This document shows positions 1 to 64,000 of a stretch of 64,000 nucleotides of DNA, piece by piece. Each line of letters begins with the position of its first letter. Positions within the stretch are counted from its first letter, which is position 1. The stretch comes from an uncultured Armatimonadota bacterium (GTDB lineage Bacteria; Armatimonadota; Fimbriimonadia; Fimbriimonadales; Fimbriimonadaceae). Made by a program: the position numbers and the translations under genes. The stretch lies in the NCBI GenBank assembly GCA_903927025.1, contig CAIYLG010000002.1, forward strand, positions 212,157 through 276,156, in the 5' to 3' direction. The notes below the pieces were generated by a model, which searched no databases, was not told the DNA's origin, and saw only the letters and a program-made list of their open reading frames with translations.

Positions 1-123
1 CACATAGTTGTGTCCGCCCTTCGCATTCGATTGCGGGACTCTCCATACTGCTTCGCCCTTTGAGCTAGAGCGCACTAGTCTCCAACCCCTCATCAAGCGC
101 ACTGAAAAAGGGGGGCTTAAACA

Positions 124-2376
124 CTACCCTCCGTAGGGGACCCAGATGTTCTTCACCTGCACGGCATGAGAGAGGATTCGATTGACTGACGGGGCGGAAT
201 CTTCGGACCAGGTTTGCTTGAGGTTACTAATCGATGCGACCTCCACCTGCTTGGCCCAATCAGGGGCAAAGCACCAAATTGCATCGACATCTTCGTGCTC
301 TGCGAGCGTCGGCACAATTTCTTTTCTCAAACCGGTGACGATGTTGAGGACGCCGGCAGGCACGTCGGACATTTCAAGGATTCGATACACCTCTGCAGCC
401 GGGCGTGGATCGGACTCAGACGGGACGATCACGACGGTGTTCCCCATCGCGATGGCACCGCAGGCAAGTTCCAAGAACTCCGTTAGCGGACGGTCATCCG
501 AACAAACAATCGCGATAACGCCTACTGCTTCATTGAGCGCATAGCAAAGGCCACGGAATGGAACGGCGTGCACCTTTCCGTCCTGCTTGTCGCATCGAGC
601 AGCTGCAGAGAACGCGGCGCGAACTGCCGACTCGCTTCCTAAAGCCTGAAGATTTTCGGATAGGTAGTAGAGAATTTGAGCGCGTACGTGCGCGGCACTG
701 CCGCTCCAACCGGAATGTGCGGTCCGAGCCGCTTCCACCGCGTTGCGAACATCTTTGCGGTTGCCACGAGCAATCTCTTCGCCATGAGTAGAAAGGCTAT
801 AGCCCGAGTCGGGGCGGACCTGTTTGCCGCCAATGTAAAGTTTGTGGGTACGGTCAACTCCGCCAACCGGAGCATTTAAGTTCACGTTATCTGCTGATAC
901 CGATCGACTCACAGCCGGTGGCTTGAGATACTCACAAAGACCTTCGATTCCACCTTCGCGACCGTATCCACTCTCCCGATATCCTCCAAAGCCACTGGCA
1001 GCATCGAACATATTGGTGCAGTTCACCCACACCGTTCCTGCCTTCAGCTTTGCCGCGATGTCGTGCGACAGGTTCACGTTTTCGGTCCAGACGCTTGCGG
1101 CAAGACCATAGGGAGTGTTGTTGGCGAGATCGATCGCCTCTTTGGGCGTTCGGAATGTCATCGCAACGAGGACAGGCCCGAAGATTTCAACCTGAGAAAT
1201 GGTGTCAGCTGGGCTCACGTTTGTTAGCAGCGTCGGCGGATAGAACCAGCCATTTGTTGGGCAAGACCACTCTGGCTGATAAAGTTCAGCACCCTCACCA
1301 ACACCTTGATCCACCAAGTCCGAAATTCTGGTGAGCTGCACCTTTGCCACGATGGCACCAATGTCGATGCTCTTGTCCATTGGATCGCCGACCCGGAGCT
1401 TTGCCATTCGCTGCTTCAGCTTGGTGATCACACGCTGAGAAACGCTCTCTTGGATCAGTAGCCGAGACCCTGCGCAGCAGACTTGGCCCTGGTTGAACCA
1501 GATGGCATCAACAAGTCCTTCCACCGCGCTGTCGAGGTCCGCATCTTCGAACACGATGAACGGAGACTTGCCCCCGAGCTCGAGCGAAAGCTTTTTGCCG
1601 CTTCCAGCGGTGCTCTTGCGGATCAGCCGACCCACCTCCGTGGATCCCGTGAATGCAATCTTGTCCACGTCCGGATGCTCGACAATCAGCCGGCCAGTAT
1701 CCCCCTCCCCGGTGACGATGTTCACCACTCCGGCGGGAACGCCAGCTTCCACACATATCTCGGCAAAGAGAAGCGCAGTTAGCGATGTGTACTCAGCCGG
1801 CTTAAGCACAACGGTGTTTCCGGCGGCGAGGGCGGGTGCAATCTTCCAGGCTAGCATCAGGAGCGGAAAATTCCAGGGGATGATCTGCCCACAAACGCCA
1901 ACAGGCTCATAGCCGGACTGGGCGTCTTCCAGTGATTCTGCCCAACCTGCGTGGTGGTAAAAGTGCCGCACTACCAATGGAATATCGAGGTCGCGGGTCT
2001 CCCGAATTGGCTTTCCGTTATCGAGGGTCTCCAGGACGGCAAAGAGTCTTGCGTGCTTTTGGATCAGCCGGGCGATCGCATAGAGAACTTTGGCCCGCCC
2101 GTACCCACCGAGCGCAGCCCATGGCTCCAGAGCGGAGCGAGCGGCGGTTACGGCTTTATCCACGTCCTGTGGGCAACCGAACGCAACTGCGGCTAGATGC
2201 TCCTCATTGGCAGGGTTGGCAGCACCAAAATGTCCGCCTAGCGTCGGAGCCACGAACTCGCCACCAATAAAGTGGCCAAATTTGCGATCGTGATCCTCTA
2301 GCCATTGCTGGGCAATATCGGCGGCCTCTGGGGCGGTGCCCCAGCTCATGTCGCTGTAAATTTCAAGAATGGACAT
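124..2376 (-). CDS. Two-domain aldehyde dehydrogenase (ALDH16-like)
   Basis: N-domain has ALDH motifs (IIPWNFPLLMLAWKIAPALAAGNTVVLKPAE, LELGGKSPFIVFEDAD, FNQGQVCCAG catalytic Cys); C-terminal ~240 aa is a second, shorter ALDH-like domain (GVIAIVCSDDRPLTEFLELACGAIAMGNTVVIVPSE) without the catalytic Cys motif. Confidence 0.9.
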   Translation of the reverse strand: MSILEIYSDMSWGTAPEAADIAQQWLEDHDRKFGHFIGGEFVAPTLGGHFGAANPANEEHLAAVAFGCPQDVDKAVTAARSALEPWAALGGYGRAKVLYAIARLIQKHARLFAVLETLDNGKPIRETRDLDIPLVVRHFYHHAGWAESLEDAQSGYEPVGVCGQIIPWNFPLLMLAWKIAPALAAGNTVVLKPAEYTSLTALLFAEICVEAGVPAGVVNIVTGEGDTGRLIVEHPDVDKIAFTGSTEVGRLIRKSTAGSGKKLSLELGGKSPFIVFEDADLDSAVEGLVDAIWFNQGQVCCAGSRLLIQESVSQRVITKLKQRMAKLRVGDPMDKSIDIGAIVAKVQLTRISDLVDQGVGEGAELYQPEWSCPTNGWFYPPTLLTNVSPADTISQVEIFGPVLVAMTFRTPKEAIDLANNTPYGLAASVWTENVNLSHDIAAKLKAGTVWVNCTNMFDAASGFGGYRESGYGREGGIEGLCEYLKPPAVSRSVSADNVNLNAPVGGVDRTHKLYIGGKQVRPDSGYSLSTHGEEIARGNRKDVRNAVEAARTAHSGWSGSAAHVRAQILYYLSENLQALGSESAVRAAFSAAARCDKQDGKVHAVPFRGLCYALNEAVGVIAIVCSDDRPLTEFLELACGAIAMGNTVVIVPSESDPRPAAEVYRILEMSDVPAGVLNIVTGLRKEIVPTLAEHEDVDAIWCFAPDWAKQVEVASISNLKQTWSEDSAPSVNRILSHAVQVKNIWVPYGG

Positions 2377-2380
2377 TGTG

Positions 2381-3364
2381 TTAGGGCATCGGGTGCCGGT
2401 TATAGGCGGAGTAGTGGCCGGTCACGGCGTGTTCAAGTTGGCGCTCGATATCGGACAGCAGGCTGCTGGCGCCAATTCGGAAGAGATCGTTGGTAAGCCA
2501 TGGGGCACCCAGCTCCTCTTTCATGAGGATGAGCCAGTCCAGGGACTGCTTGGCGGTTCGAATCCCTCCGGCAGGCTTGTAGCCAACCTTGAATCCCGTG
2601 TTTTCATCGTAGTCGCGAATCTGGCGTGCCATCACGAGACTTACCGGCAGAGTTGCATTCACAGCTTCCTTGCCCGTCGAGGTCTTGATGAAGTCTGCTC
2701 CAGCCATCATTGCCACCGCGCTGGCTTTGCCGACGTTAGTAAGCGTGCCGAGTTCGCCAGTCGCTAGAATCGTCTTCAGATGAGCTTCTCCGCAGGCTTC
2801 CCGAAAGGCGGCAACTTCGTCGTACAGCGCACGCCATTCCTGGTTGAGCACGTGGGCCCGGGTGATCACGATGTCGATCTCCTTTGCTCCCGCCTCAACG
2901 CTCGCCCGAATTTCTTCCACACGCTGAGCAAAGGGACTGAGACCGTGCGGAAACCCTGCGGCAACTGCGGCCACGGGGATTCTGGTTCCCTCTAAGGCTT
3001 TGACTGCCGTTGGGACCATGGCGTGGTAGACACAGACGGCTCCGACGGTCAAGCCAAGCTCTACTGCGCCGAGCGCATCAAGAATGTCTGCGCGGACCGG
3101 TCGCTTCGCCTTGGCACAGAGACGCTGGACGTTGCCGGGAGTATCATCCCCGCCGAGCGTCGTCAGGTCCATGCAGGAAATTGCTTTAAGAAGCCAAGCG
3201 ACCTGGTGCTTCTTTTTCACAGATCGGCGCGCAGGCAGGCTGGCAGCACGGCGCTCGACAGCGCTTCGATTGACGCGAATTGTATCGACCCAGTCTAGGT
3301 CCAGGGGGATGCCGGGATTCCGCTGGATACTGCTGAGCAGTCCATTAAGGTCCTGTACGGACAT
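2381..3364 (-). CDS. deoC: Deoxyribose-phosphate aldolase
   Basis: Typical DeoC motifs (VCVYHAMVPTAVKAL, GADFIKTSTGKEAVNATLPV, GFKVGYKPAGGIRT); 4 nt from the ALDH gene on the same strand. Confidence 0.95.
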   Translation of the reverse strand: MSVQDLNGLLSSIQRNPGIPLDLDWVDTIRVNRSAVERRAASLPARRSVKKKHQVAWLLKAISCMDLTTLGGDDTPGNVQRLCAKAKRPVRADILDALGAVELGLTVGAVCVYHAMVPTAVKALEGTRIPVAAVAAGFPHGLSPFAQRVEEIRASVEAGAKEIDIVITRAHVLNQEWRALYDEVAAFREACGEAHLKTILATGELGTLTNVGKASAVAMMAGADFIKTSTGKEAVNATLPVSLVMARQIRDYDENTGFKVGYKPAGGIRTAKQSLDWLILMKEELGAPWLTNDLFRIGASSLLSDIERQLEHAVTGHYSAYNRHPMP

Positions 3365-3423
3365 ATTGTCATTCTAGCGTGAATGGACTGGGCTTGCTTC
3401 GCGTCGTATACTGGCGGACTATC

Positions 3424-4476
3424 ATGCTCAAGCGAACACAGCTGTTGCTCATCGGAATGGTGCTGGCCGTCGTCGGCTGCCAAAAAGAGGAACCGGTCAC
3501 TGGCAAGACTGCCCCAAGCGGCGGAGGCGCCGGGCTCAAGATTGTTTACATCCCCAAGAACACGGGCAACCCGTATTTCAAAGATGTGATCAAAGGATTT
3601 GAGGATGCAAGCAAAGAGCTCAAAGCCGAATTCACGACCACCGCTCCCGCAACCGGTGATGCCACTTCGCAAATCTCCTTTATCAAGGACCAGATTCAAC
3701 GCGGCGTCGACGTGATCGCGATCTCGCCAAACAGCCCAGATGCCCTGAATCCTGTTCTTGATCAGGCCAAGGCAAAGGGAATCACAGTCATTACGGTTGA
3801 TGCCGACCTTTCTGGCAACGAGTCGCACCGTGATGCAGCTGTTCTTTCCACCGATTTCAGCAAACTGGGCGAGAGCCAAGTCGAGCTGATGGGTTCGCTA
3901 ATCGGCTACGAAGGCAACTTTGCAATTCTCAGCGCCACGACTGACGCACCCAACCAAAACGTTTGGATTGCTGGGATGAAGGAAGCGCTGAAGAATCCGA
4001 AGTATGCGAAGATGAAGCTAATCGACACGGTCTACGGGGACGACGATGCGCAAAAGAGCACCACCGAGTGCGAAGCGCTTCTCTCTAAGCACCCAGATCT
4101 GCGCGGCATTATCTCCCCAACGAGCGTTGGCCTCGCGGCATCGGCTCAGACCATTCAGCTTGCTGGCGTCTTCCCTGGTGGCCCCAAGGCGATTGGCAAG
4201 GGAGTTCAGCTCACCGGTCTCAGCACTCCGAATCAGCTCAAGAAGTTTGTGAAGGATGGCGCGGTGACTTCGTTCCAGCTATGGAGTCCCCACGACATGG
4301 GCTACATTGCAGCCTTCCTTGGCGACCAGATTCATGGCGGAAAGCTCAAGGCGGCAGAGGGAGTTGATTTCACTGCAGGCACCCTCGGGAAGCGAACCCT
4401 TGGCAAGCTCAATGTTGTGAATGCGGGCCCGCTCGTCACCTTCGACAAGTCCAACATCGACAAGTACGACTTTTAG
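3424..4476 (+). CDS. Sugar ABC transporter substrate-binding lipoprotein (RbsB/RhaS-like)
   Basis: Lipobox AVVGC after signal peptide; periplasmic-binding fold signature (IVYIPKNTGNPYFKDVIKGFEDA, QIQRGVDVIAISPNSPDAL). ATG at 3424 preferred over upstream start 3379. Confidence 0.9.
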   Translation: MLKRTQLLLIGMVLAVVGCQKEEPVTGKTAPSGGGAGLKIVYIPKNTGNPYFKDVIKGFEDASKELKAEFTTTAPATGDATSQISFIKDQIQRGVDVIAISPNSPDALNPVLDQAKAKGITVITVDADLSGNESHRDAAVLSTDFSKLGESQVELMGSLIGYEGNFAILSATTDAPNQNVWIAGMKEALKNPKYAKMKLIDTVYGDDDAQKSTTECEALLSKHPDLRGIISPTSVGLAASAQTIQLAGVFPGGPKAIGKGVQLTGLSTPNQLKKFVKDGAVTSFQLWSPHDMGYIAAFLGDQIHGGKLKAAEGVDFTAGTLGKRTLGKLNVVNAGPLVTFDKSNIDKYDF

Positions 4477-4494
4477 GCGTACGCAGAGTGGATC

Positions 4495-5940
4495 ATGTCC
4501 AAGCCAGCCAAGGTTAAGGGTTCCAAGCGTGCCATGGCTGGGCCTCTTGGATTTGTCCTCGGCCTTGGGCTGTTTTGCGGAATAGGTGGGTTCTTCACCC
4601 TAGCCCACCTGTTCCATGAAGACTCCCAAAAATTGGTCACGGACATGGATCGCGCTCGAGAACAGCACCTTCCACTCTCCAGCGCCGACATCGAACAGCG
4701 CAGGATCCACCCAAAGGAGTCAGAGGATGCTGGGCCGCTTTACCGCCAGGCGATTGCGCAGTACAAGGTTCGATTCAATGATCCGGTACACCCGTCGGCC
4801 CAACGAGCACTTAACCTCGCTGTCACCACACTTCACGAGCAAAACCAGCGCTTTCAGCCCATCTACCAGCTCATTCGAAGGGCCATCACCCTGCCCAGAT
4901 GCGACTTAAAGCTGGACTACTCGAAGGGATACACCTGGTATACCGCCATCTCCACTCCATTCCCGGCAGATGCTGGGATGCGATCGCTGATGGGTGGCGT
5001 GGCGCTGATGGGTTGGGAAGACAGCCGCAACCGCAATACCGAGAAGGTGTTTGAGGAAGCTGAGACTCTGATCGCCATGGCCAAACATGGGCAGGAATAC
5101 GACCTCGTTCACCCTGGGTCATGGCCAATTGATGCCGACAGCCAAGCGTGTCAGCTTCTGCTGAGAGTTCTGCAGCTGCATTGGCGAGAGCCGGACATTG
5201 TCCGCAGAGTTGGAGAGATCGCAAACACGGTCAAGTTCCTGGACCTGTATAAGCTGTTGGAGACCGAATTCGCCCTCGGTCTCGATGCCGTGCACAACAT
5301 TAAGAGCCTTGAAGAGATTGGCCTAGATAAGGGAACACCCAAGGCGTTCAGCAAAACAGTGGATTCCCTCTACCAATCTCCAGCGGTGAGAGAAGCTTTC
5401 GAGGAAAAATTTGTCCACGTCTATATCGAATTCTTCCATCGCCTGCCTGCCAGCCACACTGACTGGGCAAAGATATCACAGACGCTGAGGGCGATTCGGA
5501 AGGAACTCAACTCCGACAACTCCATTGATGCCGGGGTGGCGCGGGCTCTGACGCCGACCTACCTTGGAATGGCGGACACATTTGGGAGTTCTGAAACCAT
5601 CCTCCGCCTGCTTCAAGTTGGAGTGCTCTTGTGCCTGGAGCACAGTCGGCTGGGGCAGTTCCCCCAAGACCTGTCGCCTGAAGCCGTTCAGATGGTGGAT
5701 CCCTTCGGCGGGAAGGCGTTCCACTATAAGCCGCAGAAAGACGGGTTCACCCTTTACAGCATTGGTCCGAACCTGAAGGACGATGGCGGGAGGCGCTGGA
5801 CGCCTCAAAATCCGAAGGCGTCGGACGATATCACTTTTCGGCTTGGATCCGCGCGCATTTCGGGAACAATCCCTCGCGGATCGCTGGGGCCGCCCACGAA
5901 TTTGCGCAGGATCTATAATCGCGGGAACGTGCCGCAATAG
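4495..5940 (+). CDS. Membrane-anchored hypothetical protein
   Basis: 481 aa ORF; N-terminal TM; C-terminal DPFGGKAFHYKPQKDGFTLYSIGPNLKDDGG motif common in large hypothetical proteins of planctomycete-like lineages. Confidence 0.7.
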   Translation: MSKPAKVKGSKRAMAGPLGFVLGLGLFCGIGGFFTLAHLFHEDSQKLVTDMDRAREQHLPLSSADIEQRRIHPKESEDAGPLYRQAIAQYKVRFNDPVHPSAQRALNLAVTTLHEQNQRFQPIYQLIRRAITLPRCDLKLDYSKGYTWYTAISTPFPADAGMRSLMGGVALMGWEDSRNRNTEKVFEEAETLIAMAKHGQEYDLVHPGSWPIDADSQACQLLLRVLQLHWREPDIVRRVGEIANTVKFLDLYKLLETEFALGLDAVHNIKSLEEIGLDKGTPKAFSKTVDSLYQSPAVREAFEEKFVHVYIEFFHRLPASHTDWAKISQTLRAIRKELNSDNSIDAGVARALTPTYLGMADTFGSSETILRLLQVGVLLCLEHSRLGQFPQDLSPEAVQMVDPFGGKAFHYKPQKDGFTLYSIGPNLKDDGGRRWTPQNPKASDDITFRLGSARISGTIPRGSLGPPTNLRRIYNRGNVPQ

Positions 5941-5950
5941 ATCGGACGTA
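5924..5950 (+). promoter_or_regulatory. Candidate ECF sigma promoter (GGAAC-N18-CGTA) upstream of the sigma gene
   Basis: GGAAC at 5924-5928, CGTA at 5947-5950, 31 nt before ATG 5981; same spacing as upstream of htrA. Confidence 0.5.
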
Positions 5951-5980
5951 ATAAGGTCAGTCGTCAAATACAGAAGAGCC

Positions 5981-6577
5981 ATGCTATTTACAGCGGTTAA
6001 GGAAAAGACGGGTGTTGTCGCAGATCGCGGACGCCTATTCGAGAGTCTCATTCAGGACTCCTACAAGCAGGCTTACGGGTTGGCGTATAGGCTGACCGGG
6101 AATGCCGCAGAGGCGGAGGACCTCGTTCAGGAATCCTTCGTGCGGGCCTACCGATTCTTCCATCGCTACGATGAGAACCTGCCCTTCACCAGTTGGCTCT
6201 ATCGAATCATGACCAACGCCCACATCGACATGGTGCGCAGGCGTGGCAGACTGAAGACGACTAGCCTTGAGAACTCTGGAACAGATGGATCCTCAACTTG
6301 GGATCTGCCAGACGCAGATGCGGCGCCAGATCGCATGATGCTCTCCAATGCCCTTGACGAGCCAGTGCAGAAGGCATTAAGCTCAATGACTCCAGAGTTT
6401 CGGATGGCCGTCCTCCTCGCCGACGTGGAAGGCTTGGCCTACGAAGAGGTTGCAGACATCATGAGAACTTCGGTTGGAACGGTTCGGTCCCGCATTCATC
6501 GCGGCCGAAAGCAGATCCGAACCTATCTTCTCAAGAATGCGCCTCAGACTTACAGGAGCTTTTGCGATGAACTGTAA
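5981..6577 (+). CDS. RNA polymerase sigma factor, ECF/sigma-70 family
   Basis: Region 2 (AYRLTGNAAEAEDLVQESFVRAYRFFHRYDENLPFTSWLYRIMTNAHIDMVRRR) and region 4 (LADVEGLAYEEVADIMRTSVGTVRSRIHRGRKQIR). ATG at 5981; the listed ORF start 5783 lies inside the upstream gene. Confidence 0.93.
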   Translation: MLFTAVKEKTGVVADRGRLFESLIQDSYKQAYGLAYRLTGNAAEAEDLVQESFVRAYRFFHRYDENLPFTSWLYRIMTNAHIDMVRRRGRLKTTSLENSGTDGSSTWDLPDADAAPDRMMLSNALDEPVQKALSSMTPEFRMAVLLADVEGLAYEEVADIMRTSVGTVRSRIHRGRKQIRTYLLKNAPQTYRSFCDEL

Positions 6578-7013
6578 ATCCGTGCAGAACCGCCTTTCGG
6601 CGTACCTTGACCGCGAACTTGGCGGGGACGAGCTTTTGCAGATGCGAGCCCATCTATCGATGTGCCGCGACTGCCGAACCGAGGCTGAGGGTCTCCGCTC
6701 CCTTCGAGCACTTTTGGGTGGAATGGCAGCTCCCGAGCCACCAGCCGACTTTGCGGCCAAACTCACCGCCAACGTGCTTAGGCAGAAAGTTGAAGAGCCA
6801 CGACGTGCGTTTCGCGCTTCAGCGCTAATGTTCGCTGGCGTCACCGCCTGCTCCATGGCAATTACCTTTGCGGTTTACGGCATGAGTCATCACACCGATA
6901 CTAACGGGCCCAATTCTCGAGTCCTGGAAGGGAACATGGGAATCCTCACGATCGATGACCGATTCAGCAACACTGCGCCAGTCATCTCAGCCGCCAATTT
7001 TGGGCCGCGCTGA
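6567..7013 (+). CDS. Anti-sigma factor with zinc-finger (zf-HC2) domain
   Basis: MNCKSVQNRLSAYLDRELGGDELLQMRAHLSMCRDC (HxxxCxxC), then one TM; start overlaps the sigma stop by 11 nt. Confidence 0.88.
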   Translation: MNCKSVQNRLSAYLDRELGGDELLQMRAHLSMCRDCRTEAEGLRSLRALLGGMAAPEPPADFAAKLTANVLRQKVEEPRRAFRASALMFAGVTACSMAITFAVYGMSHHTDTNGPNSRVLEGNMGILTIDDRFSNTAPVISAANFGPR

Positions 7014-7083
7014 TTAGGAATGTCCGCAAGTCTGCGGACTGAACACCCCATAGAGGTCGTAGGACTCTATATAAAAATTCTAG

Positions 7084-7110
7084 GGAACGGCTTGCCACAT
7101 CGATGGCGTT
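7084..7110 (+). promoter_or_regulatory. Candidate ECF sigma promoter (GGAAC-N18-CGTT) upstream of htrA
   Basis: GGAAC 7084-7088, CGTT 7107-7110; spacing identical to 5924-5950. Confidence 0.5.
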
Positions 7111-7229
7111 AGCAGATAAAGACAGCCCGAAGAAACACACAGAATGGCTTCAAAAAAGCCGCGAAGCTCGCTTCGCAGCCAATCTGTGAGGAGTGGCTGT
7201 CCTAACTTGAAATCAACGGTAAAAACAAA

Positions 7230-8825
7230 ATGAATCGAAAGAACCAAATCCCCAAAAGCGTTTACGTAACTCTCGGATCTGGCTTCGTCCTTGGTGCGAT
7301 CTTCATGGCTGGTCTAGCCTTTGAAGGCACCGGAGGATTCTCCAAGGCTCAGGGCCAGTCTAGTCTGCCCAATTTCGAGCCAAGGACCATCAGCGCTCCA
7401 AGCCGCGAAAGCACCGCCGAAGTCAAAAATCTCGACGCCTTCTATGCGAACCTTGCCGCATTCGTCAGTCCCGCAGTTGTGGACATCCGAGCCACCAGTG
7501 GCCGCGAGATGTCTGCCGACGGAACTCGAGTTCCAGTTTCGGGAGGCGAGGGCTCCGGGTTCATCCTCCGACCGGACGGCTACATCATCACCAACGACCA
7601 TGTGGTAGCAGGCTTTGACAATGTCAAAGTCATTCTGAAAGATGGTCGTGAATTTGACGGCAAAGTCACCCGAGCGCACGAAAGTGATATCGCGGTGATC
7701 AAGATCAACGCCACCAACCTTCCCACTCTCGCGTTTGGCGACAGCGACAAGCTCAAGCCAGGCCAGATGGCGATGGCGGTCGGATCTCCGTTCAGCTTCC
7801 AGCAGTCGGTCACCTTCGGCCACATCAGCGCCCTTGGGCGAGAACGAACTCAGATCGAAGATCGATCCTATCCGGACATGATCCAGACAGATACCGCGAT
7901 CAACATGGGCAACTCGGGTGGACCGCTGTGCAACATTGATGGCCAGGTCGTTGGACTCAATACTGCCATCTACAGCCCGTCTGGCACCAGTGCGGGAATC
8001 GGACTTGCGATCCCCAGCAATGAGGTTCGCCTGATTGCAGACAAGTTGATTGAGAAGGGCAAAGTCGTTCGCAGCTTCATCGGAGTAGCTCCCATGAACC
8101 TAACCGACTATCAAAAGCAGCAGCGACACGTTAGCGGCGGCGCACTCGTTCAAGAGGCTAGGGAGTCTGACCCAGCAGGGATGGCAGGCGTCCGCAAGGA
8201 TGACATTATCGTGCGCGTCGGTCAGACAGCGGTCAACACCCAGATGGATCTTAGGAATTCCATGTTGCAGTATGCACCGGGCTCCTCCGTTGATCTTGAG
8301 GTCATTCGAGGCTCCGAGCACAAGACGTTCAAGGTGAAACTGGGCGAATACAAAGATCCGGGCCTGCAGGGCAACAGTTCAAGAGGCTTCCAGCGCGGTC
8401 AGCAGGGTTCGCCTCAGTTCCACTTCCCGGGCAACCCAGAAGAGTTCTTCAAGGACTTCCCTGGTATTCAGGGCACCCCTGGTCAGCGTCAGCCACGTCA
8501 GAAGACAACCCCTGTCTCTCCAGATGGCAAGCCGCATCTGGGTGTGGGAGTTGGAAATATCACGGATGAAGTTCGCAGCCAATATTCGATCCCAAGCAAC
8601 GTGAAGGGTGCTGTAGTGGGAGAGGTCACCCCAGGATCCATCGCGGAAAGCCTTGGCATTCAAACGGGTGATGTCATTCAGAGCTTCGACGGCAGACCGA
8701 TACAGTCTGCATCGGATCTAACCAGCGCAATTAGCGGTGTCAGCGTGGGTGATTCCAAGAGAATCGCGTTTAAGCGCTATGGAGCCGGCTCAGTGATGAC
8801 GTTCGAAATGGACGCCAAGTTCTAA
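7230..8825 (+). CDS. HtrA/DegP-family serine protease with two PDZ domains
   Basis: GSGFILRPDGYIITNDHVV, SDIAVIKI, INMGNSGGPLCN catalytic motifs; PDZ domains separated by a Q/G/P-rich linker. Confidence 0.95.
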   Translation: MNRKNQIPKSVYVTLGSGFVLGAIFMAGLAFEGTGGFSKAQGQSSLPNFEPRTISAPSRESTAEVKNLDAFYANLAAFVSPAVVDIRATSGREMSADGTRVPVSGGEGSGFILRPDGYIITNDHVVAGFDNVKVILKDGREFDGKVTRAHESDIAVIKINATNLPTLAFGDSDKLKPGQMAMAVGSPFSFQQSVTFGHISALGRERTQIEDRSYPDMIQTDTAINMGNSGGPLCNIDGQVVGLNTAIYSPSGTSAGIGLAIPSNEVRLIADKLIEKGKVVRSFIGVAPMNLTDYQKQQRHVSGGALVQEARESDPAGMAGVRKDDIIVRVGQTAVNTQMDLRNSMLQYAPGSSVDLEVIRGSEHKTFKVKLGEYKDPGLQGNSSRGFQRGQQGSPQFHFPGNPEEFFKDFPGIQGTPGQRQPRQKTTPVSPDGKPHLGVGVGNITDEVRSQYSIPSNVKGAVVGEVTPGSIAESLGIQTGDVIQSFDGRPIQSASDLTSAISGVSVGDSKRIAFKRYGAGSVMTFEMDAKF

Positions 8826-8869
8826 GACAAAAGTCCCAAAACCCCGGAATTATCCGGGGTCAAAAGAAA

Positions 8870-8905
8870 GGGCTGCATTCCCAGTACGGGAATGCAGCCC
8901 TTTTT
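8870..8905. terminator. Strong intrinsic terminator between convergent htrA and fur-family gene
   Basis: GGGCTGCATTCCC-AGTAC-GGGAATGCAGCCC (13-bp perfect stem) then TTTTT; a second hairpin ACCCCGG...CCGGGGT at 8841-8860. Confidence 0.9.
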
Positions 8906-8920
8906 CTTTCGATCAATTTT

Positions 8921-9409
8921 TTACTTCTTGGTGGAAGCAATACCCGTGATTTCGACTTTGATCGTCGAAGCATCGAACCCGAGCTCGGCAGCCTGTCTGT
9001 CAATTGCTTCCGTCACCACGGCCGGCAACTTCAGCTCCATCACTTCACCGGTCTTCTCGTCGACGAGAACCTCGGATCTGCGGCCGGTGCACTCGACCAT
9101 TCGGCAAGGGAAATATCCATCCACAACGCCAATGTGGTGAATTAACCCCACTTCCTGGAGTGTGGACAGGATGCGATAAACGCTGACTACATCAATCTTG
9201 CCACCGCCAGAAATGATCTTCTCGTGGATAGCATAGGCGCTGAGCGCCGTCGTGGTATCGGCGAGTGCTCGGATCACCTGAACGCGTGGCATCGTGATCC
9301 TGTAGCCAGCGTTGCGCAGTTCCTTGAGCGAATGCTCTTCGTAAATCTTGGCTCCTGAAAGGGCTACCGGGCTCTGTGCGATGGTGTCGCGTGATCTTCT
9401 CTCTTTCAT
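8921..9409 (-). CDS. Fur-family transcriptional regulator
   Basis: LRNAGYRITMPRVQVIRALADTTTALSAYAIHEKI..GKIDVVSVYRILSTLQEVGLIHHIG winged-helix signature; start at MKERRSRD (9409) preferred. Confidence 0.9.
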   Translation of the reverse strand: MKERRSRDTIAQSPVALSGAKIYEEHSLKELRNAGYRITMPRVQVIRALADTTTALSAYAIHEKIISGGGKIDVVSVYRILSTLQEVGLIHHIGVVDGYFPCRMVECTGRRSEVLVDEKTGEVMELKLPAVVTEAIDRQAAELGFDASTIKVEITGIASTKK

Positions 9410-9637
9410 ATCAACTATTATGTAGGACGCCCAAATCGAAATGTTGAGCACATTTTCTTGACATTTTGTCAAACTTGTCGAATATCAACGAAGCTTACAG
9501 AATTCCAACCGGAATGACATATGAACAGAGACCTTCGCAACTTCGCAAAAACTAGGTTCCGTTGAACCTGAGTTTATGATATGATCTAGCCCGAATAGCT
9601 CCGGAGATTCAAGTTCCGAGGAGCTGATGGAGGGAAC

Positions 9638-9832
9638 ATGCAGTTTTATAATTTGAAAACGCGTTCGCACGTTGAGATTCCAGAATCAGATGTGAAGAAA
9701 GTCAAAATGACCCGCAAGACAAAGTCTGGCGAGCAGATTCGATACGCTCTCACCGCGACCTACGAAGGCAACAAGCTGTTCAAGTTCGTGAATGAGGCCA
9801 CCTACAAGTCTTCAAGCGCAACCGAAGCCTAA
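9638..9832 (+). CDS. Small basic hypothetical protein (64 aa)
   Basis: Strong SD (GGAGGGAAC) before ATG 9638; compact lysine-rich ORF. Confidence 0.75.
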   Translation: MQFYNLKTRSHVEIPESDVKKVKMTRKTKSGEQIRYALTATYEGNKLFKFVNEATYKSSSATEA

Positions 9833-10033
9833 AACGTTTTTCATAGGCACTGGACGGGAATGGGACCTAGGCCCTGACTGTACGTGTTGACCCAGTCACA
9901 GATGACGGCGCTGCCGTTCTCTGTTGACTGGTTTTTCATTTAAATTCATAAGCTCTCGGCTGCCGGACCTTTCTGCGTTGCCCTCCGATGGATCAGGCAG
10001 CCATCTCTCCCCGACGGTAAACTGAACGTTCGA

Positions 10034-11230
10034 ATGACCATCGAACAGCAGCTGGCTGTGCTCCGACGCGGCACAACCGAGATCATCAGTGAAGCAGACC
10101 TTCGAAAGAAGCTGGAGAAAGGCACCCCGTTGCGCGTTAAGCTGGGTGTCGACCCGACTGCGAAGCACGTTACCCTCGGCTGGGCCGTTGTGCTGCGGAA
10201 GCTGAGAGACTTCCAGCGCCTTGGACACACCGCTTGCCTCATTATCGGTGACTTCACCGCGATGATCGGCGATCCAAGCGGCAAGAGCAAGACCCGACCG
10301 CAGCTCACCCGAGAAGAGGTTCAGGCGAACGTAGATGCCGTCATGGAGCAGGTTGGGGCGATCTTGGATCGATCCAAAACCGAGATCTACTTCAACAAGG
10401 ACTGGCTCGGCAAGATGACATTTGAAGACGTCATTCGCCTGAGCTCTCGCTACACCGTCGCTCGGATTCTTGAGCGAGACGACTTTACCAAGCGCCTTGC
10501 CGAGCATAAGCCGATAGCTATGCACGAGATCATGTACCCACTGTGCCAGGGTATGGACTCGGTTGAGATCAATGCCGACGTCGAAATTGGTGGCAACGAT
10601 CAGAAGTTCAACAACCTCGTAGGCCGCACCCTGATGGAGCAGTACGGTCAGGAACCCCAGGTTGTGGTGCTGTGCCCTCTTCTGGTGGGCACGGACGGCA
10701 CAGAGAAAATGTCTCAGTCGCTGGGCAACTACATCTCGGTCATCGATACGCCAAATGACATGTACGGCAAGACGATGTCGATTCCAGACAGCCTGATTGA
10801 GAACTACTTCGAATTGGCTACCGATGTGCCGATGGACGAAGTCAAGCAGCTGTTGGCAGATACGCCCAACCCACGCGATGCCAAGCGCCGCCTGGCCCGT
10901 GAGATCGTCGCGCTTTATCATGGTGCTGATGCCGCTCAGGAAGCGGACGACTACTTCATCAATACGTTCAGCAAGCGGCAGCAGCCGGTGGAAGCAGAAG
11001 AGGCTTCTATCCCAGAAGCCGTGCTAGAGAACGGACAGGTGATGCTAGCCGCGCTTATCGGGTCTCTAGGGCTCGCGAAGAGCAACAGCGACGCACGAAG
11101 ACAGATGCAGGCTGGAGCCGTATCGCTTGACTCGGAGAAGGTTACGGACCCAACCGCTAAGTTCGCTCCTGACGCACTAGTGGGCAAAACCCTCAAAGTG
11201 GGCAAGCACCAGTTCCGAAAGCTGGTTTAG
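10034..11230 (+). CDS. tyrS: Tyrosyl-tRNA synthetase
   Basis: LRVKLGVDPTAKHVTLGWAVVLRKLRDFQ, GMDSVEINADVEIGGNDQKFNNLVGR, KMSQSLGN; C-terminal S4 domain. Confidence 0.96.
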   Translation: MTIEQQLAVLRRGTTEIISEADLRKKLEKGTPLRVKLGVDPTAKHVTLGWAVVLRKLRDFQRLGHTACLIIGDFTAMIGDPSGKSKTRPQLTREEVQANVDAVMEQVGAILDRSKTEIYFNKDWLGKMTFEDVIRLSSRYTVARILERDDFTKRLAEHKPIAMHEIMYPLCQGMDSVEINADVEIGGNDQKFNNLVGRTLMEQYGQEPQVVVLCPLLVGTDGTEKMSQSLGNYISVIDTPNDMYGKTMSIPDSLIENYFELATDVPMDEVKQLLADTPNPRDAKRRLAREIVALYHGADAAQEADDYFINTFSKRQQPVEAEEASIPEAVLENGQVMLAALIGSLGLAKSNSDARRQMQAGAVSLDSEKVTDPTAKFAPDALVGKTLKVGKHQFRKLV

Positions 11231-11233
11231 CCG

Positions 11234-12112
11234 CTATTCGAACAGGGATGCGGCGAACTCGTCTGGCTTGAAGTCCTTCAGGTCATCTACCTTTTCGCCG
11301 GTCCCAATTAGCTTGATTGGGATTTTCAGACGATCGTAGACGCCGATAAGAGCTCCGCCTCTCGCGGTGCCGTCGATCTTAGTCAACACGAGCCCAGTCA
11401 CGCCTGCAGCCTTGCTGAACTCTTCCGCCTGGCGAATAGCGTTCTGCCCAGTATTTGCGTCCAGAACAAGCAAGACTTCGTCTGGCTTGCGTCCGAGGGC
11501 TTTCTCAGTTACTCGGAGCACCTTGCCGAGTTCAGCCATCAGGTTGCCCTTACTGTGCTGACGCCCTGCAGTGTCGCACAACACAAAGTTGGCGCCACGG
11601 GCCTTTGCAGCGGTAATCGCATCGAAAATGACGGCGCTGGAATCGGACCCAGGCTGGTTGCGGACGATTTCACATCCGGTCCGATCCGCCCAAACTTCAA
11701 GCTGCTCTATGGCCGCGGCACGAAACGTGTCACCTGCCGCCAAAACAACCTTGAATCCACGCTTGGTGAGCAAGCGGGCAACCTTGGCAATTGTGGTGGT
11801 CTTCCCTACTCCGTTCACCCCGACAAAAACAAAAACGCTAGGGTCTTCATCGTTCACCTCGAGGCCGTACTCTCCCTGTTGCTTGAATCGGTCTGCGATC
11901 GCCTTTTGAAGCCTCAGCTTCATCGCGTGGGGATCGGTGATCTTCTCGACGCGGACGGCAGTCCTGAGTTCCTCGAGGATCGAAGTCGCGGTGGTGATGT
12001 TGGTGTCTGCCTGGAGCAGCGCCTCTTCCAACTCTTCGTAAAAGTCTTCATCAATCACGCCTCGACCCAGCATTCGGTCGACACGCTCCATCAGGCGCTT
12101 GAACATACGCAT
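11234..12112 (-). CDS. ftsY: Signal recognition particle receptor FtsY
   Basis: GVNGVGKTTTIAKVARLL, AAGDTFRAAAIEQLEVWADRTG, DTAGRQHSKGNLMAELGKV, LTKIDGTARGGALIGVYDRLKIPIKLIGTGEKVDDL. Confidence 0.96.
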   Translation of the reverse strand: MRMFKRLMERVDRMLGRGVIDEDFYEELEEALLQADTNITTATSILEELRTAVRVEKITDPHAMKLRLQKAIADRFKQQGEYGLEVNDEDPSVFVFVGVNGVGKTTTIAKVARLLTKRGFKVVLAAGDTFRAAAIEQLEVWADRTGCEIVRNQPGSDSSAVIFDAITAAKARGANFVLCDTAGRQHSKGNLMAELGKVLRVTEKALGRKPDEVLLVLDANTGQNAIRQAEEFSKAAGVTGLVLTKIDGTARGGALIGVYDRLKIPIKLIGTGEKVDDLKDFKPDEFAASLFE

Positions 12113-12144
12113 AAGAGGTTAGCACTTGCGGGAGTCGGTCTGGG

Positions 12145-12888
12145 ATGCATAAAGCTCCTTTGACTATCACCGTGACGCTGCCAAACCTTATCCATCATTC
12201 AATGCACCGGCTAATGAAAATATTGCGTCACTACGGTCATGTTTTGAGCATCGGCACACTCTGCGTTGCCTCTGCGGCACCAAACGGCCAGGCACCCAGT
12301 CATTCCGGTGCCCAAACCATTGAAAGCCAGACCTACCGCTCTCCAGACGGAGCCTTGACTGCCAAAGTGGTTTCAGTCCGGCAGACTCTGAGCTATGGAG
12401 GCAATCCAAGCCAAATTGTGATTCGGGATCGCACCGGACACCGGATCGCGTCGCGAGATCACTCGATGTACCCCAACCAGGGCTTGACCGTCGGGCAAGC
12501 CGCCTGGACGCATGATGGGCGCTTCTTTGTGTATCAAACGGAGCAATCCGGTGGGCACTCGCCTTGGCACCACCCGACTTTCTTTTACAGTCGCAAGAAT
12601 GGCCATTTCTACAGCCTCGATGCTGCCCTCCAAGGGCTTGGATCGGGCGACGGTGCGATTACAGAGCCGCTTAAGCTAATTTCCCCAGCCACTGTCGCCA
12701 CCACGGGCCGTTACTATGGAAAGGAGACCGTCGGATTGCACATGTTCATCGACCCCAAAAATCCAGACGGAGAGCGAAAGCTCCAGATCAACCTTAGATG
12801 GCTCGAGGCACATTTAGCCCAGTCTGCGCTCTCTACCGATGCAGCGGATCGAAAAGCGAGAGCGTTGGCAGATCGCGAGTACAAGTGA
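12145..12888 (+). CDS. Hypothetical secreted protein
   Basis: Long ORF; start may be 12202; SPDGALTAKVVSVR...WTHDGRFFVYQTE resembles WD/beta-propeller-like fragments. Confidence 0.6.
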   Translation: MHKAPLTITVTLPNLIHHSMHRLMKILRHYGHVLSIGTLCVASAAPNGQAPSHSGAQTIESQTYRSPDGALTAKVVSVRQTLSYGGNPSQIVIRDRTGHRIASRDHSMYPNQGLTVGQAAWTHDGRFFVYQTEQSGGHSPWHHPTFFYSRKNGHFYSLDAALQGLGSGDGAITEPLKLISPATVATTGRYYGKETVGLHMFIDPKNPDGERKLQINLRWLEAHLAQSALSTDAADRKARALADREYK

Positions 12889-12943
12889 GGACTCACGGCG
12901 ATAAGCCTTCGCTTTCAACCTGGACAGCACGATCGCCTTCCTG

Positions 12944-13720
12944 TCACTTCAGATGACCTGATTTCTCAACCGCGTCCAACCAAATTCGCCACCGTCGAGA
13001 GAGGCGGACGAGAAATGATTTGAATGGCGGGTGACTTGGCGTGCGGAAGTCTTTATGTGTTTGGAGCCGCATTCGCTCGGTTTTGGCAAGTTGGGGAGCG
13101 CGAAGGAGGAGCGCCTGCCCAATCTCATGATAGAGAAGCAAACTCCAGATATTCTGGCTGGGATAGCTCTTGGCGACTGCCTTTTTTTCCGCCACCTCGG
13201 CCTCAGTGAGTTCCAACACCTCTTGTCCCTCGGGTCTGCTAAATCGGTTGAATCGCTGGAGCCAGAAGATGAAGTAGGTGTGATAAAACGGGATCTCGTA
13301 GACAGGACCATTGAAGGTTTGATTCACCACGTAGTTGGTCGCATCGTGGTCTAGGTGGCCCTGTTCAAAGGCGCCGCAGCACACTCGGTCTGGCTGAAGT
13401 CGCGCCATCAGTTCACGAAATTGGGGAAGCAGGTGCTGGATCTCATCGCAGACTTGACCATCATTTCCATCTAGAAAGTGCAAACTCGACTCAGGCACGC
13501 CGAGTCGAGTTGCCACCGTGACGGCCTCCGCTTTGCGGATGGGCGTACTGTGGGTCCAGCACATGTGAACGTCGACTCCAGCGGCACAAAGGCGCTTGAT
13601 CCAGATCGCGATCGTGATTTCATCATCTGGGTGGGTAAAGCAGAAGAGCCACCGAATCTTGGGCGAAAGGCTGAAGATCTTCGATCCCTCTCCCACATTT
13701 GATGCCAATCCTCCGTCCAC
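12944..13720 (-). CDS. PIG-L/LmbE family deacetylase
   Basis: FTHPDDEITIAIWIKRLCAAGVDVHMCWTHS, FEQGHLDHDATNYV. GTG at 13720, 5 nt after the glycosyltransferase stop, is the likely start (GTG 13696 also possible). Confidence 0.85.
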   Translation of the reverse strand: MDGGLASNVGEGSKIFSLSPKIRWLFCFTHPDDEITIAIWIKRLCAAGVDVHMCWTHSTPIRKAEAVTVATRLGVPESSLHFLDGNDGQVCDEIQHLLPQFRELMARLQPDRVCCGAFEQGHLDHDATNYVVNQTFNGPVYEIPFYHTYFIFWLQRFNRFSRPEGQEVLELTEAEVAEKKAVAKSYPSQNIWSLLLYHEIGQALLLRAPQLAKTERMRLQTHKDFRTPSHPPFKSFLVRLSRRWRIWLDAVEKSGHLK

Positions 13721-13725
13721 CCCAG

Positions 13726-14715
13726 CTATGGCAAGACCTCTTTCAGAAGGGCCTTCACAGCGTCTGGCTGGATGTTGGCGAGGGCACCGGGATCGTAGAG
13801 GCACCGTGATATCTGACCGTAAGGGCACGAACGCTCAGGTCGGGTGATGCTGTACAGACCAATTGCTGGCTTACCCAATGCTGCCGCGATGTGCGTACTG
13901 CCAGTATCGCCCCCAAGATGGGCCGATGCGAGATCAATCAGCGCCACTAACTGGCGCACCGACGTTTTCCCCAAGAAGTTTTGTGGCTTCGAATGGCAGT
14001 TGGAAATGACCTCATTGGCGGCGGCTATGTCCCCCTCTGCTTTGCCCCCGATGAGCACGGATGCCACTCCCCGATTCGACAGATCATCAATTGCGGCGGC
14101 AAAGGAACTCGGGACCCAGCGCTTGGAGGCCCAGCCTGCTCCTGCGTTGATGACGACAAATGGGGCTCTCACCCCATGTTCCTCAAGCAGAAGCTTCACT
14201 ACGTCCGTATCTTCAGACTTGGGGCTAAGACAGAATTCAGCGCGATCCATGATGCCGCCGACCGATCGAGCCACATCGACGTACTGGTCGACCACATGGA
14301 GCGAGGTTGGGTCTGGCATTACCCGCTCGCTAAAGAGCCATGCCGCCTCCCTTCGCCAGTGGTAGCCAACTTTCACCTTCGCCTTTGCCTTCCAAATGCA
14401 CAGGCCGCTCTTTCCCAGCCCTTGAAGGTCCAGAGCCGCTTCAAACTCTCCCTCATAGGTGGGAATCCCCTTTAGAGAAAACTTGATGGGCAACACGGTA
14501 TCCACTGCCGAGCAACACTCGACAATTCCGGCAAACCGGCGATCCACCACCCAGGTGATCTCGCAATCAGGAAAGGCTCGCTTGAGCGACACGGCTGCGG
14601 GGAGGGAGCAAACAGTGTCTCCAAGGGCAGAGAGTCGGCTGATCAGGAACCGTGGCGAATTCAAAGCAGATTGCGTTTCCTTGCGCTCTTCCAGCGGTCG
14701 TGCATCCACAGCCAC
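13726..14715 (-). CDS. Glycosyltransferase family 9 (ADP-heptose:LPS heptosyltransferase-like)
   Basis: FLISRLSALGDTVCSLPAAVSLKRAFPDCEITWVVD, HLGGDTGSTHIAAALGKPAIGLYSITRPERSCPYG. Confidence 0.9.
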   Translation of the reverse strand: MAVDARPLEERKETQSALNSPRFLISRLSALGDTVCSLPAAVSLKRAFPDCEITWVVDRRFAGIVECCSAVDTVLPIKFSLKGIPTYEGEFEAALDLQGLGKSGLCIWKAKAKVKVGYHWRREAAWLFSERVMPDPTSLHVVDQYVDVARSVGGIMDRAEFCLSPKSEDTDVVKLLLEEHGVRAPFVVINAGAGWASKRWVPSSFAAAIDDLSNRGVASVLIGGKAEGDIAAANEVISNCHSKPQNFLGKTSVRQLVALIDLASAHLGGDTGSTHIAAALGKPAIGLYSITRPERSCPYGQISRCLYDPGALANIQPDAVKALLKEVLP

Positions 14716-15554
14716 TGCTCGGGATATTCGCGAATCACCGACTCCAACACCTCGTTGAGACGTGTCATCAGTTCTTCTGGACTTGAAATTTCATTTTCGA
14801 TATCTACCGGCGGCTTCACGACGACTTTATACTTGCCCGGCCCAATTCGCACGCAGTAGCTTGGCAGCAGCACGGCACCGGTGCGCTGATGAAGCACAGC
14901 AGGACCTAGAACGGTGCCACAGGGCTTTCCGAAGAAGGGGACAAATGCGTCATCAGCATTCTGGTCACCGAGGATGCCCACAATTTCCTTGCGCTTTAGC
15001 TTGACGAGGATGGGCCGAGCAGAATCACCTCGAGAAAGGACGTTGATGCCGGTCATGGCTCTGAGCTGACCCACCCGATCCTGGACCGCCCCCTGATTCG
15101 CATCTCGGGCAACAACCGAAATCTGTCGCCCCGTGGCGATCAGCCAATGTCCAAACCGTTCCCAGTTACCCAGATGGGCTGTACAGGCGATAATTCCCTT
15201 CCCCACTGCCGCCGCCGCCTCATAGTGTTCAAAGCCTTCCACTTCTGTGTTGGCGAGAACCTCTTCGTTGGTCCGGAGGGGAGTGCGGAGAAAGTCTGCG
15301 GTAATGAGCCCAAAGTGGCGGAACATCTTCCGGGCTATTTCCTCGCACTTGGCGTCAGTCCAGTCTGGGAATGCCATATGGAGATTGGAAATCGCTCTGA
15401 GACGACGCTTCTTGAGGACACGATAGGTGAGGTCGCCAAACGCCTCCCCACGCCTCTCCGCTTTAGCGACATCCTTGCAGGCAAAGTACCGCTCGCCGAA
15501 GCGAAAGGCGGAGAGCCCGAAACGTTCGATAAGGGCTTTCTGCCAGTTACTCAT
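14661..15554 (-). CDS. Lysophospholipid/lipid A acyltransferase (LpxL/HtrB-like)
   Basis: GIIACTAHLGNWERFGHWLIATGRQISVVARDANQG, ILGDQNADDAFVPFFGKPCGTVLGPAVLHQRTGAVLLPSYC. Confidence 0.9.
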   Translation of the reverse strand: MSNWQKALIERFGLSAFRFGERYFACKDVAKAERRGEAFGDLTYRVLKKRRLRAISNLHMAFPDWTDAKCEEIARKMFRHFGLITADFLRTPLRTNEEVLANTEVEGFEHYEAAAAVGKGIIACTAHLGNWERFGHWLIATGRQISVVARDANQGAVQDRVGQLRAMTGINVLSRGDSARPILVKLKRKEIVGILGDQNADDAFVPFFGKPCGTVLGPAVLHQRTGAVLLPSYCVRIGPGKYKVVVKPPVDIENEISSPEELMTRLNEVLESVIREYPEQWLWMHDRWKSARKRNLL

Positions 15555-15555
15555 T

Positions 15556-16518
15556 TCAAACCGATTCCAACCAACTTTCCAGAGCGTCTTGTGGCTCTAT
15601 CCTGATATTTTGTAGCGCGATGAAGATTTGTCGCTGGTGAATATCATTCCGATCCTTTAGTTTCACCCAATCTTTCGCCGTGACAATGATGGGGAGGCCG
15701 GTTGGGAGACCCTCCAAAAGATCCACGGCATCCAGCTTATCGTGATCTGGCAACAGCTTAGCCTGCGTCTCTCCAGCATGATTGGGAACCTGTGAGGCTA
15801 GTTCTGCCAGAAATCGGCGGGGCTGACCCAAGGCACACAGGACCGCATAGGCTTCTGGGTTCTGTTCGACCCCTTCTGGATTCACGATGCGCAGCGGACC
15901 TCGCACGACTTGAAAGTCATCGGGAATACGCCGATCTGCGCGCCGTCGATTTCCTCGCGGCTCGCGATACGGCCCCGCGGGCATGCATCGCGAGTTGATC
16001 GGAGTTTCATCGAGGATAAGCGTTGCGTCTTTCTTCAGCGGGAGGTGCTGAAATCCGTCGTCCATCAGCAGAATGGCATCTGGAAAGCGGGCATGAACCA
16101 ATTCTGCGGCCATCACCCGATTGCGCCCCACTACCAACGGAACGCTCGGAAGAAGCCATCGAAACATGGATGGCTCGTCGCCCCACGTTCCCGCAGGCAA
16201 GGGACCCTGAGGTGCAATTTCAGCATTGGCCGAATGTTCGGCACCATATCCGCTGCATCCCACCACCACTTTCTTCCCCATCTGCAGGAGCAAGGAGGCC
16301 AAGTAGAGCGTCACAGGACTCTTACCGCTACCGCCGGTCACCAGATTTCCGACGCAGATCACGGGATGATGCGGCGCTTTTGACTTTTTGAACCCGAATC
16401 GATATGCCGCCAGATACCCCTGCCAACCCAAGGCATAGAGCCATGAAAGGGGCGTTAACCCGGTACGTGCGGCGGTTTCAAATGGGCTTGTCCCTTCCCA
16501 GATTTCATCGGGCCGCAT
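15556..16518 (-). CDS. lpxK: Tetraacyldisaccharide 4'-kinase
   Basis: PVICVGNLVTGGSGKSPVTLYLASLL, GDEPSMFRWLLPSVPLVVGRNRVMAAE, LLMDDGFQHLPLKKDATLIL. Confidence 0.93.
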   Translation of the reverse strand: MRPDEIWEGTSPFETAARTGLTPLSWLYALGWQGYLAAYRFGFKKSKAPHHPVICVGNLVTGGSGKSPVTLYLASLLLQMGKKVVVGCSGYGAEHSANAEIAPQGPLPAGTWGDEPSMFRWLLPSVPLVVGRNRVMAAELVHARFPDAILLMDDGFQHLPLKKDATLILDETPINSRCMPAGPYREPRGNRRRADRRIPDDFQVVRGPLRIVNPEGVEQNPEAYAVLCALGQPRRFLAELASQVPNHAGETQAKLLPDHDKLDAVDLLEGLPTGLPIIVTAKDWVKLKDRNDIHQRQIFIALQNIRIEPQDALESWLESV

Positions 16519-16721
16519 TACTGGATTGTAGCTCTTAGCTCGCGGAACGGTTCGTGAACGTCATTCGCATCCCCGGAGCGCGTTACACTCGTAGTAAGAC
16601 CTTATGAAGCGTGGATTTCGCCCTCCCATCGTTGGCCAGATCTTCGCTACGGTGCCGTGCGCTCGGTCGCGATGTTTGGCCTCATTCGTCTCGATTTCAA
16701 GGCACTCGCTACCGTTGCCGA

Positions 16722-17362
16722 TGCGATTTGAACCTAGTCAACTGCTATTTGGCCTTGGCGCTGGAATGCTCATTGTCGGCTGGCTCGCCAACTCCTTCAC
16801 GCGCCTTGGAACGCTGGCGATCGGCCTGGGATGGACGTTTCTCGGAGTAGCGCTCGTGGCTGCGTTGACCCAGGAGCGAATTCTGATCGGCCAGACACGC
16901 TGGAAGCTGATTCGCCAGTTGGACGAGGCGCGCCGGTCGGTGGGCCTAGATCATGTGATCCTTCCCGAATCTTTAGAACTGCTTGAGCGGGCAGCCCAGC
17001 AATGGGAGCGAACCGAACATGAACTGGCAGCCCTCGTCTGGAATGAGCAGGCAGAGCTCAAGTCGAGAATTAGTCGGGCAGCACATCTTCGCATGGAAGA
17101 CATTTTGGTTGCAGAATGCGGCACGACAATCGAATCAGGTGTTGACGACGAATTGGCGGCGGATGGACTACAGATGGCGATTGTTGAACTCAGCAAACTT
17201 GCCGACCTCGTGGACGCCGCCGGAGCTGCGCTCACTAGCTATCCGCGGGCGGAGTTTGAGTCCTCTGGGGTTGAGCCGCTCATGATCCAACCGGCGCTCG
17301 AATCCCTAGACAGCTACCTTTCTGAGTGGGAATCGAAGGCTAGCCAGCTGACAGCCCTTTAA
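16722..17362 (+). CDS. Hypothetical membrane protein
   Basis: Two predicted TM segments then acidic helical region; ATG 16722 favoured over 16604. Confidence 0.6.
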
Positions 17363-17906
17363 CAATCTGCAGGACCGGCTTGAAGTCGGGTGACGCGGCA
17401 GAGCCCACCCATTCGTAAACCACTGACTCTGAGTGGGCTGGCACTGCACCAGCATCCCGGATTCGCTCCATTCCGAGTTTGTGCCGCTCCATGGTTCGAG
17501 AGGAAACTGCATCTGGGCAGACGACGACTTCGAAGCCTCGATCAAGCAGATCGTTGGCGGTGAGACTGACGCAGATATGGGTTTCCGTTCCCACCAGCAC
17601 CACTTGAGTGCGGCCGAGTTCAGTGAGCTTCGCCAGATAATCTTCACACCCAGCCGCGCTAAAAGTCATTTTCGAGTAAATGGCGGTCGGATCCAAAAAT
17701 GGCTGAAGTTCGTCGCAGGTATTCCCCATTCGGCTCGGATTCTGCTCCGTCGTAAGCACCGGAATTCCCAAGTGGTTTGCCACTTTTGCAAGGAATGCAA
17801 CTCGCTCTAGAACTCTAGAGCTCTCAAAGATGGTCTTTGTGAGTGTCGGCTGAATATCAATGATAGTCAGCACGCACTTTTGCGGATCGAGCTTCACCCG
17901 AGGCAT
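17340..17906 (-). CDS. Isochorismatase-family hydrolase
   Basis: LTIIDIQPTLTKTIFESSRVLERVAFLAKVANHLGIPVLTTEQNPSRMG, VLVGTETHICVSLTANDLLDRGFEVVVCPDAVSSR. Confidence 0.92.
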   Translation of the reverse strand: MPRVKLDPQKCVLTIIDIQPTLTKTIFESSRVLERVAFLAKVANHLGIPVLTTEQNPSRMGNTCDELQPFLDPTAIYSKMTFSAAGCEDYLAKLTELGRTQVVLVGTETHICVSLTANDLLDRGFEVVVCPDAVSSRTMERHKLGMERIRDAGAVPAHSESVVYEWVGSAASPDFKPVLQIVKGLSAG

Positions 17907-17913
17907 GGTATGC

Positions 17914-17919
17914 ATTATA
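17914..17919 (-). promoter_or_regulatory. -10 box TATAAT, 7 nt from ATG 17906 (leaderless candidate)
   Basis: Minus strand reads TATAATGCATACCATGCCTCGG. Confidence 0.45.
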
Positions 17920-18017
17920 GGCAGATGGGTCGGTAGACAAGTTCGTTCTGACAGGCTACAATGAACCTGCTCAAGGAACGAGCGAACGCTCGGCCCGGAC
18001 TTCAGGAGGAAACAACT

Positions 18018-18539
18018 ATGAGGACAACCATTTCGGCAGCGGCAGTCGCAGCCGCTTTCAGTTTGGCTTGCGTTGCAGGCGCTCAGACGTCATCGATCGA
18101 CGCCTACCCAAACAATTTCACCATCCGCGCGGGTGTGGCGCTTCCCATTGACAAGAGCTTGAGCAATGTGGCCAACAGCTTCACCAACGTCGGCGTTGAG
18201 TACAACTTCAACAACTCACTGGTGAAGGGTGGAGACACTTATCTCTCCATCGATTCGTTCTTCAAGAACTTCAACACCGTCACCGCGTATCCGATCGCAA
18301 TCAACCAGCGATTCTATACCGGTGCAAACCCGCTCGGACGACGAAGCTATTACTTCATCGGTCTCGGCATTACCTGGTCTTCAATCTCCAACACCACCTA
18401 CAGCGCAGTCTCTGCGAGAGGCGGTCTTGGCATGGAATTGGGCCCGAACATTATCGCTGAATTGGCTGGTTATGTATCGGACCAGGCTGGTGGCAATAGC
18501 ATCAATGCTATTACGATCAACCTCGGCTATCGCTTCTAA
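18018..18539 (+). CDS. Secreted/outer-membrane beta-barrel-like protein
   Basis: SD AGGAGG before ATG 18018; signal peptide; alternating aromatic strands ending GYRF. Confidence 0.7.
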   Translation: MRTTISAAAVAAAFSLACVAGAQTSSIDAYPNNFTIRAGVALPIDKSLSNVANSFTNVGVEYNFNNSLVKGGDTYLSIDSFFKNFNTVTAYPIAINQRFYTGANPLGRRSYYFIGLGITWSSISNTTYSAVSARGGLGMELGPNIIAELAGYVSDQAGGNSINAITINLGYRF

Positions 18540-18556
18540 GCGAACGCCCTCAAATT

Positions 18557-18594
18557 AAAAGTGGCTCCGAGCAAAAGCTCGGAGCCACTTTTTT
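18557..18594. terminator. Bidirectional intrinsic terminator
   Basis: AAAA-GTGGCTCCGAGC-AAAA-GCTCGGAGCCAC-TTTTTT, 12-bp perfect stem, between convergent genes. Confidence 0.92.
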
Positions 18595-19354
18595 ATATTG
18601 GGTTTAGGACCGCTCTAACGGCGGCCTTGAGCTGTTCCGGTGGTATCTCTCGATTGCCTTCGCGGTCCAAAACTCGAATGATTGGCAAAATCTTATTGAA
18701 TCCGCCTGTAGCCGAGTCCAGGTCCGCCGCGATGTCCAGCATCTGAAGCCCATCCGCAAGCACTTCCTCAAGAGGTCTCGTCTCAAATCCGCCCTTTATC
18801 CGGGTGATGTACTCAAACACTCCACGAATCCGCTCCGACCCTGAGCCGGCACAAGCATAGGAGCCATTCTGGAATCGCGCTCCTGCCCCATCAAAGAAGT
18901 AGACACCGAACTCATCCTTCTTCCGGTCGTAGGCGGCAATAATAGGCAGGAAGAGGCCAATTCCCTGCATTGCCATAGGCGCGTTGCCCGCAAGAGCCTT
19001 AGATACTTCCGCGAGTTTTCCATCCATCGACATCTCGTGAAGGACCGTGCGTCGATAGTATTTAAATGAATGCTTCAGAAAGCGGCAGACCTCGATCGAG
19101 CGAGCGAATGCTCCCGAAATGGCGACAACCGTTGAATCGTCCAGCGCAAGGATCTTCTCAGCATGATCGTACATGATGAGGTTTCCCGCCGTGGCCCTTC
19201 GATCTGCAAGCGTGAGAACGCCTTGGTCATATCTCAAACAGAGCACAGTGGTGCCGTGAACTTCAAAGTTTGGATCTGCGGAAGCTCCAAACCTGGCCGC
19301 ATCTGCCCCGAACCCGGTTAGTTCCGCAAACTCACGTGGACCCCCAGCGATCAT
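18593..19354 (-). CDS. prcB: 20S proteasome beta subunit
   Basis: HG|TTVLCLRYDQGVLTLADRRATAGNLIMYDHAEKILALDDSTVVAISG; 34-aa propeptide before Thr35; 4-nt overlap with UBact gene. Confidence 0.93.
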   Translation of the reverse strand: MIAGGPREFAELTGFGADAARFGASADPNFEVHGTTVLCLRYDQGVLTLADRRATAGNLIMYDHAEKILALDDSTVVAISGAFARSIEVCRFLKHSFKYYRRTVLHEMSMDGKLAEVSKALAGNAPMAMQGIGLFLPIIAAYDRKKDEFGVYFFDGAGARFQNGSYACAGSGSERIRGVFEYITRIKGGFETRPLEEVLADGLQMLDIAADLDSATGGFNKILPIIRVLDREGNREIPPEQLKAAVRAVLNPI

Positions 19355-19533
19355 TCGCCAGACCGCTGGCGATACTTCTTCGCTTGGTCGGGGTCGATCT
19401 TTTTCATTCGCCTCATCAGTTCGTTGCCCCCTTCCGGCTTTCGAACATCTGGCGCACTCGGTCCGCTGTCGTCGCCCAATTTCTTCTCGGGCTCGCGTGT
19501 CAGCGGCTTTGTTAGCCTTTCGCCATCACTCAT
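19351..19533 (-). CDS. ubact: UBact (Pup-related ubiquitin-like protein modifier)
   Basis: 60 aa, disordered/charged, C-terminus NELMRRMKKIDPDQAKKYRQRSGE ending Gly-Glu; between dop-like and prcB genes with 4-nt overlaps at both ends. Confidence 0.9.
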   Translation of the reverse strand: MSDGERLTKPLTREPEKKLGDDSGPSAPDVRKPEGGNELMRRMKKIDPDQAKKYRQRSGE

Positions 19534-21005
19534 TGAACACCTCTCAACATTTCGATAAAGGTTCCTACGTCTTTCGCCTCAGCTAATTGCATCGGATACT
19601 GCCCGTTTGGCGGAAGATCGAGCTCAACTGGGACTCCATTCACATTAAATGTCAGCGTCCGCCAGCAGACGCCTTTCAACTCGGCACCGAACCGCTTTAC
19701 GGCAATGGATCTTGCGAGCGCCCTCGTGCCCTCATGGACGGATTCGAGGCTGTCTTCCAACAGGTCATCAGTGGGGTTCTCAACGCAGCTTCCCATTTCC
19801 ACGAGGGCCGCATGAAGTCCTTCTTCGGGATCAACATTATGGTATTCGAGATCAAAAGACCGCAGAGATGGATCATTCCACGGGCAGCCTTCCTGCTCCA
19901 CGAATTGACTCAGCATCGCATATTTGGCAGCCCAGTCAACATGGCGACTGAATTCATTGAAGTCCCGGCTCAACTGATCCAAAAGGGCGCGAGAGCTGTC
20001 GATGACCCACTTCATCTCTTCATCGAGATCGAGGAATCGCTCCGCTGATGAGAAATAGGATTCGAGAATCTCACCTGCGGTGGTCCAGCTTCGCTTCTCC
20101 AGTTCAATTGCGAAGCGATGCGTTTCATCTCGACTTATCGCCTGAAATGCCCGTACGGGGTCACGAAACGCCCACAATGGCGCATCTCCCTGCTCGCAGA
20201 GTGCCAGTGCAAGCTTCATAAGGCCAGCCTTACGGGCTGTAGCCTCGGAGATCATGTTTGCGTCGCCACAGATGACGTGCAGACGAATAAATCGATTCGC
20301 GTCAGAGTGGGGCTCATCGCGTGTGTTAAAGATCGGTCTTCGGTAGAGGGTTTCCGCGTTCGCAGGTTCGGAGAGAAAATCTGCTCGCTGGCTCAGTTGG
20401 TATCCGGCGGAGGCTCCCTTTTCCGCCCCAAGCTTTCCTGCGCCTACCAAGACCTGCCGCACGACCATCATCGGGAGCACGTCACGAAACAGCCGTTCAA
20501 ACCCAAGCTGCCTGGGCACGAGATAGCTTTCATGGGTTCCGTAGGACGCCCCGTGAAAGTCTGTGTTGTTCTTGTAGACACGCACCTCGCGTCCAGTTGC
20601 GGAAGCTAGTGCCTTGGCGGCACGCAGAACAACTTTCTCTCCGGCACAGTCGTGCTTTGCCAGTTCAAAAATCGATTCGCACTCCGGAGTGGCATATTCC
20701 GGGTGCCCATGATCATTGTAGAATCGCGCGCCGTTGGGGAGCACGCGATCTGATCGCACATCGTGCGCCTCTCCGTAAGTGCGTCCCTCATCAAACCGAG
20801 CGTCTTCAGGGTCAAAGGCTAAATGGGGGAGTTTGAATCCGCGCAGGTCTGCTCTAGGCGATTCGTACTGGTAATCCCAACCAAAATGGCACTCGCCCGG
20901 GTAACCCCGGACAAGTGCCATTGAATCATCAACCTGATCGTGCGCGTCCCGCCCCTCGACTAGGAGTCCATACTCCGTCTCGATACCGGCGAGAATTCTT
21001 CGCAC
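19530..21005 (-). CDS. Dop-like Pup/UBact carboxylate-amine ligase-fold enzyme
   Basis: MRRILAGIETEYG, HFGWDYQYESPRADLRGF, NGARFYNDHGHPEYATPECES, VYKNNTDFHGASYGTHESYLVPRQ, IFNTRDEPHSDANRFIRLHVICGDANM. The WDYxxESPxxDxRGF segment favours Dop over PafA. GTG start. Confidence 0.9.
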   Translation of the reverse strand: MRRILAGIETEYGLLVEGRDAHDQVDDSMALVRGYPGECHFGWDYQYESPRADLRGFKLPHLAFDPEDARFDEGRTYGEAHDVRSDRVLPNGARFYNDHGHPEYATPECESIFELAKHDCAGEKVVLRAAKALASATGREVRVYKNNTDFHGASYGTHESYLVPRQLGFERLFRDVLPMMVVRQVLVGAGKLGAEKGASAGYQLSQRADFLSEPANAETLYRRPIFNTRDEPHSDANRFIRLHVICGDANMISEATARKAGLMKLALALCEQGDAPLWAFRDPVRAFQAISRDETHRFAIELEKRSWTTAGEILESYFSSAERFLDLDEEMKWVIDSSRALLDQLSRDFNEFSRHVDWAAKYAMLSQFVEQEGCPWNDPSLRSFDLEYHNVDPEEGLHAALVEMGSCVENPTDDLLEDSLESVHEGTRALARSIAVKRFGAELKGVCWRTLTFNVNGVPVELDLPPNGQYPMQLAEAKDVGTFIEMLRGVQ

Positions 21006-22375
21006 TACAGTCGGAAGACGTAGAACGTACCGTTCTTGAAGCCAACCTGAGTTGCCGCCGCGGAAGAGCCATCGCTTGAGTTGAACGCGAAGGCTCCACT
21101 GTGTACGAGGTCTGGCGATGTGGTTGCGTGACCGTATCGGTCATTCAACTGACCCAGGGTTCCGTCGATGCCACCGGCGGTTGAGCCGCTAACGATGTCT
21201 CCGATCGGATACAGGTTGAACGTCAGTGCGTCCAGATCGATAAAGCCAAAGTACAGTGCAGAGATATTTGCGTTCGCATCCTGAGTGAATGCGACCATCT
21301 CCTGCATGTTGTTGTCGTTGCTGCTTGGGAAGGTGATCACATAAGATCCTGCACCCAGTGCCGCACCGTTGCTCTGTCGAAGGACCGTCTTGTGCTCTCG
21401 CCAAATTCCCTGTCCTGCCACGACCTTGAGGGTCTGCGTCAGGTCCGTTGGGTTGAGTTGGAGGAGCGAATACGTTCCCGCATGAGGCAGGCTGCCGGTA
21501 GGTCCGGTTGTGATCGTTCCTGCTGATCCGAGAACTCCACCAATTGGCAGAGTTGGGTCAAGCGTGAGCGCTTCGAAATTGGCACCGCTCGTAAATCCGT
21601 CAGCGATCGCATAAACGTCTCCGCTGAAGAACACGCGGACGGCTGTGGTACCGCCGGCAATTCCGGTCGTAGCCGCAAGCGTCGGCAAGAGAGCTGTGTT
21701 CGTGTAGCCGCTGAGGTTAAAGGCAACGAAGTCGCTGAGGAATCCCTTCATTGGGTTGGCGGACGTAGCGCCGTTGGCAAGAAGGAATTGACTTTCGTTG
21801 TAGTCAACGAGGAGCGGATTGACCGTATCAACCGTAAACATCGAATCATCGATGAAAACGGGGAGGCTGGTCACACGTCCTGGGAAGGTCCGAACTGAAG
21901 CCGGATAGCCTTTTGGAAGTGCGGCTGGCTCTTGGAGCACCGAGAAGTCGCCCATTACAGGACTATCGGTTTCCTCATGGAAGTTGAGGAAGTCCAAGTT
22001 GAAGGTTGAGAACGATCGCGACGGCTGTCCCGAGAATGGTACAGAGACGTAGACGATGTTGTTCTGGAAGCCGGTCAGCGGGCAGCTGATCTGCGGGCCG
22101 AGCGGATTGGTCACTTCGCCATACTGATCGTAGAAGCGAAGCTGCTGTACGGTGGCACTCAGGTCCCCGACGGCACGCCCCTGTCCAGTAAGAAAAGCAA
22201 CTGCAATGCTTCCCGGAGCACTTGTGCTCAGGTTAGACAGCTTAATTGCGACAGTTGCCGTGTTGCCAGTAGTGCCACCTCCGGTCGTGTTGGTCGCGTG
22301 GCTGCCATTGCCACTACCACCACAACCGATTACGGCTAAGGCCGCTGCAGAATACAAAAACGCCCATTTCCTCAA
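21005..22375 (-). CDS. Hypothetical lipoprotein
   Basis: TTG start; signal peptide with lipobox AVIGC then GGSGNGS linker; stop overlaps the dop-like GTG (TAGTG). Confidence 0.75.
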   Translation of the reverse strand: MRKWAFLYSAAALAVIGCGGSGNGSHATNTTGGGTTGNTATVAIKLSNLSTSAPGSIAVAFLTGQGRAVGDLSATVQQLRFYDQYGEVTNPLGPQISCPLTGFQNNIVYVSVPFSGQPSRSFSTFNLDFLNFHEETDSPVMGDFSVLQEPAALPKGYPASVRTFPGRVTSLPVFIDDSMFTVDTVNPLLVDYNESQFLLANGATSANPMKGFLSDFVAFNLSGYTNTALLPTLAATTGIAGGTTAVRVFFSGDVYAIADGFTSGANFEALTLDPTLPIGGVLGSAGTITTGPTGSLPHAGTYSLLQLNPTDLTQTLKVVAGQGIWREHKTVLRQSNGAALGAGSYVITFPSSNDNNMQEMVAFTQDANANISALYFGFIDLDALTFNLYPIGDIVSGSTAGGIDGTLGQLNDRYGHATTSPDLVHSGAFAFNSSDGSSAAATQVGFKNGTFYVFRL

Positions 22376-22668
22376 AATCCAATCACCTCTGCGGACACAC
22401 CAGACGATCTAGGCAGGCATGCTGCCGATCAGTATAGCAATTTTAGCCAACCTTGTGTTCGACGCTTTGACAGCACCAAAAAGGTCACACCGGAAGCTCC
22501 AATGCCCTCATTTTGCTTGCATATTCTTCCTTCCAATCCCTGTTAAGGGGAATATCCGTGAAGATCCAGCTGAAACACCGGCCCAGTCCCATCCAATTTA
22601 CCTTTGTTGGGTCAAATCAAACATCGCGGGAACCGTGGGCATCCGGCGGGTACAATCTGCCTCACATC

Positions 22669-23208
22669 GTGAAACGAGACGACTTGCTCGACCTCAATGA
22701 TGTGCTGCAGCATCCTGGACGGGAGCTAGCGGTCGACATTTCAACGGAACTGCCGGAAGAGACAGATGTCGATCTGCTCAAACCGCTGGAGGGTTACCTT
22801 GAGGCCGTCAGCACAGGGAACATACTCCTGATCTCAGGCGCTTTCAGCACCCGTGCGGTCTTAGAGTGCTCGCGCTGCAGTGGTCCACTTGAGGTGGATG
22901 TCGATTTCGAGGTGGATGAGCAGTTCCCTGTAGAAGGCACTCCTAGTTCGCTCAACCCCCAAGATTTAGCCCGCGTTGTGTCGGATGAGCCTTATCCACT
23001 GTTCGATGGAAACCAGCTAATCGTGGAGCAACTCTTAAGGCAGGCTCTTCTTCTTTCCCTTCCGATGCAGAGTCTTTGCGAATTCGGATGGGAAGGCGAA
23101 TGTCCGGTGGCGGCGAGCCGACGGGCCGAGATTCAGCTCCCATCGACGGGTCGCCCTGAATTCAAGGGCCTTTCAAACCTGTTGAAGTCTGAGGATTCTT
23201 CGAATTGA
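22669..23208 (+). CDS. DUF177/YceD family protein
   Basis: LDLNDVLQHPGRELAVDISTELPEETDVDLLKPLEGYLEAVSTGNILLISGAFSTRAVLECSRCSGPLEVDVDFEVDEQF; GTG 22669 is the likely start; upstream of plsX. Confidence 0.85.
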   Translation: MKRDDLLDLNDVLQHPGRELAVDISTELPEETDVDLLKPLEGYLEAVSTGNILLISGAFSTRAVLECSRCSGPLEVDVDFEVDEQFPVEGTPSSLNPQDLARVVSDEPYPLFDGNQLIVEQLLRQALLLSLPMQSLCEFGWEGECPVAASRRAEIQLPSTGRPEFKGLSNLLKSEDSSN

Positions 23209-24203
23209 CAATAGCGCTTGATGTCATGGGTGGGGATCACGCACCCGAAGCGATCGTCAAAGGCGCTCTGGAAGCCGCACCTCTACTGAAGTCAAAAGTT
23301 CTTCTTGTTGGCGATGAGAAGAAGTTCAGCCAATTTCTGCCAGCCCAGTTGCCCGCCAACTTTGAACTGGTTCATGCTTCCCAGTCCGTCGAGATGGATG
23401 AGAAGCCGATGGAGGCCTATCGCTCCAAAAGAGATTCGAGTTTGATGGTGGCGGCGAAGCTTGTAAAGGATGGGCTAGCTGAGGCAATGGTCTCAGCTGG
23501 CAACACAGGTGCTGCCTCTGGAACGGCTCTGCTGCAGTGGAGACAGATTGACGGTGTTCATAGGCCAGCTATCGTCAGTCAGCTCCCGAACAAGCACGGA
23601 GGCTTTGTCCTCCTGGATGCAGGCGCAAGCCCCGATGTGGACCCTGAGCACTTGGTGGAGTTCGCCATCATGGGTCGGGCTTACGCACAGAAGATCATGG
23701 GAAGGCAGAATCCGAAGGTTCAGCTCCTAAATATAGGCGAAGAACCCGGAAAAGGAAACGCCTTCGCAAAGCGAGCCTACAGCCTTTTGGAGCAGCACCC
23801 TTGGTTTGCAGGCAACGTTGAGGGCAAAGATATGCTTTCGAAGCCTACGGACGTAGTCGTATGCGATGCGTTCGTCGGAAATATCGTCTTGAAGTCGCTC
23901 GAGGGTCTAGCCGAGCTCATCGTCGACTCGATCAAGAACGAAGTCCCAACCAGCATGCCCGCGAAGCTTTTGTATTGGCCCGTCAAAAAGGTAACCCGCC
24001 CGTTGCGCAAGCAGATGGACTATGCGGAAGTAGGTGGCTCCCCACTTCTGGGCCTTAACGGCCTATGCATGATCTGCCATGGGCGAAGCAGTCCCAAGGC
24101 GATCAAGAACGCCCTTTTGATGACGGAAAAGGCTCTTCAAGGGCAACTTGTTGAAACCATCCGCGAATCAGTCAGCAACGAATTAGGATCCACCCATGAG
24201 TAG
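23205..24203 (+). CDS. plsX: Phosphate acyltransferase PlsX
   Basis: IALDVMGGDHAPEAIVKGALEAA, AMVSAGNTGAASGTALL, VVCDAFVGNIVLKSLEG. Confidence 0.96.
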   Translation: MTIALDVMGGDHAPEAIVKGALEAAPLLKSKVLLVGDEKKFSQFLPAQLPANFELVHASQSVEMDEKPMEAYRSKRDSSLMVAAKLVKDGLAEAMVSAGNTGAASGTALLQWRQIDGVHRPAIVSQLPNKHGGFVLLDAGASPDVDPEHLVEFAIMGRAYAQKIMGRQNPKVQLLNIGEEPGKGNAFAKRAYSLLEQHPWFAGNVEGKDMLSKPTDVVVCDAFVGNIVLKSLEGLAELIVDSIKNEVPTSMPAKLLYWPVKKVTRPLRKQMDYAEVGGSPLLGLNGLCMICHGRSSPKAIKNALLMTEKALQGQLVETIRESVSNELGSTHE

Positions 24204-25185
24204 AAACGCCGTCGTCCAAGCTATCGGACATGCTGTCCCGAGCAAAGTGCTCACGAACGCGGATCTGGAGAAGATCGTTGATACGAGTGATGAATGGATC
24301 GTTCAGCGAACCGGCATCAAAGAGCGGCGCGTCTGTGATGGTCCGATCGAGTCAACGGGCTGGCTCGCGCTTAAAGCCTCACAGGAAGCGATTGAGCGAT
24401 CTGGCATTGACCCCTTGAAAATCGGACTCGTTCTGTGCGGCACGGTTTCGGGAGACTATATCTGGCCGTCGACCGCCTGCACGGTGCAGGACCAGATTGG
24501 CGCAAAGCACGCGGGAGCCTTCGATGTCAGCGCCGCCTGCGCCGGTTTCATCTACGCGATGTCTAATGCGGCGGCGATGATCAAGGCTGGCGAAGTAGAC
24601 CACGCGCTGGTTATTGGAGTGGACTCCCTCAGCAAGCAGGTTGATTGGACGGACCGTTCCACATGCATTCTCTTCGGAGACGGTGCCGGGGCCGTTGTAT
24701 TAAGCGCAGAAGAGGATACCGACCGTGGACTTCTTGGCACCGTGCTGATGTCGGACGGAAGCGGCGGCAAGTTCATCTGTATCGATGTCGGCGGCTCCCG
24801 CTACCCCTACGGCAGTCCTCAGTCGGTGGGCAAAAAAGAAACCATCACGATGCAGGGTGCCGAAGTCTACAGGTTCGCTGTCCAGGCAATGGGCGACGCC
24901 TGTTGCAAGGTGCTGGACAAGCTTCACATGACCCCTGAGGACATTGACCTCTTTGTGCCACACCAGGCAAATCTAAGAATCATTGACTCCGCGGCAAAGC
25001 GACTTGGCCTACCATCGGAAAAGGTATTTCTCAACGTTCACAAGTACGGAAACACCAGCGCTGGATCGATTCCGCTGGGCCTTTACGAAGCCGAGCAGGA
25101 AGGCAGGCTCAAAAGGGGAATGAATGTTCTCACGGTTGGTTTTGGTGCAGGACTTGTCTGGGGCGCCAACGTCATCAAGTGGTAG
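24196..25185 (+). CDS. fabH: 3-oxoacyl-ACP synthase III
   Basis: GHAVPSKVLTNADLEKIVDTSDEWIVQRTGIKERR, FDVSAACAGFIYAM, FVPHQANLRIIDSAAKRLGL, HKYGNTSAGSIPLGL. Confidence 0.97.
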   Translation: MSRNAVVQAIGHAVPSKVLTNADLEKIVDTSDEWIVQRTGIKERRVCDGPIESTGWLALKASQEAIERSGIDPLKIGLVLCGTVSGDYIWPSTACTVQDQIGAKHAGAFDVSAACAGFIYAMSNAAAMIKAGEVDHALVIGVDSLSKQVDWTDRSTCILFGDGAGAVVLSAEEDTDRGLLGTVLMSDGSGGKFICIDVGGSRYPYGSPQSVGKKETITMQGAEVYRFAVQAMGDACCKVLDKLHMTPEDIDLFVPHQANLRIIDSAAKRLGLPSEKVFLNVHKYGNTSAGSIPLGLYEAEQEGRLKRGMNVLTVGFGAGLVWGANVIKW

Positions 25186-25217
25186 CCCGCGCAACCCGTG
25201 GATCCAAATAAATAGAG

Positions 25218-25250
25218 AGGCCCGTCCCGCGATATGCGGAACGGGCCTTT
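25218..25250. terminator. Intrinsic terminator
   Basis: AGGCCCGTCCCGC-GATAT-GCGGAACGGGCCTTT hairpin after fabH. Confidence 0.85.
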
Positions 25251-25257
25251 AAGTTGA

Positions 25258-25458
25258 CTAAACGAGGCTTACGGCGAACTCGGATCCGAGCTCCATAATC
25301 GCTAGTTCGACGAGTGCGAGAGACGCGGCTCCATTGCCTTCTAGACGTCTGTCTTGCAACCATCGCAGCGCTTCGCGGTCGCCTCTTTTTGCCTGGTCCA
25401 ATGCCCAGGCGACCGCTGTCTCCGATTGATTGATGTCTATAAGTTGATTCTGTTTCAT
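25258..25458 (-). CDS. Small hypothetical protein (66 aa)
   Basis: MKQNQLIDINQSETAVAWALDQAKRGDREALRWLQDRR...; 4-nt overlap with upstream 68-aa ORF. Confidence 0.6.
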   Translation of the reverse strand: MKQNQLIDINQSETAVAWALDQAKRGDREALRWLQDRRLEGNGAASLALVELAIMELGSEFAVSLV

Positions 25459-25661
25459 ACCAAGCTAACCCTTTCGTCGATTCCGACGGTGATTTCTTTC
25501 TCTAAGTGACTTCCGAGGACTTCACTGAGATGAATCCTCTGGACGTCCGGTCGCCGCTGCATCATCTGCAGATAGGCGCAGAGCTCGTCAACTTCATCGT
25601 GTGTTAGGAATACACCGATGTCATTCAAGCTCCTGTTGGTTTCGTAGTCCGTGATTCTCAT
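25455..25661 (-). CDS. Small hypothetical protein (68 aa)
   Basis: MRITDYETNRSLNDIGVFLTHDEVDELCAYLQMMQRRPDVQRIHLSEV...; translationally coupled pair. Confidence 0.65.
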   Translation of the reverse strand: MRITDYETNRSLNDIGVFLTHDEVDELCAYLQMMQRRPDVQRIHLSEVLGSHLEKEITVGIDERVSLV

Positions 25662-25771
25662 CTTCTTGCGTCCTTTCTATTGTCTTGCTTTGCTTTTATC
25701 GTTGGAAGAGCCCGCAGGGTTCCAATATTAAAAACTTTTAGGTCAAAGGACGCATTGTTTAACAAAATGAA

Positions 25772-25804
25772 GGGTCGGATGCGATTATTATCCGCAACCG
25801 ACCC
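25772..25804 (-). terminator. Intrinsic terminator downstream of dehydrogenase gene
   Basis: Minus strand GGGTCGGTTGCGGATAATAATCGCATCCGACCC followed by TTCATTTTGTT. Confidence 0.7.
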
Positions 25805-25826
25805 CACCAGATTAGTTTTCTTTAAC

Positions 25827-26750
25827 TTAGCTAATCTGAGCGAGGACGTCCTTCAGCGACTGTGCTGATTTGTGCAGACCTTCCCTTTCCACTTCGTTTA
25901 CAACGGGTTCGATAACTTCCAAAACTCCCTGGCGACCAACCTTGGTTGGAAGCGACAGTGAGATGTCGGAAATACCGAGCGCCCCTTTCTGCCAAGAACT
26001 GACGGGCAAAACCTTCTCAGTGTTCAGTGCAATTGCTTCCACAACTTCCTTTATTGAAACACCGACGGCTCGCCCAGCTCCTCCCTTCAGACGAATAACT
26101 TCTGCTCCCGATTTGCGAGTGAAGTCGAAAACGCCGTCAATCTCAGCCTCATAGTTCGGCAAGGAACTTAGAGGTATCCCAGAGACAGTTGCCGATGAGA
26201 GAATCGGAACCATCGAATCTCCATGCTCGCCCAGGATCAAAGCCTTCACGTCCGTTGCGTTCACCTTAAAGTGATCGGCCAGGAGCGATCGGAATCGGCA
26301 TGTGTCCAGCACGGTGCCCAGTCCGAGTACCTGTTGCTGCGGAACGATTTCCGCCTGCGCAGCAAGGTGCGTGAGGATGTCCACAGGGTTGCTGACGACC
26401 AAGATCGTTGCTCCCTCATTCAGCTTTACCGTCTTGAGATTCTCAAGGATTCCCTTGAAAAGACTTACGTTTCGATTCACCAGCTCAAGGCGAGTTTCGT
26501 CGGGACGACGTCGAAGGCCAGCCGTAACGACTACACAGTCGCTACCGTTGACAATCGAATACTCGTCAGAGCTCGTAAACGTCTGATTTGAGGTCAGCGA
26601 TGCACCGTGACGCAGATCGAGTGCTTCGCCCGCCGCCATTTCGCCATTCATATCCACGAGGGCTATTTCCCGAACGACGCCGCCAAATTGCAGTGCATAG
26701 GCTGCGTCCGAACCAACGCGACCTCCGCCACCAATGATGCTGACCTTCAT
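25827..26750 (-). CDS. Malate/lactate dehydrogenase family protein
   Basis: MKVSIIGGGGRVGSDAAYALQFGGVVREIALVDMN, VVSNPVDILTHLAA, LGLGTVLDTCRFRSLLA, LGEHGDSMVPILS. Substrate not resolved; RRRPDETR suggests MDH-like. Confidence 0.93.
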   Translation of the reverse strand: MKVSIIGGGGRVGSDAAYALQFGGVVREIALVDMNGEMAAGEALDLRHGASLTSNQTFTSSDEYSIVNGSDCVVVTAGLRRRPDETRLELVNRNVSLFKGILENLKTVKLNEGATILVVSNPVDILTHLAAQAEIVPQQQVLGLGTVLDTCRFRSLLADHFKVNATDVKALILGEHGDSMVPILSSATVSGIPLSSLPNYEAEIDGVFDFTRKSGAEVIRLKGGAGRAVGVSIKEVVEAIALNTEKVLPVSSWQKGALGISDISLSLPTKVGRQGVLEVIEPVVNEVEREGLHKSAQSLKDVLAQIS

Positions 26751-26893
26751 TACATCTCATTATGGCAGTTGTGAGGGGCCCATTTGGGCGGATTGGTGTC
26801 CCTAGAATCTATTACAGGCGAAGGGACTACACAGCATTACAGCCCGCCGCGAATGACTCGCCGCGAGCTGCAATGCCCTCTTGAGCTCGGAAA

Positions 26894-28876
26894 TCAGCCT
26901 TTTGCTTTGGGCTTCTTTGCCTTGGAAGGGGTTGTCTTCTTTGGTTGTGGATTGAGGTAGACCACGTTGACCCTATCCCCCACGACCTTGATTTTCCCAC
27001 CTTGGATATAGACCGTTGTGGGATTTTGGCTGGGACGAGTGACCCTGAACGGGATCGCCTGGGTGACCTTGCTACCCGGTTCGGTCGCATAGGCAATTTG
27101 GATATCGTCGGCAATTTTGGCATCCTCGGCATTGGTTAACACCGTGACCGCCTGCCCATTATCTGCTGCCTTGGCATCCATCTTGAGGATGACTTCCCTG
27201 TTAATGTCATCGGCGAGCTTAATTCTAAGGTCTGAATTGACTGCTTTACCTTGCAGCAACTTAATACGCTTGGCATCTCCCAGCTGGTGAACGTCCGTTA
27301 CATACAGAGTTTCATATCTCGATGCTGGTTCGCCCTTCACCAGCACTCTGTATGTCTTCTGAGCATGCTCAGTCTTCTCTGGGCTCGTCTTGGCAACTTC
27401 GACGATTCGACCTTTGATCGGTTCTGTGGTGATGGTCGTCCCCGCCTGAGCATCGACGACTTTTGCCAGATCCACGTTGCTGGTGCTTTCCACAGTGATC
27501 GTTTCAGTAGTCTCCTTCTGTTTGCCGCCCTCGGTCGTTGTCGTGGTGATCGTTTTGATTTCCTGAGTTCGCGGAAGGTCTCGGACAATTTTGTCCTCTG
27601 ACTTCACCGCTTCAGTGGTGATTGAATAAAACCGGTTTTTGCCGTCTTGCCTGGACGTCACGCTGTATGTCTCTGGCGTCTTCTTGGTCATCACAGGGTG
27701 AGCGTAGACCATGACCTTGATCTGCTTTGGCGCTGGAGATACCTTCTTCGTCTTAACGGCAGTGACCGATACCGAATGAGTTTTTGAATTCACGTGAGTG
27801 GTTAGCTCAACTGTTTCTTGTTGTTGCGGGGTCGGCGCGGCGACAACTCGAGTGCCAGCGATAACGGTGGTGCCGGCAGCGAGTAGAACGGTCATCAAGG
27901 CGAGGTGTCTGGTATTCATTTTTGTAGTGAGTCTCCGTTGTGGGTCGAGCAGGCCCTTCACCCGCTCTTCAAGCTTCCAAGGTGGCGTCATCAATCCAAT
28001 TGCTCCCGAAGGAAGGGAGCCAGGCTTCATCCCGAGCGCTACACATAGAAGCGTCTCGGCGTATTGCGGAGCTGTCGTGCTGTGCAAAGCGGCATTGTCG
28101 CAAACCTCTTCCCTCGCGCGCACTAAGTCGCGATTCAGCAAGTGAACGAGTGGGTGGGGCCAGTAACTTGCCTCAACTACCCTCTGGATAAAGCCGATAA
28201 GGGGATCCCGATTGCGAACGTGGGCGAGCTCGTGGGCAAGCACACTTCTCAGCTGAGCATCGTCCAATTGGTTCACCAGCTTTTCAGGCAAGATCACGCT
28301 TGGGCGCAATGTTCCAATTACAACCGGGCTGTGCAATCGCTTTAAATAGCGAACCGGCACCGCAGGGAGTCCGTCAATTTGAGTAAGTTCATCCATCACC
28401 GAGGCGACTTTCTCACTTTCCACTGTGTAGGATGCCCGGCGCAGGCGATTCACTTTGGTGGCGGTTCGAATGAGGCGAAGCAGCAGGACCCCAGTTCCCA
28501 AAATCCACACTAAAAGCGTGGCGCTGGCTGCAGACCGAGCACGCTCGATCGACCAGAACGGCTGAGCCGGAACTTGGCGAGCCGCGACTTCCATGCGCGG
28601 AAGCGATTCTGAACCGGGCAGGGCCGCGGTCTCGTGGTCCAACTGAATCTGGAAGGTTCGCCAACCTGCCCTCTGAAGAGCCATCGTGGAGATAGGTGCC
28701 AGTAGGACGCAGAAGAGAGCGCAGACGCAAACTCCATGTCGGAGCGCCGGATTCTTGCGAGCGAACGCCCTCGCAAACAGCAAGGCGGCTAACGTGACCG
28801 AAGAGACCTCAAGCAAGACACGAATGGCGAACGAGGCAACCTCGTCTCCGGGGTAGAGCTGCTGCAGAACGGTCAT
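26894..28876 (-). CDS. M56 (BlaR1/MecR1-like) membrane metallopeptidase with novel C-terminal region
   Basis: SPVVIGTLRPSVILPEKLVNQLDDAQLRSVLAHELAHVRNRDP (HExxH), EEVCDNAAL; C-terminus Thr/Lys-rich, not a penicillin-binding domain. Confidence 0.88.
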   Translation of the reverse strand: MTVLQQLYPGDEVASFAIRVLLEVSSVTLAALLFARAFARKNPALRHGVCVCALFCVLLAPISTMALQRAGWRTFQIQLDHETAALPGSESLPRMEVAARQVPAQPFWSIERARSAASATLLVWILGTGVLLLRLIRTATKVNRLRRASYTVESEKVASVMDELTQIDGLPAVPVRYLKRLHSPVVIGTLRPSVILPEKLVNQLDDAQLRSVLAHELAHVRNRDPLIGFIQRVVEASYWPHPLVHLLNRDLVRAREEVCDNAALHSTTAPQYAETLLCVALGMKPGSLPSGAIGLMTPPWKLEERVKGLLDPQRRLTTKMNTRHLALMTVLLAAGTTVIAGTRVVAAPTPQQQETVELTTHVNSKTHSVSVTAVKTKKVSPAPKQIKVMVYAHPVMTKKTPETYSVTSRQDGKNRFYSITTEAVKSEDKIVRDLPRTQEIKTITTTTTEGGKQKETTETITVESTSNVDLAKVVDAQAGTTITTEPIKGRIVEVAKTSPEKTEHAQKTYRVLVKGEPASRYETLYVTDVHQLGDAKRIKLLQGKAVNSDLRIKLADDINREVILKMDAKAADNGQAVTVLTNAEDAKIADDIQIAYATEPGSKVTQAIPFRVTRPSQNPTTVYIQGGKIKVVGDRVNVVYLNPQPKKTTPSKAKKPKAKG

Positions 28877-29265
28877 TTCTGCCCCGCTTGCGCCCGATCG
28901 ATGAGGGCACGGATTCGTTGGGCCTCATCGGCGTCTAAATCTTGACCATCGAGTAGGGCCATTACGAGCCCCTCTGCGGAGCCGTTGAATGCGGTCTCCA
29001 CCAGTCGATTGACCACATGGGTCATCGTCTTCTCTCTCGGAACCGCGGCTCGGTAGTGGAAGATCTTCCCTTCCGCTCGATACACAAGCCAACCTTTGTC
29101 GACTAAGCGCGAAAGAAGCGTTTGGATGGTGTTGCGAGCGATGGACCGCTTCGAATGAAGTTCCAGCCAGATCTCGCCCAGCGTCGTGTCTGGGCGGTCC
29201 CAGACGATATTCATGATTTCCATCTGAGCCTCAGAGAGGCTCGGCATGTCTTGGGGGTCGCTCAT
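28873..29265 (-). CDS. BlaI/MecI/CopY family transcriptional repressor
   Basis: LSEAQMEIMNIVWDRPDTTLGEIWLELHSKRSIARNTIQTLLSRLVDKGWLVYRAEGKIFHYRA. Confidence 0.94.
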   Translation of the reverse strand: MSDPQDMPSLSEAQMEIMNIVWDRPDTTLGEIWLELHSKRSIARNTIQTLLSRLVDKGWLVYRAEGKIFHYRAAVPREKTMTHVVNRLVETAFNGSAEGLVMALLDGQDLDADEAQRIRALIDRAQAGQK

Positions 29266-29268
29266 TCT

Positions 29269-29313
29269 TACACCTACAGTTGTAGGTGTATTCTATACCA
29301 ACAACTGTAGGTA
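29269..29313. promoter_or_regulatory. Twin BlaI-type operators
   Basis: TACACCTACA-GT-TGTAGGTGTA (29269-29290) and TACCAACA-AC-TGTAGGTA (29296-29313); BlaI/MecI core TACANNTGTA; centres 25 bp apart. Confidence 0.8.
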
Positions 29314-29348
29314 TGCCAACAAGAATCTTGAGAATTTAATGCGGAATA

Positions 29349-30683
29349 TTATCCGCCGCCCTTTGACTTCTTATCCTTGTCCTGCTCTTTCTGGCGCTCT
29401 TGCTCGCGCTGTCGTTCCTGCTCACGCTGTCTCTCTTGTTCGCGCTGGCGTTCTTGCTCTCTTTGTCGTTCCTGTTCGCGCTGGCGCTCTTGTTCTCGTT
29501 GGCGCTCCTGCTCTCGTTGCCTTTCTTGCTCACGCTGACGTTCTTGTTCTCGTTGCTTTTCCTGTTCGCGCTGACGCTGCTGGTCTCGTTGCCTTTCCTG
29601 CTCGCGCTGTCGTTCCTGCTCGCGCTGCTTCTCTTGATTTCGCTGCTGTTCCTGATCCCTTTGCTTTTGCTTGTCCGGCTCAGTGCTCTTCTGAGAATCT
29701 TTTTTGTCTCCGGTCGGATCTTTGGAAACGGGGTGACCACCCGACTCTGATCGGGCGTGATTCACTGCTTGAACAGTTGTTGAATCCGATTCCGTGGAAG
29801 ATCGGCTCGAGTTTGAGGCAACCCGAATTGACAGTCCCGGCGGTTTGATAAACCTTGAGACAGTGCCAACGGTGATGATCCTTTCTTGTTGCTGGTCAAG
29901 GTTCTCTTCTTGTCGAGTCCGCAAACCAGCCTTCCTTTGAAGCTCCACGCTGATTTTTGCAAGGTTTCGATCCACGTCCGAAACAATCGGCGGTCGACCG
30001 TAATTCCAGGTTCTCTTGTTGGCAATAATCGTTGTGCGAACCGGTCCCGTCACGGTGACAACGTTCTTGTTGAATGACAGCACGCCAAACGGAGGCGAAC
30101 CGGCGTGCACCCAATTCAAATGGCGGATGTGCAGCATCTGCCGGTACTTGACAATGGTGTAGACCCGGCCGTAGACCCAGCCAAATGGACACGGAGCGAC
30201 ATCGGCTTCATAAGGGAGACAAAACGAAGCATCCACAGGATCACCGTCTTCGTTGAAGTCGAATGAAATGACCTGATAGGCACCATCCTGATCAACCTCG
30301 AATTCTGGGTGGTCCGCCCGGAGGTAGTCGCACTCGGCGTAGTACTTGTTGAGTCCGTCATCGCGCTTTTCCGCGGCTACTTCGATGTCCTGCTCAAGGT
30401 TCTGCTGAACTGCATCACGGTCAATGCGATGAATTTTGCCGCTATCCGCCTTTTCTTCTTTGCGGATGGACTTCATGTCGGCATCGTACTGAGCCTGAGC
30501 GGCATCCACAGCCGCTGCAAAATCTTCTTCCAGCCCCTGCCTTTGATCACTATAGGGATCCGGCCAGTTGTCGAGCATATAAATATGCCGAAGCCCGACC
30601 AAATAGTATTGAGTCGATGCCGATGCCTTGGCGGTCAAAGACACGCACAAGGCCGTAAGAAGGACTGCCAGACCAAGTTTCAC
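29349..30683 (-). CDS. Secreted YYLVGLRH-family protein with REQERQ-repeat tail
   Basis: Signal peptide, N-domain paralogous to 30838-32226; C-terminal 6-aa tandem repeats. Confidence 0.8.
   Translation of the reverse strand: MKLGLAVLLTALCVSLTAKASASTQYYLVGLRHIYMLDNWPDPYSDQRQGLEEDFAAAVDAAQAQYDADMKSIRKEEKADSGKIHRIDRDAVQQNLEQDIEVAAEKRDDGLNKYYAECDYLRADHPEFEVDQDGAYQVISFDFNEDGDPVDASFCLPYEADVAPCPFGWVYGRVYTIVKYRQMLHIRHLNWVHAGSPPFGVLSFNKNVVTVTGPVRTTIIANKRTWNYGRPPIVSDVDRNLAKISVELQRKAGLRTRQEENLDQQQERIITVGTVSRFIKPPGLSIRVASNSSRSSTESDSTTVQAVNHARSESGGHPVSKDPTGDKKDSQKSTEPDKQKQRDQEQQRNQEKQREQERQREQERQRDQQRQREQEKQREQERQREQERQREQERQREQERQREQERQREQERQREQERQREQERQREQERQKEQDKDKKSKGGG
29388..29670 (-). repeat. Tandem 18-bp repeat encoding REQERQ units
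   Basis: About 15 units of (R/K)EQERQ with variable synonymous codons. Confidence 0.9.
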
Positions 30684-30837
30684 GCGATGCTCCAGTGCAT
30701 AGATTTCCTGATGAAAATGGATGTTCGAGGCTAAGGCATTTGTTTAGCGAGATCGCTTAAGATGCAGCGTTCATTCTAAACGAAATAGCTGTGAGCTCCA
30801 AGCACAATCTCATGGTCGAAGCTCACAGGACCTCGTG

Positions 30838-32226
30838 TTAGTTTCCGCCGGGCTTCTTTGGGTTCCCGGAAGTCCCAGAACTGGTTGACCCAGAAGATTT
30901 GGATCCCGAGGTTGAAGAGCCGGACCCGCTACCGGTTTTCGTGGATGACCCGGTTCCGGATGTGGAGTGACCATACCGCGAGCCAGTCGAGCCTGTTGTA
31001 CTGCTCGATGAACCAGTCTTGCTTGTGGTGGAGGAGCCTCCAGTTGTTCGGCTATATCTTCCAGTCGAACTTCCAGTCGAAGAAGTTGAACTGCCTGAGC
31101 TGGTCCCGGTTGATCCAGTGGATCGGCTGTATCGACTCGTGCCCGTCGTTGCCCCGCCGGGCGTGGAGCCTGTTGAACCGGATCGGCTGTATCCGCTCGA
31201 AGAAGTTCCGCCGACTGTTGAGCCACCGTTGGTTCTGCTGTATCGAGACGTGCCGGTGCGCGTGGTACCTGTTCCACCGGGAGTTGCCGTGTGGCTGTAG
31301 GAGGACGTGGAGTTGGATCCACCTCCGATTCCACCCGGAATGCGATGGCTGTAAGGAGAAAGCCCTGGTGCCACGATGGCTCCGGTTCGGGTCACTGGAG
31401 GTGCGAGTGGTGCCCGAAGCTTAACGCCACCTGCCGACTGAGAAATGTTGCGAGCGCGATCATAGTAGTGAGACCGCTCCTGCGTGTCGCGATGAGCATA
31501 AAGCTCTCTGCGCTGTCTTTCCGTGATGTGAGGAGGGTAGCCGCCAACCCATCGGTCCCGTGTACAGATCACCTCGGTCCGAATTGGGGCGTCGATGACA
31601 AAGATGACTCCGCCGTAATACATCGGTTCGTAAACCGGACAGCCAATGGTGATCCACGTCGAGTGCCAGATTCCAATCTGGACTCCCCACGTGTTGTAGG
31701 CATAGGGGCGCCCCCAATACCAGCCGTAGGGACATGGCTCAACGTAGGCAGGATAGGGCCGATAGTAAACAACGTTCACATATTCGCCAGACGGTGCTGT
31801 ATCGATGCCAATAACCTTGTAGGGTCCATCCTGATCGACTTTAAATTCTGAGTGGAAGCGTCGAACATCATCGACCTGGGGATACAGGCTGCCCAAGTCT
31901 GCGTCACGCTTCTCGGCGGCGTCCGCAATCCCCTTCTCAAGATTCTCCTGCACGGCGTCCCGGTCTACTTGGTGAATGTTTCCACCATCTTTCGCCTCTT
32001 CATCGTGAATAGAAGCCATGTCCGCGTCGTACTGCTTCTGAGATTGAGCCACCGCTCCAGAGTAGTCCTCTTCAATGGCCTGGCGATCAAGTTCGTGCGT
32101 ATCCGGGAACACTGGAACCGAGTACACGTGCCTCAGTCCGACCAGATAGTAGACGCGATCTGCGCTGGCCACGGCGCTAAGGCCAAGTGCAGCCAAGCAG
32201 AGAAGCGGAAGAAGTCGAGTTTTCAT
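30838..32226 (-). CDS. Secreted YYLVGLRH-family protein with Ser/Gly/Thr-rich Y[SG][RH] tail
   Basis: MKTRLLPLLCLAALGLSAVASADRVYYLVGLRHVYSV...; C-terminal ~190 aa low complexity with SRYSR-type motifs. Confidence 0.8.
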   Translation of the reverse strand: MKTRLLPLLCLAALGLSAVASADRVYYLVGLRHVYSVPVFPDTHELDRQAIEEDYSGAVAQSQKQYDADMASIHDEEAKDGGNIHQVDRDAVQENLEKGIADAAEKRDADLGSLYPQVDDVRRFHSEFKVDQDGPYKVIGIDTAPSGEYVNVVYYRPYPAYVEPCPYGWYWGRPYAYNTWGVQIGIWHSTWITIGCPVYEPMYYGGVIFVIDAPIRTEVICTRDRWVGGYPPHITERQRRELYAHRDTQERSHYYDRARNISQSAGGVKLRAPLAPPVTRTGAIVAPGLSPYSHRIPGGIGGGSNSTSSYSHTATPGGTGTTRTGTSRYSRTNGGSTVGGTSSSGYSRSGSTGSTPGGATTGTSRYSRSTGSTGTSSGSSTSSTGSSTGRYSRTTGGSSTTSKTGSSSSTTGSTGSRYGHSTSGTGSSTKTGSGSGSSTSGSKSSGSTSSGTSGNPKKPGGN

Positions 32227-32404
32227 GAGTGAATTCCTGAGGTGATCGGTCGCACACCCTCACGGTAGCTATCTATCATCCTAGCAAACGTAAAGATCTG
32301 TACGCTATTAATGGTCACAACTTACGCCCAATTCGTTGCGATCAGGGTGGGAAAGTGCTGAGACTTTGCATATTGCAAGCTTTCCGGAGACTGCGACGGG
32401 CAGC

Positions 32405-33520
32405 TCATTCGGCACCTCGCATTGAGTCGACAGCCATCCATCCCACCAGACCACCGATGTAGATCAGATTGCCGCCCCACAGCAGGGTTTGGCTTGGGAT
32501 CAAAACCTTTGAGGGAAGGCACGCCGCAGCCATAAACAGAGTTGCAGCACCAACACCCATCATCAATCTTGTGGTGGAGTAGTTGAATGCCCTCAAACCG
32601 ATCGCGATCATCACATACAACAACGCGGACACCCAAAAATTCACGACCGCAACAAGTCCAAGAATGGCGGTTGGGCTGGAGCGGCCCGTGGCACTGCTAG
32701 CGATGAGGCCAAACCGATCCAACAGATTTCCTACTGCGAGAGAAGCACCTAGGCAGACTCCAGAAAGGAACAGCATGAAGATAAGTCCCAGCGTCCAACT
32801 GGAAACCATTGGCAAGCCAACAATGCCGATGTGTTCTGGGCTGAACATGACCACAAGCCCACAGCCAACGACAAAAGCGGCTCCAATCGTGGGAGCTTTG
32901 TAATTCTGCTCAACCGCCTCAATCTTGTATGTCCCGTTTTTGGTCACCACTCGACTGCTGCTCAGCAACTGTTCGTACCGTCGCTGATAGACAGGGTTGG
33001 ATGGGTCCATCTGTGCCGCGTAGGCATACATCTTGCCCGCTTCATTCATGTATCCCCTCGCTCGGAGGATGTCTGCGATCACAGCGTAGGGTATTGCCTG
33101 CCGCGGGTCTACCTGCAGAATCGCGTGAGCAAGCTTCTCCGCTTCGCTGTGGCGCCCGCTTCCGTAGAGAGACTGAAGCCTCAGAACCTCTTCTGCAACG
33201 GTGGCTCCAGACGGAGTCGTCTTTCTTTCTTCCTGTTTTCGCTGGGCGTCTATTTTTCGCTTTTCTTCAGCGGCACGCTTCTCAGCGTCTTCACGAAGCC
33301 GCCGGGCGATGAGTTCAAGCTTTGCATCGTACAGGCGTCGCTGTTCAGGGTCGGCAAGGACCTCATTGGCCTCTCGAATCCTCAAGAAAATCGCCTTCGA
33401 ACGAGGATCCTTCGATCTGTCAGGGTGGTGCAGAAGCACCAGTTTTCGGTAGGCGGACTTGATCTCCGACTTCGTGGCATCTGGCTTGATCCCGAGGTCG
33501 TCGTAGTAGGTGTTCGCCAT
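32405..33520 (-). CDS. DnaJ-domain membrane protein
   Basis: MANTYYDDLGIKPDATKSEIKSAYRKLVLLHHPDRSKDPRSKAIFLRIREANEVLADPEQRRLYD (HPD), C-terminal TM helices. Confidence 0.9.
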   Translation of the reverse strand: MANTYYDDLGIKPDATKSEIKSAYRKLVLLHHPDRSKDPRSKAIFLRIREANEVLADPEQRRLYDAKLELIARRLREDAEKRAAEEKRKIDAQRKQEERKTTPSGATVAEEVLRLQSLYGSGRHSEAEKLAHAILQVDPRQAIPYAVIADILRARGYMNEAGKMYAYAAQMDPSNPVYQRRYEQLLSSSRVVTKNGTYKIEAVEQNYKAPTIGAAFVVGCGLVVMFSPEHIGIVGLPMVSSWTLGLIFMLFLSGVCLGASLAVGNLLDRFGLIASSATGRSSPTAILGLVAVVNFWVSALLYVMIAIGLRAFNYSTTRLMMGVGAATLFMAAACLPSKVLIPSQTLLWGGNLIYIGGLVGWMAVDSMRGAE

Positions 33521-33527
33521 CGCTCGC

Positions 33528-34829
33528 TTACCCTTCTGGCTTCACGCTCTGGCCATAGCCGGTCCAGAAATTGATGATGATCAGGCCGATGTAGATGCAA
33601 ACCAACAGGGTGATACAGAGTCCCACGATTTTGGCGAGTTGGATCGCCTTCGTCTCCGCCTCATCCTCGTAGAAGTCGGCCATTTTGTCGACCATCTTGT
33701 CAAGGTTGCCGGTGTGTTCTCCGGTGGCGACCATGTTCATCACGATGGGGGAGAAGGCACCCGTCGCCTGAAGGGTGTCGGTAATTCCTGCGCCAGATTC
33801 GAGTTCTTTAGCTGCCGGGCTCATCAGCGAGCGCAGCCACTCATTACCGCATGCATCGCTTGCCAGCTGCACTGTTCGGGTCATCGGTACGCCGCCGCGG
33901 TGGAGGGCACCGACCGCACGTCCGAACTTGGCCATCGCGAGCTGCCGCATGATGCCGCCAAGGTACGGCGTGTTGGAAATCACGGCATCATAGTTGTACT
34001 TGACCCTCGAATTCGCCAGCCCGACTCGGCTGAACAGAAACCAGGCTACAAGGATCGGCGTCAGCACAATCCAGGTTGCAGGCGTCGTCAAAGGAGACCA
34101 AAGACGGAAGCTTCCGTGAAGCGACGCGAGGATATAGTTTGCCGCGATGATGATCACGACGGAAGCTCCGAGTTCAAGCTTTGGGTAAAAGGTGACGCGC
34201 TTATAGAGGTTTCGAAGGGCAACTTCCCTCTCGATGTAGTCTGCCACCTGCGCGAGAGCCTTATCGAGAAAGCCACCCTCCTCGCCCGCCCTAACCAGAC
34301 TCAGGATGACGGGAGGAAACACCTCGGGATATCGCTGCATTCCTGCCGACATGGGCCGACCCGCTTCAACGTGGCCCTTCAGCTCCACCACAATCTCTTT
34401 GAACTTAGCGTCGCGAGTCTGTCCGCCAAGCGTCTCCAAGGATTGGACAAACGGAACGCCGGCATCCAGCATGGTGGCCAATTGACGGAAGAAGAATTGA
34501 AGGACGGTGAGAGGAACCTTACCAACCAGCGGTCCAACAACACTGGTGGCCATGTAGGATCGCTGTTCGATGGGTGGTCCACCCACTGCTGAGCCGGGTG
34601 GGACAGCAGACGGCTCGGTGTTGGAAGTTTCATTCCCAGATTGCTTTTTAGCCGGTGCGGGAGCCATTCCTGCGAGTGGATCACCGAGTCCGGAAGCCAG
34701 CCCGATGTGAGAAACTTTCAGCCCCTTACCGCTGAGATCCTGCACGGCATGATCTAGCGATGCGCCGAATACCACTCCCGTCACATTTTTGCCATCGGCA
34801 GACAGAGCCTGGTATTCAAAGGTTGGCAT
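33528..34829 (-). CDS. Type II secretion/type IV pilus inner-membrane protein (GspF/PilC)
   Basis: QFFFRQLATMLDAGVPFVQSLETLGGQTRDAKFKEIVVELKGHVEAGRPMSAGMQRYPEVFPPVILSLVRAGEEGGFLDKAL. Confidence 0.92.
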   Translation of the reverse strand: MPTFEYQALSADGKNVTGVVFGASLDHAVQDLSGKGLKVSHIGLASGLGDPLAGMAPAPAKKQSGNETSNTEPSAVPPGSAVGGPPIEQRSYMATSVVGPLVGKVPLTVLQFFFRQLATMLDAGVPFVQSLETLGGQTRDAKFKEIVVELKGHVEAGRPMSAGMQRYPEVFPPVILSLVRAGEEGGFLDKALAQVADYIEREVALRNLYKRVTFYPKLELGASVVIIIAANYILASLHGSFRLWSPLTTPATWIVLTPILVAWFLFSRVGLANSRVKYNYDAVISNTPYLGGIMRQLAMAKFGRAVGALHRGGVPMTRTVQLASDACGNEWLRSLMSPAAKELESGAGITDTLQATGAFSPIVMNMVATGEHTGNLDKMVDKMADFYEDEAETKAIQLAKIVGLCITLLVCIYIGLIIINFWTGYGQSVKPEG

Positions 34830-34932
34830 CTTCAGCAGTTCTCCACTTTGTCTTTACGGTCAGAAAGCACTCCATTCTACGGTGAATTGGGGTTAGGACT
34901 CGCCATACGCTGAATTCGTTCAGTTGTCCTGT

Positions 34933-35376
34933 TTAGGATGTAGTCAAGCTGAACAGAATGCGATCTGTCTCCGGAAACTCCTCATCCGCATGCAGGAGGC
35001 ACAATCCTCGGAGTTCTCCTCGATGATAGGTGCTATGGTTCAGGACGTGAAGCACTATTTCGCTGAGGGTTGTGCTGAGCGGCTCTCCTGAAATTCTCCG
35101 ATACTCCACGACGCGGTCCTCTGGAAGGGATTCCATTAGTGCAACCCACTTATCGGCCGCAATCTGGATTGCTTCCCTGGTAAGTTCCATTTCAGGGAAC
35201 GCCAAAGGGGAAAACCCCAAGCACCGCTGGTACCAAACAGATCCTGCAGAAAGAATGTGCTCAAAAATCCCGGTTTCAGGTTGCGGGAATCCCTTCGCCT
35301 CAAGGCATTCTAGCCAGCGAAGATTCGCCCAAGCGTCGTATTGGAACCCTGTGGCGAGCATTTGGAAGTCAGCCAT
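34933..35376 (-). CDS. DinB-family protein
   Basis: QYDAWANLRWLECLE, HVLNHSTYHRGELRGLCLLHAD. Confidence 0.88.
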   Translation of the reverse strand: MADFQMLATGFQYDAWANLRWLECLEAKGFPQPETGIFEHILSAGSVWYQRCLGFSPLAFPEMELTREAIQIAADKWVALMESLPEDRVVEYRRISGEPLSTTLSEIVLHVLNHSTYHRGELRGLCLLHADEEFPETDRILFSLTTS

Positions 35377-35385
35377 GCAGGGAGC

Positions 35386-36732
35386 TTACTCTCCCAAAAT
35401 GGTGGGAATGAGGCGCGAATAGTATCGAGTCAGCAACCATCCTGCAAGGACGGTCACGACGACTGCGAGAAGTCCCAGGAAGATAAAGCCAGCCCGCCTG
35501 GCCGCGGTTTCATCCTTTGCCCGGAAGTCTGCATCAGTCGCCTTTCGCACGGAATCCAATGCTCGCGGGACATCTCCGGTGATTTCTCCAGTTTGGACGA
35601 TATCGCCGAACTCAGGAGGAAGCACGCCCGCATTCCGCAGAGAGGTGGAAAGCTTGTCAGATTCCGTCATCTGCCGGCCCTGCTCCGCAAGTCGTTGGCG
35701 AATCGCTAGGTTGGGTACCGATTCGAGGGCAAGAAGGAACGTGTTCTGTGGGGAAAGCCCCCCACGACTTACCATTGCCAACGCCCACGTGAAGCGTGCC
35801 ATCGATTCTGCAGACGCTCGCCCCCCGATAACAGGAATGCGCATGATTAGGCTGTGCCGAAACTGCCGCATCGGCATTGAATTGACCCAAGCCGATAGCC
35901 CCCAAGCCACAAGGAAGATGAAGGCAGAGAGCGGAAGGACGGCTAGCAAGGCTTTGAACGCTGCTGCCGCAAGCGTCGCAACCGGCGGAAGGCTGCCCCC
36001 AGCGGCATCCTGGGTTTTGATGGAAGCCAGGCTGCCGTCAACAATTGCCAAGATCAGCGGTGTGATTCCAAACGTCGCGGCAAAGACGATCTGATAGTAG
36101 AACAGGCGCTTCTTGAGGCGGTCCGATCCCTGCATCTTGTCGGCGACTTCTTCCATAGCCTCAGGAAGAAAGCCTGCAGTTTCGCCGGCTCGAATTGTGC
36201 CGATTACGTCGGGGGGATAGAGGTATGGATAGGCTTCGAGCGCGTCGCTCATCCGACCGCCCTCAGAAACCTTGGCGGCGGCTCGAAACAGCGAATCGCG
36301 ATACCGCTCTGGCGTGCGGGAGGCGAGGTCAGTCAGTGACTGAGCGGGATTCATGCCGCTACGAAAATAGCTGCCCAACTGCGAAAACAAAAAGAAGAGG
36401 TCTCGATCCTTTCCGCGCTTCGTCTTGACGACATCTGCCTGATTGAATGGGGCACCTGGCGCACCCATCGAGATATTGCCGCGTATCTCTGGCGCTCGAT
36501 GCGGCACCGGTCGGGCGATACTTGGAGCCGCCGCCTGCAAAAGAACCTGAGGAGCGGGTACGCGTGGTGCCGGTGCAGGGATCGGTGACTGTGGCCCCTG
36601 CTCCAGCACCTCACGCACGATGTAGCCCGCACTGACCAGAGCGCTGGAAGCGGCATCGCGATTCGCCGCCTGCAAAGTGCCGGTTAGGAGTTGTCCGTCT
36701 TTATTTGCAACACTATATCTAAAGAAGGGCAT
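35386..36732 (-). CDS. Type II secretion system F family protein
   Basis: FLFSQLGSYFRSGMNPAQSLTDLASRTPERYRDSLFRAAAKVSEGGRMSDALEAYPYLYPPDVIGTIRAGETAGFLPEAM. Confidence 0.9.
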   Translation of the reverse strand: MPFFRYSVANKDGQLLTGTLQAANRDAASSALVSAGYIVREVLEQGPQSPIPAPAPRVPAPQVLLQAAAPSIARPVPHRAPEIRGNISMGAPGAPFNQADVVKTKRGKDRDLFFLFSQLGSYFRSGMNPAQSLTDLASRTPERYRDSLFRAAAKVSEGGRMSDALEAYPYLYPPDVIGTIRAGETAGFLPEAMEEVADKMQGSDRLKKRLFYYQIVFAATFGITPLILAIVDGSLASIKTQDAAGGSLPPVATLAAAAFKALLAVLPLSAFIFLVAWGLSAWVNSMPMRQFRHSLIMRIPVIGGRASAESMARFTWALAMVSRGGLSPQNTFLLALESVPNLAIRQRLAEQGRQMTESDKLSTSLRNAGVLPPEFGDIVQTGEITGDVPRALDSVRKATDADFRAKDETAARRAGFIFLGLLAVVVTVLAGWLLTRYYSRLIPTILGE

Positions 36733-37285
36733 CGCTTAGGGTGATGACGTGATCGCGCTGAAGTTCCGTTCGGGCAAGGAGGTCTGAGACAACCCCAAGG
36801 CCCGGAATCAATGTATTGGGAACGATATCGTTGAGAGGCTGGAGTACAAATCGTCGCTCGGGAATGGCTGGGTGGGGCACCGTAAGTTTCAGGATGTTGT
36901 CCTCCATGAATTGATACGATAACCGTCCGTACGCCACAAGGTCTAGGTCTATCTCTCTCGGTCCATTTCTCTCTCGTGGGGCTCGGCCGATTTCCTGTTC
37001 AAGGCGCTTGAGCGTCGCCAGGACCGATCTTGGACTCTGCAGAGACGAGCACGAAACGGCGGCGTTAAGAAAGGGCGGCTGATCCTCCACATACATCGGC
37101 GCGGTTCGGTAGATCTGGCTCGCCATCAGGGGTCCAAACTCGCGCTCCAGCATTTTGGCCGCGACTCGAAGATTGTTCAGGCTGTCGCCGACATTCGATC
37201 CGAGGGCAATCAACACTTCCGCCACGCCACAGTTTAGCTGTCCCAGTCGAGAATCAGACGTCCAGACGCCCTGCTCCCCAAACAT
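36719..37285 (-). CDS. folK: 2-amino-4-hydroxy-6-hydroxymethyldihydropteridine diphosphokinase
   Basis: VLIALGSNVGDSLNNLRVAAKML, SQIYRTAPMYVEDQPPFLNAAVSC, RNGPREIDLDLVAYG, VPHPAIPERRFVLQPLNDI. Confidence 0.95.
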   Translation of the reverse strand: MFGEQGVWTSDSRLGQLNCGVAEVLIALGSNVGDSLNNLRVAAKMLEREFGPLMASQIYRTAPMYVEDQPPFLNAAVSCSSLQSPRSVLATLKRLEQEIGRAPRERNGPREIDLDLVAYGRLSYQFMEDNILKLTVPHPAIPERRFVLQPLNDIVPNTLIPGLGVVSDLLARTELQRDHVITLSDALL

Positions 37286-37354
37286 AAACTGGATGCCAAG
37301 CTGGTGATCGTGGCAATTTTCAGCGATTTTGAGTCACAATTCAGGTCCCTGAAT

Positions 37355-37431
37355 GGCGGGTATAGCTCAGGGGTTAGAGCGCCTGACTGTGGCTCAGGAG
37401 GCCGTGGGTTCAATTCCCATTACCCGCCCCA
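37355..37431 (+). tRNA. tRNA-His (anticodon GTG)
   Basis: Full cloverleaf GGCGGGTATAGCTCAGGGGTTAGAGCGCCTGACTGTGGCTCAGGAGGCCGTGGGTTCAATTCCCATTACCCGCCCCA; G-1 opposite C73 and encoded CCA. Confidence 0.97.
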
Positions 37432-37463
37432 TTTCCTTAATTCGCGCTAAGCTTTGAGGGAAC

Positions 37464-39665
37464 ATGAATTCTTCCCGTGGCTCCCGATGTTTGCTGGCTG
37501 CGTCGATTTTCTGTCTGACAGTTAGTCCAACCTTTTCTCAGGTCATTCCTTCCTTTCGCGACCCATCCGTCAGTCTTGACACTCGAGTGAAGGATCTCTT
37601 GACTCGTCTGACCACAGAAGAGAAGCTCGGACTGATTCACGGTGCCAGCAAGTTCTCCACCGCTGGGGTTCCGCGTTTAGGAATTGGCCCCCTCTGGATG
37701 TCGGACGGACCTCACGGAGTGCGAGAGGAGATCGGTCCCGATACCTGGAATGCGGCAGGAAGAACGGATGATTTCTCCACCGCCATGCCGGTGGGTATCT
37801 GCCTGGCATCAACCTGGGACCCTGATCTGGCGGCAGCAGACGGTCGAACCATCGGACAGGAAGCCCTTTGGAGAGGCAAGAACATCATGCTTGGTCCGGG
37901 TGTGAACATCATGCGAACCCCGCTTAATGGCCGAAATTTCGAGTACATGGGGGAGGATCCGTATTTGGCTGGGCAGATGGCGGTTGGCTTCATCCAAGGT
38001 CAGCAGGGAGAAGGCGTGGCCTCGTGCGTCAAGCACTTTGCGGGAAACAACCAGGAAATCCAGCGCAACTCCATTGATGTCCAAATGGACGACCGGACCC
38101 TTTACGAGATTTACCTTCCTGCATTTAAGGCAGCCGTCCAGCAGGGACACGTGCTTAGCCTGATGGGTGCCTACAACAAATTTCGCGGTACCTACTGCTG
38201 CGAGAACAGCCTGTTGCTCAACTCCATCCTTAAAAAGGATTGGGGATTTCAGGGCCTCGTGATGAGCGATTGGGGAGGAGCACACTCGACTGATGGATCC
38301 GTTCGAGGAGGTCTCGATTTGGAGATGGGGACGGAGGGTCCTTACGGCAAAAACTATCTGGCCGGTCCGTTTGGAGCAGGAATCGCGGCGGGCACCTACT
38401 CAATCGACCAGCTGGATGAAAAAGTTTCGCGCGTACTTCGAGTGCTCATTGCGACCCATGGAGTAGATGTAAAGCCCGCAGGCTCCTACAACACTCGACA
38501 GCATCAGATGACAGCTAGGAAAGTGGCGGAGGATGGGTCCGTCCTGCTGAAGAATGACCGTGCCACTCTGCCCCTGAATACCGCAAAAATTCACTCTGTC
38601 GCCATCATTGGCTCAAATGCCAATCAGAAGTTTGCGTCTGGAGGCATGAGTTCTGGCATAAAGGCATTCTATGAGGTGCCAATTTTGGAAGGCCTCACTC
38701 GCGAGTTGGGCGACAAGGTCACCGTGACTTATGCAGCCGGCTACAGGATCCCGCGTCGGATGCGGCGAGGACAGCCTTCCCCGGCTCCAGTTGTCGACCA
38801 TGACCTCATCCGCCAAGCTGTCGCGGCAGCGCGCGCATCCGAATTTGCCATCATCGTGGCAGGCCTCAACCACGATTACGATACCGAGGGTTCGGACAGA
38901 CCGAACATGAAGCTTCCTGCCGGTGAAGACGAACTGATTGCCGCGGTTGCCGCCGTCAACAAGCACACCGTTGTGGTGATGGTTTCTGGATCGCCCGTTG
39001 AAATGGGAGCATGGATCGGCAAGGTTCCTGCAGTTCTGCAGACTTGGTACGGAGGGGCAGAGTCAGGAAACGCCGTCGCACGTCTGCTCACCGGAGCCGC
39101 GAATCCATCCGGGAAACTCCCATGCACTTTCCCTAAGCGGCTTGAGGACACGCCGACGAGCCATTTCAAGTCGTACCCAGGCGCAAACGGGGTTGAGCAC
39201 TACGAAGAAGGATTGAAAGTTGGATATCGTTGGTACGACGACCAAAAGCTGGAGCCAGAGTTCCCCTTTGGTTTCGGACTGTCCTACACCACGTTCGCCT
39301 ACTCGAATCTTGACGTGACCGGATACCAGGAGCACGGCTTCGCTGCGCATGTGCAATTTGATGTTGCCAACACCGGCAAGATCGACGGCGCTGAAGTGGT
39401 TCAGGTTTATGTGTCCGCAAAGGGCTCGTCAGTTTGGAGGCCGGTCCAAGAGCTGAAAGGCTTCAAAAAGGTGTTGTTGGCGAGGGGGCAAACAGCCTCA
39501 GTGTCCTTACTGCTTGATTTTTCCGCGTTCGCCTATTACGATTCGGCAAGTCAGATGTGGGTTTCAGAAAAGGGAGAGTACGAGATCCGAGTAGGAAGCT
39601 CGTCTCGTGATATTCGCCTCCAAAAATCAATAAACGTGCCACAAACTCTGCGCTATCACGACTAA
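37464..39665 (+). CDS. Glycoside hydrolase family 3 beta-glucosidase
   Basis: GPLWMSDGPHGVREE, VASCVKHFAGNNQEIQRNSIDVQMDDRTLYEIYLPAFKAAV, GLVMSDWGGAHSTDGSVRGGLDLEMG; fibronectin III-like C-terminus. Confidence 0.95.
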   Translation: MNSSRGSRCLLAASIFCLTVSPTFSQVIPSFRDPSVSLDTRVKDLLTRLTTEEKLGLIHGASKFSTAGVPRLGIGPLWMSDGPHGVREEIGPDTWNAAGRTDDFSTAMPVGICLASTWDPDLAAADGRTIGQEALWRGKNIMLGPGVNIMRTPLNGRNFEYMGEDPYLAGQMAVGFIQGQQGEGVASCVKHFAGNNQEIQRNSIDVQMDDRTLYEIYLPAFKAAVQQGHVLSLMGAYNKFRGTYCCENSLLLNSILKKDWGFQGLVMSDWGGAHSTDGSVRGGLDLEMGTEGPYGKNYLAGPFGAGIAAGTYSIDQLDEKVSRVLRVLIATHGVDVKPAGSYNTRQHQMTARKVAEDGSVLLKNDRATLPLNTAKIHSVAIIGSNANQKFASGGMSSGIKAFYEVPILEGLTRELGDKVTVTYAAGYRIPRRMRRGQPSPAPVVDHDLIRQAVAAARASEFAIIVAGLNHDYDTEGSDRPNMKLPAGEDELIAAVAAVNKHTVVVMVSGSPVEMGAWIGKVPAVLQTWYGGAESGNAVARLLTGAANPSGKLPCTFPKRLEDTPTSHFKSYPGANGVEHYEEGLKVGYRWYDDQKLEPEFPFGFGLSYTTFAYSNLDVTGYQEHGFAAHVQFDVANTGKIDGAEVVQVYVSAKGSSVWRPVQELKGFKKVLLARGQTASVSLLLDFSAFAYYDSASQMWVSEKGEYEIRVGSSSRDIRLQKSINVPQTLRYHD

Positions 39666-40819
39666 AACCGCTTCGGAGCGTCGGACATCGGACCTTGTCT
39701 GCCGATCGCTAGGGAGAAGGTGCAGCCAACTCCCTCCTGGGCAATCACGGAAACCCCGCCGCCATGTCGTTCCGCAATGCGAACGACTTTGGCTAATCCC
39801 ATTCCTATGCCGGGGTACTCCTCATCGCGGTGCAGCCGTTCAAACGGCTGGAAGATCTTGCCTTCGTATTTCGGGTCAAAACCGATGCCGTTGTCGGCAA
39901 AGGTAACTGTCAGCTCGCTCTCTGTCCTTCTAAGATCAACCTGAATTTTAAGCGGGCGATCATGGCTCCGATAGGTGACCGCATTAACGATCAGCTCACC
40001 AAGGGCCATGTTCAGCTGCTTTCGGTCGCCGATCACGATGATTTCTTCAGGAAGCGACAGCAAAATTGGCTGCCCAATTTCAGCTGACAGTTTTCTGACC
40101 TCCGCGGAGATGAAGGTGCTGAGCTCGACCGAATCCCGATTCAAAGAATCTTTGGCAAGACGCGAGTATGTCAACAGCCCGTCAAGAAGCTCTCCCAGCT
40201 TTACCGCCGCCGCCGAGATCCGGCTCAGCTTTTCCCTTACCGGTGGTTCCAGTTGGTCACCGTAGTCCTCAAAGAGGATATGGATGTTTCCTGTGATCGC
40301 CCGTGACGGCGTCCGAAGATCGTGGGAAACCGAGTAGCAGAAACCTTCGAGCTCTCGATTGGCCTGCTCAAGCTCTCGTGTGCGCTCCTGAACCCGTTCC
40401 TCTAGCGACTCGTTCAAATGACGGAGTTCCTCCTGGGCGCGCTCGCGAGATCGTTTCGCTTCTCGCTCACGGTGCACGAGAGCGATAACTCCTACGCCGA
40501 TAAGGAGATAGAGGAGCATCCCAAATTGCTCTGCCCGATCTCCCAAATTGAGGTTGTCAATGGGTGGAATGAGAATCCACGCACACATAAAGCAACTGAA
40601 GAGGAGGGCAAAGATGCCGGGGCCAACTCCCCCGTACCAGGCGCTAACGAGGACAGCGGGTACAAACAGGATCAGCCGATTGTGGTCTTTGAGCTCCTTG
40701 TCCATTCCGTATCGGATGCCGGTAGCGGTGCATACCGTGGCGAAGGCGAGGAAGTATCCGCTGACGCGGTCTAGCCGGTCGGCAATTCTTCCCAACACTG
40801 TCGCGCGATCCAATCCCAT
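39662..40819 (-). CDS. Sensor histidine kinase (DUF4118-type membrane domain)
   Basis: ELEGFCYSVSHDLRTPSRAITGNIHILFEDYG H-box; FADNGIGFDPKYEGKIFQPFERLHRDEEYPGIGMGLAKVVRIAERHGG. Confidence 0.93.
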   Translation of the reverse strand: MGLDRATVLGRIADRLDRVSGYFLAFATVCTATGIRYGMDKELKDHNRLILFVPAVLVSAWYGGVGPGIFALLFSCFMCAWILIPPIDNLNLGDRAEQFGMLLYLLIGVGVIALVHREREAKRSRERAQEELRHLNESLEERVQERTRELEQANRELEGFCYSVSHDLRTPSRAITGNIHILFEDYGDQLEPPVREKLSRISAAAVKLGELLDGLLTYSRLAKDSLNRDSVELSTFISAEVRKLSAEIGQPILLSLPEEIIVIGDRKQLNMALGELIVNAVTYRSHDRPLKIQVDLRRTESELTVTFADNGIGFDPKYEGKIFQPFERLHRDEEYPGIGMGLAKVVRIAERHGGGVSVIAQEGVGCTFSLAIGRQGPMSDAPKRF

Positions 40820-40972
40820 TTCAGTCCAACCATAGTAAACGCAGGCACGGACGGAGAAGGACGGGTTTTCTCCGTGGCTTTGGACGAAGCGACGGGCAAA
40901 TGCGCAAGGAATGAACCTTTGCCTAAGTTATCCAACATGCTGATCGACCTTCCGGTTTTGGCGTTGATCTCG

Positions 40973-40978
40973 TATAAT
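40973..40978 (+). promoter_or_regulatory. -10 box TATAAT, 7 nt from ATG 40986 (leaderless candidate)
   Basis: CGTATAATGGATCCAATGGTAGAC; the ORF-track ATG 40977 lies within the box. Confidence 0.5.
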
Positions 40979-40985
40979 GGATCCA

Positions 40986-42275
40986 ATGGTAGACGCATCT
41001 CTACCTTTCATGAAAACGGAGCGAAGACTCCGCTACCTGTTTCTTGATTTCAACTCGTACTTTGCGTCGGTCGAGCAACAGGAGCGGCCTGAGCTTCGCG
41101 GAAAGCCAGTCGCCGTGGTTCCGGTGCTCACGGATACCACGAGCTGCATCGCGGCGTCTTATGAGGCCAAGGCGTTTGGAGTCAAGTGCGGCACCAATGT
41201 TGGCGAAGCACGGGCGAAGTGCCCTGGACTGCAGGTGGTCGAGGCACGGCCCAAGGTTTACGTCGCCTATCACGAAAAGGCCAAGGAAGTCGCCCAACGA
41301 ATTCTCCCCATCGACGAAGTTCACAGCATCGACGAGGTGAGCTTCAAGCTCCTCGGTGAGGAGCGCAACAAGGAAGAAGCCTGCGCGCTTGCAAACCGAC
41401 TGAAGCAGGAGATCATGCGGTCGATTGGCCCATGCATCAAGTGCTCCGTCGGCATCGCCCCAAACAGGTTCCTTTCGAAGGTGGCCACGGATATGCAGAA
41501 ACCGGACGGCCTAATCGTCCTCGAAGCCTCGGATCTCCCGCACAAGCTGCACCGCCTGAAGCTGACGGACTTTGTGGGCATCAACGTCCGCATGGAGAAG
41601 CGCCTCAATGCGTCGCTCATCTTCACTGCTGAGCAGATGTGTGCCGCCTCACGCAAGGATCTCATCAAGGCATTTGGCTCGATTATCGGTGACAAGTGGT
41701 GGTACATGCTTCGGGGCTACGACATGGGTCCCGAAGTTCATCCTCGTCGCTCGCTCGGTCATTCCTGTGTGCTCGCGCCAGAAATGAGGACGGATACAGC
41801 CTGCAAAGAAGTGTTGCTTCGACTGGTTCAAAAAGCCTCGGCGAGGTTGCGAACGGAGGACCTTTGGACCGAGGCGATGGATATCGGCGTGAGTTCAGAC
41901 ATCCAGCCCTGGCACGTTCACGTACGTGTTCCGCCAACTCAGGACACCCTCACTTTGAACGAGCATTTCCTTGCCGCTTGGGAAACCAGAAGCTTCCGAC
42001 AGCCACGAAAGGTCTCGGTTACTTTCACGAACTTGAAGAAGGCCGAGCATGTGACCCCTTCCCTTTTTGACCCTAACTACGACCGCATGCTGCTCAATAA
42101 AGCAGTCGATACCGTGAACCAAAAGTTTGGTAAGAACTCCATCTTTCTAGCGGGGATGGAGCACGCGAAGGAAGCAGCCGACGAGAAGATCGCGTTCGGA
42201 AAGACCTGGCTGTTTCAGGAGGGGAAAGGAGATAACGAAATCTTTGCGATTCCAGATTTAGACGAGCGAGATTAG
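40986..42275 (+). CDS. Y-family DNA polymerase (DNA polymerase IV-like)
   Basis: YLFLDFNSYFASVEQQERPELRGKPVAVVP, ASYEAKAFGVKCGTNVGEARAKCPGL, IDEVHSIDEVSFKL, CSVGIAPNRFLSKVATDMQKPDGL. Confidence 0.94.
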   Translation: MVDASLPFMKTERRLRYLFLDFNSYFASVEQQERPELRGKPVAVVPVLTDTTSCIAASYEAKAFGVKCGTNVGEARAKCPGLQVVEARPKVYVAYHEKAKEVAQRILPIDEVHSIDEVSFKLLGEERNKEEACALANRLKQEIMRSIGPCIKCSVGIAPNRFLSKVATDMQKPDGLIVLEASDLPHKLHRLKLTDFVGINVRMEKRLNASLIFTAEQMCAASRKDLIKAFGSIIGDKWWYMLRGYDMGPEVHPRRSLGHSCVLAPEMRTDTACKEVLLRLVQKASARLRTEDLWTEAMDIGVSSDIQPWHVHVRVPPTQDTLTLNEHFLAAWETRSFRQPRKVSVTFTNLKKAEHVTPSLFDPNYDRMLLNKAVDTVNQKFGKNSIFLAGMEHAKEAADEKIAFGKTWLFQEGKGDNEIFAIPDLDERD

Positions 42276-42820
42276 TCCCTCATTTTCGTGCCGGCTGTGG
42301 AGTCTGACAAGGATCGGAAAAATGCCGGATTAACCTTGAGTTTGACGGCTTTGAAGAGTTGCCACATTGCCATTCCAGCCGCATAGAACAGCAGCGTATC
42401 GGTTAGGTTTCTTCGGTGTTCTCCAAAACGATCAGGGCCACCGCCCAAGTAAAGTGCCATAAGAATGGCAATCGGTATGGTCAGCGGGGCTACCCTTCGC
42501 CAAGATGCCCACAACGTCGGATTAAGCTGGCGATTGGTTTGAACTGGCTCTGCATTTGCGATTGAAACCGATTGGCGGCCGACTGACCCTCTAGAGTTCC
42601 TCACCTCGTGAAGAAGCCGCTCCACTTCCTGGGACGAAAGCTGAGTCGCCTCCGCGATGTCGTGCACCGTGATCAGCGACTGTCGCGCCGCCTCTTCCCT
42701 TTGGCGGATAGCCCAAAGCTCCATGACCTCGTTGGCCTCGGTCTGGGTCATGTATGTAGCGCTGAGGTTGTGGTCGGGAGTGCGGAAGGTTTCCATGGCC
42801 AGTAAAACGGAACGGTCCAA
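42272..42820 (-). CDS. Hypothetical membrane protein
   Basis: 182 aa ORF, start probably 42796; two TM segments; N-terminal helix-turn-helix-like segment. Confidence 0.55.
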   Translation of the reverse strand: MDRSVLLAMETFRTPDHNLSATYMTQTEANEVMELWAIRQREEAARQSLITVHDIAEATQLSSQEVERLLHEVRNSRGSVGRQSVSIANAEPVQTNRQLNPTLWASWRRVAPLTIPIAILMALYLGGGPDRFGEHRRNLTDTLLFYAAGMAMWQLFKAVKLKVNPAFFRSLSDSTAGTKMRD

Positions 42821-42886
42821 ACACTTTACGGTAGAAATTACGGGTGGGATTCGCCAATTAGAAGAGTTTCGCAGCTGGAGCGCTGG

Positions 42887-45439
42887 CTATCCTGCGCCGA
42901 GCAGGACGGCGTTTAGGAACAGCTTTTCTAGGCCTGGCCACATGACTCGCTCGATGGGGTCTTGGAGGAACAGGATTGCGTGACCGCTACCTACTGGGAC
43001 GTCTTGGAGCCAGACGGTGCCAGCGAGATTCTTCTCGGTGTCGTCCGTGTAGACCCACCCGCTGAGCAGCTTCGTTGCCTTGACATCCGCGTCGAAAGTA
43101 ACGATGCTTCCCCCTTCCTTGCGGTTGAGATAGAAGCTGGAACCCTGAACGGGGACGGCGATTTCGGCTTTGCCGTCAGGCGTGGCTGGGTAACCATAAC
43201 TCAGGAAGCTTCGGCCGTCGAGCTTGGCCCGAAAGAGCGATCCAGGGAGCGACTGGGGCTCTCCCTTTACGGCGGTTAAGTCCACCAAGTTGCTGGCACC
43301 CAGTGCCCAACCGGGCCGACCCAGAGAGACCAGGCTCCCGCCTGCGTTGAGCCACTCTTTCAGCTTGGGGGTAAGAGTGATCCCGGACCGTTCTGGGGCG
43401 ATGATGCATGTGAAGCGCGAAAGGTCCCCGTTCAGTGCGTTCACGGAGATCGGTGTAAACGGCAACTTGTACTGGTGCTCGAGCAGGTACCAAGACGGAC
43501 CCACCTCAGCCAGATCTGCCCCCTTGCCAAAGATCACTGCGATCGCAGGCTTCTTGAGTCCCTGTACGCTTTCCCCTCCTGGGCTGTAGCGGTCCTCATC
43601 CGGGTAGGCCGTGGTGAGGGGAACGAAGGTGACGTGGCGATGTCGGCCAATTTCGGCCAAGTGGTCTCGCAAATCCTCGTCGTTATGACTGGTCAGGAAC
43701 AGGAAAGTCCCCTTTGCGTAGAGGTGACCCGCCAACTTCATTGGCTTACTCGTGACAGAACCGTGGATATCCTGTTCCAAAGCATCGAACGCGGCAAGGA
43801 TATCGTTCTGATCCGTGTACTCAAGGGCATACCCGATGGTGGATTCTTCCACTCGCTGAGAGCCTGCAACGGGTCCTGTGGGGGTATCTTTTGCCTCGAC
43901 TACCGGCGCAGACTCGCACCACCATGCCTTGAGTTCATGGGAGAACGGAAGGCTCCAGCCGGTGAGGTCGTAGAACTCCGCACCCTCCGGGCCGGGGTAC
44001 TTCTCCCCATCCGGTGCGGTCTTCTTCTTTGCCTGCTGAGCCTTTAGGAACTCGGGTTCGAAGTCAGACCCTGGTTCCAGAACGGATTTGGCATAAGGGC
44101 CCTGGGGCTGTGCCATGTCCACGATGAGAGAATTTGTCGGGAACTGAACCGAGCCGCGCTTGGCATCCCAATATCCGGTGGCGTCTGGCTGCGTAAATGA
44201 CTTTGTGTTCCACTTGGCCCTGACCCCGGCAAGGGAGAGCTGATGCTGGAGACGCTGAAGTGGACGCGGGTCTGAAGATGTGAGCACGACACGCTGGAAC
44301 TTGCCGGCGAATTTACCAGCAACCGCATTTTGCTTGAATTCCGCGTAGCTCTTCATCAGGTCCTGGTGATGCTCGGAGGAGGAACGCACCAGCGCGAGTG
44401 CAGAGGTGAAGTGCTTCTCGACACCGTTGCGAAGTGTCACCACCGACCCATCGGAGCGCTGCTTGCTGAGTTCTTTGCCACCATCGGTTTCATGGGTCAT
44501 TCCGATTGCCCCGGTCAGACAGGTGAAGGAGTCGAGGTAGCCAGGATAGTAGAGGTCGAACTGATCCTTGACGTAGTAACTAAATCCGTGACCGTCGAAC
44601 GCCTTTCCAGTCGCACGGCCAAAAACATCGGTCCAGTGGTTCAGGCGCTTTCGATCCACATTTACGTTGACCGACATAGGGTTGGGCGGAAAGAAGTAGG
44701 ACTCGACCTGACCATGCTGGTCGGCGTAGACCTGTGGGTTCCATTTAAGGAGTTCGGCGACTTCTGCACGCGTCTCTTCCTGCGACATCGAGACTCGGTC
44801 TCGATTCATGTCGAACCGGTAGTGATTCAGGCGACCGTAGATTGAGCCAGGTTCGCCGGTCTCGTAGGCTTCTGAATCGCTGGATCCCGTCGCTACGGAG
44901 TCGTACCAAACCGCAAACCGCTCGTGCCCATCCGGGTTGTAGACCGGGTTCACGATCACCACGACATCCTTCAATGCCGCTGCCACTGAACCGCCTCGCG
45001 CGGCAGCGAGGTTGTACAGCAAGTACATTCCGGACTCGAATGAGGCAGGCTCATTGCCATGAATGCATTCGTTGATCCAGACAATGGGAGGGGTGGAATC
45101 CACAACGGAAGCCGGTGCTTTACCCTCCGCAATTTGCTCGTGGGCAAGGCGAATCGCGTCTAGGCGCTTGATGTTCTCGGGGCTTGAAACAGCGAAGATT
45201 CGGAGGGGCCGTCCTTCCGCAGTGCTGCCGTACTGAAACATGCGAACGCGGTCTTTCGCCTTCTCGGCAATTCCCAGCACCACCCGCTCCTGGTCGCGGA
45301 AGTTGGTGATTTTCGCACCCGGCGCATATCCGAGAATGCTCTCTGGCTTTGGGACACCACCGTCGTAGGGGCCATCTGCATAGAAATCGAACGTTCGGGG
45401 ACCCAGGGTGGCAGTAGCAGCCAGCAACGCGAAAAGCAT
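42887..45439 (-). CDS. M14-family zinc carboxypeptidase
   Basis: IVWINECIHGNEPASFESGMYLLYNL (HxxE), DVVVIVNPVYNPDGHERF. Confidence 0.9.
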   Translation of the reverse strand: MLFALLAATATLGPRTFDFYADGPYDGGVPKPESILGYAPGAKITNFRDQERVVLGIAEKAKDRVRMFQYGSTAEGRPLRIFAVSSPENIKRLDAIRLAHEQIAEGKAPASVVDSTPPIVWINECIHGNEPASFESGMYLLYNLAAARGGSVAAALKDVVVIVNPVYNPDGHERFAVWYDSVATGSSDSEAYETGEPGSIYGRLNHYRFDMNRDRVSMSQEETRAEVAELLKWNPQVYADQHGQVESYFFPPNPMSVNVNVDRKRLNHWTDVFGRATGKAFDGHGFSYYVKDQFDLYYPGYLDSFTCLTGAIGMTHETDGGKELSKQRSDGSVVTLRNGVEKHFTSALALVRSSSEHHQDLMKSYAEFKQNAVAGKFAGKFQRVVLTSSDPRPLQRLQHQLSLAGVRAKWNTKSFTQPDATGYWDAKRGSVQFPTNSLIVDMAQPQGPYAKSVLEPGSDFEPEFLKAQQAKKKTAPDGEKYPGPEGAEFYDLTGWSLPFSHELKAWWCESAPVVEAKDTPTGPVAGSQRVEESTIGYALEYTDQNDILAAFDALEQDIHGSVTSKPMKLAGHLYAKGTFLFLTSHNDEDLRDHLAEIGRHRHVTFVPLTTAYPDEDRYSPGGESVQGLKKPAIAVIFGKGADLAEVGPSWYLLEHQYKLPFTPISVNALNGDLSRFTCIIAPERSGITLTPKLKEWLNAGGSLVSLGRPGWALGASNLVDLTAVKGEPQSLPGSLFRAKLDGRSFLSYGYPATPDGKAEIAVPVQGSSFYLNRKEGGSIVTFDADVKATKLLSGWVYTDDTEKNLAGTVWLQDVPVGSGHAILFLQDPIERVMWPGLEKLFLNAVLLGAG

Positions 45440-45445
45440 TCGGCC

Positions 45446-45451
45446 ATTGTA
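45446..45451 (-). promoter_or_regulatory. -10 box TACAAT, 6 nt from ATG 45439 (leaderless candidate)
   Basis: Minus strand TGTACAATGGCCGAATGCTTTTC. Confidence 0.45.
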
Positions 45452-45497
45452 CAGGAGCCGAGCTGCTACCTTGGGACCTGCGCCGGTTAGAAACTAG

Positions 45498-45941
45498 CTA
45501 GATGCTTTCGCAGCGCTGGGCGAACGCCTCGTTGATGTTTTCGAGGTTCTTCACTACGATGGTGTGGATCACCTTTTTCACCAGCGGGCCAAGCGTTGGC
45601 ACGTTGTATTCGTACTCAAGATACTGGTCGAATCGGGTGCCGCCGTTCTCTTCCTTGAAAGTCCAACTTCCCTCAAGCTTGTCGTAGTCACCCTTGAGCT
45701 GTTTGAACTTGCTGGAATGGGTCGCATCGTCCCAGATTTCTTCCTGACGCCATCGAACCTTAAGAAGGAAGCTTGGGACGATGCCCACCCAATCCGCCAC
45801 GAATCGGTTCCCGTCTCGCTCGATGGGCGTGAGCGACTGAACATCCTTCATGTATTCGGGATATTTCTCGCTGTCCTTGGCGATTTCGTAGACTTTCTCC
45901 AATGGAGCGTTGAACCAGGCAGTTGTTTGAACGGTAGGCAT
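45498..45941 (-). CDS. SRPBCC (START/COQ10-like) family protein
   Basis: TTAWFNAPLEKVYEIAKDSEKYPEYMKDVQSLTPIERDGNRFVADWVG. Confidence 0.85.
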   Translation of the reverse strand: MPTVQTTAWFNAPLEKVYEIAKDSEKYPEYMKDVQSLTPIERDGNRFVADWVGIVPSFLLKVRWRQEEIWDDATHSSKFKQLKGDYDKLEGSWTFKEENGGTRFDQYLEYEYNVPTLGPLVKKVIHTIVVKNLENINEAFAQRCESI

Positions 45942-46072
45942 CTCGGTTGAGTCAAAATCGGAAGGCTGGGAGAAGTCTACCTGCGTGCTCTTTTGGGACC
46001 CGAGCAGTCGACACCCTGGCGTTGAGCGTGATTTTGCAGAAACCTGACCTCATCGAAAATGTACCGGACACC

Positions 46073-47071
46073 ATGCAGGCGCTGATTCTTGAAGCGCCGG
46101 GCAACCTCCGGCTTGGAACCGTCCCCATTCCTGCGCTGCTGGAGGGTGAAGTCCTAGTTAAGGTCATGGCTGCCACCACATGCGGCACCGACCTCAAGGC
46201 TTACGTTCGGGGCCATCCCAAGTTTCCAATGCCAGGTCCTCTTGGCCATGAGTACAGCGGGATCGTTGCAGCGGCAGGTGCCAATGCGCCTTTCAAAGTG
46301 GGAGAAGCAGTCATGGGGGTGCACTCTGCTCCATGCCAGGCTTGCTACTGGTGCCTACGAGACCAGGAGAATCTTTGCGAATCGATTATGGAGACGATGG
46401 TGTTGGGCAGCTACGCCGAATACCTTCGGGTACCCGCACGCATCGCTCGCCTCAATGTGTTCCCAAAGCCAGATTCCATTCCTTTTGAAATAGCGAGCCT
46501 TCTCGAGCCGTTTGCCTGTGTCGCTCAGGGGATTTCTCTTTTGCCATTGCGCCCCGATTCCAGCGTGCTCGTGATCGGGCCGGGAGCAATCGGCTTGATG
46601 TTCGCGGCGGGACTCAAAGCATCGGGCGTCCACGATGTCACGTTGGCTGGCCGACATGAGAGCCGACTTGCAATTGGCGAGCAGCTTGGTGCCAAGACGT
46701 GCAAGATTGCTGACATCCCAACCGGTGAAGCACACCGATTTGACATCGTTGTGGAATGCACCGGACAGGTGGAAGTTTGGGAGAAGTCGGTCGACTACGC
46801 CCGCAAGGGTGGCACCGTGATGCTGTTCGGCGGCTGTGCGGCAGGGACCCGAGCCAGCTTTGATACCAAACACCTTCACTATGACCAAATCAGCTTGATC
46901 AGTCCCTTTCACTTCGGCACCAAGGCCGTCCGAATGGCGAGAGGGTGGATATTGGGCGGCACCATCGACCTCAGCGCCCTCATCAGTGGCGAACGATCGC
47001 TGGCAGAGGGACCGGAAGTGTTTGAAGACCTCCGCGCCGGGAAGGGCGTGAAGTACGTGTTTCGACCATGA
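46073..47071 (+). CDS. Zinc-type medium-chain alcohol dehydrogenase
   Basis: MQALILEAPGNLRLGTVPIPALLEGEVLVKVMAATTCGTDLKAYVRGHPKFPMPGPLGHEYSGIV, CQACYWCLRDQENLC structural Zn site. Confidence 0.92.
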   Translation: MQALILEAPGNLRLGTVPIPALLEGEVLVKVMAATTCGTDLKAYVRGHPKFPMPGPLGHEYSGIVAAAGANAPFKVGEAVMGVHSAPCQACYWCLRDQENLCESIMETMVLGSYAEYLRVPARIARLNVFPKPDSIPFEIASLLEPFACVAQGISLLPLRPDSSVLVIGPGAIGLMFAAGLKASGVHDVTLAGRHESRLAIGEQLGAKTCKIADIPTGEAHRFDIVVECTGQVEVWEKSVDYARKGGTVMLFGGCAAGTRASFDTKHLHYDQISLISPFHFGTKAVRMARGWILGGTIDLSALISGERSLAEGPEVFEDLRAGKGVKYVFRP

Positions 47072-48027
47072 AGCTGGCGCGATATATCGGAAACGGGAGG
47101 ATTGAGATCGCCGAGGAGGCAGTTCCTTCGCTTCCTACTGGTGGACTGCTCATTCAGACGGAGGCAAGTGGACTCTGTTCGGGAGAGCTGATGCCCTGGT
47201 ACATGGATCAAAAGATCCCGCATGTGCTGGGACATGAAGTCGCCGGCATCGTGATCGAAAGTGAGGATGGTCGATTTCCAGTTGGCTCAAGAGTCTTCCC
47301 TCATCACCACGCACCCTGCCTTCAATGCGAGCTTTGCGCTCAGGGGCTGTATGTCCACTGTCCCCAGTGGCGAAAGACCAAGCTGAATCCTGGCGCCATG
47401 GCGGAGTTCTTTGCCGTCTCCGCTGAAAACCTGAACGACACCCTGCTCGTGGATGATATGCGTCCGGTGGACGCTGCGCTCATTGAGCCGTTGGCCTGCG
47501 TGATGAAGTCGCTTCGGATGAGCGAGGATGGCCGCGAAGGCCGATCGACTGCGGTCATCGGGCTCGGCGTGATGGGCTTGATGCACGCGCTCGCTCTGGG
47601 TGAGGGATGTATCGGCTACGACCTGAATGTGGGACGCGTCGCTTGGGCGAATCAGGTTGGAGCCAACGCCCGAACTCCATCCGACTCGGTGCCAGCAGAT
47701 GCGATCTACGTTTGCCCAGGGTCACAGGCAGCATTCGATTTTGCAGTCAGCCTCGCCAAACCTGGAGCGACGATCGTGATGTTCGCACCTTTGGGCCCCG
47801 GACAGGAATTAAAAGTGCCGCAAAGCGTGTACTTCAAGGACATTCGAATCGTGCAGTCATACTCATGTGGTCCGAACGACACTCTTGCCGCCGCCACGGC
47901 GCTGAGGGCTGGGGTGTTTAAGGCGGAGCAGGTGGTAAGCAACTTCATAGCTATTGAAGAGCTGCCTGCGGCGTATGAAGAGATGAAACACGGAAGGATC
48001 CTCAAGCCGATGGTACAGTTTCCGTAA
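47068..48027 (+). CDS. Zinc-type medium-chain alcohol dehydrogenase (second, coupled)
   Basis: IPHVLGHEVAGIVIESEDGRFPVGSRVFPHHHAPCLQCELCAQGLYVHC; 4-nt overlap with previous gene. Confidence 0.9.
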   Translation: MKLARYIGNGRIEIAEEAVPSLPTGGLLIQTEASGLCSGELMPWYMDQKIPHVLGHEVAGIVIESEDGRFPVGSRVFPHHHAPCLQCELCAQGLYVHCPQWRKTKLNPGAMAEFFAVSAENLNDTLLVDDMRPVDAALIEPLACVMKSLRMSEDGREGRSTAVIGLGVMGLMHALALGEGCIGYDLNVGRVAWANQVGANARTPSDSVPADAIYVCPGSQAAFDFAVSLAKPGATIVMFAPLGPGQELKVPQSVYFKDIRIVQSYSCGPNDTLAAATALRAGVFKAEQVVSNFIAIEELPAAYEEMKHGRILKPMVQFP

Positions 48028-48045
48028 CGAGCGACTTACAACTCC

Positions 48046-49227
48046 ATGATTCTTGCCGCAGCAGCCGCCCTGTTCTGTCTTTCATCCACTCCAACCATGG
48101 AGCGGATTGAGGAGCGTGCGTGGCAGGACCAAACAACGCGCGCCGAGGAATTACATCAGGACGACCTGAAAGCGGACGTCGATGTTGGGGCCAAGTACGC
48201 GGTTGAGGTGGAAAAGCACTGCAAGATGAGCGCCGACCAGGAGATGGTCAAGCGCGTGCAGAAGATCGGTGCCGAGATGGCCGAGATCGCGAACCAGACT
48301 GCCTCAGTCGCAACCTGGGGGGACAAGCGCTTCAACACGTTCAACTACACGTTCAAGGTGATTGAAGACTCCGAACCGAACGCCTTTTCGCTTCCTGGTG
48401 GCTACATCTATGTACAGAGCGGCCTGATGAAGCTGGTCGAAAGTGATGATGAGCTTGCCGGCGTTCTTGCCCACGAGATTTCACACGCCAAATTTCGCCA
48501 CGTGGCCACCCTCCAGCGCGAGAGCAGCAAAATCACGCTGATTCAGCTGCCAATCATCCTCGCGGCGATTCTTTCTGGCTCCCCCAATGCGGGTGTCGCC
48601 GTGGAAGGATCGAGCCTTGCGGGAACCGCCCTGATGAACGGCTGGACCGTACAGGCTGAGCAGGCTGCCGACTATGGCGGCATCCAGCTGATGGTGAAAA
48701 GCAAGTACAACGCCACTGGAATGCTCACTTTGATGGAGCATTTAGGCGTGTTGGAACAGAGCCAGCCGCAGTACTACAGCAACCTCGGCATCTTCCGAAC
48801 CCACCCACCCAGCAAAGAGCGGGCGGATTCGATGATCAAGGACCTGAAGCAGTACGGCATTCCGGTTGAGAGAAGCAAGGTCTCCACCAGCTTCCGAGTC
48901 ATCGTGAAGCCGGATGACAAAATTCCTGGCGCCGTCGTTCTCACCTTTGCTGGCAAGAATTTGTTTGCTCTCGCCGGGAACGATGCGCTTACACGAGCTG
49001 ACGAAGTCGCCGGACGCCTGAACCACTTTTTGGACACGACGCCAAGCGGCTATGAGGTGGTCCCAACTGCGGACGGAGTGATCGGCGGCAGAAACGTCCT
49101 CCTCGCGTTCGCCCCAGAGGATGCCACCGCTCAAAGCAAAACGATTCCCCAGTTGGTAAAGGAATCCGTCACCAACATCCGCAGCGCACTCTACACGGTT
49201 GCGGTTCGCATCTGGACGACGCACTAG
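48046..49227 (+). CDS. M48-family metallopeptidase
   Basis: NAFSLPGGYIYVQSGLMKLVESDDELAGVLAHEISHAKFRH; EQAADYGGIQLM. Confidence 0.93.
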   Translation: MILAAAAALFCLSSTPTMERIEERAWQDQTTRAEELHQDDLKADVDVGAKYAVEVEKHCKMSADQEMVKRVQKIGAEMAEIANQTASVATWGDKRFNTFNYTFKVIEDSEPNAFSLPGGYIYVQSGLMKLVESDDELAGVLAHEISHAKFRHVATLQRESSKITLIQLPIILAAILSGSPNAGVAVEGSSLAGTALMNGWTVQAEQAADYGGIQLMVKSKYNATGMLTLMEHLGVLEQSQPQYYSNLGIFRTHPPSKERADSMIKDLKQYGIPVERSKVSTSFRVIVKPDDKIPGAVVLTFAGKNLFALAGNDALTRADEVAGRLNHFLDTTPSGYEVVPTADGVIGGRNVLLAFAPEDATAQSKTIPQLVKESVTNIRSALYTVAVRIWTTH

Positions 49228-49284
49228 GGACACGGATCAATCCGCTTTTTATACGCCCAGTCGTTTTTGCAATATCCGCACTTG

Positions 49285-49305
49285 TATGCAAATATGCGTT
49301 TATGC
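49285..49305 (+). promoter_or_regulatory. Three TATGC repeats at 8-bp spacing overlapping the RHH gene start
   Basis: TATGCAAA TATGCGTT TATGC at 49285, 49293, 49301; ATG at 49302. Confidence 0.5.
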
Positions 49306-49538
49306 GCACCTCCCTTGATCTGCCCGACGATTTACTTAGCGAAGCGAAAATTGCGGCTATCCACAGAGGTGTGACCCTTAGGGAACTAGTCACTGTCGCA
49401 TTAGAACACGAGCTGAGCCGGGCTCCTACCCCGCTCCCGGTGCCCCGTCGACTTGAATTTCCACTCATCCGATCAGGCGTGCCCGGAAGCCTCCAGATCA
49501 CGTCTGAGGACGTGCGCAGAGTCGAAGCAAGGATATGA
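49302..49538 (+). CDS. Ribbon-helix-helix antitoxin-like protein (VapB-like)
   Basis: MRTSLDLPDDLLSEAKIAAIHRGVTLRELVTVALEHELSR. Confidence 0.8.
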   Translation: MRTSLDLPDDLLSEAKIAAIHRGVTLRELVTVALEHELSRAPTPLPVPRRLEFPLIRSGVPGSLQITSEDVRRVEARI

Positions 49539-49600
49539 CTGCAGGCGCCTAGCCGAGCCGCGATGTCGCCCTGCGCTTCCTCCATAATCGCTTCATCACG

Positions 49601-50029
49601 ATGATCAGGATACAGCGGTCCGTCATTCGCTCAACGGTCTTTGCCTATGCCATTGCGCTTTGGCTGCCCTCATATTCTTTTTCGATTGAGGCCCGCCAGT
49701 TTGACATTAACCAAATTGGATTTCAATCGCTGTTTGCCCCAGATATGGTGATCTCAAGGTGGGCGAATTATCTGTACTTCGCCCTCTTGGCGATGTCGAT
49801 TCGAGATACGGTGCCCCAATCGACGCGACTTGGACTGAGTTCAATTCTGCTGGCTCTTCTCGTCGCAGTTGGATATCTCCACCTATTCGGCGAATTGCCT
49901 CCTGGAGCAAAAATGCATATCGGACCCGGTGCGTTCTTATGGTTTGGAGCCCTGATGGTGGCGGCTATTACAAACATCCCTCTCAAACTTCGTCAAGGAA
50001 GTGCCGCTCATTCGACGTCCGACTTGTGA
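49601..50029 (+). CDS. Hypothetical membrane protein
   Basis: About four hydrophobic segments. Confidence 0.55.
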   Translation: MIRIQRSVIRSTVFAYAIALWLPSYSFSIEARQFDINQIGFQSLFAPDMVISRWANYLYFALLAMSIRDTVPQSTRLGLSSILLALLVAVGYLHLFGELPPGAKMHIGPGAFLWFGALMVAAITNIPLKLRQGSAAHSTSDL

Positions 50030-50110
50030 CGGATTGCTTACGAGATGTTGGCACGGCATTCCATTTGCTGATACAGTGGCGTTTAAGGACGGCTAAAGGG
50101 GTTGAAGTCT

Positions 50111-50602
50111 ATGGGTAAGCAAGTTCGCTCGTTAGTCCAGCGCGAGTTGGAGACTCCTACTATTTGGGGCTCCCTTCTCGTTGGAGTCATCACCACGCTG
50201 ATTTCGCTCGCCGTGGTAGACGGGATATTCTCGTTGGCGATTCATGAGAGCTTTTCGATTCTCGACAGCCGGTCCGTGCCACATTTCAAATCTCCGAGTC
50301 ACTTCTTGAACTTCGATGTCATCAACTTTTTGGTCGCAGTGACTGCGGTCGGCACCAGGAAGTGGATTTTGCCGCTGTTGGGGGGACTGTTTGGATGTGC
50401 GGTCATTCTGCCGATGTATGCAACCACAGGGTCCATCACAGAGTTCATGCCACTGGAACACGTGATTCACCTTCACATGGAACTCCTCGTGGTCGCGGTT
50501 GTGCTGAACGTAATCCTTGCCGCGATCTGGATTCGCGAATCCAAGGGGATTCGCGCTAGCGGCAAGTCCATTCAACAGTTGGCCCCCACCACTGGGCCTT
50601 GA
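50111..50602 (+). CDS. Hypothetical membrane protein
   Basis: ATG 50111; about four hydrophobic segments. Confidence 0.6.
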   Translation: MGKQVRSLVQRELETPTIWGSLLVGVITTLISLAVVDGIFSLAIHESFSILDSRSVPHFKSPSHFLNFDVINFLVAVTAVGTRKWILPLLGGLFGCAVILPMYATTGSITEFMPLEHVIHLHMELLVVAVVLNVILAAIWIRESKGIRASGKSIQQLAPTTGP

Positions 50603-50617
50603 GTTTGCTTACCGCGC

Positions 50618-51358
50618 TTAGGGCTTGTTGGGTTCGCTAAGTGTCGAAACCCATTCGGTATTGAGCTCTTCAAGCGTCTTGCCGGTCAGCTTCTTCCAAA
50701 TCCCGGGTGTGTACGACCCGTCGTACATCGCCTCATTCAGCTTCTTCACCAGATTCCTGTCGTACTTTCCAACGGTCCAAAAGAGGAAGGCTCCAGTCGT
50801 TTGGTAGCTGCCGGTTGCCTTCGGGTTCCGCTTCAGTTGAGGATGAGGACGCTTCGCTTTGGGCTCGAAGTTGAACCAGCGGACGTAGTCGGCAATCCCT
50901 TCCGTCAGCCAGCCAGTGTCATATCCAGTGTCCTTTGAATACGCCTGAACCACGTGGGCAAGTTCATGAACGATGACGCCCGGGATGTCGTTGGGGCGCT
51001 TGAGAGCGTAGTCGTTGGCCACTTCCATGTGGTCGCCACCAGTTGCGGCGACACCTTTATAGGCATAGGTGAAGCTGATGGTTACTTTCTCGGCTTGGGG
51101 ATGTTTTCCTGCGCCGAGCAGGGAGATGATTCTGGAGTAGTACCGACTTCCCGTTTTCACTGCATTGTCTGATATCGCCTGAAGAGCCTTTACCTGGTCA
51201 GCATCAGGCTTTCCTCCCGACACGTCAACGCTGCTGACGATCAGCGTACGCTTGGCAACACTTCCGGACGTTCCGTTTGCAAACCCGACTGATGTTGCCG
51301 TCACCAGAAGAAAAGCTGGCAAACCAAGGTGCCACACAGGTGATTGAAGACATCCCAT
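50618..51358 (-). CDS. Basic secretory protein (BSP)-family putative peptidase
   Basis: IPGVIVHELAHVVQAYSKDTGYDTGWLTEGIADYVRWF (HExxH). Confidence 0.85.
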   Translation of the reverse strand: MGCLQSPVWHLGLPAFLLVTATSVGFANGTSGSVAKRTLIVSSVDVSGGKPDADQVKALQAISDNAVKTGSRYYSRIISLLGAGKHPQAEKVTISFTYAYKGVAATGGDHMEVANDYALKRPNDIPGVIVHELAHVVQAYSKDTGYDTGWLTEGIADYVRWFNFEPKAKRPHPQLKRNPKATGSYQTTGAFLFWTVGKYDRNLVKKLNEAMYDGSYTPGIWKKLTGKTLEELNTEWVSTLSEPNKP

Positions 51359-51598
51359 AACCGTGGATATACCTGCGTTTTAGCTCGGGCTAAGGGACCT
51401 GCGAAGAATCTCAGGTGGACTCCGTTAGATCTGAGGCTATGGCGATGATGAATTCACGACATGTTTCGGGAATCTGACAGGGTCTTGTTCGGCAGTTCTG
51501 GCTCGACTCACTGTCCCTGCTCATGTTGATTAGCAAGTTCTCCGGCCGACTTATTGGAAGAAAGCGGCAACTCGACGTGTTACAATTGCAGCATCGGT

Positions 51599-52054
51599 AT
51601 GCCTGAAGCTCAGCAAGACATTTGGCATCGTGAGATCCCTCGGACATCATGGACGCGTGGCGTTGGCCTCTGGCTCATGTTCAGCTTCTTAGTCGCAGGC
51701 GGCTTTGCCGATTGTGTGATTTCATTTGTGGGTTTCATTCGAGGTTGGTTTGCAAGCTCGGCCAAATGGATGGGTGTCGGACCTTGGTTTCAATTCGTGT
51801 TGACGGTCCAGAATGCGTTGGTCGGGGGTGTCGCCGTTATTTGTGCCTTGTATTGGCTTCGAAACCGCGAGAAGGTGATGGTTTTGGCAAGTGGATTATG
51901 GCTCGCCGGATTAGGCAGCTTCATTGGCCCATCACATGCCCCCACCGATACGTCGGTGGGAGCCACCTTTTGGGCTCGGTATGCCCTTTCCCTGTTGATG
52001 ATCGTTCTCTGCGGTACCGCCCTGAACTTGGAATACCGAAAGCGAAGACAATAA
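51599..52054 (+). CDS. Hypothetical membrane protein
   Basis: ATG 51599 preceded by TACAAT 51581-51586; multiple TM segments. Confidence 0.6.
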   Translation: MPEAQQDIWHREIPRTSWTRGVGLWLMFSFLVAGGFADCVISFVGFIRGWFASSAKWMGVGPWFQFVLTVQNALVGGVAVICALYWLRNREKVMVLASGLWLAGLGSFIGPSHAPTDTSVGATFWARYALSLLMIVLCGTALNLEYRKRRQ

Positions 52055-52207
52055 ACGGGAAGTCTTCTAAGAAGACAACCTTATCTAAAGGTGACAGACA
52101 GTCATCTCATAACTCTTGTAAGTCGCCCGAATTAAGGATGTCCGTTGGGTCCGGGAGAGGAGCCGTACGACTCGGCACGACTGACCAAACTGCGAGCAGA
52201 GATCCAA

Positions 52208-52555
52208 ATGAGCCGCTTCCGGGCGCGATGGTTCGGCTTGGCGTCATTCGTAACCAGCCTTTTTTTACTTAGTGGTCCATGGCTTATCAGCATTTTGTGT
52301 GGCACGTCGTTTTTCCGCGCTGTCGATGCGGGACTCTTGGTGGCGACTCCTGTCGACTTCTTCTTTGTGCTCCTTTGGTGGGGCGGCAGCCACGCCGCCA
52401 AACACGGTATCGAGCTTGAGATGGGTGGTGGCTACTGGGTGTATGAACCTCTTTATGAGGTAGCGGATGAAGATGGGGTAGCTGCCGAGGGTGGCGATGT
52501 TGCCCTTGATCTCGACGGGCTGAGACGGGAACCAAAGCGAATTGTAAAGACCTGA
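52208..52555 (+). CDS. Hypothetical membrane protein
   Basis: Start uncertain (TTG 52145 or ATG 52208); two TM segments. Confidence 0.5.
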   Translation: MSRFRARWFGLASFVTSLFLLSGPWLISILCGTSFFRAVDAGLLVATPVDFFFVLLWWGGSHAAKHGIELEMGGGYWVYEPLYEVADEDGVAAEGGDVALDLDGLRREPKRIVKT

Positions 52556-52817
52556 ACCTGTGATTTGAAGCAGTCGGTTTATGACAGACAGAAGTAAAGG
52601 CAACTGTTTTCGATCGATGTCGGCCCCGTGGCCGCTTTCGACTGCCAACTGTCTCCTATGCATCCAACAAAGCTAGTTAGACAAGGACCGTTTGCACCGA
52701 GCGGCCGATCGGTCCTCAGTGCCCCGCAGAACAGCAGACCCGGAAAATTGGCTAGATACCATTAACACATAGCTCACTACCTTATTTTTTGATGTACCAT
52801 AAAAGGGGAGACACCCT

Positions 52818-53192
52818 ATGGCATTTCGAATCGATCAGGAGGCTTTGGTTTTGGGGGCGCTGGCGGCGGGACCGCAGCACGGTTATGGAATCGTCAAGCA
52901 GCTTCGAGACGGATCGAGTGGGCTGTTCAACATGAACGAAGGACAGCTTTATCCGCTGCTCCATAAAATGCAGGAGGCGGGTTGGATCAAGGGTGAGTGG
53001 GTGACCTCGGATTCCGGACCGGCGAAGAAGATGTACGCGCTCCTCGACGAAGGGCGCTTTGAACTCGGTCGCAGGCAGGCGCATTGGCGGAGATTCTCGT
53101 CGGCGGTAGGTGGCCTCTTATTCGCCGAAGAAGACGCTTCGGTAAAGACACAGGATTCCCTGCCAGAAGGTCTGGAGGTGAGCCATGGATAA
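52818..53192 (+). CDS. PadR-family transcriptional regulator
   Basis: VLGALAAGPQHGYGIVKQLRDGSSGLFNMNEGQLYPLLHKMQEAGWIKGEW. Confidence 0.93.
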   Translation: MAFRIDQEALVLGALAAGPQHGYGIVKQLRDGSSGLFNMNEGQLYPLLHKMQEAGWIKGEWVTSDSGPAKKMYALLDEGRFELGRRQAHWRRFSSAVGGLLFAEEDASVKTQDSLPEGLEVSHG

Positions 53193-54174
53193 GATGCTCG
53201 ATTCCTACCTGGAGCAGCTAGGCAATAGACTCCGCGCGAAGCTTCCCCAAGACATCGTCGATGAGCACGTACGAGAGATCGGCGATCACCTCCGGGAGAG
53301 CGTCGACGAAAGGGTCTTGGCGGGAGAGAGCGAGCAGGTGGCGACCGAAAATGCGCTTAGGCGTATCGGCAGTGACACCCTTGTTGCGGATGGGCTGATA
53401 TACGCTCACACGGGACTCGCGAAGATGTCGGTCTGGCGGATCGCATGGGTTCCAGCCATGATCGTTTTCGTCTTCTGGGGCGCGCCGATCCTTGCTCTCT
53501 CAGCCATGGACGCTTTGGGAGTGATCCTTGCCTGGCTCATCCTGTTGCCGGGTGCGTTTGCGACCACATTTGGGTTAGCCTGCGTTCGGAGCAGGCGATT
53601 TGTGATGGCTCCTATCGGAGCTGCGATGTCGCTTTTGCTGGCGATGTATTGCGTTCAGTATCAAGTCACATCCACACGGCTCGCAGCTGAACAACGCGCG
53701 AACAATCTAGCGAGAGCCGCCCAAAGCCCGCAAAGAGTGCAACGGCTTCAATCCGCAATCCAGACGGCGGCGTCGCTGCAGCACGATTGGACTACGGGCA
53801 AAGTCCCTGGCACCCTTTTGGCGCCAACAAGAGTGAACTCCGCCGACTGGATCGCCTCTGCCAATCACCAGCGGCCAACCCCGAATTATCTCGTCGTGGC
53901 CGCTAACTCAGCGGGGGAGGCCAGCAAGCTTTGGAAGCAAAACGGCCGCAGGTACGTGTCGGAACTGCATCTGTATTTGAGTGCGGAGCACAGAAGTCCA
54001 GCAATGGAGGTTGAAAGTGGATTGCCTCCCATCGGGCCGGCGGCGCTTGCATGGGCTGAAGGCTTTGGTGGAGTCTGGAGCGTCCTCGCCGGGCTCAACC
54101 TGCTTCTGATCGGCATCCCCCGCCATCGGCGAACCGCCGCCTCCGAGCAATGGCGACCCGCGCAGTTGAGTTAG
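53185..54174 (+). CDS. HAAS-type/permease-prefix membrane protein
   Basis: DSYLEQLGNRLRAKLPQDIVDEHVREIGDHLRESVDERVLAGESEQVATENALRRIGS; overlaps padR by 8 nt. Confidence 0.85.
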   Translation: MDKMLDSYLEQLGNRLRAKLPQDIVDEHVREIGDHLRESVDERVLAGESEQVATENALRRIGSDTLVADGLIYAHTGLAKMSVWRIAWVPAMIVFVFWGAPILALSAMDALGVILAWLILLPGAFATTFGLACVRSRRFVMAPIGAAMSLLLAMYCVQYQVTSTRLAAEQRANNLARAAQSPQRVQRLQSAIQTAASLQHDWTTGKVPGTLLAPTRVNSADWIASANHQRPTPNYLVVAANSAGEASKLWKQNGRRYVSELHLYLSAEHRSPAMEVESGLPPIGPAALAWAEGFGGVWSVLAGLNLLLIGIPRHRRTAASEQWRPAQLS

Positions 54175-54354
54175 CCTTCCGAGCCCCGAAAATAAGATTC
54201 GAGTGACGGATCGGTGCGTAGTCCCCCACCAGTTGTAGAGGCTGACGTTGCGATGTCTAATAGCCTTTTAACCCAAATCGGCAATCCATGCACCTGCTGT
54301 TATGTATGATCAACTTGTGGAGGGTCCTAGCGCGTCGGACCAGGAATTGTGCCC

Positions 54355-56751
54355 ATGAACCCAAGCGGTAAAAGAGTGACCTCACTTGGGCTGCGGCCCC
54401 TCAAGTTCCCGTTTGTTTGGAGCCTCGGTTTAGTAGCCGCAGCCTCTGCCATTGCGCAGACCATGCTGCCAGCCCCATTTGAGTGGGAGTACATGCCCAT
54501 CCTCCAAGGCTATAGTCTCGCCTATACGCCTGATGGCAAGACCCTTGCCGTGGGCGGATTCGGCGGTATTCAACTGATCAATACCGCGACTCGCGCTCAG
54601 CGGTGTCTCACAGCTAGGCCGAACTCAGATTTCAATGCGGTCGCAATCTCTCCTGATGGCAAGTCGCTGGCGCTGGGCGGCAACGACCTTGAGGTTTGGA
54701 ACCTGGCAACCGGAAAGCAAATCGGAACGCTTCCCTTTTCGGGTGTGATGGTGAATTCTTTGGCTTATTCGGCGGATGGCAGGTGGCTTGCGGCGGCTGG
54801 ATTCAGCATTAGGTTCAATGGCCCCTATCAGCCACCGATCTCATCTTCGGTTGTGCAGATCTACACTGCATCGACTTTAACCCCAGTCGGAAGCCCGCTC
54901 CTCAGCAACGGGGGCATCTCCAACTCCATCGCCTTTTCAAAGGATAGTCAGTATCTGTTAGAGGGTGGCGCCGGCTCAACGACACCAGCAACGTCAGGTT
55001 ATGTATCCATTTGGAATGCATCCTCAGGTGCACTTCAGGGGTCAATTGCCACAACTGCCTCCAGCGAAGTCAATTCGGTGGCACTCTCTTCCGATGGAAC
55101 CCAACTGGCAGTTGCGGGAAGCGACTCTACCGGCGCTGTGGTGGAACTATGGAACTGGCAGCGGCCAAGCTTGACCAGGACGATTCCGGTTCCTTCTGCC
55201 ATCCAATTGAGAAGTGTCGCTTGGTCTCCAAATCAAAAGTTGCTTGCCTTGAGCGGCAGTCAGCCCAATGTGGGAAGCAATTTCGATACCATCGCCGTCG
55301 TGCAGACTTGGAACCCCACGACCGGCAAACTGATCCACAACTTCAGCGTCAGTGGTTCGGCTAACGCTCAGGCCGTCGTATTTTCGCCGGACGGAAAGAC
55401 AATGGCCAACTGCCAAGGGACCTCCAGTTCGGGCCAAACACTTCCGACAGGAGGTTTCCTACAGTTTTGGAACTCCAGTTCGAGTGCCCTTGAAGCATCT
55501 ATCGATACGACCGGAAGCTCCGGTTCCATGAACGTGGCGTTCTCTCCAAACAGCAGGGTCGTCGCTCAACCCTGGACCTCCCTCACGGGCAATTCCATTC
55601 GACTGCTCAACGCAGCGAATGGTGAGATGATGCGCTCTCTTCCCTCCCAAATCACGACCGGGCTCGGCCCGGTCACCTACTCGCCGCTTGGCGGCTACCT
55701 TGCGGACGCTGGAATCAAGACCACACAAGTTGGGTCCGTCTCAAACTCCACCGGGCTCATCGAGATTCGGAATGGTATCACCGGCTCAACTCTCTTTTCG
55801 CTCAAGAGCGCAGCGAATGTCTCGATACCCTCGATAGGATTTAGCAAGGACGGGTCGAAACTCGCCGTCGGAGGCATGAACGCCGCCGGTGGGATTGTTG
55901 AATTGTGGAGCGTGGCTCATCGCACGCTGATCGCGAACTTAAGGACCAAGGCAGTGGGCGCTGTCAACTGCGCTGCCGTTTCACCGGATGGCAATTTCGT
56001 CGCGGATGGCGGACAAGATGCCCAGTTAAGCGGAATATTGGAGATCTGGAACGCCTCAAGCGGAAAGCTTGTCACCTCCCTCCCAACAGCATGCAACTCA
56101 ACGGTTGATTACCTTTCCTATTCACCGGATGGAAAAACTCTGGCGGTAGCGGGTTACTCGGCGACGATCGACGGCTTCCTCGTGGAGTTCTGGAACACAA
56201 GTGACTGGAGCCGTGGCAAGACGTACACGTCTAACGGCAGGGTCGATGGAATCGCCTTCACTCCCGACAGCAAGACCCTTCTAACCAACTGGGGATATTC
56301 GGTCCTAGCTCTCAGCGTGGAGTACGGGGTCGTCTTCGCACAATATGCAGACGCAGGTTTTGGCGCGGTCGCCGTATCTCCTGCAAACGACCGCATCGTC
56401 ACGACGGACTCCTTCGGTCGAATCCTAGCGATGGCGGATAACGTTGGCTCGGTCGTCTGGTCCAATGGCGTATCTATCAGCCCCGCATCCTTTAAGGGTG
56501 GCTCTTCGGCGACCGGAACCCTAACGCTGTCCGCACCGGCACCGGCCGGAGGCTTATCGCTTCAGCTTTACGTAAACATAAGCGGTGTGACGATCACTTG
56601 CCCAACCACAGTCGTCGTTCCTGCCGGGAAAAAGGTCACCACGTTCACCCTCTCTTCAACGGTAGTGACGTCTACTACGACTGGTGTGCTTTTGATCGGG
56701 AGCAATGGGAATTACGTGACGGCCCAATGCCCACTGACCGTCACTCCCTAG
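54355..56751 (+). CDS. Secreted WD40-repeat protein
   Basis: Repeated SPDGKTLAVGG...VELWN units; signal peptide; Ig-like C-terminal region. Confidence 0.88.
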   Translation: MNPSGKRVTSLGLRPLKFPFVWSLGLVAAASAIAQTMLPAPFEWEYMPILQGYSLAYTPDGKTLAVGGFGGIQLINTATRAQRCLTARPNSDFNAVAISPDGKSLALGGNDLEVWNLATGKQIGTLPFSGVMVNSLAYSADGRWLAAAGFSIRFNGPYQPPISSSVVQIYTASTLTPVGSPLLSNGGISNSIAFSKDSQYLLEGGAGSTTPATSGYVSIWNASSGALQGSIATTASSEVNSVALSSDGTQLAVAGSDSTGAVVELWNWQRPSLTRTIPVPSAIQLRSVAWSPNQKLLALSGSQPNVGSNFDTIAVVQTWNPTTGKLIHNFSVSGSANAQAVVFSPDGKTMANCQGTSSSGQTLPTGGFLQFWNSSSSALEASIDTTGSSGSMNVAFSPNSRVVAQPWTSLTGNSIRLLNAANGEMMRSLPSQITTGLGPVTYSPLGGYLADAGIKTTQVGSVSNSTGLIEIRNGITGSTLFSLKSAANVSIPSIGFSKDGSKLAVGGMNAAGGIVELWSVAHRTLIANLRTKAVGAVNCAAVSPDGNFVADGGQDAQLSGILEIWNASSGKLVTSLPTACNSTVDYLSYSPDGKTLAVAGYSATIDGFLVEFWNTSDWSRGKTYTSNGRVDGIAFTPDSKTLLTNWGYSVLALSVEYGVVFAQYADAGFGAVAVSPANDRIVTTDSFGRILAMADNVGSVVWSNGVSISPASFKGGSSATGTLTLSAPAPAGGLSLQLYVNISGVTITCPTTVVVPAGKKVTTFTLSSTVVTSTTTGVLLIGSNGNYVTAQCPLTVTP

Positions 56752-56997
56752 CTCGAATACCCGCGGCAAAAAAGGCGGGTTGGGAATATGCGGAGTCGTG
56801 CGCCGACGCCAATACCGTTCACGTAGAAAACTATATTGAAGCGATCAAATTCCCGTACGATCCTCCAATCTTGGTTAAAGGGCCCAAACTCTTGAAGTTT
56901 TCGAAAACCATCTTAAAGAGCCACCAGCTAGGTGTTTGAACGGGAAGGACGACAAGGGTCAGAGGACCGCTTCCGCTGACCGGTAAACTACAACAGA

Positions 56998-58068
56998 ATG
57001 ATCGACAAGCTTAAGGACATCGAGAGGCGCTTTGATTCGATCGAGGCCGAGTACAACGACCCGGCAGTCGTGACGAATCCAACCGAAATGGTTCGCCTAG
57101 GCAAGCTCCGCGCGGAGCTTGAGCCGGTTGTCCTTGCCTTCCGGGACTACGAAAAGGCGCTTAAGGACCTTGCGGAATCGGAGGAACTGATGCAGGACCC
57201 TGAGATGAAGGAGCTTGCATTTGCCGATGTCGAGGCACTTAAGCCGAAGATCGTTGAACTGGAATCCCGGCTCAAGGGAATGCTTGTTCCGAAGGATCCA
57301 CTTGATGACAAGCCAGTCATCGTCGAAATTCGACCGGCAGCCGGCGGTGACGAAGCCGGGCTCTTTGCCAACGAACTGTTCCGCATGTACCTCCGATACT
57401 CAGAGCGCAAGCGATGGAAGGTTGAGATCATGGACCACGAGGAGAACGGCATCGGTGGCCTTTCCCGAGTGGTGTTCAACATCAACGCTCCCGGCGCTTA
57501 TTCGCAGCTGAAGCATGAGATGGGCGTGCACCGAGTGCAGCGTGTGCCGGCTACAGAAAGTCAGGGGCGCATTCACACGTCCACCGTTACCGTTGCCGTT
57601 CTTCCCGAAGCGGAAGAAGTGGATGTCGACATCAAAGCGGACGATCTTGAGATTTCCACGTTCTGCTCCTCCTCAGCCGGTGGCCAGCATATGCAGAAGA
57701 ACGAGACGGCAATTCGGATTATCCACAAGCCCACCGGACTGGTCAGCACCTGCCAGGACGAACGAAGCCAAGCCCAAAACAAGCTGAAGGCGATGTCGGT
57801 TCTCCGAGCGAAGCTGTTCCAAATGGAGCAGGATCGGGTGGACGCCGAGCGATCTGGCACCCGAAAGGATCAGATCGGCCGAGGTGACCGAAGCGAGAAG
57901 ATTCGCACCTACAACTTCCCGCAGTCACGAATCAACGATCACCGGATTGGCTATCAGGTGAACAACGTGCAGGCGTTCATGGATGGCGACTGTCAGCCGC
58001 TGATCGACGCGCTCAACCAGGACGAACAGGCGAGACGACTTGCCGCTCAAGAGGATCAGGCCGCTTAA
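56998..58068 (+). CDS. prfA: Peptide chain release factor 1
   Basis: RVPATESQGRIHTSTVTVAVLPEAEEV (PAT motif), SSAGGQHMQKNETAIRI (GGQ). Confidence 0.95.
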   Translation: MIDKLKDIERRFDSIEAEYNDPAVVTNPTEMVRLGKLRAELEPVVLAFRDYEKALKDLAESEELMQDPEMKELAFADVEALKPKIVELESRLKGMLVPKDPLDDKPVIVEIRPAAGGDEAGLFANELFRMYLRYSERKRWKVEIMDHEENGIGGLSRVVFNINAPGAYSQLKHEMGVHRVQRVPATESQGRIHTSTVTVAVLPEAEEVDVDIKADDLEISTFCSSSAGGQHMQKNETAIRIIHKPTGLVSTCQDERSQAQNKLKAMSVLRAKLFQMEQDRVDAERSGTRKDQIGRGDRSEKIRTYNFPQSRINDHRIGYQVNNVQAFMDGDCQPLIDALNQDEQARRLAAQEDQAA

Positions 58069-58407
58069 ATGTCGGAAGATCCAAACAAGGTTCGAAACGA
58101 CCCCATGGTGCCTGAGTACTGGCTTGTGGGGGAGGACCTACAGGACAAGATCCGAGCCGCCGGCTATGACGCCGAGACAGTTGACGGCATTGCCGTTGAC
58201 TTCCACGATGTGCTTCAGGCGGCGTCCCGAATTGACACCGAGTTGGTACCCGCAATTCTAGCGACCGACCCAACAGATACCGCCAAGCTGACTGAGCTCT
58301 TGGAGGAACTCCGTTTCGAGTTCAACCATATCCGCTGGCACGGCGAGGCTGCAGATGGATATCTGCAGCGCGCCGCTACTCAGATCAGCACAACCGCTAA
58401 GGCTTAA
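58069..58407 (+). CDS. Hypothetical protein, immediately after prfA
   Basis: ATG abuts the prfA stop (TAAATG). Confidence 0.7.
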   Translation: MSEDPNKVRNDPMVPEYWLVGEDLQDKIRAAGYDAETVDGIAVDFHDVLQAASRIDTELVPAILATDPTDTAKLTELLEELRFEFNHIRWHGEAADGYLQRAATQISTTAKA

Positions 58408-61084
58408 CCACCTCAGCTGTTGGCAACCCTAGACCTTCCAACTGCTTCAGGATCTGAGCCTTATCTCCTACGAGCACGAGGAGAGCCTTTTCCAGGGGGA
58501 TCGATCGGTCGACGAGGCTGTTGAGATCCGAGGCCTTGAGGGCTTCAAGCTGCCCCAATTCGGAGCTGATCACCGAGAATGGCAACCCGAGCGAAGACAA
58601 GCTCATTGCCTTTGTAATGATCCCCTGCAGGCCAGAGAGAGATTGGATGGTTTCCGTTCGAAGTGAACTTGCCGCCTTGGAAGCTTCCGCGTCCGTGATA
58701 TCCCCCTTTCGAATTTTTGCGAACTCGCTTAGGAACTCTTTAATCGATGCTCCTGTGACGTCTGCGCGAACGTCGGCAGCCGCGGAGAAGTAGCCCAAGC
58801 TCGGAAGCAGTGTGAATCGGGATCCTGCACCGTAGGTGTAACCCTTATCTTCACGCAGATTCTGATTGAGTCTGCTGGTAAAGCTGCCTCCCAGGATGAG
58901 GCTCAGAGCATACAGCTTCATCTTGTTCGGGTCGCTCGCTGCCACGGCTGGGAAGATAAAGCGCACCACAGTTTGAACGGCGCCTGGCTTGTCCACTACG
59001 ACCACTCTTAACTTCTGATTTGCAGGAGGGGCATATTTCGCCTCCTCCGTGGAAGCTGCACCTGATGCGTGCCAGTTGCCGAGCGCGCGCTCAAGCGAGG
59101 CTGTGACGGTGGCAACGGGGAGACTTCCTGCCACGAATAGGGTTCCGCGGTCTGGGCGGAAGATTCGAGACCAATCCGCCTTGAGATCATCGACCGTAAG
59201 ATGGCGGACCGAATCTGGAGTGCCGGACACGGGGCGACCGTACGGATGGTCCACTCCCCAAAACTCTCTAAATGCCACCTTAGTTGCCACGGAGGAGGGA
59301 TTATCATCTTCCTGCTCCAGGTTTACGGCAGTAAGCCTCTGCACTCGCTCCCAGTCCTTGGGGTCGAACTTCGGTTTACCGAGCGCATCGGCGAACAGGG
59401 CGAGCGACTTATCGAAATTGGTCGTCGTTGAGGAGATCTCCGCGCTGGACACGATGTGCCCAGCCGAGGCTGAGAACTGAGCGCCGAGAAGTTCCAGGGC
59501 TTTGCTGAAGCCTTTGGCATCTAGGCTCCCCGCACCACCTTGGCTCAGCATGTCTGCGGTCATCTCCGCCTGGCCAGATTTTGCCGCCGCATCCTGATCC
59601 GCTCCACCCGCAAATTGGGCCGCGACCGTCATCAACGGAAGCTCCGGCCGGTTCCAATAGGAGACCTTCATGCCGTTCGACAGCTTGAATTCTGTCGGGA
59701 GCTGGGGCTGAAAGGCAACCGGTGCCGCAAGAGCTGGCCGATCGCTTCGAGGGTTGCCTGTGGCCTTGGCAGACTCTGGAACCACGCGCAAAATCAATCG
59801 AGCGCTCGGGTCGAAGGTTTTTCGGCTTGCGTCTCGGATGCCGTTTGGCGTTGCTTGGCGATACATGTCAAGCACTCGTTTAAACGAATCCGGTTCGCCA
59901 AAGTAGAACTCGTATTCGTTGAGCTTGTCTGCCTTTGCCTCGACTGACTGAAGGCCAGAAAGCGTTTGATATTCCAGGCTTGCAGATTGGCGCTTGAGCT
60001 CCTCTTGCGTGGGGCCTGTCTTGGCAAACTTCTGGAGTTCCTCGTCAATAGTTTTTTCGAGAACGTCTTGGGACGCACCGGCTGCGAGAGTTGCTTCGAC
60101 GGAAAAATACGAGCCAAGAAGCATGTCGTTCTGATTCGCGCTGACATCCGTTGCCAGCTTGTCCTTCACAACAAGGCGCTGATACAGACGACTGTTGAGT
60201 CCGCCAGCAAGGATCGATGCGGCAAGGTTCATTTCGGCATCGCCCGGCTGATAGCTTGCAGGGCTGTGCCAGACAAGGATGCTCTTCGAAGCCTGTACCT
60301 GGTCGACCATCGTCACGCGATGCACGCCCGAAAAGTTCACGGGCGGGACTGACTTGCGAGTGACGTCGTTTTTGCGAGGCAACGTGCCAAACAGCTTGGC
60401 GATCAGAGGCTTGATTTCCCCTGGATTGAAGTCGCCTGCAACCACGAGGGAGGCATTGTTGGGAACGTAGAAGCGAGCGAAGAACGCCTGGACATCGGCT
60501 ACGGCGGCGTTGTCGAGGTCTTCCATCGAACCAATCACGCTAGTGTGATAAGGGTGACCGGCGGGATAGAGAATGCCGTTCAGAGCTTCGTAGGCTTTGC
60601 CATAAGGAGTGTTTTCCGTCGTCTGGCGTCGCTCGTTTTTCACGACGTCGCGCTGGAGGTCCAGCTTTTTCTGCGTCATCGTGCGTCCGAGATCCTCAAG
60701 CCGGTCTGCTTCCAACCATAGGAGAGTAGGGAGGAGGGTTGCCGGACCCACGTCGTAATAGTTAGTTCTATCCTCTGCTGTTGACGCGTTGTTCGCTCCG
60801 CCGCCGCCTTCCATGATTTTGTCGTACTGGCCGGTCGGAACTCGATCCGTTCCCATGAACATCAGGTGCTCGAAAAGATGAGCAAACCCAGACCGTCTTT
60901 CCGGCTCGTCTTTGGAACCAACTCGGTACCAAATGTTTACTGTAGCAACGGGAAGCGAATGATCCTCGTGGAGAATGACCGTCATTCCGTTGTCAAGGTG
61001 ATATTTGTCGACCTTGACACTTTGGGCAGAACAGATCGCAGACGACAAAGTGAAAATGAATGACAAGAGGAGCGTTTTCTTCAT
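58397..61084 (-). CDS. M16-family zinc metallopeptidase, two-domain
   Basis: Signal peptide MKKTLLLSFIFTLSSAICSAQ; FAHLFEHLMFMGTD (HxxEH) and second M16 domain. Start 61084 preferred over 61243. Confidence 0.93.
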   Translation of the reverse strand: MKKTLLLSFIFTLSSAICSAQSVKVDKYHLDNGMTVILHEDHSLPVATVNIWYRVGSKDEPERRSGFAHLFEHLMFMGTDRVPTGQYDKIMEGGGGANNASTAEDRTNYYDVGPATLLPTLLWLEADRLEDLGRTMTQKKLDLQRDVVKNERRQTTENTPYGKAYEALNGILYPAGHPYHTSVIGSMEDLDNAAVADVQAFFARFYVPNNASLVVAGDFNPGEIKPLIAKLFGTLPRKNDVTRKSVPPVNFSGVHRVTMVDQVQASKSILVWHSPASYQPGDAEMNLAASILAGGLNSRLYQRLVVKDKLATDVSANQNDMLLGSYFSVEATLAAGASQDVLEKTIDEELQKFAKTGPTQEELKRQSASLEYQTLSGLQSVEAKADKLNEYEFYFGEPDSFKRVLDMYRQATPNGIRDASRKTFDPSARLILRVVPESAKATGNPRSDRPALAAPVAFQPQLPTEFKLSNGMKVSYWNRPELPLMTVAAQFAGGADQDAAAKSGQAEMTADMLSQGGAGSLDAKGFSKALELLGAQFSASAGHIVSSAEISSTTTNFDKSLALFADALGKPKFDPKDWERVQRLTAVNLEQEDDNPSSVATKVAFREFWGVDHPYGRPVSGTPDSVRHLTVDDLKADWSRIFRPDRGTLFVAGSLPVATVTASLERALGNWHASGAASTEEAKYAPPANQKLRVVVVDKPGAVQTVVRFIFPAVAASDPNKMKLYALSLILGGSFTSRLNQNLREDKGYTYGAGSRFTLLPSLGYFSAAADVRADVTGASIKEFLSEFAKIRKGDITDAEASKAASSLRTETIQSLSGLQGIITKAMSLSSLGLPFSVISSELGQLEALKASDLNSLVDRSIPLEKALLVLVGDKAQILKQLEGLGLPTAEVVKP

Positions 61085-61173
61085 AAGCGCGTTATTTCCA
61101 TGTTGGCATACACTGTGCAGGTCCACCGGCTTAGCCGCAGTAGGACCCAGAACCGCTATATAGGAACATTCGC

Positions 61174-62112
61174 ATGAAGAGCTACCTCTGCCACAAGACA
61201 ACCGAGATCTTCCAACTGGACGGTCGTCTCGACAAAGCCCCATGGACTCATGCGGCTTGGACGGATGACTTCGTGGATATTGAGGGCGACATCAAGCCAA
61301 AACCCAGGTTTAGGACGCGGGCGAAGATGATGTGGAACGATGAATTTCTTTTCATCGGAGCCGAGATCGAAGAGCCCCATATCTGGGCGTATCAAACCGA
61401 GCACGACTCAGTGATCTTCCAGGACAACGACTTCGAGGTGTTCATCGACCCTAACGGCGACAATCAGCTTTACGGCGAGTTTGAGATGAACGCGCGAAAC
61501 ACCACTTGGGACCTGCTTCTCATCAAGGCCTATCGAGATGGTGGACCCGCCGTGAACGGTTGGGAGATAAAGGGTTTGCAAACTGCGGTTCACCTAGACG
61601 GGACGCTCAATGATCCGACCGACACCGACAAGGGCTGGAGTTTGGAGATCGCGATGCCTTGGAAGTCCCTCGGCGAAATCGCAGGGCGACCTTCCCCACC
61701 CCACACTGGCGACCAGTGGCGCATCAACTTCTCTCGAGTCGAGTGGCACACCACGGTTGAGAACGGCAAGTACGTCAAAGTGCCGGGCCGACCTGAGGAC
61801 AATTGGGTTTGGTCGCCGCAGGGGGTGGTGGATATGCACCGCCCGCACACATGGGGCTATGTCCAGTTCACGGAAGGTCCGGTCGGCCAGGGTCAGGTAC
61901 GTCCTCTCGACGGATTGGCGGAGCGGACCGCGCTGATGCAGATCAACGAGGCCCAGCGCGCCTATCATGCAATGACGGGCCATTGGGCAAAGACGTTAAA
62001 GGACCTGGGGGTTTACCCAGATGGAGCATCGATGTACGTGACGCCATCTACGTACGAGGCCATCATCGGGGACTACCACGTGGATTCTTCGTCGCGGCTC
62101 TGGAAGAGCTGA
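61174..62112 (+). CDS. Carbohydrate-binding CBM9-like family protein
   Basis: LDGRLDKAPWTHAAWTDDFVDIEG...DNDFEVFIDPNGDNQLYGEFEMNARNTTWDLLL. Confidence 0.87.
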   Translation: MKSYLCHKTTEIFQLDGRLDKAPWTHAAWTDDFVDIEGDIKPKPRFRTRAKMMWNDEFLFIGAEIEEPHIWAYQTEHDSVIFQDNDFEVFIDPNGDNQLYGEFEMNARNTTWDLLLIKAYRDGGPAVNGWEIKGLQTAVHLDGTLNDPTDTDKGWSLEIAMPWKSLGEIAGRPSPPHTGDQWRINFSRVEWHTTVENGKYVKVPGRPEDNWVWSPQGVVDMHRPHTWGYVQFTEGPVGQGQVRPLDGLAERTALMQINEAQRAYHAMTGHWAKTLKDLGVYPDGASMYVTPSTYEAIIGDYHVDSSSRLWKS

Positions 62113-62208
62113 ATTAAGTGGTCGATATGCTCCACCGATTGGTGAGGGCAAGGAACATTGACTCCGTGAATCCACTCTTCATGGTAGGAGCGGGGCTTTG
62201 CCCTGACC

Positions 62209-62748
62209 ATGAAGATCAATCTGAATTCTGGACACGCGCTTTTGGGCGCGCAATGCCTCATTTTCTGCGGGCTCGTGAGCATCCCTTGCGGATGTCGACG
62301 CTTTCCTGAGGGGCAGCTGCGGTTCTACGCACTTCCGGAGGAGGCGAAGGTGAGCTTTGAGTCTGGAGACTACGTGAAGGCACGGAAGGACGCCATTGAA
62401 CTGCAGTCCGTGATGAAGGACTACAAGACAGATTGGAATTACGGGAATGCCGTCCATGACTCTAACATGGTTCTCGGTCGACTCGCATTACGTCGAAATG
62501 AAGTGGAGGAAGCGGGGGACTACCTTTTGGCTGGTGGTGACACTCCCGGGTCCCCACAGATCAACTCGTTCGGTCCCAACATGTCGCTTGCCAACGATAT
62601 GCTGAAGCTTCATCAACGGGTGGTCGTGTTGAAGTACTTCGAGGAGTGTGGCGAATTTTGCGACCACCGAATCAGCGGACTCGACAGGTGGACATCTGAT
62701 GTGAAGGCTGGCAAAACGCCAGACTTTGGTGCAAATTTGGGCTACTAA
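62209..62748 (+). CDS. Hypothetical secreted/lipoprotein, tandem paralog 1
   Basis: RFYALPEEAKVSFESGDYVKARKDA...DVKAGKTPDFGANLGY; similar to 62862-63401. Confidence 0.8.
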   Translation: MKINLNSGHALLGAQCLIFCGLVSIPCGCRRFPEGQLRFYALPEEAKVSFESGDYVKARKDAIELQSVMKDYKTDWNYGNAVHDSNMVLGRLALRRNEVEEAGDYLLAGGDTPGSPQINSFGPNMSLANDMLKLHQRVVVLKYFEECGEFCDHRISGLDRWTSDVKAGKTPDFGANLGY

Positions 62749-62861
62749 TCTGCTGGCCAGCAAGGGTTCGCAGCGCTGACCACGAAACTCGGAAAGTCGA
62801 TGTATAACGTAGCGATAGGTGTGGCATTGGATGCCCTATCCGTAGGCGATAGGACACGATC

Positions 62862-63401
62862 ATGAAGCTCTTTGGCGTTCAGTTCCCACACATTGTGTCT
62901 TGGCTGGTCCCAGTCACCTGCGGCCTGTCCATTGCTGGGTGCGTCGGTGGACCTAGTTCGAGGGCCGCCAGTCGATTCTACGCCCTTACCAGAGAGACGA
63001 AAGCGAGCTTCGGGAAAGGCGACTACGCGACGGCTCGCAAAGACGCCCAGGCTCTTCAGGCTGAGATGGGCCGTTTCAAGGAGAACTGGAACTATGGCAA
63101 TGCCGTCCATGCGTCCAACATCGTGCTCGGAAGACTCGCCCTGCGAGACGGAAAGGTTCAAGACGCCAAGAGATACTTGCTTGCGGCCGGAGCGACGCCC
63201 GGCTCCCCTCAGCTAGATTCCTTCGGTCCAAACATGGCTCTCGCCGAAGACCTGCTGAAGAAAGGTGAGAAGGATGTCGTGCTCAAATACTTTGCGGAAT
63301 GCACCAAGTTCTGGGATAGAGAGTTCAGTGAGATTGGCAAGTGGACGGCTGATGTGAAGGCGGGAAGGTCGCCCGAATTTGGCGCGAATCTCCAATACTG
63401 A
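62862..63401 (+). CDS. Hypothetical lipoprotein, tandem paralog 2
   Basis: RFYALTRETKASFGKGDYATARKDA...DVKAGRSPEFGANLQY; lipobox SIAGC. Confidence 0.82.
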   Translation: MKLFGVQFPHIVSWLVPVTCGLSIAGCVGGPSSRAASRFYALTRETKASFGKGDYATARKDAQALQAEMGRFKENWNYGNAVHASNIVLGRLALRDGKVQDAKRYLLAAGATPGSPQLDSFGPNMALAEDLLKKGEKDVVLKYFAECTKFWDREFSEIGKWTADVKAGRSPEFGANLQY

Positions 63402-63486
63402 GGTGGTCGGTTCGTCAGGCTTGGCGCTTTCCACGAGCCAAGTAACTGGACTCATCCCTGCAGGTGCGGGATGTCACAATTGAGCG

Positions 63487-63696
63487 ATGCGATCCAGCCG
63501 AATGACTGGCGGAAAGGGTCGCGTCACAGAAGACAACGGATCGTTTGACCGCGAATTCTGGTCAAATGCCACACCTGAAGAGAAGGCTACGGCAATTTTT
63601 GAGCTCAGAGAGCTCTATTACGAGATGATGCATCCTGGCATCGGCACTGAAAGACTGGACCGATCTATCGGTGGCACTCGACCCCTCCAAGATTAA
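63487..63696 (+). CDS. Small protein resembling partner of AbiEii/DUF6036-like nucleotidyltransferases
   Basis: NATPEEKATAIFELRELYYEMMHPGIGTERLDRSIGGTRP; overlaps a nucleotidyltransferase-like reading frame. Confidence 0.5.
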   Translation: MRSSRMTGGKGRVTEDNGSFDREFWSNATPEEKATAIFELRELYYEMMHPGIGTERLDRSIGGTRPLQD

Positions 63697-63790
63697 GTCT
63701 CTCATCGTTGGCGGAATTGCCGTACGCTATCACGAAGAGCGAGAGTTTACCAAGGACTTGGATGTCCCGGTGGCAGTTGCACCCTTCTAA
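63671..63790 (+). pseudogene. Truncated nucleotidyltransferase (AbiEii/DUF6036-like) remnant
   Basis: Frame reads VALDPSKIKSLIVGGIAVRYHEEREFTKDLDVPVAVAPF*, then stops; not in the supplied ORF track. Confidence 0.55.
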
Positions 63791-63860
63791 CGAATTCACC
63801 TGTATCGTGCAATTAGTGTGTTCCAATCTACGAGAGATCTCTTTCTGGGATCATAGATAC

Positions 63861-64000
63861 TGACTAGTCCCCGGATTCTGACCCACCTAGAGTGTTAGTG
63901 CCTCTGCCTCCATTTTAGTCTTTAGATTTGCCTTGTATGTCGCGGGAGAGAGCCCTCCGAGTGCCGAGTGAGGACGACGGTTGTTGTAGAACTCCGAGAA
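63861..64000 (-). mobile_element. IS3-family insertion sequence, right-edge partial
   Basis: Transposase C-terminus plus candidate terminal inverted repeat TGACTAGTCCCCGGATTCTGACCC starting at 63861. Confidence 0.8.
63887..64000 (-). CDS. IS3-family transposase (C-terminus, truncated by window)
   Basis: FSEFYNNRRPHSALGGLSPATYKANLKTKMEAEALTL*. Confidence 0.9.
   Translation of the reverse strand, partial: FSEFYNNRRPHSALGGLSPATYKANLKTKMEAEALTL

Follow-up and report, generated by a model that had tools for sequence, protein, structure and literature searches.

An operon of four overlapping genes with a single terminator, ordered lipoprotein-dop-ubact-prcB, lies in the window, the whole stretch of 64,000 nucleotides of Fimbriimonadaceae DNA analysed here. 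It very probably belongs to a UBact-type (Pup-like) protein modification pathway that also comprises a PafA-type enzyme, the predicted ligase, coded on another contig (C53) of the source genome. With its core the operon adds a further member to the known UBact kind. It counts as a variant on account of the lipoprotein, the dispersal of the pathway, the altered motif of the ligase and an ATPase without the GQYL motif. What is unexpected in an already known tag family is the conserved lipoprotein of the operon and the presence of UBact genes on phage contigs.

In the open literature searched, UBact, a small protein presumed to tag others for destruction, receives little attention other than being cited. 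Lehmann et al. 2017 (BBRC 483:946) reportedly described a UBact conjugation system in Gram-negative bacteria. The two systems would share the modifier family, the conjugation enzymes and the proteasome subunits, while here prcA, pafA and the ATPase gene stand apart and a family-specific lipoprotein leads the operon. Actinobacterial pupylation (Pup, Dop, PafA, Mpa, 20S) has in common with the present system the enzyme families and their folds, the Dop active site, the proteasome alpha and beta subunits and an ARC/Mpa-like ATPase. It differs in that the modifier here is UBact (RSG-E/Q) without a Pup family match, the ligase has NPKW for NTRD and the ATPase carboxyl terminus is not GQYL.

The window locus and its ~150 relatives make three open questions testable. 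The first concerns the assignment of the ligase and depupylase roles to the two homologous enzymes outside actinobacteria, for which residue markers give a clear prediction. The second is the choice between Glu and Gln at the modifier end, where two-way switching predicts near-neutrality as long as Dop is present and a Dop that still works as deamidase. The third is whether the pathway includes components not known from actinobacteria, for which the conserved lipoprotein is the first candidate.

The operon and its modifier

Gene dop (19530..21005, minus strand) has a GTG start and codes for a depupylase/deamidase-type enzyme of 491 aa. It is followed on the same strand by ubact (19351..19533), coding for the 60-aa modifier with carboxyl terminus RQRSGE, and by prcB (18593..19354), coding for a proteasome beta subunit of 253 aa. 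These are the three open reading frames of the operon proposed in an earlier sequence-only reading; all are present at the positions and on the strand given there, and the 4-nt overlaps that it described are read as ATGA at both junctions (dop/ubact, 19530-19533; ubact/prcB, 19351-19354). The strong terminator announced for the end of the operon is found as an intrinsic terminator with a 16-pair hairpin stem (18557..18592), assigned to no strand. It is palindromic and flanked by convergent genes, so that it probably serves both sides. The three-gene composition stands as far as dop, ubact and prcB are concerned but overlooked a fourth gene, coding for a lipoprotein (21005..22375, minus strand, TTG start), which is the first gene of the operon in Fimbriimonadaceae. 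Its stop codon shares one base with the GTG start of dop (CTGTAGTGCG). The operon genes have a GC content of 0.54-0.57, equal to the 0.555 of the window, and thus nothing points to a recent import.

The identification of the 60-aa protein as UBact, together with the HMM search suggested for its verification, is borne out by matches to PF20513 of Pfam (1.3e-21; 76.5 bits for a cut-off of 27.8) and to NF033388 of NCBIfam (4.2e-22; 78.1 bits for a cut-off of 35), both over the curated cut-offs, which excludes a chance match. Its carboxyl terminus reads ...RRMKKIDPDQAKKYRQRSGE, and the attributes by which UBact is recognized, an RQRSG[E/Q] end, a length of ~60 aa and adjoining Dop and proteasome genes, are all present here. 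The profile search of the source genome for Pup (PF05639) gave no match, with C. glutamicum positive as control, in agreement with the earlier statement that the modifier is not actinobacterial Pup. No relatives of UBact were found in the PDB. PrcB matches the Proteasome family PF00227 (1.1e-21) and the bacterial beta subunit model TIGR03690 (3.1e-36, below its curated cut-off). It features a 34-residue propeptide that places Thr1 at residue 35, with Thr1, Asp17 and Lys33 in register, as expected from its original assignment as a proteasome beta subunit.

Of the 292 genomes of the phylum 171 have UBact and 188 have a member of the Pup_ligase family, and most genomes with UBact contain two PF03136 genes. 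The Armatimonadota origin put forward for the operon agrees with the genome scan for UBact relatives: among the best 80 of 381 matches, nearly all are titled Armatimonadota and the named relatives are Fimbriimonas and other members of the phylum. Some loci depart from the common layout. In two genomes of genus g54 (G008 and G009) a second, degenerate UBact-like ORF lies in tandem between ubact and prcB (L064 2906-3103, L065 3119-3316); these additional ORFs end in YEQRSGQ or YKQRPGQ and might be a diverged paralogue. A contig titled Methanoregulaceae archaeon (L193, JADZEW010000030.1) carries a lipoprotein-dop-ubact-prcB arrangement of the Fimbriimonad type and is probably a wrongly labelled bin. 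In L193 and L195 about 2 kb (4780 to 6731) separate dop from the frame holding ubact, possibly due to an insertion, most relatives being close-spaced. An apparent Dop-UBact fusion in G128, G148 and G149 was discarded, as the frames of 476-574 aa are stop-free overlaps with dop in another reading frame.

Two homologous enzymes in a dispersed pathway

The window enzyme is a clear member of the Pup_ligase family (PF03136, 3.1e-137). It scores 365.8 bits with the Dop model TIGR03688 (cut-off 492.3) versus 280 with the PafA model TIGR03686, both below the respective cut-offs, which leaves the Dop score 86 bits above the PafA one. TIGR03688 appears tuned to actinobacterial sequences, and the identity claimed on these scores is that of a Dop-type enzyme, not of a TIGR03688 equivalog. 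The closest PDB entries are the Dop structures 4B0R, 5LRT and 9CKU (E ~9e-86 for 4B0R and 5LRT). In the numbering of A. cellulolyticus Dop the window enzyme retains GIETEY, W47, R90, Y92, D94, R205, T217, R221 and NTR227DEPH, and the Dop-loop with Trp47 is found in it as in every Armatimonadota Dop row of the alignment. Trp47 positions the nucleotide, Asp94 is catalytic, Thr217 forms a hydrogen bond with the terminal residue of Pup and the catalytic phosphate is held by Arg227 (PMC8599861, PMC7947786). The description of the neighbour of UBact as Dop-like is therefore correct, and since every depupylase marker checked is present the enzyme is probably mainly a deconjugase, as had been suggested. 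Most likely it is a depupylase that keeps a deamidase capacity.

The second Pup_ligase (PF03136) gene of the source genome is located on contig C53 (L002 1438-2946). The score of its product is also under the curated NCBIfam equivalog cut-off. Like the other Armatimonadota PafA rows, it has no Dop-loop, a VGSH ligase-type insertion after the catalytic Asp94 and the equivalent of R201, a residue that contacts the Pup carboxyl terminus (PMC8599861, PMC7947786). The position of Arg227 is occupied by Lys in all Armatimonadota PafA rows checked, NTRDEPH being replaced by NPK-type motifs, and the residue that pairs with the Dop-loop Trp, His231, is missing. We infer that these two changes would make phosphate retention, and hence hydrolysis, less likely in the Armatimonadota ligase. 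The alpha-loop of the C53 enzyme is only partly PafA-like, in a model with a low-confidence helix. The best fold match of this AlphaFold model (pLDDT 79.6) by E-value is 4BJR, a PafA-Pup complex, closely followed by Dop structures.

The sequence-only reading had also considered that the Dop-like enzyme could act as ligase. That it would be the UBact ligase, or do both jobs with deamidation being unnecessary, is very improbable. Dop and PafA are close homologues, 20 substitutions are sufficient to convert M. smegmatis Dop to a ligase (PMC7947786) and Arg227 is absent from the C53 enzyme, but the full Dop-loop and the alpha-loop Thr217 are present in the window enzyme, the ligase-type features are those of the C53 enzyme and two PF03136 genes co-exist in most UBact-bearing genomes. 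The ligase role was rejected on these residue markers and on the presence of the C53 enzyme. The Dop/PafA phylogeny that had been proposed as a check places the window enzyme among Armatimonadota Dop, in a tree whose deep splits are weak and whose branches are long. It joins actinobacterial Dop and PafA (100/99) and places the Armatimonadota PafA clade beside Armatimonadota Dop. This topology, together with the NPK-type motifs found in that clade in place of NTRDEPH, would fit a ligase that Armatimonadota acquired by duplicating a Dop-like enzyme on their own, apart from the origin of actinobacterial PafA. Such an origin is nevertheless rather unlikely: besides the long branches, a joint clade of Armatimonadota and actinobacterial PafA is absent from the tree yet not rejected (AU p 0.15), and the common VGSH insertion and missing Dop-loop favour a single origin.

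The other components were searched for in the source genome (5.25 Mb, 98.4% complete). A PrcA-like alpha subunit is coded on contig C62 and a pup_AAA-like (ARC/Mpa-like) ATPase at C2:31489-33006; the latter scores 433 bits for a cut-off of 505, a value that no other AAA protein of the genome comes near. It ends in ...ARKSIV and lacks GQYL, the carboxyl-terminal docking motif of Mpa (PMC8755798). The ARC ORF at L079 3439-5202 and those of ~20 other loci of the phylum likewise terminate in a pair of branched aliphatic residues (II, VI, IV or VV), not GQYL. Elsewhere in the phylum, other families have the genes in a single cluster, ARC-dop-ubact-prcB-prcA-pafA, and this links the scattered genes of the source genome to a common pathway. 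In the Fimbriimonadaceae dop, ubact and prcB stay joined, with prcA and pafA not near. The predicted pathway is thus complete but dispersed over C2, C53 and C62.

The gene content, family membership, conserved catalytic residues and conserved gene order observed, together with the E/Q switching described below, outline a route whose activities, reaction directions and flow to the proteasome are all predicted by homology. UBact would be produced with a carboxyl-terminal Glu, making it possible for the PafA-type ligase coded on C53 to attach the Glu side chain directly to lysines. The window Dop would take UBact off the conjugates and probably be still able to deamidate Gln-ended UBact. Tagged proteins would be delivered to the ARC/Mpa-like ATPase and, through a predicted docking, to the 20S proteasome formed by PrcB and PrcA.

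Switching between Glu and Gln at the UBact carboxyl terminus

The last codon of ubact in the window is GAA, coding for Glu, so that the allele indeed ends in Gly-Glu as first described. Among UBact-like ORFs 151 of 153 end in YRQRSG[EQ] (a few loci overlap), and of the 137 loci where Dop adjoins, 80 have a terminal Q and 57 a terminal E. The 44-residue tails of L168 (E) and L171 (Q) are identical save for the last residue. Traced on a tree of the 137 Dop proteins, whose construction from Dop itself and by a fast method renders the counts approximate, the end state underwent at least 32 changes (mean of 44 and lowest value of 35 for shuffled labels). Models without E-to-Q or without Q-to-E changes are 30 and 25 log units worse, respectively.

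It had been proposed that deamidation by Dop is not needed for a modifier already ending in Glu. This holds for the window allele but does not extend beyond it, as E and Q alternate beside Dop with switches in both directions, implying that one and the same Dop lineage has to deal with Q-ended UBact as well. The stronger version, in which deamidation was lost and the window Dop is a specialised deconjugase for a UBact fixed as Gly-Glu, is improbable. The GAA codon agrees with it; the alternation in relatives as close as L168 and L171, the number of changes and the poor fit of both one-way models oppose it. So does the lack of any Dop position tracking E/Q (0 significant in 937 tests, of low power). 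Likeliest is that a single Dop performs both deamidation and deconjugation and that the choice of E or Q is nearly neutral.

Corynebacterium glutamicum is not known to have proteasome core genes, which are present here, and its modifier is of a different family. It nonetheless sets a precedent in combining a Glu-ended modifier, Pup, with a retained dop, explained by the depupylase function of the enzyme (PMC3511204).

The operon lipoprotein and UBact genes on viral contigs

The lipoprotein has a signal with lipobox IGC (AVIGC-GG), a Gly-rich linker and a beta-rich domain. It has no sequence match in Pfam, NCBIfam or the PDB. The model of its structure (pLDDT 87.7, pTM 0.86) gave no significant fold match in the PDB or in a viral structure library; judged against PDB and viral models, a new fold is only a possibility. 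A search with a profile of 33 homologues finds the protein in 78 genomes, all Fimbriimonadaceae, and in none of the other listed genomes of the phylum. It is single copy in the source genome and almost always so elsewhere.

That the lipoprotein merely shares the transcript, with no role in the UBact pathway, is moderately probable. Its signal implies a location outside the cytosol, it is missing from the other families of the phylum and three genomes of genus g31 have UBact and no lipoprotein. Against this stand its position directly upstream of dop in 62 of the 71 genomes of the family with a listed UBact, nearly always as a single copy, and on the same strand in the 42 loci read (42/42). Furthermore, in two reduced g24 genomes (G132, G133; 1.5 Mb, 97% complete) the lipoprotein is absent along with UBact and Dop/PafA. 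Translational coupling of the lipoprotein to dop could serve dosage alone. A tentative and rather unlikely proposal is that the UBact system of Fimbriimonadaceae gained a dedicated exported lipoprotein, of a fold unseen in solved structures and with its translation coupled to that of Dop, which would link cytosolic tagging and the proteasome to the cell envelope. If true, it could connect the pathway to envelope stress, for example, or to an envelope partner whose amount has to follow that of Dop.

UBact genes are also found on two contigs that are clearly viral, with PF20513 scores over the cut-off: L243 4962-5141 (IMGVR_UViG_3300018079_000002, 69,987 bp; 1e-18) and L244 2768-3079 (IMGVR_UViG_3300029999_000080; 1.3e-15). 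In both, ubact is flanked by the portal gene on one side and a Mu F-like head gene on the other, the portal families being different (phrog_145 and Portal_Mu, respectively), and no Dop/PafA gene was found on either contig. No report of phage UBact was found in the open literature searched. INPHARED phages yielded no UBact, and a second viral scan with phage UBact or a DNA pattern scan yielded no further viral contigs. Phage-borne UBact suggests that viruses may interfere with the tag or use it: the viral protein is possibly a decoy, or a tag for virion proteins. Two other IMG/VR contigs, L245 (3300037840_000275) and L246 (3300037452_000155), are 99.97% identical in their overlap and have no clear PHROG support, their viral origin being unsure. 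They carry a UBact-like ORF (L245 4965-5129; PF20513, 1.8e-12) just upstream of the gene of a 1120-aa protein with lectin-like and Fn3-associated domains.
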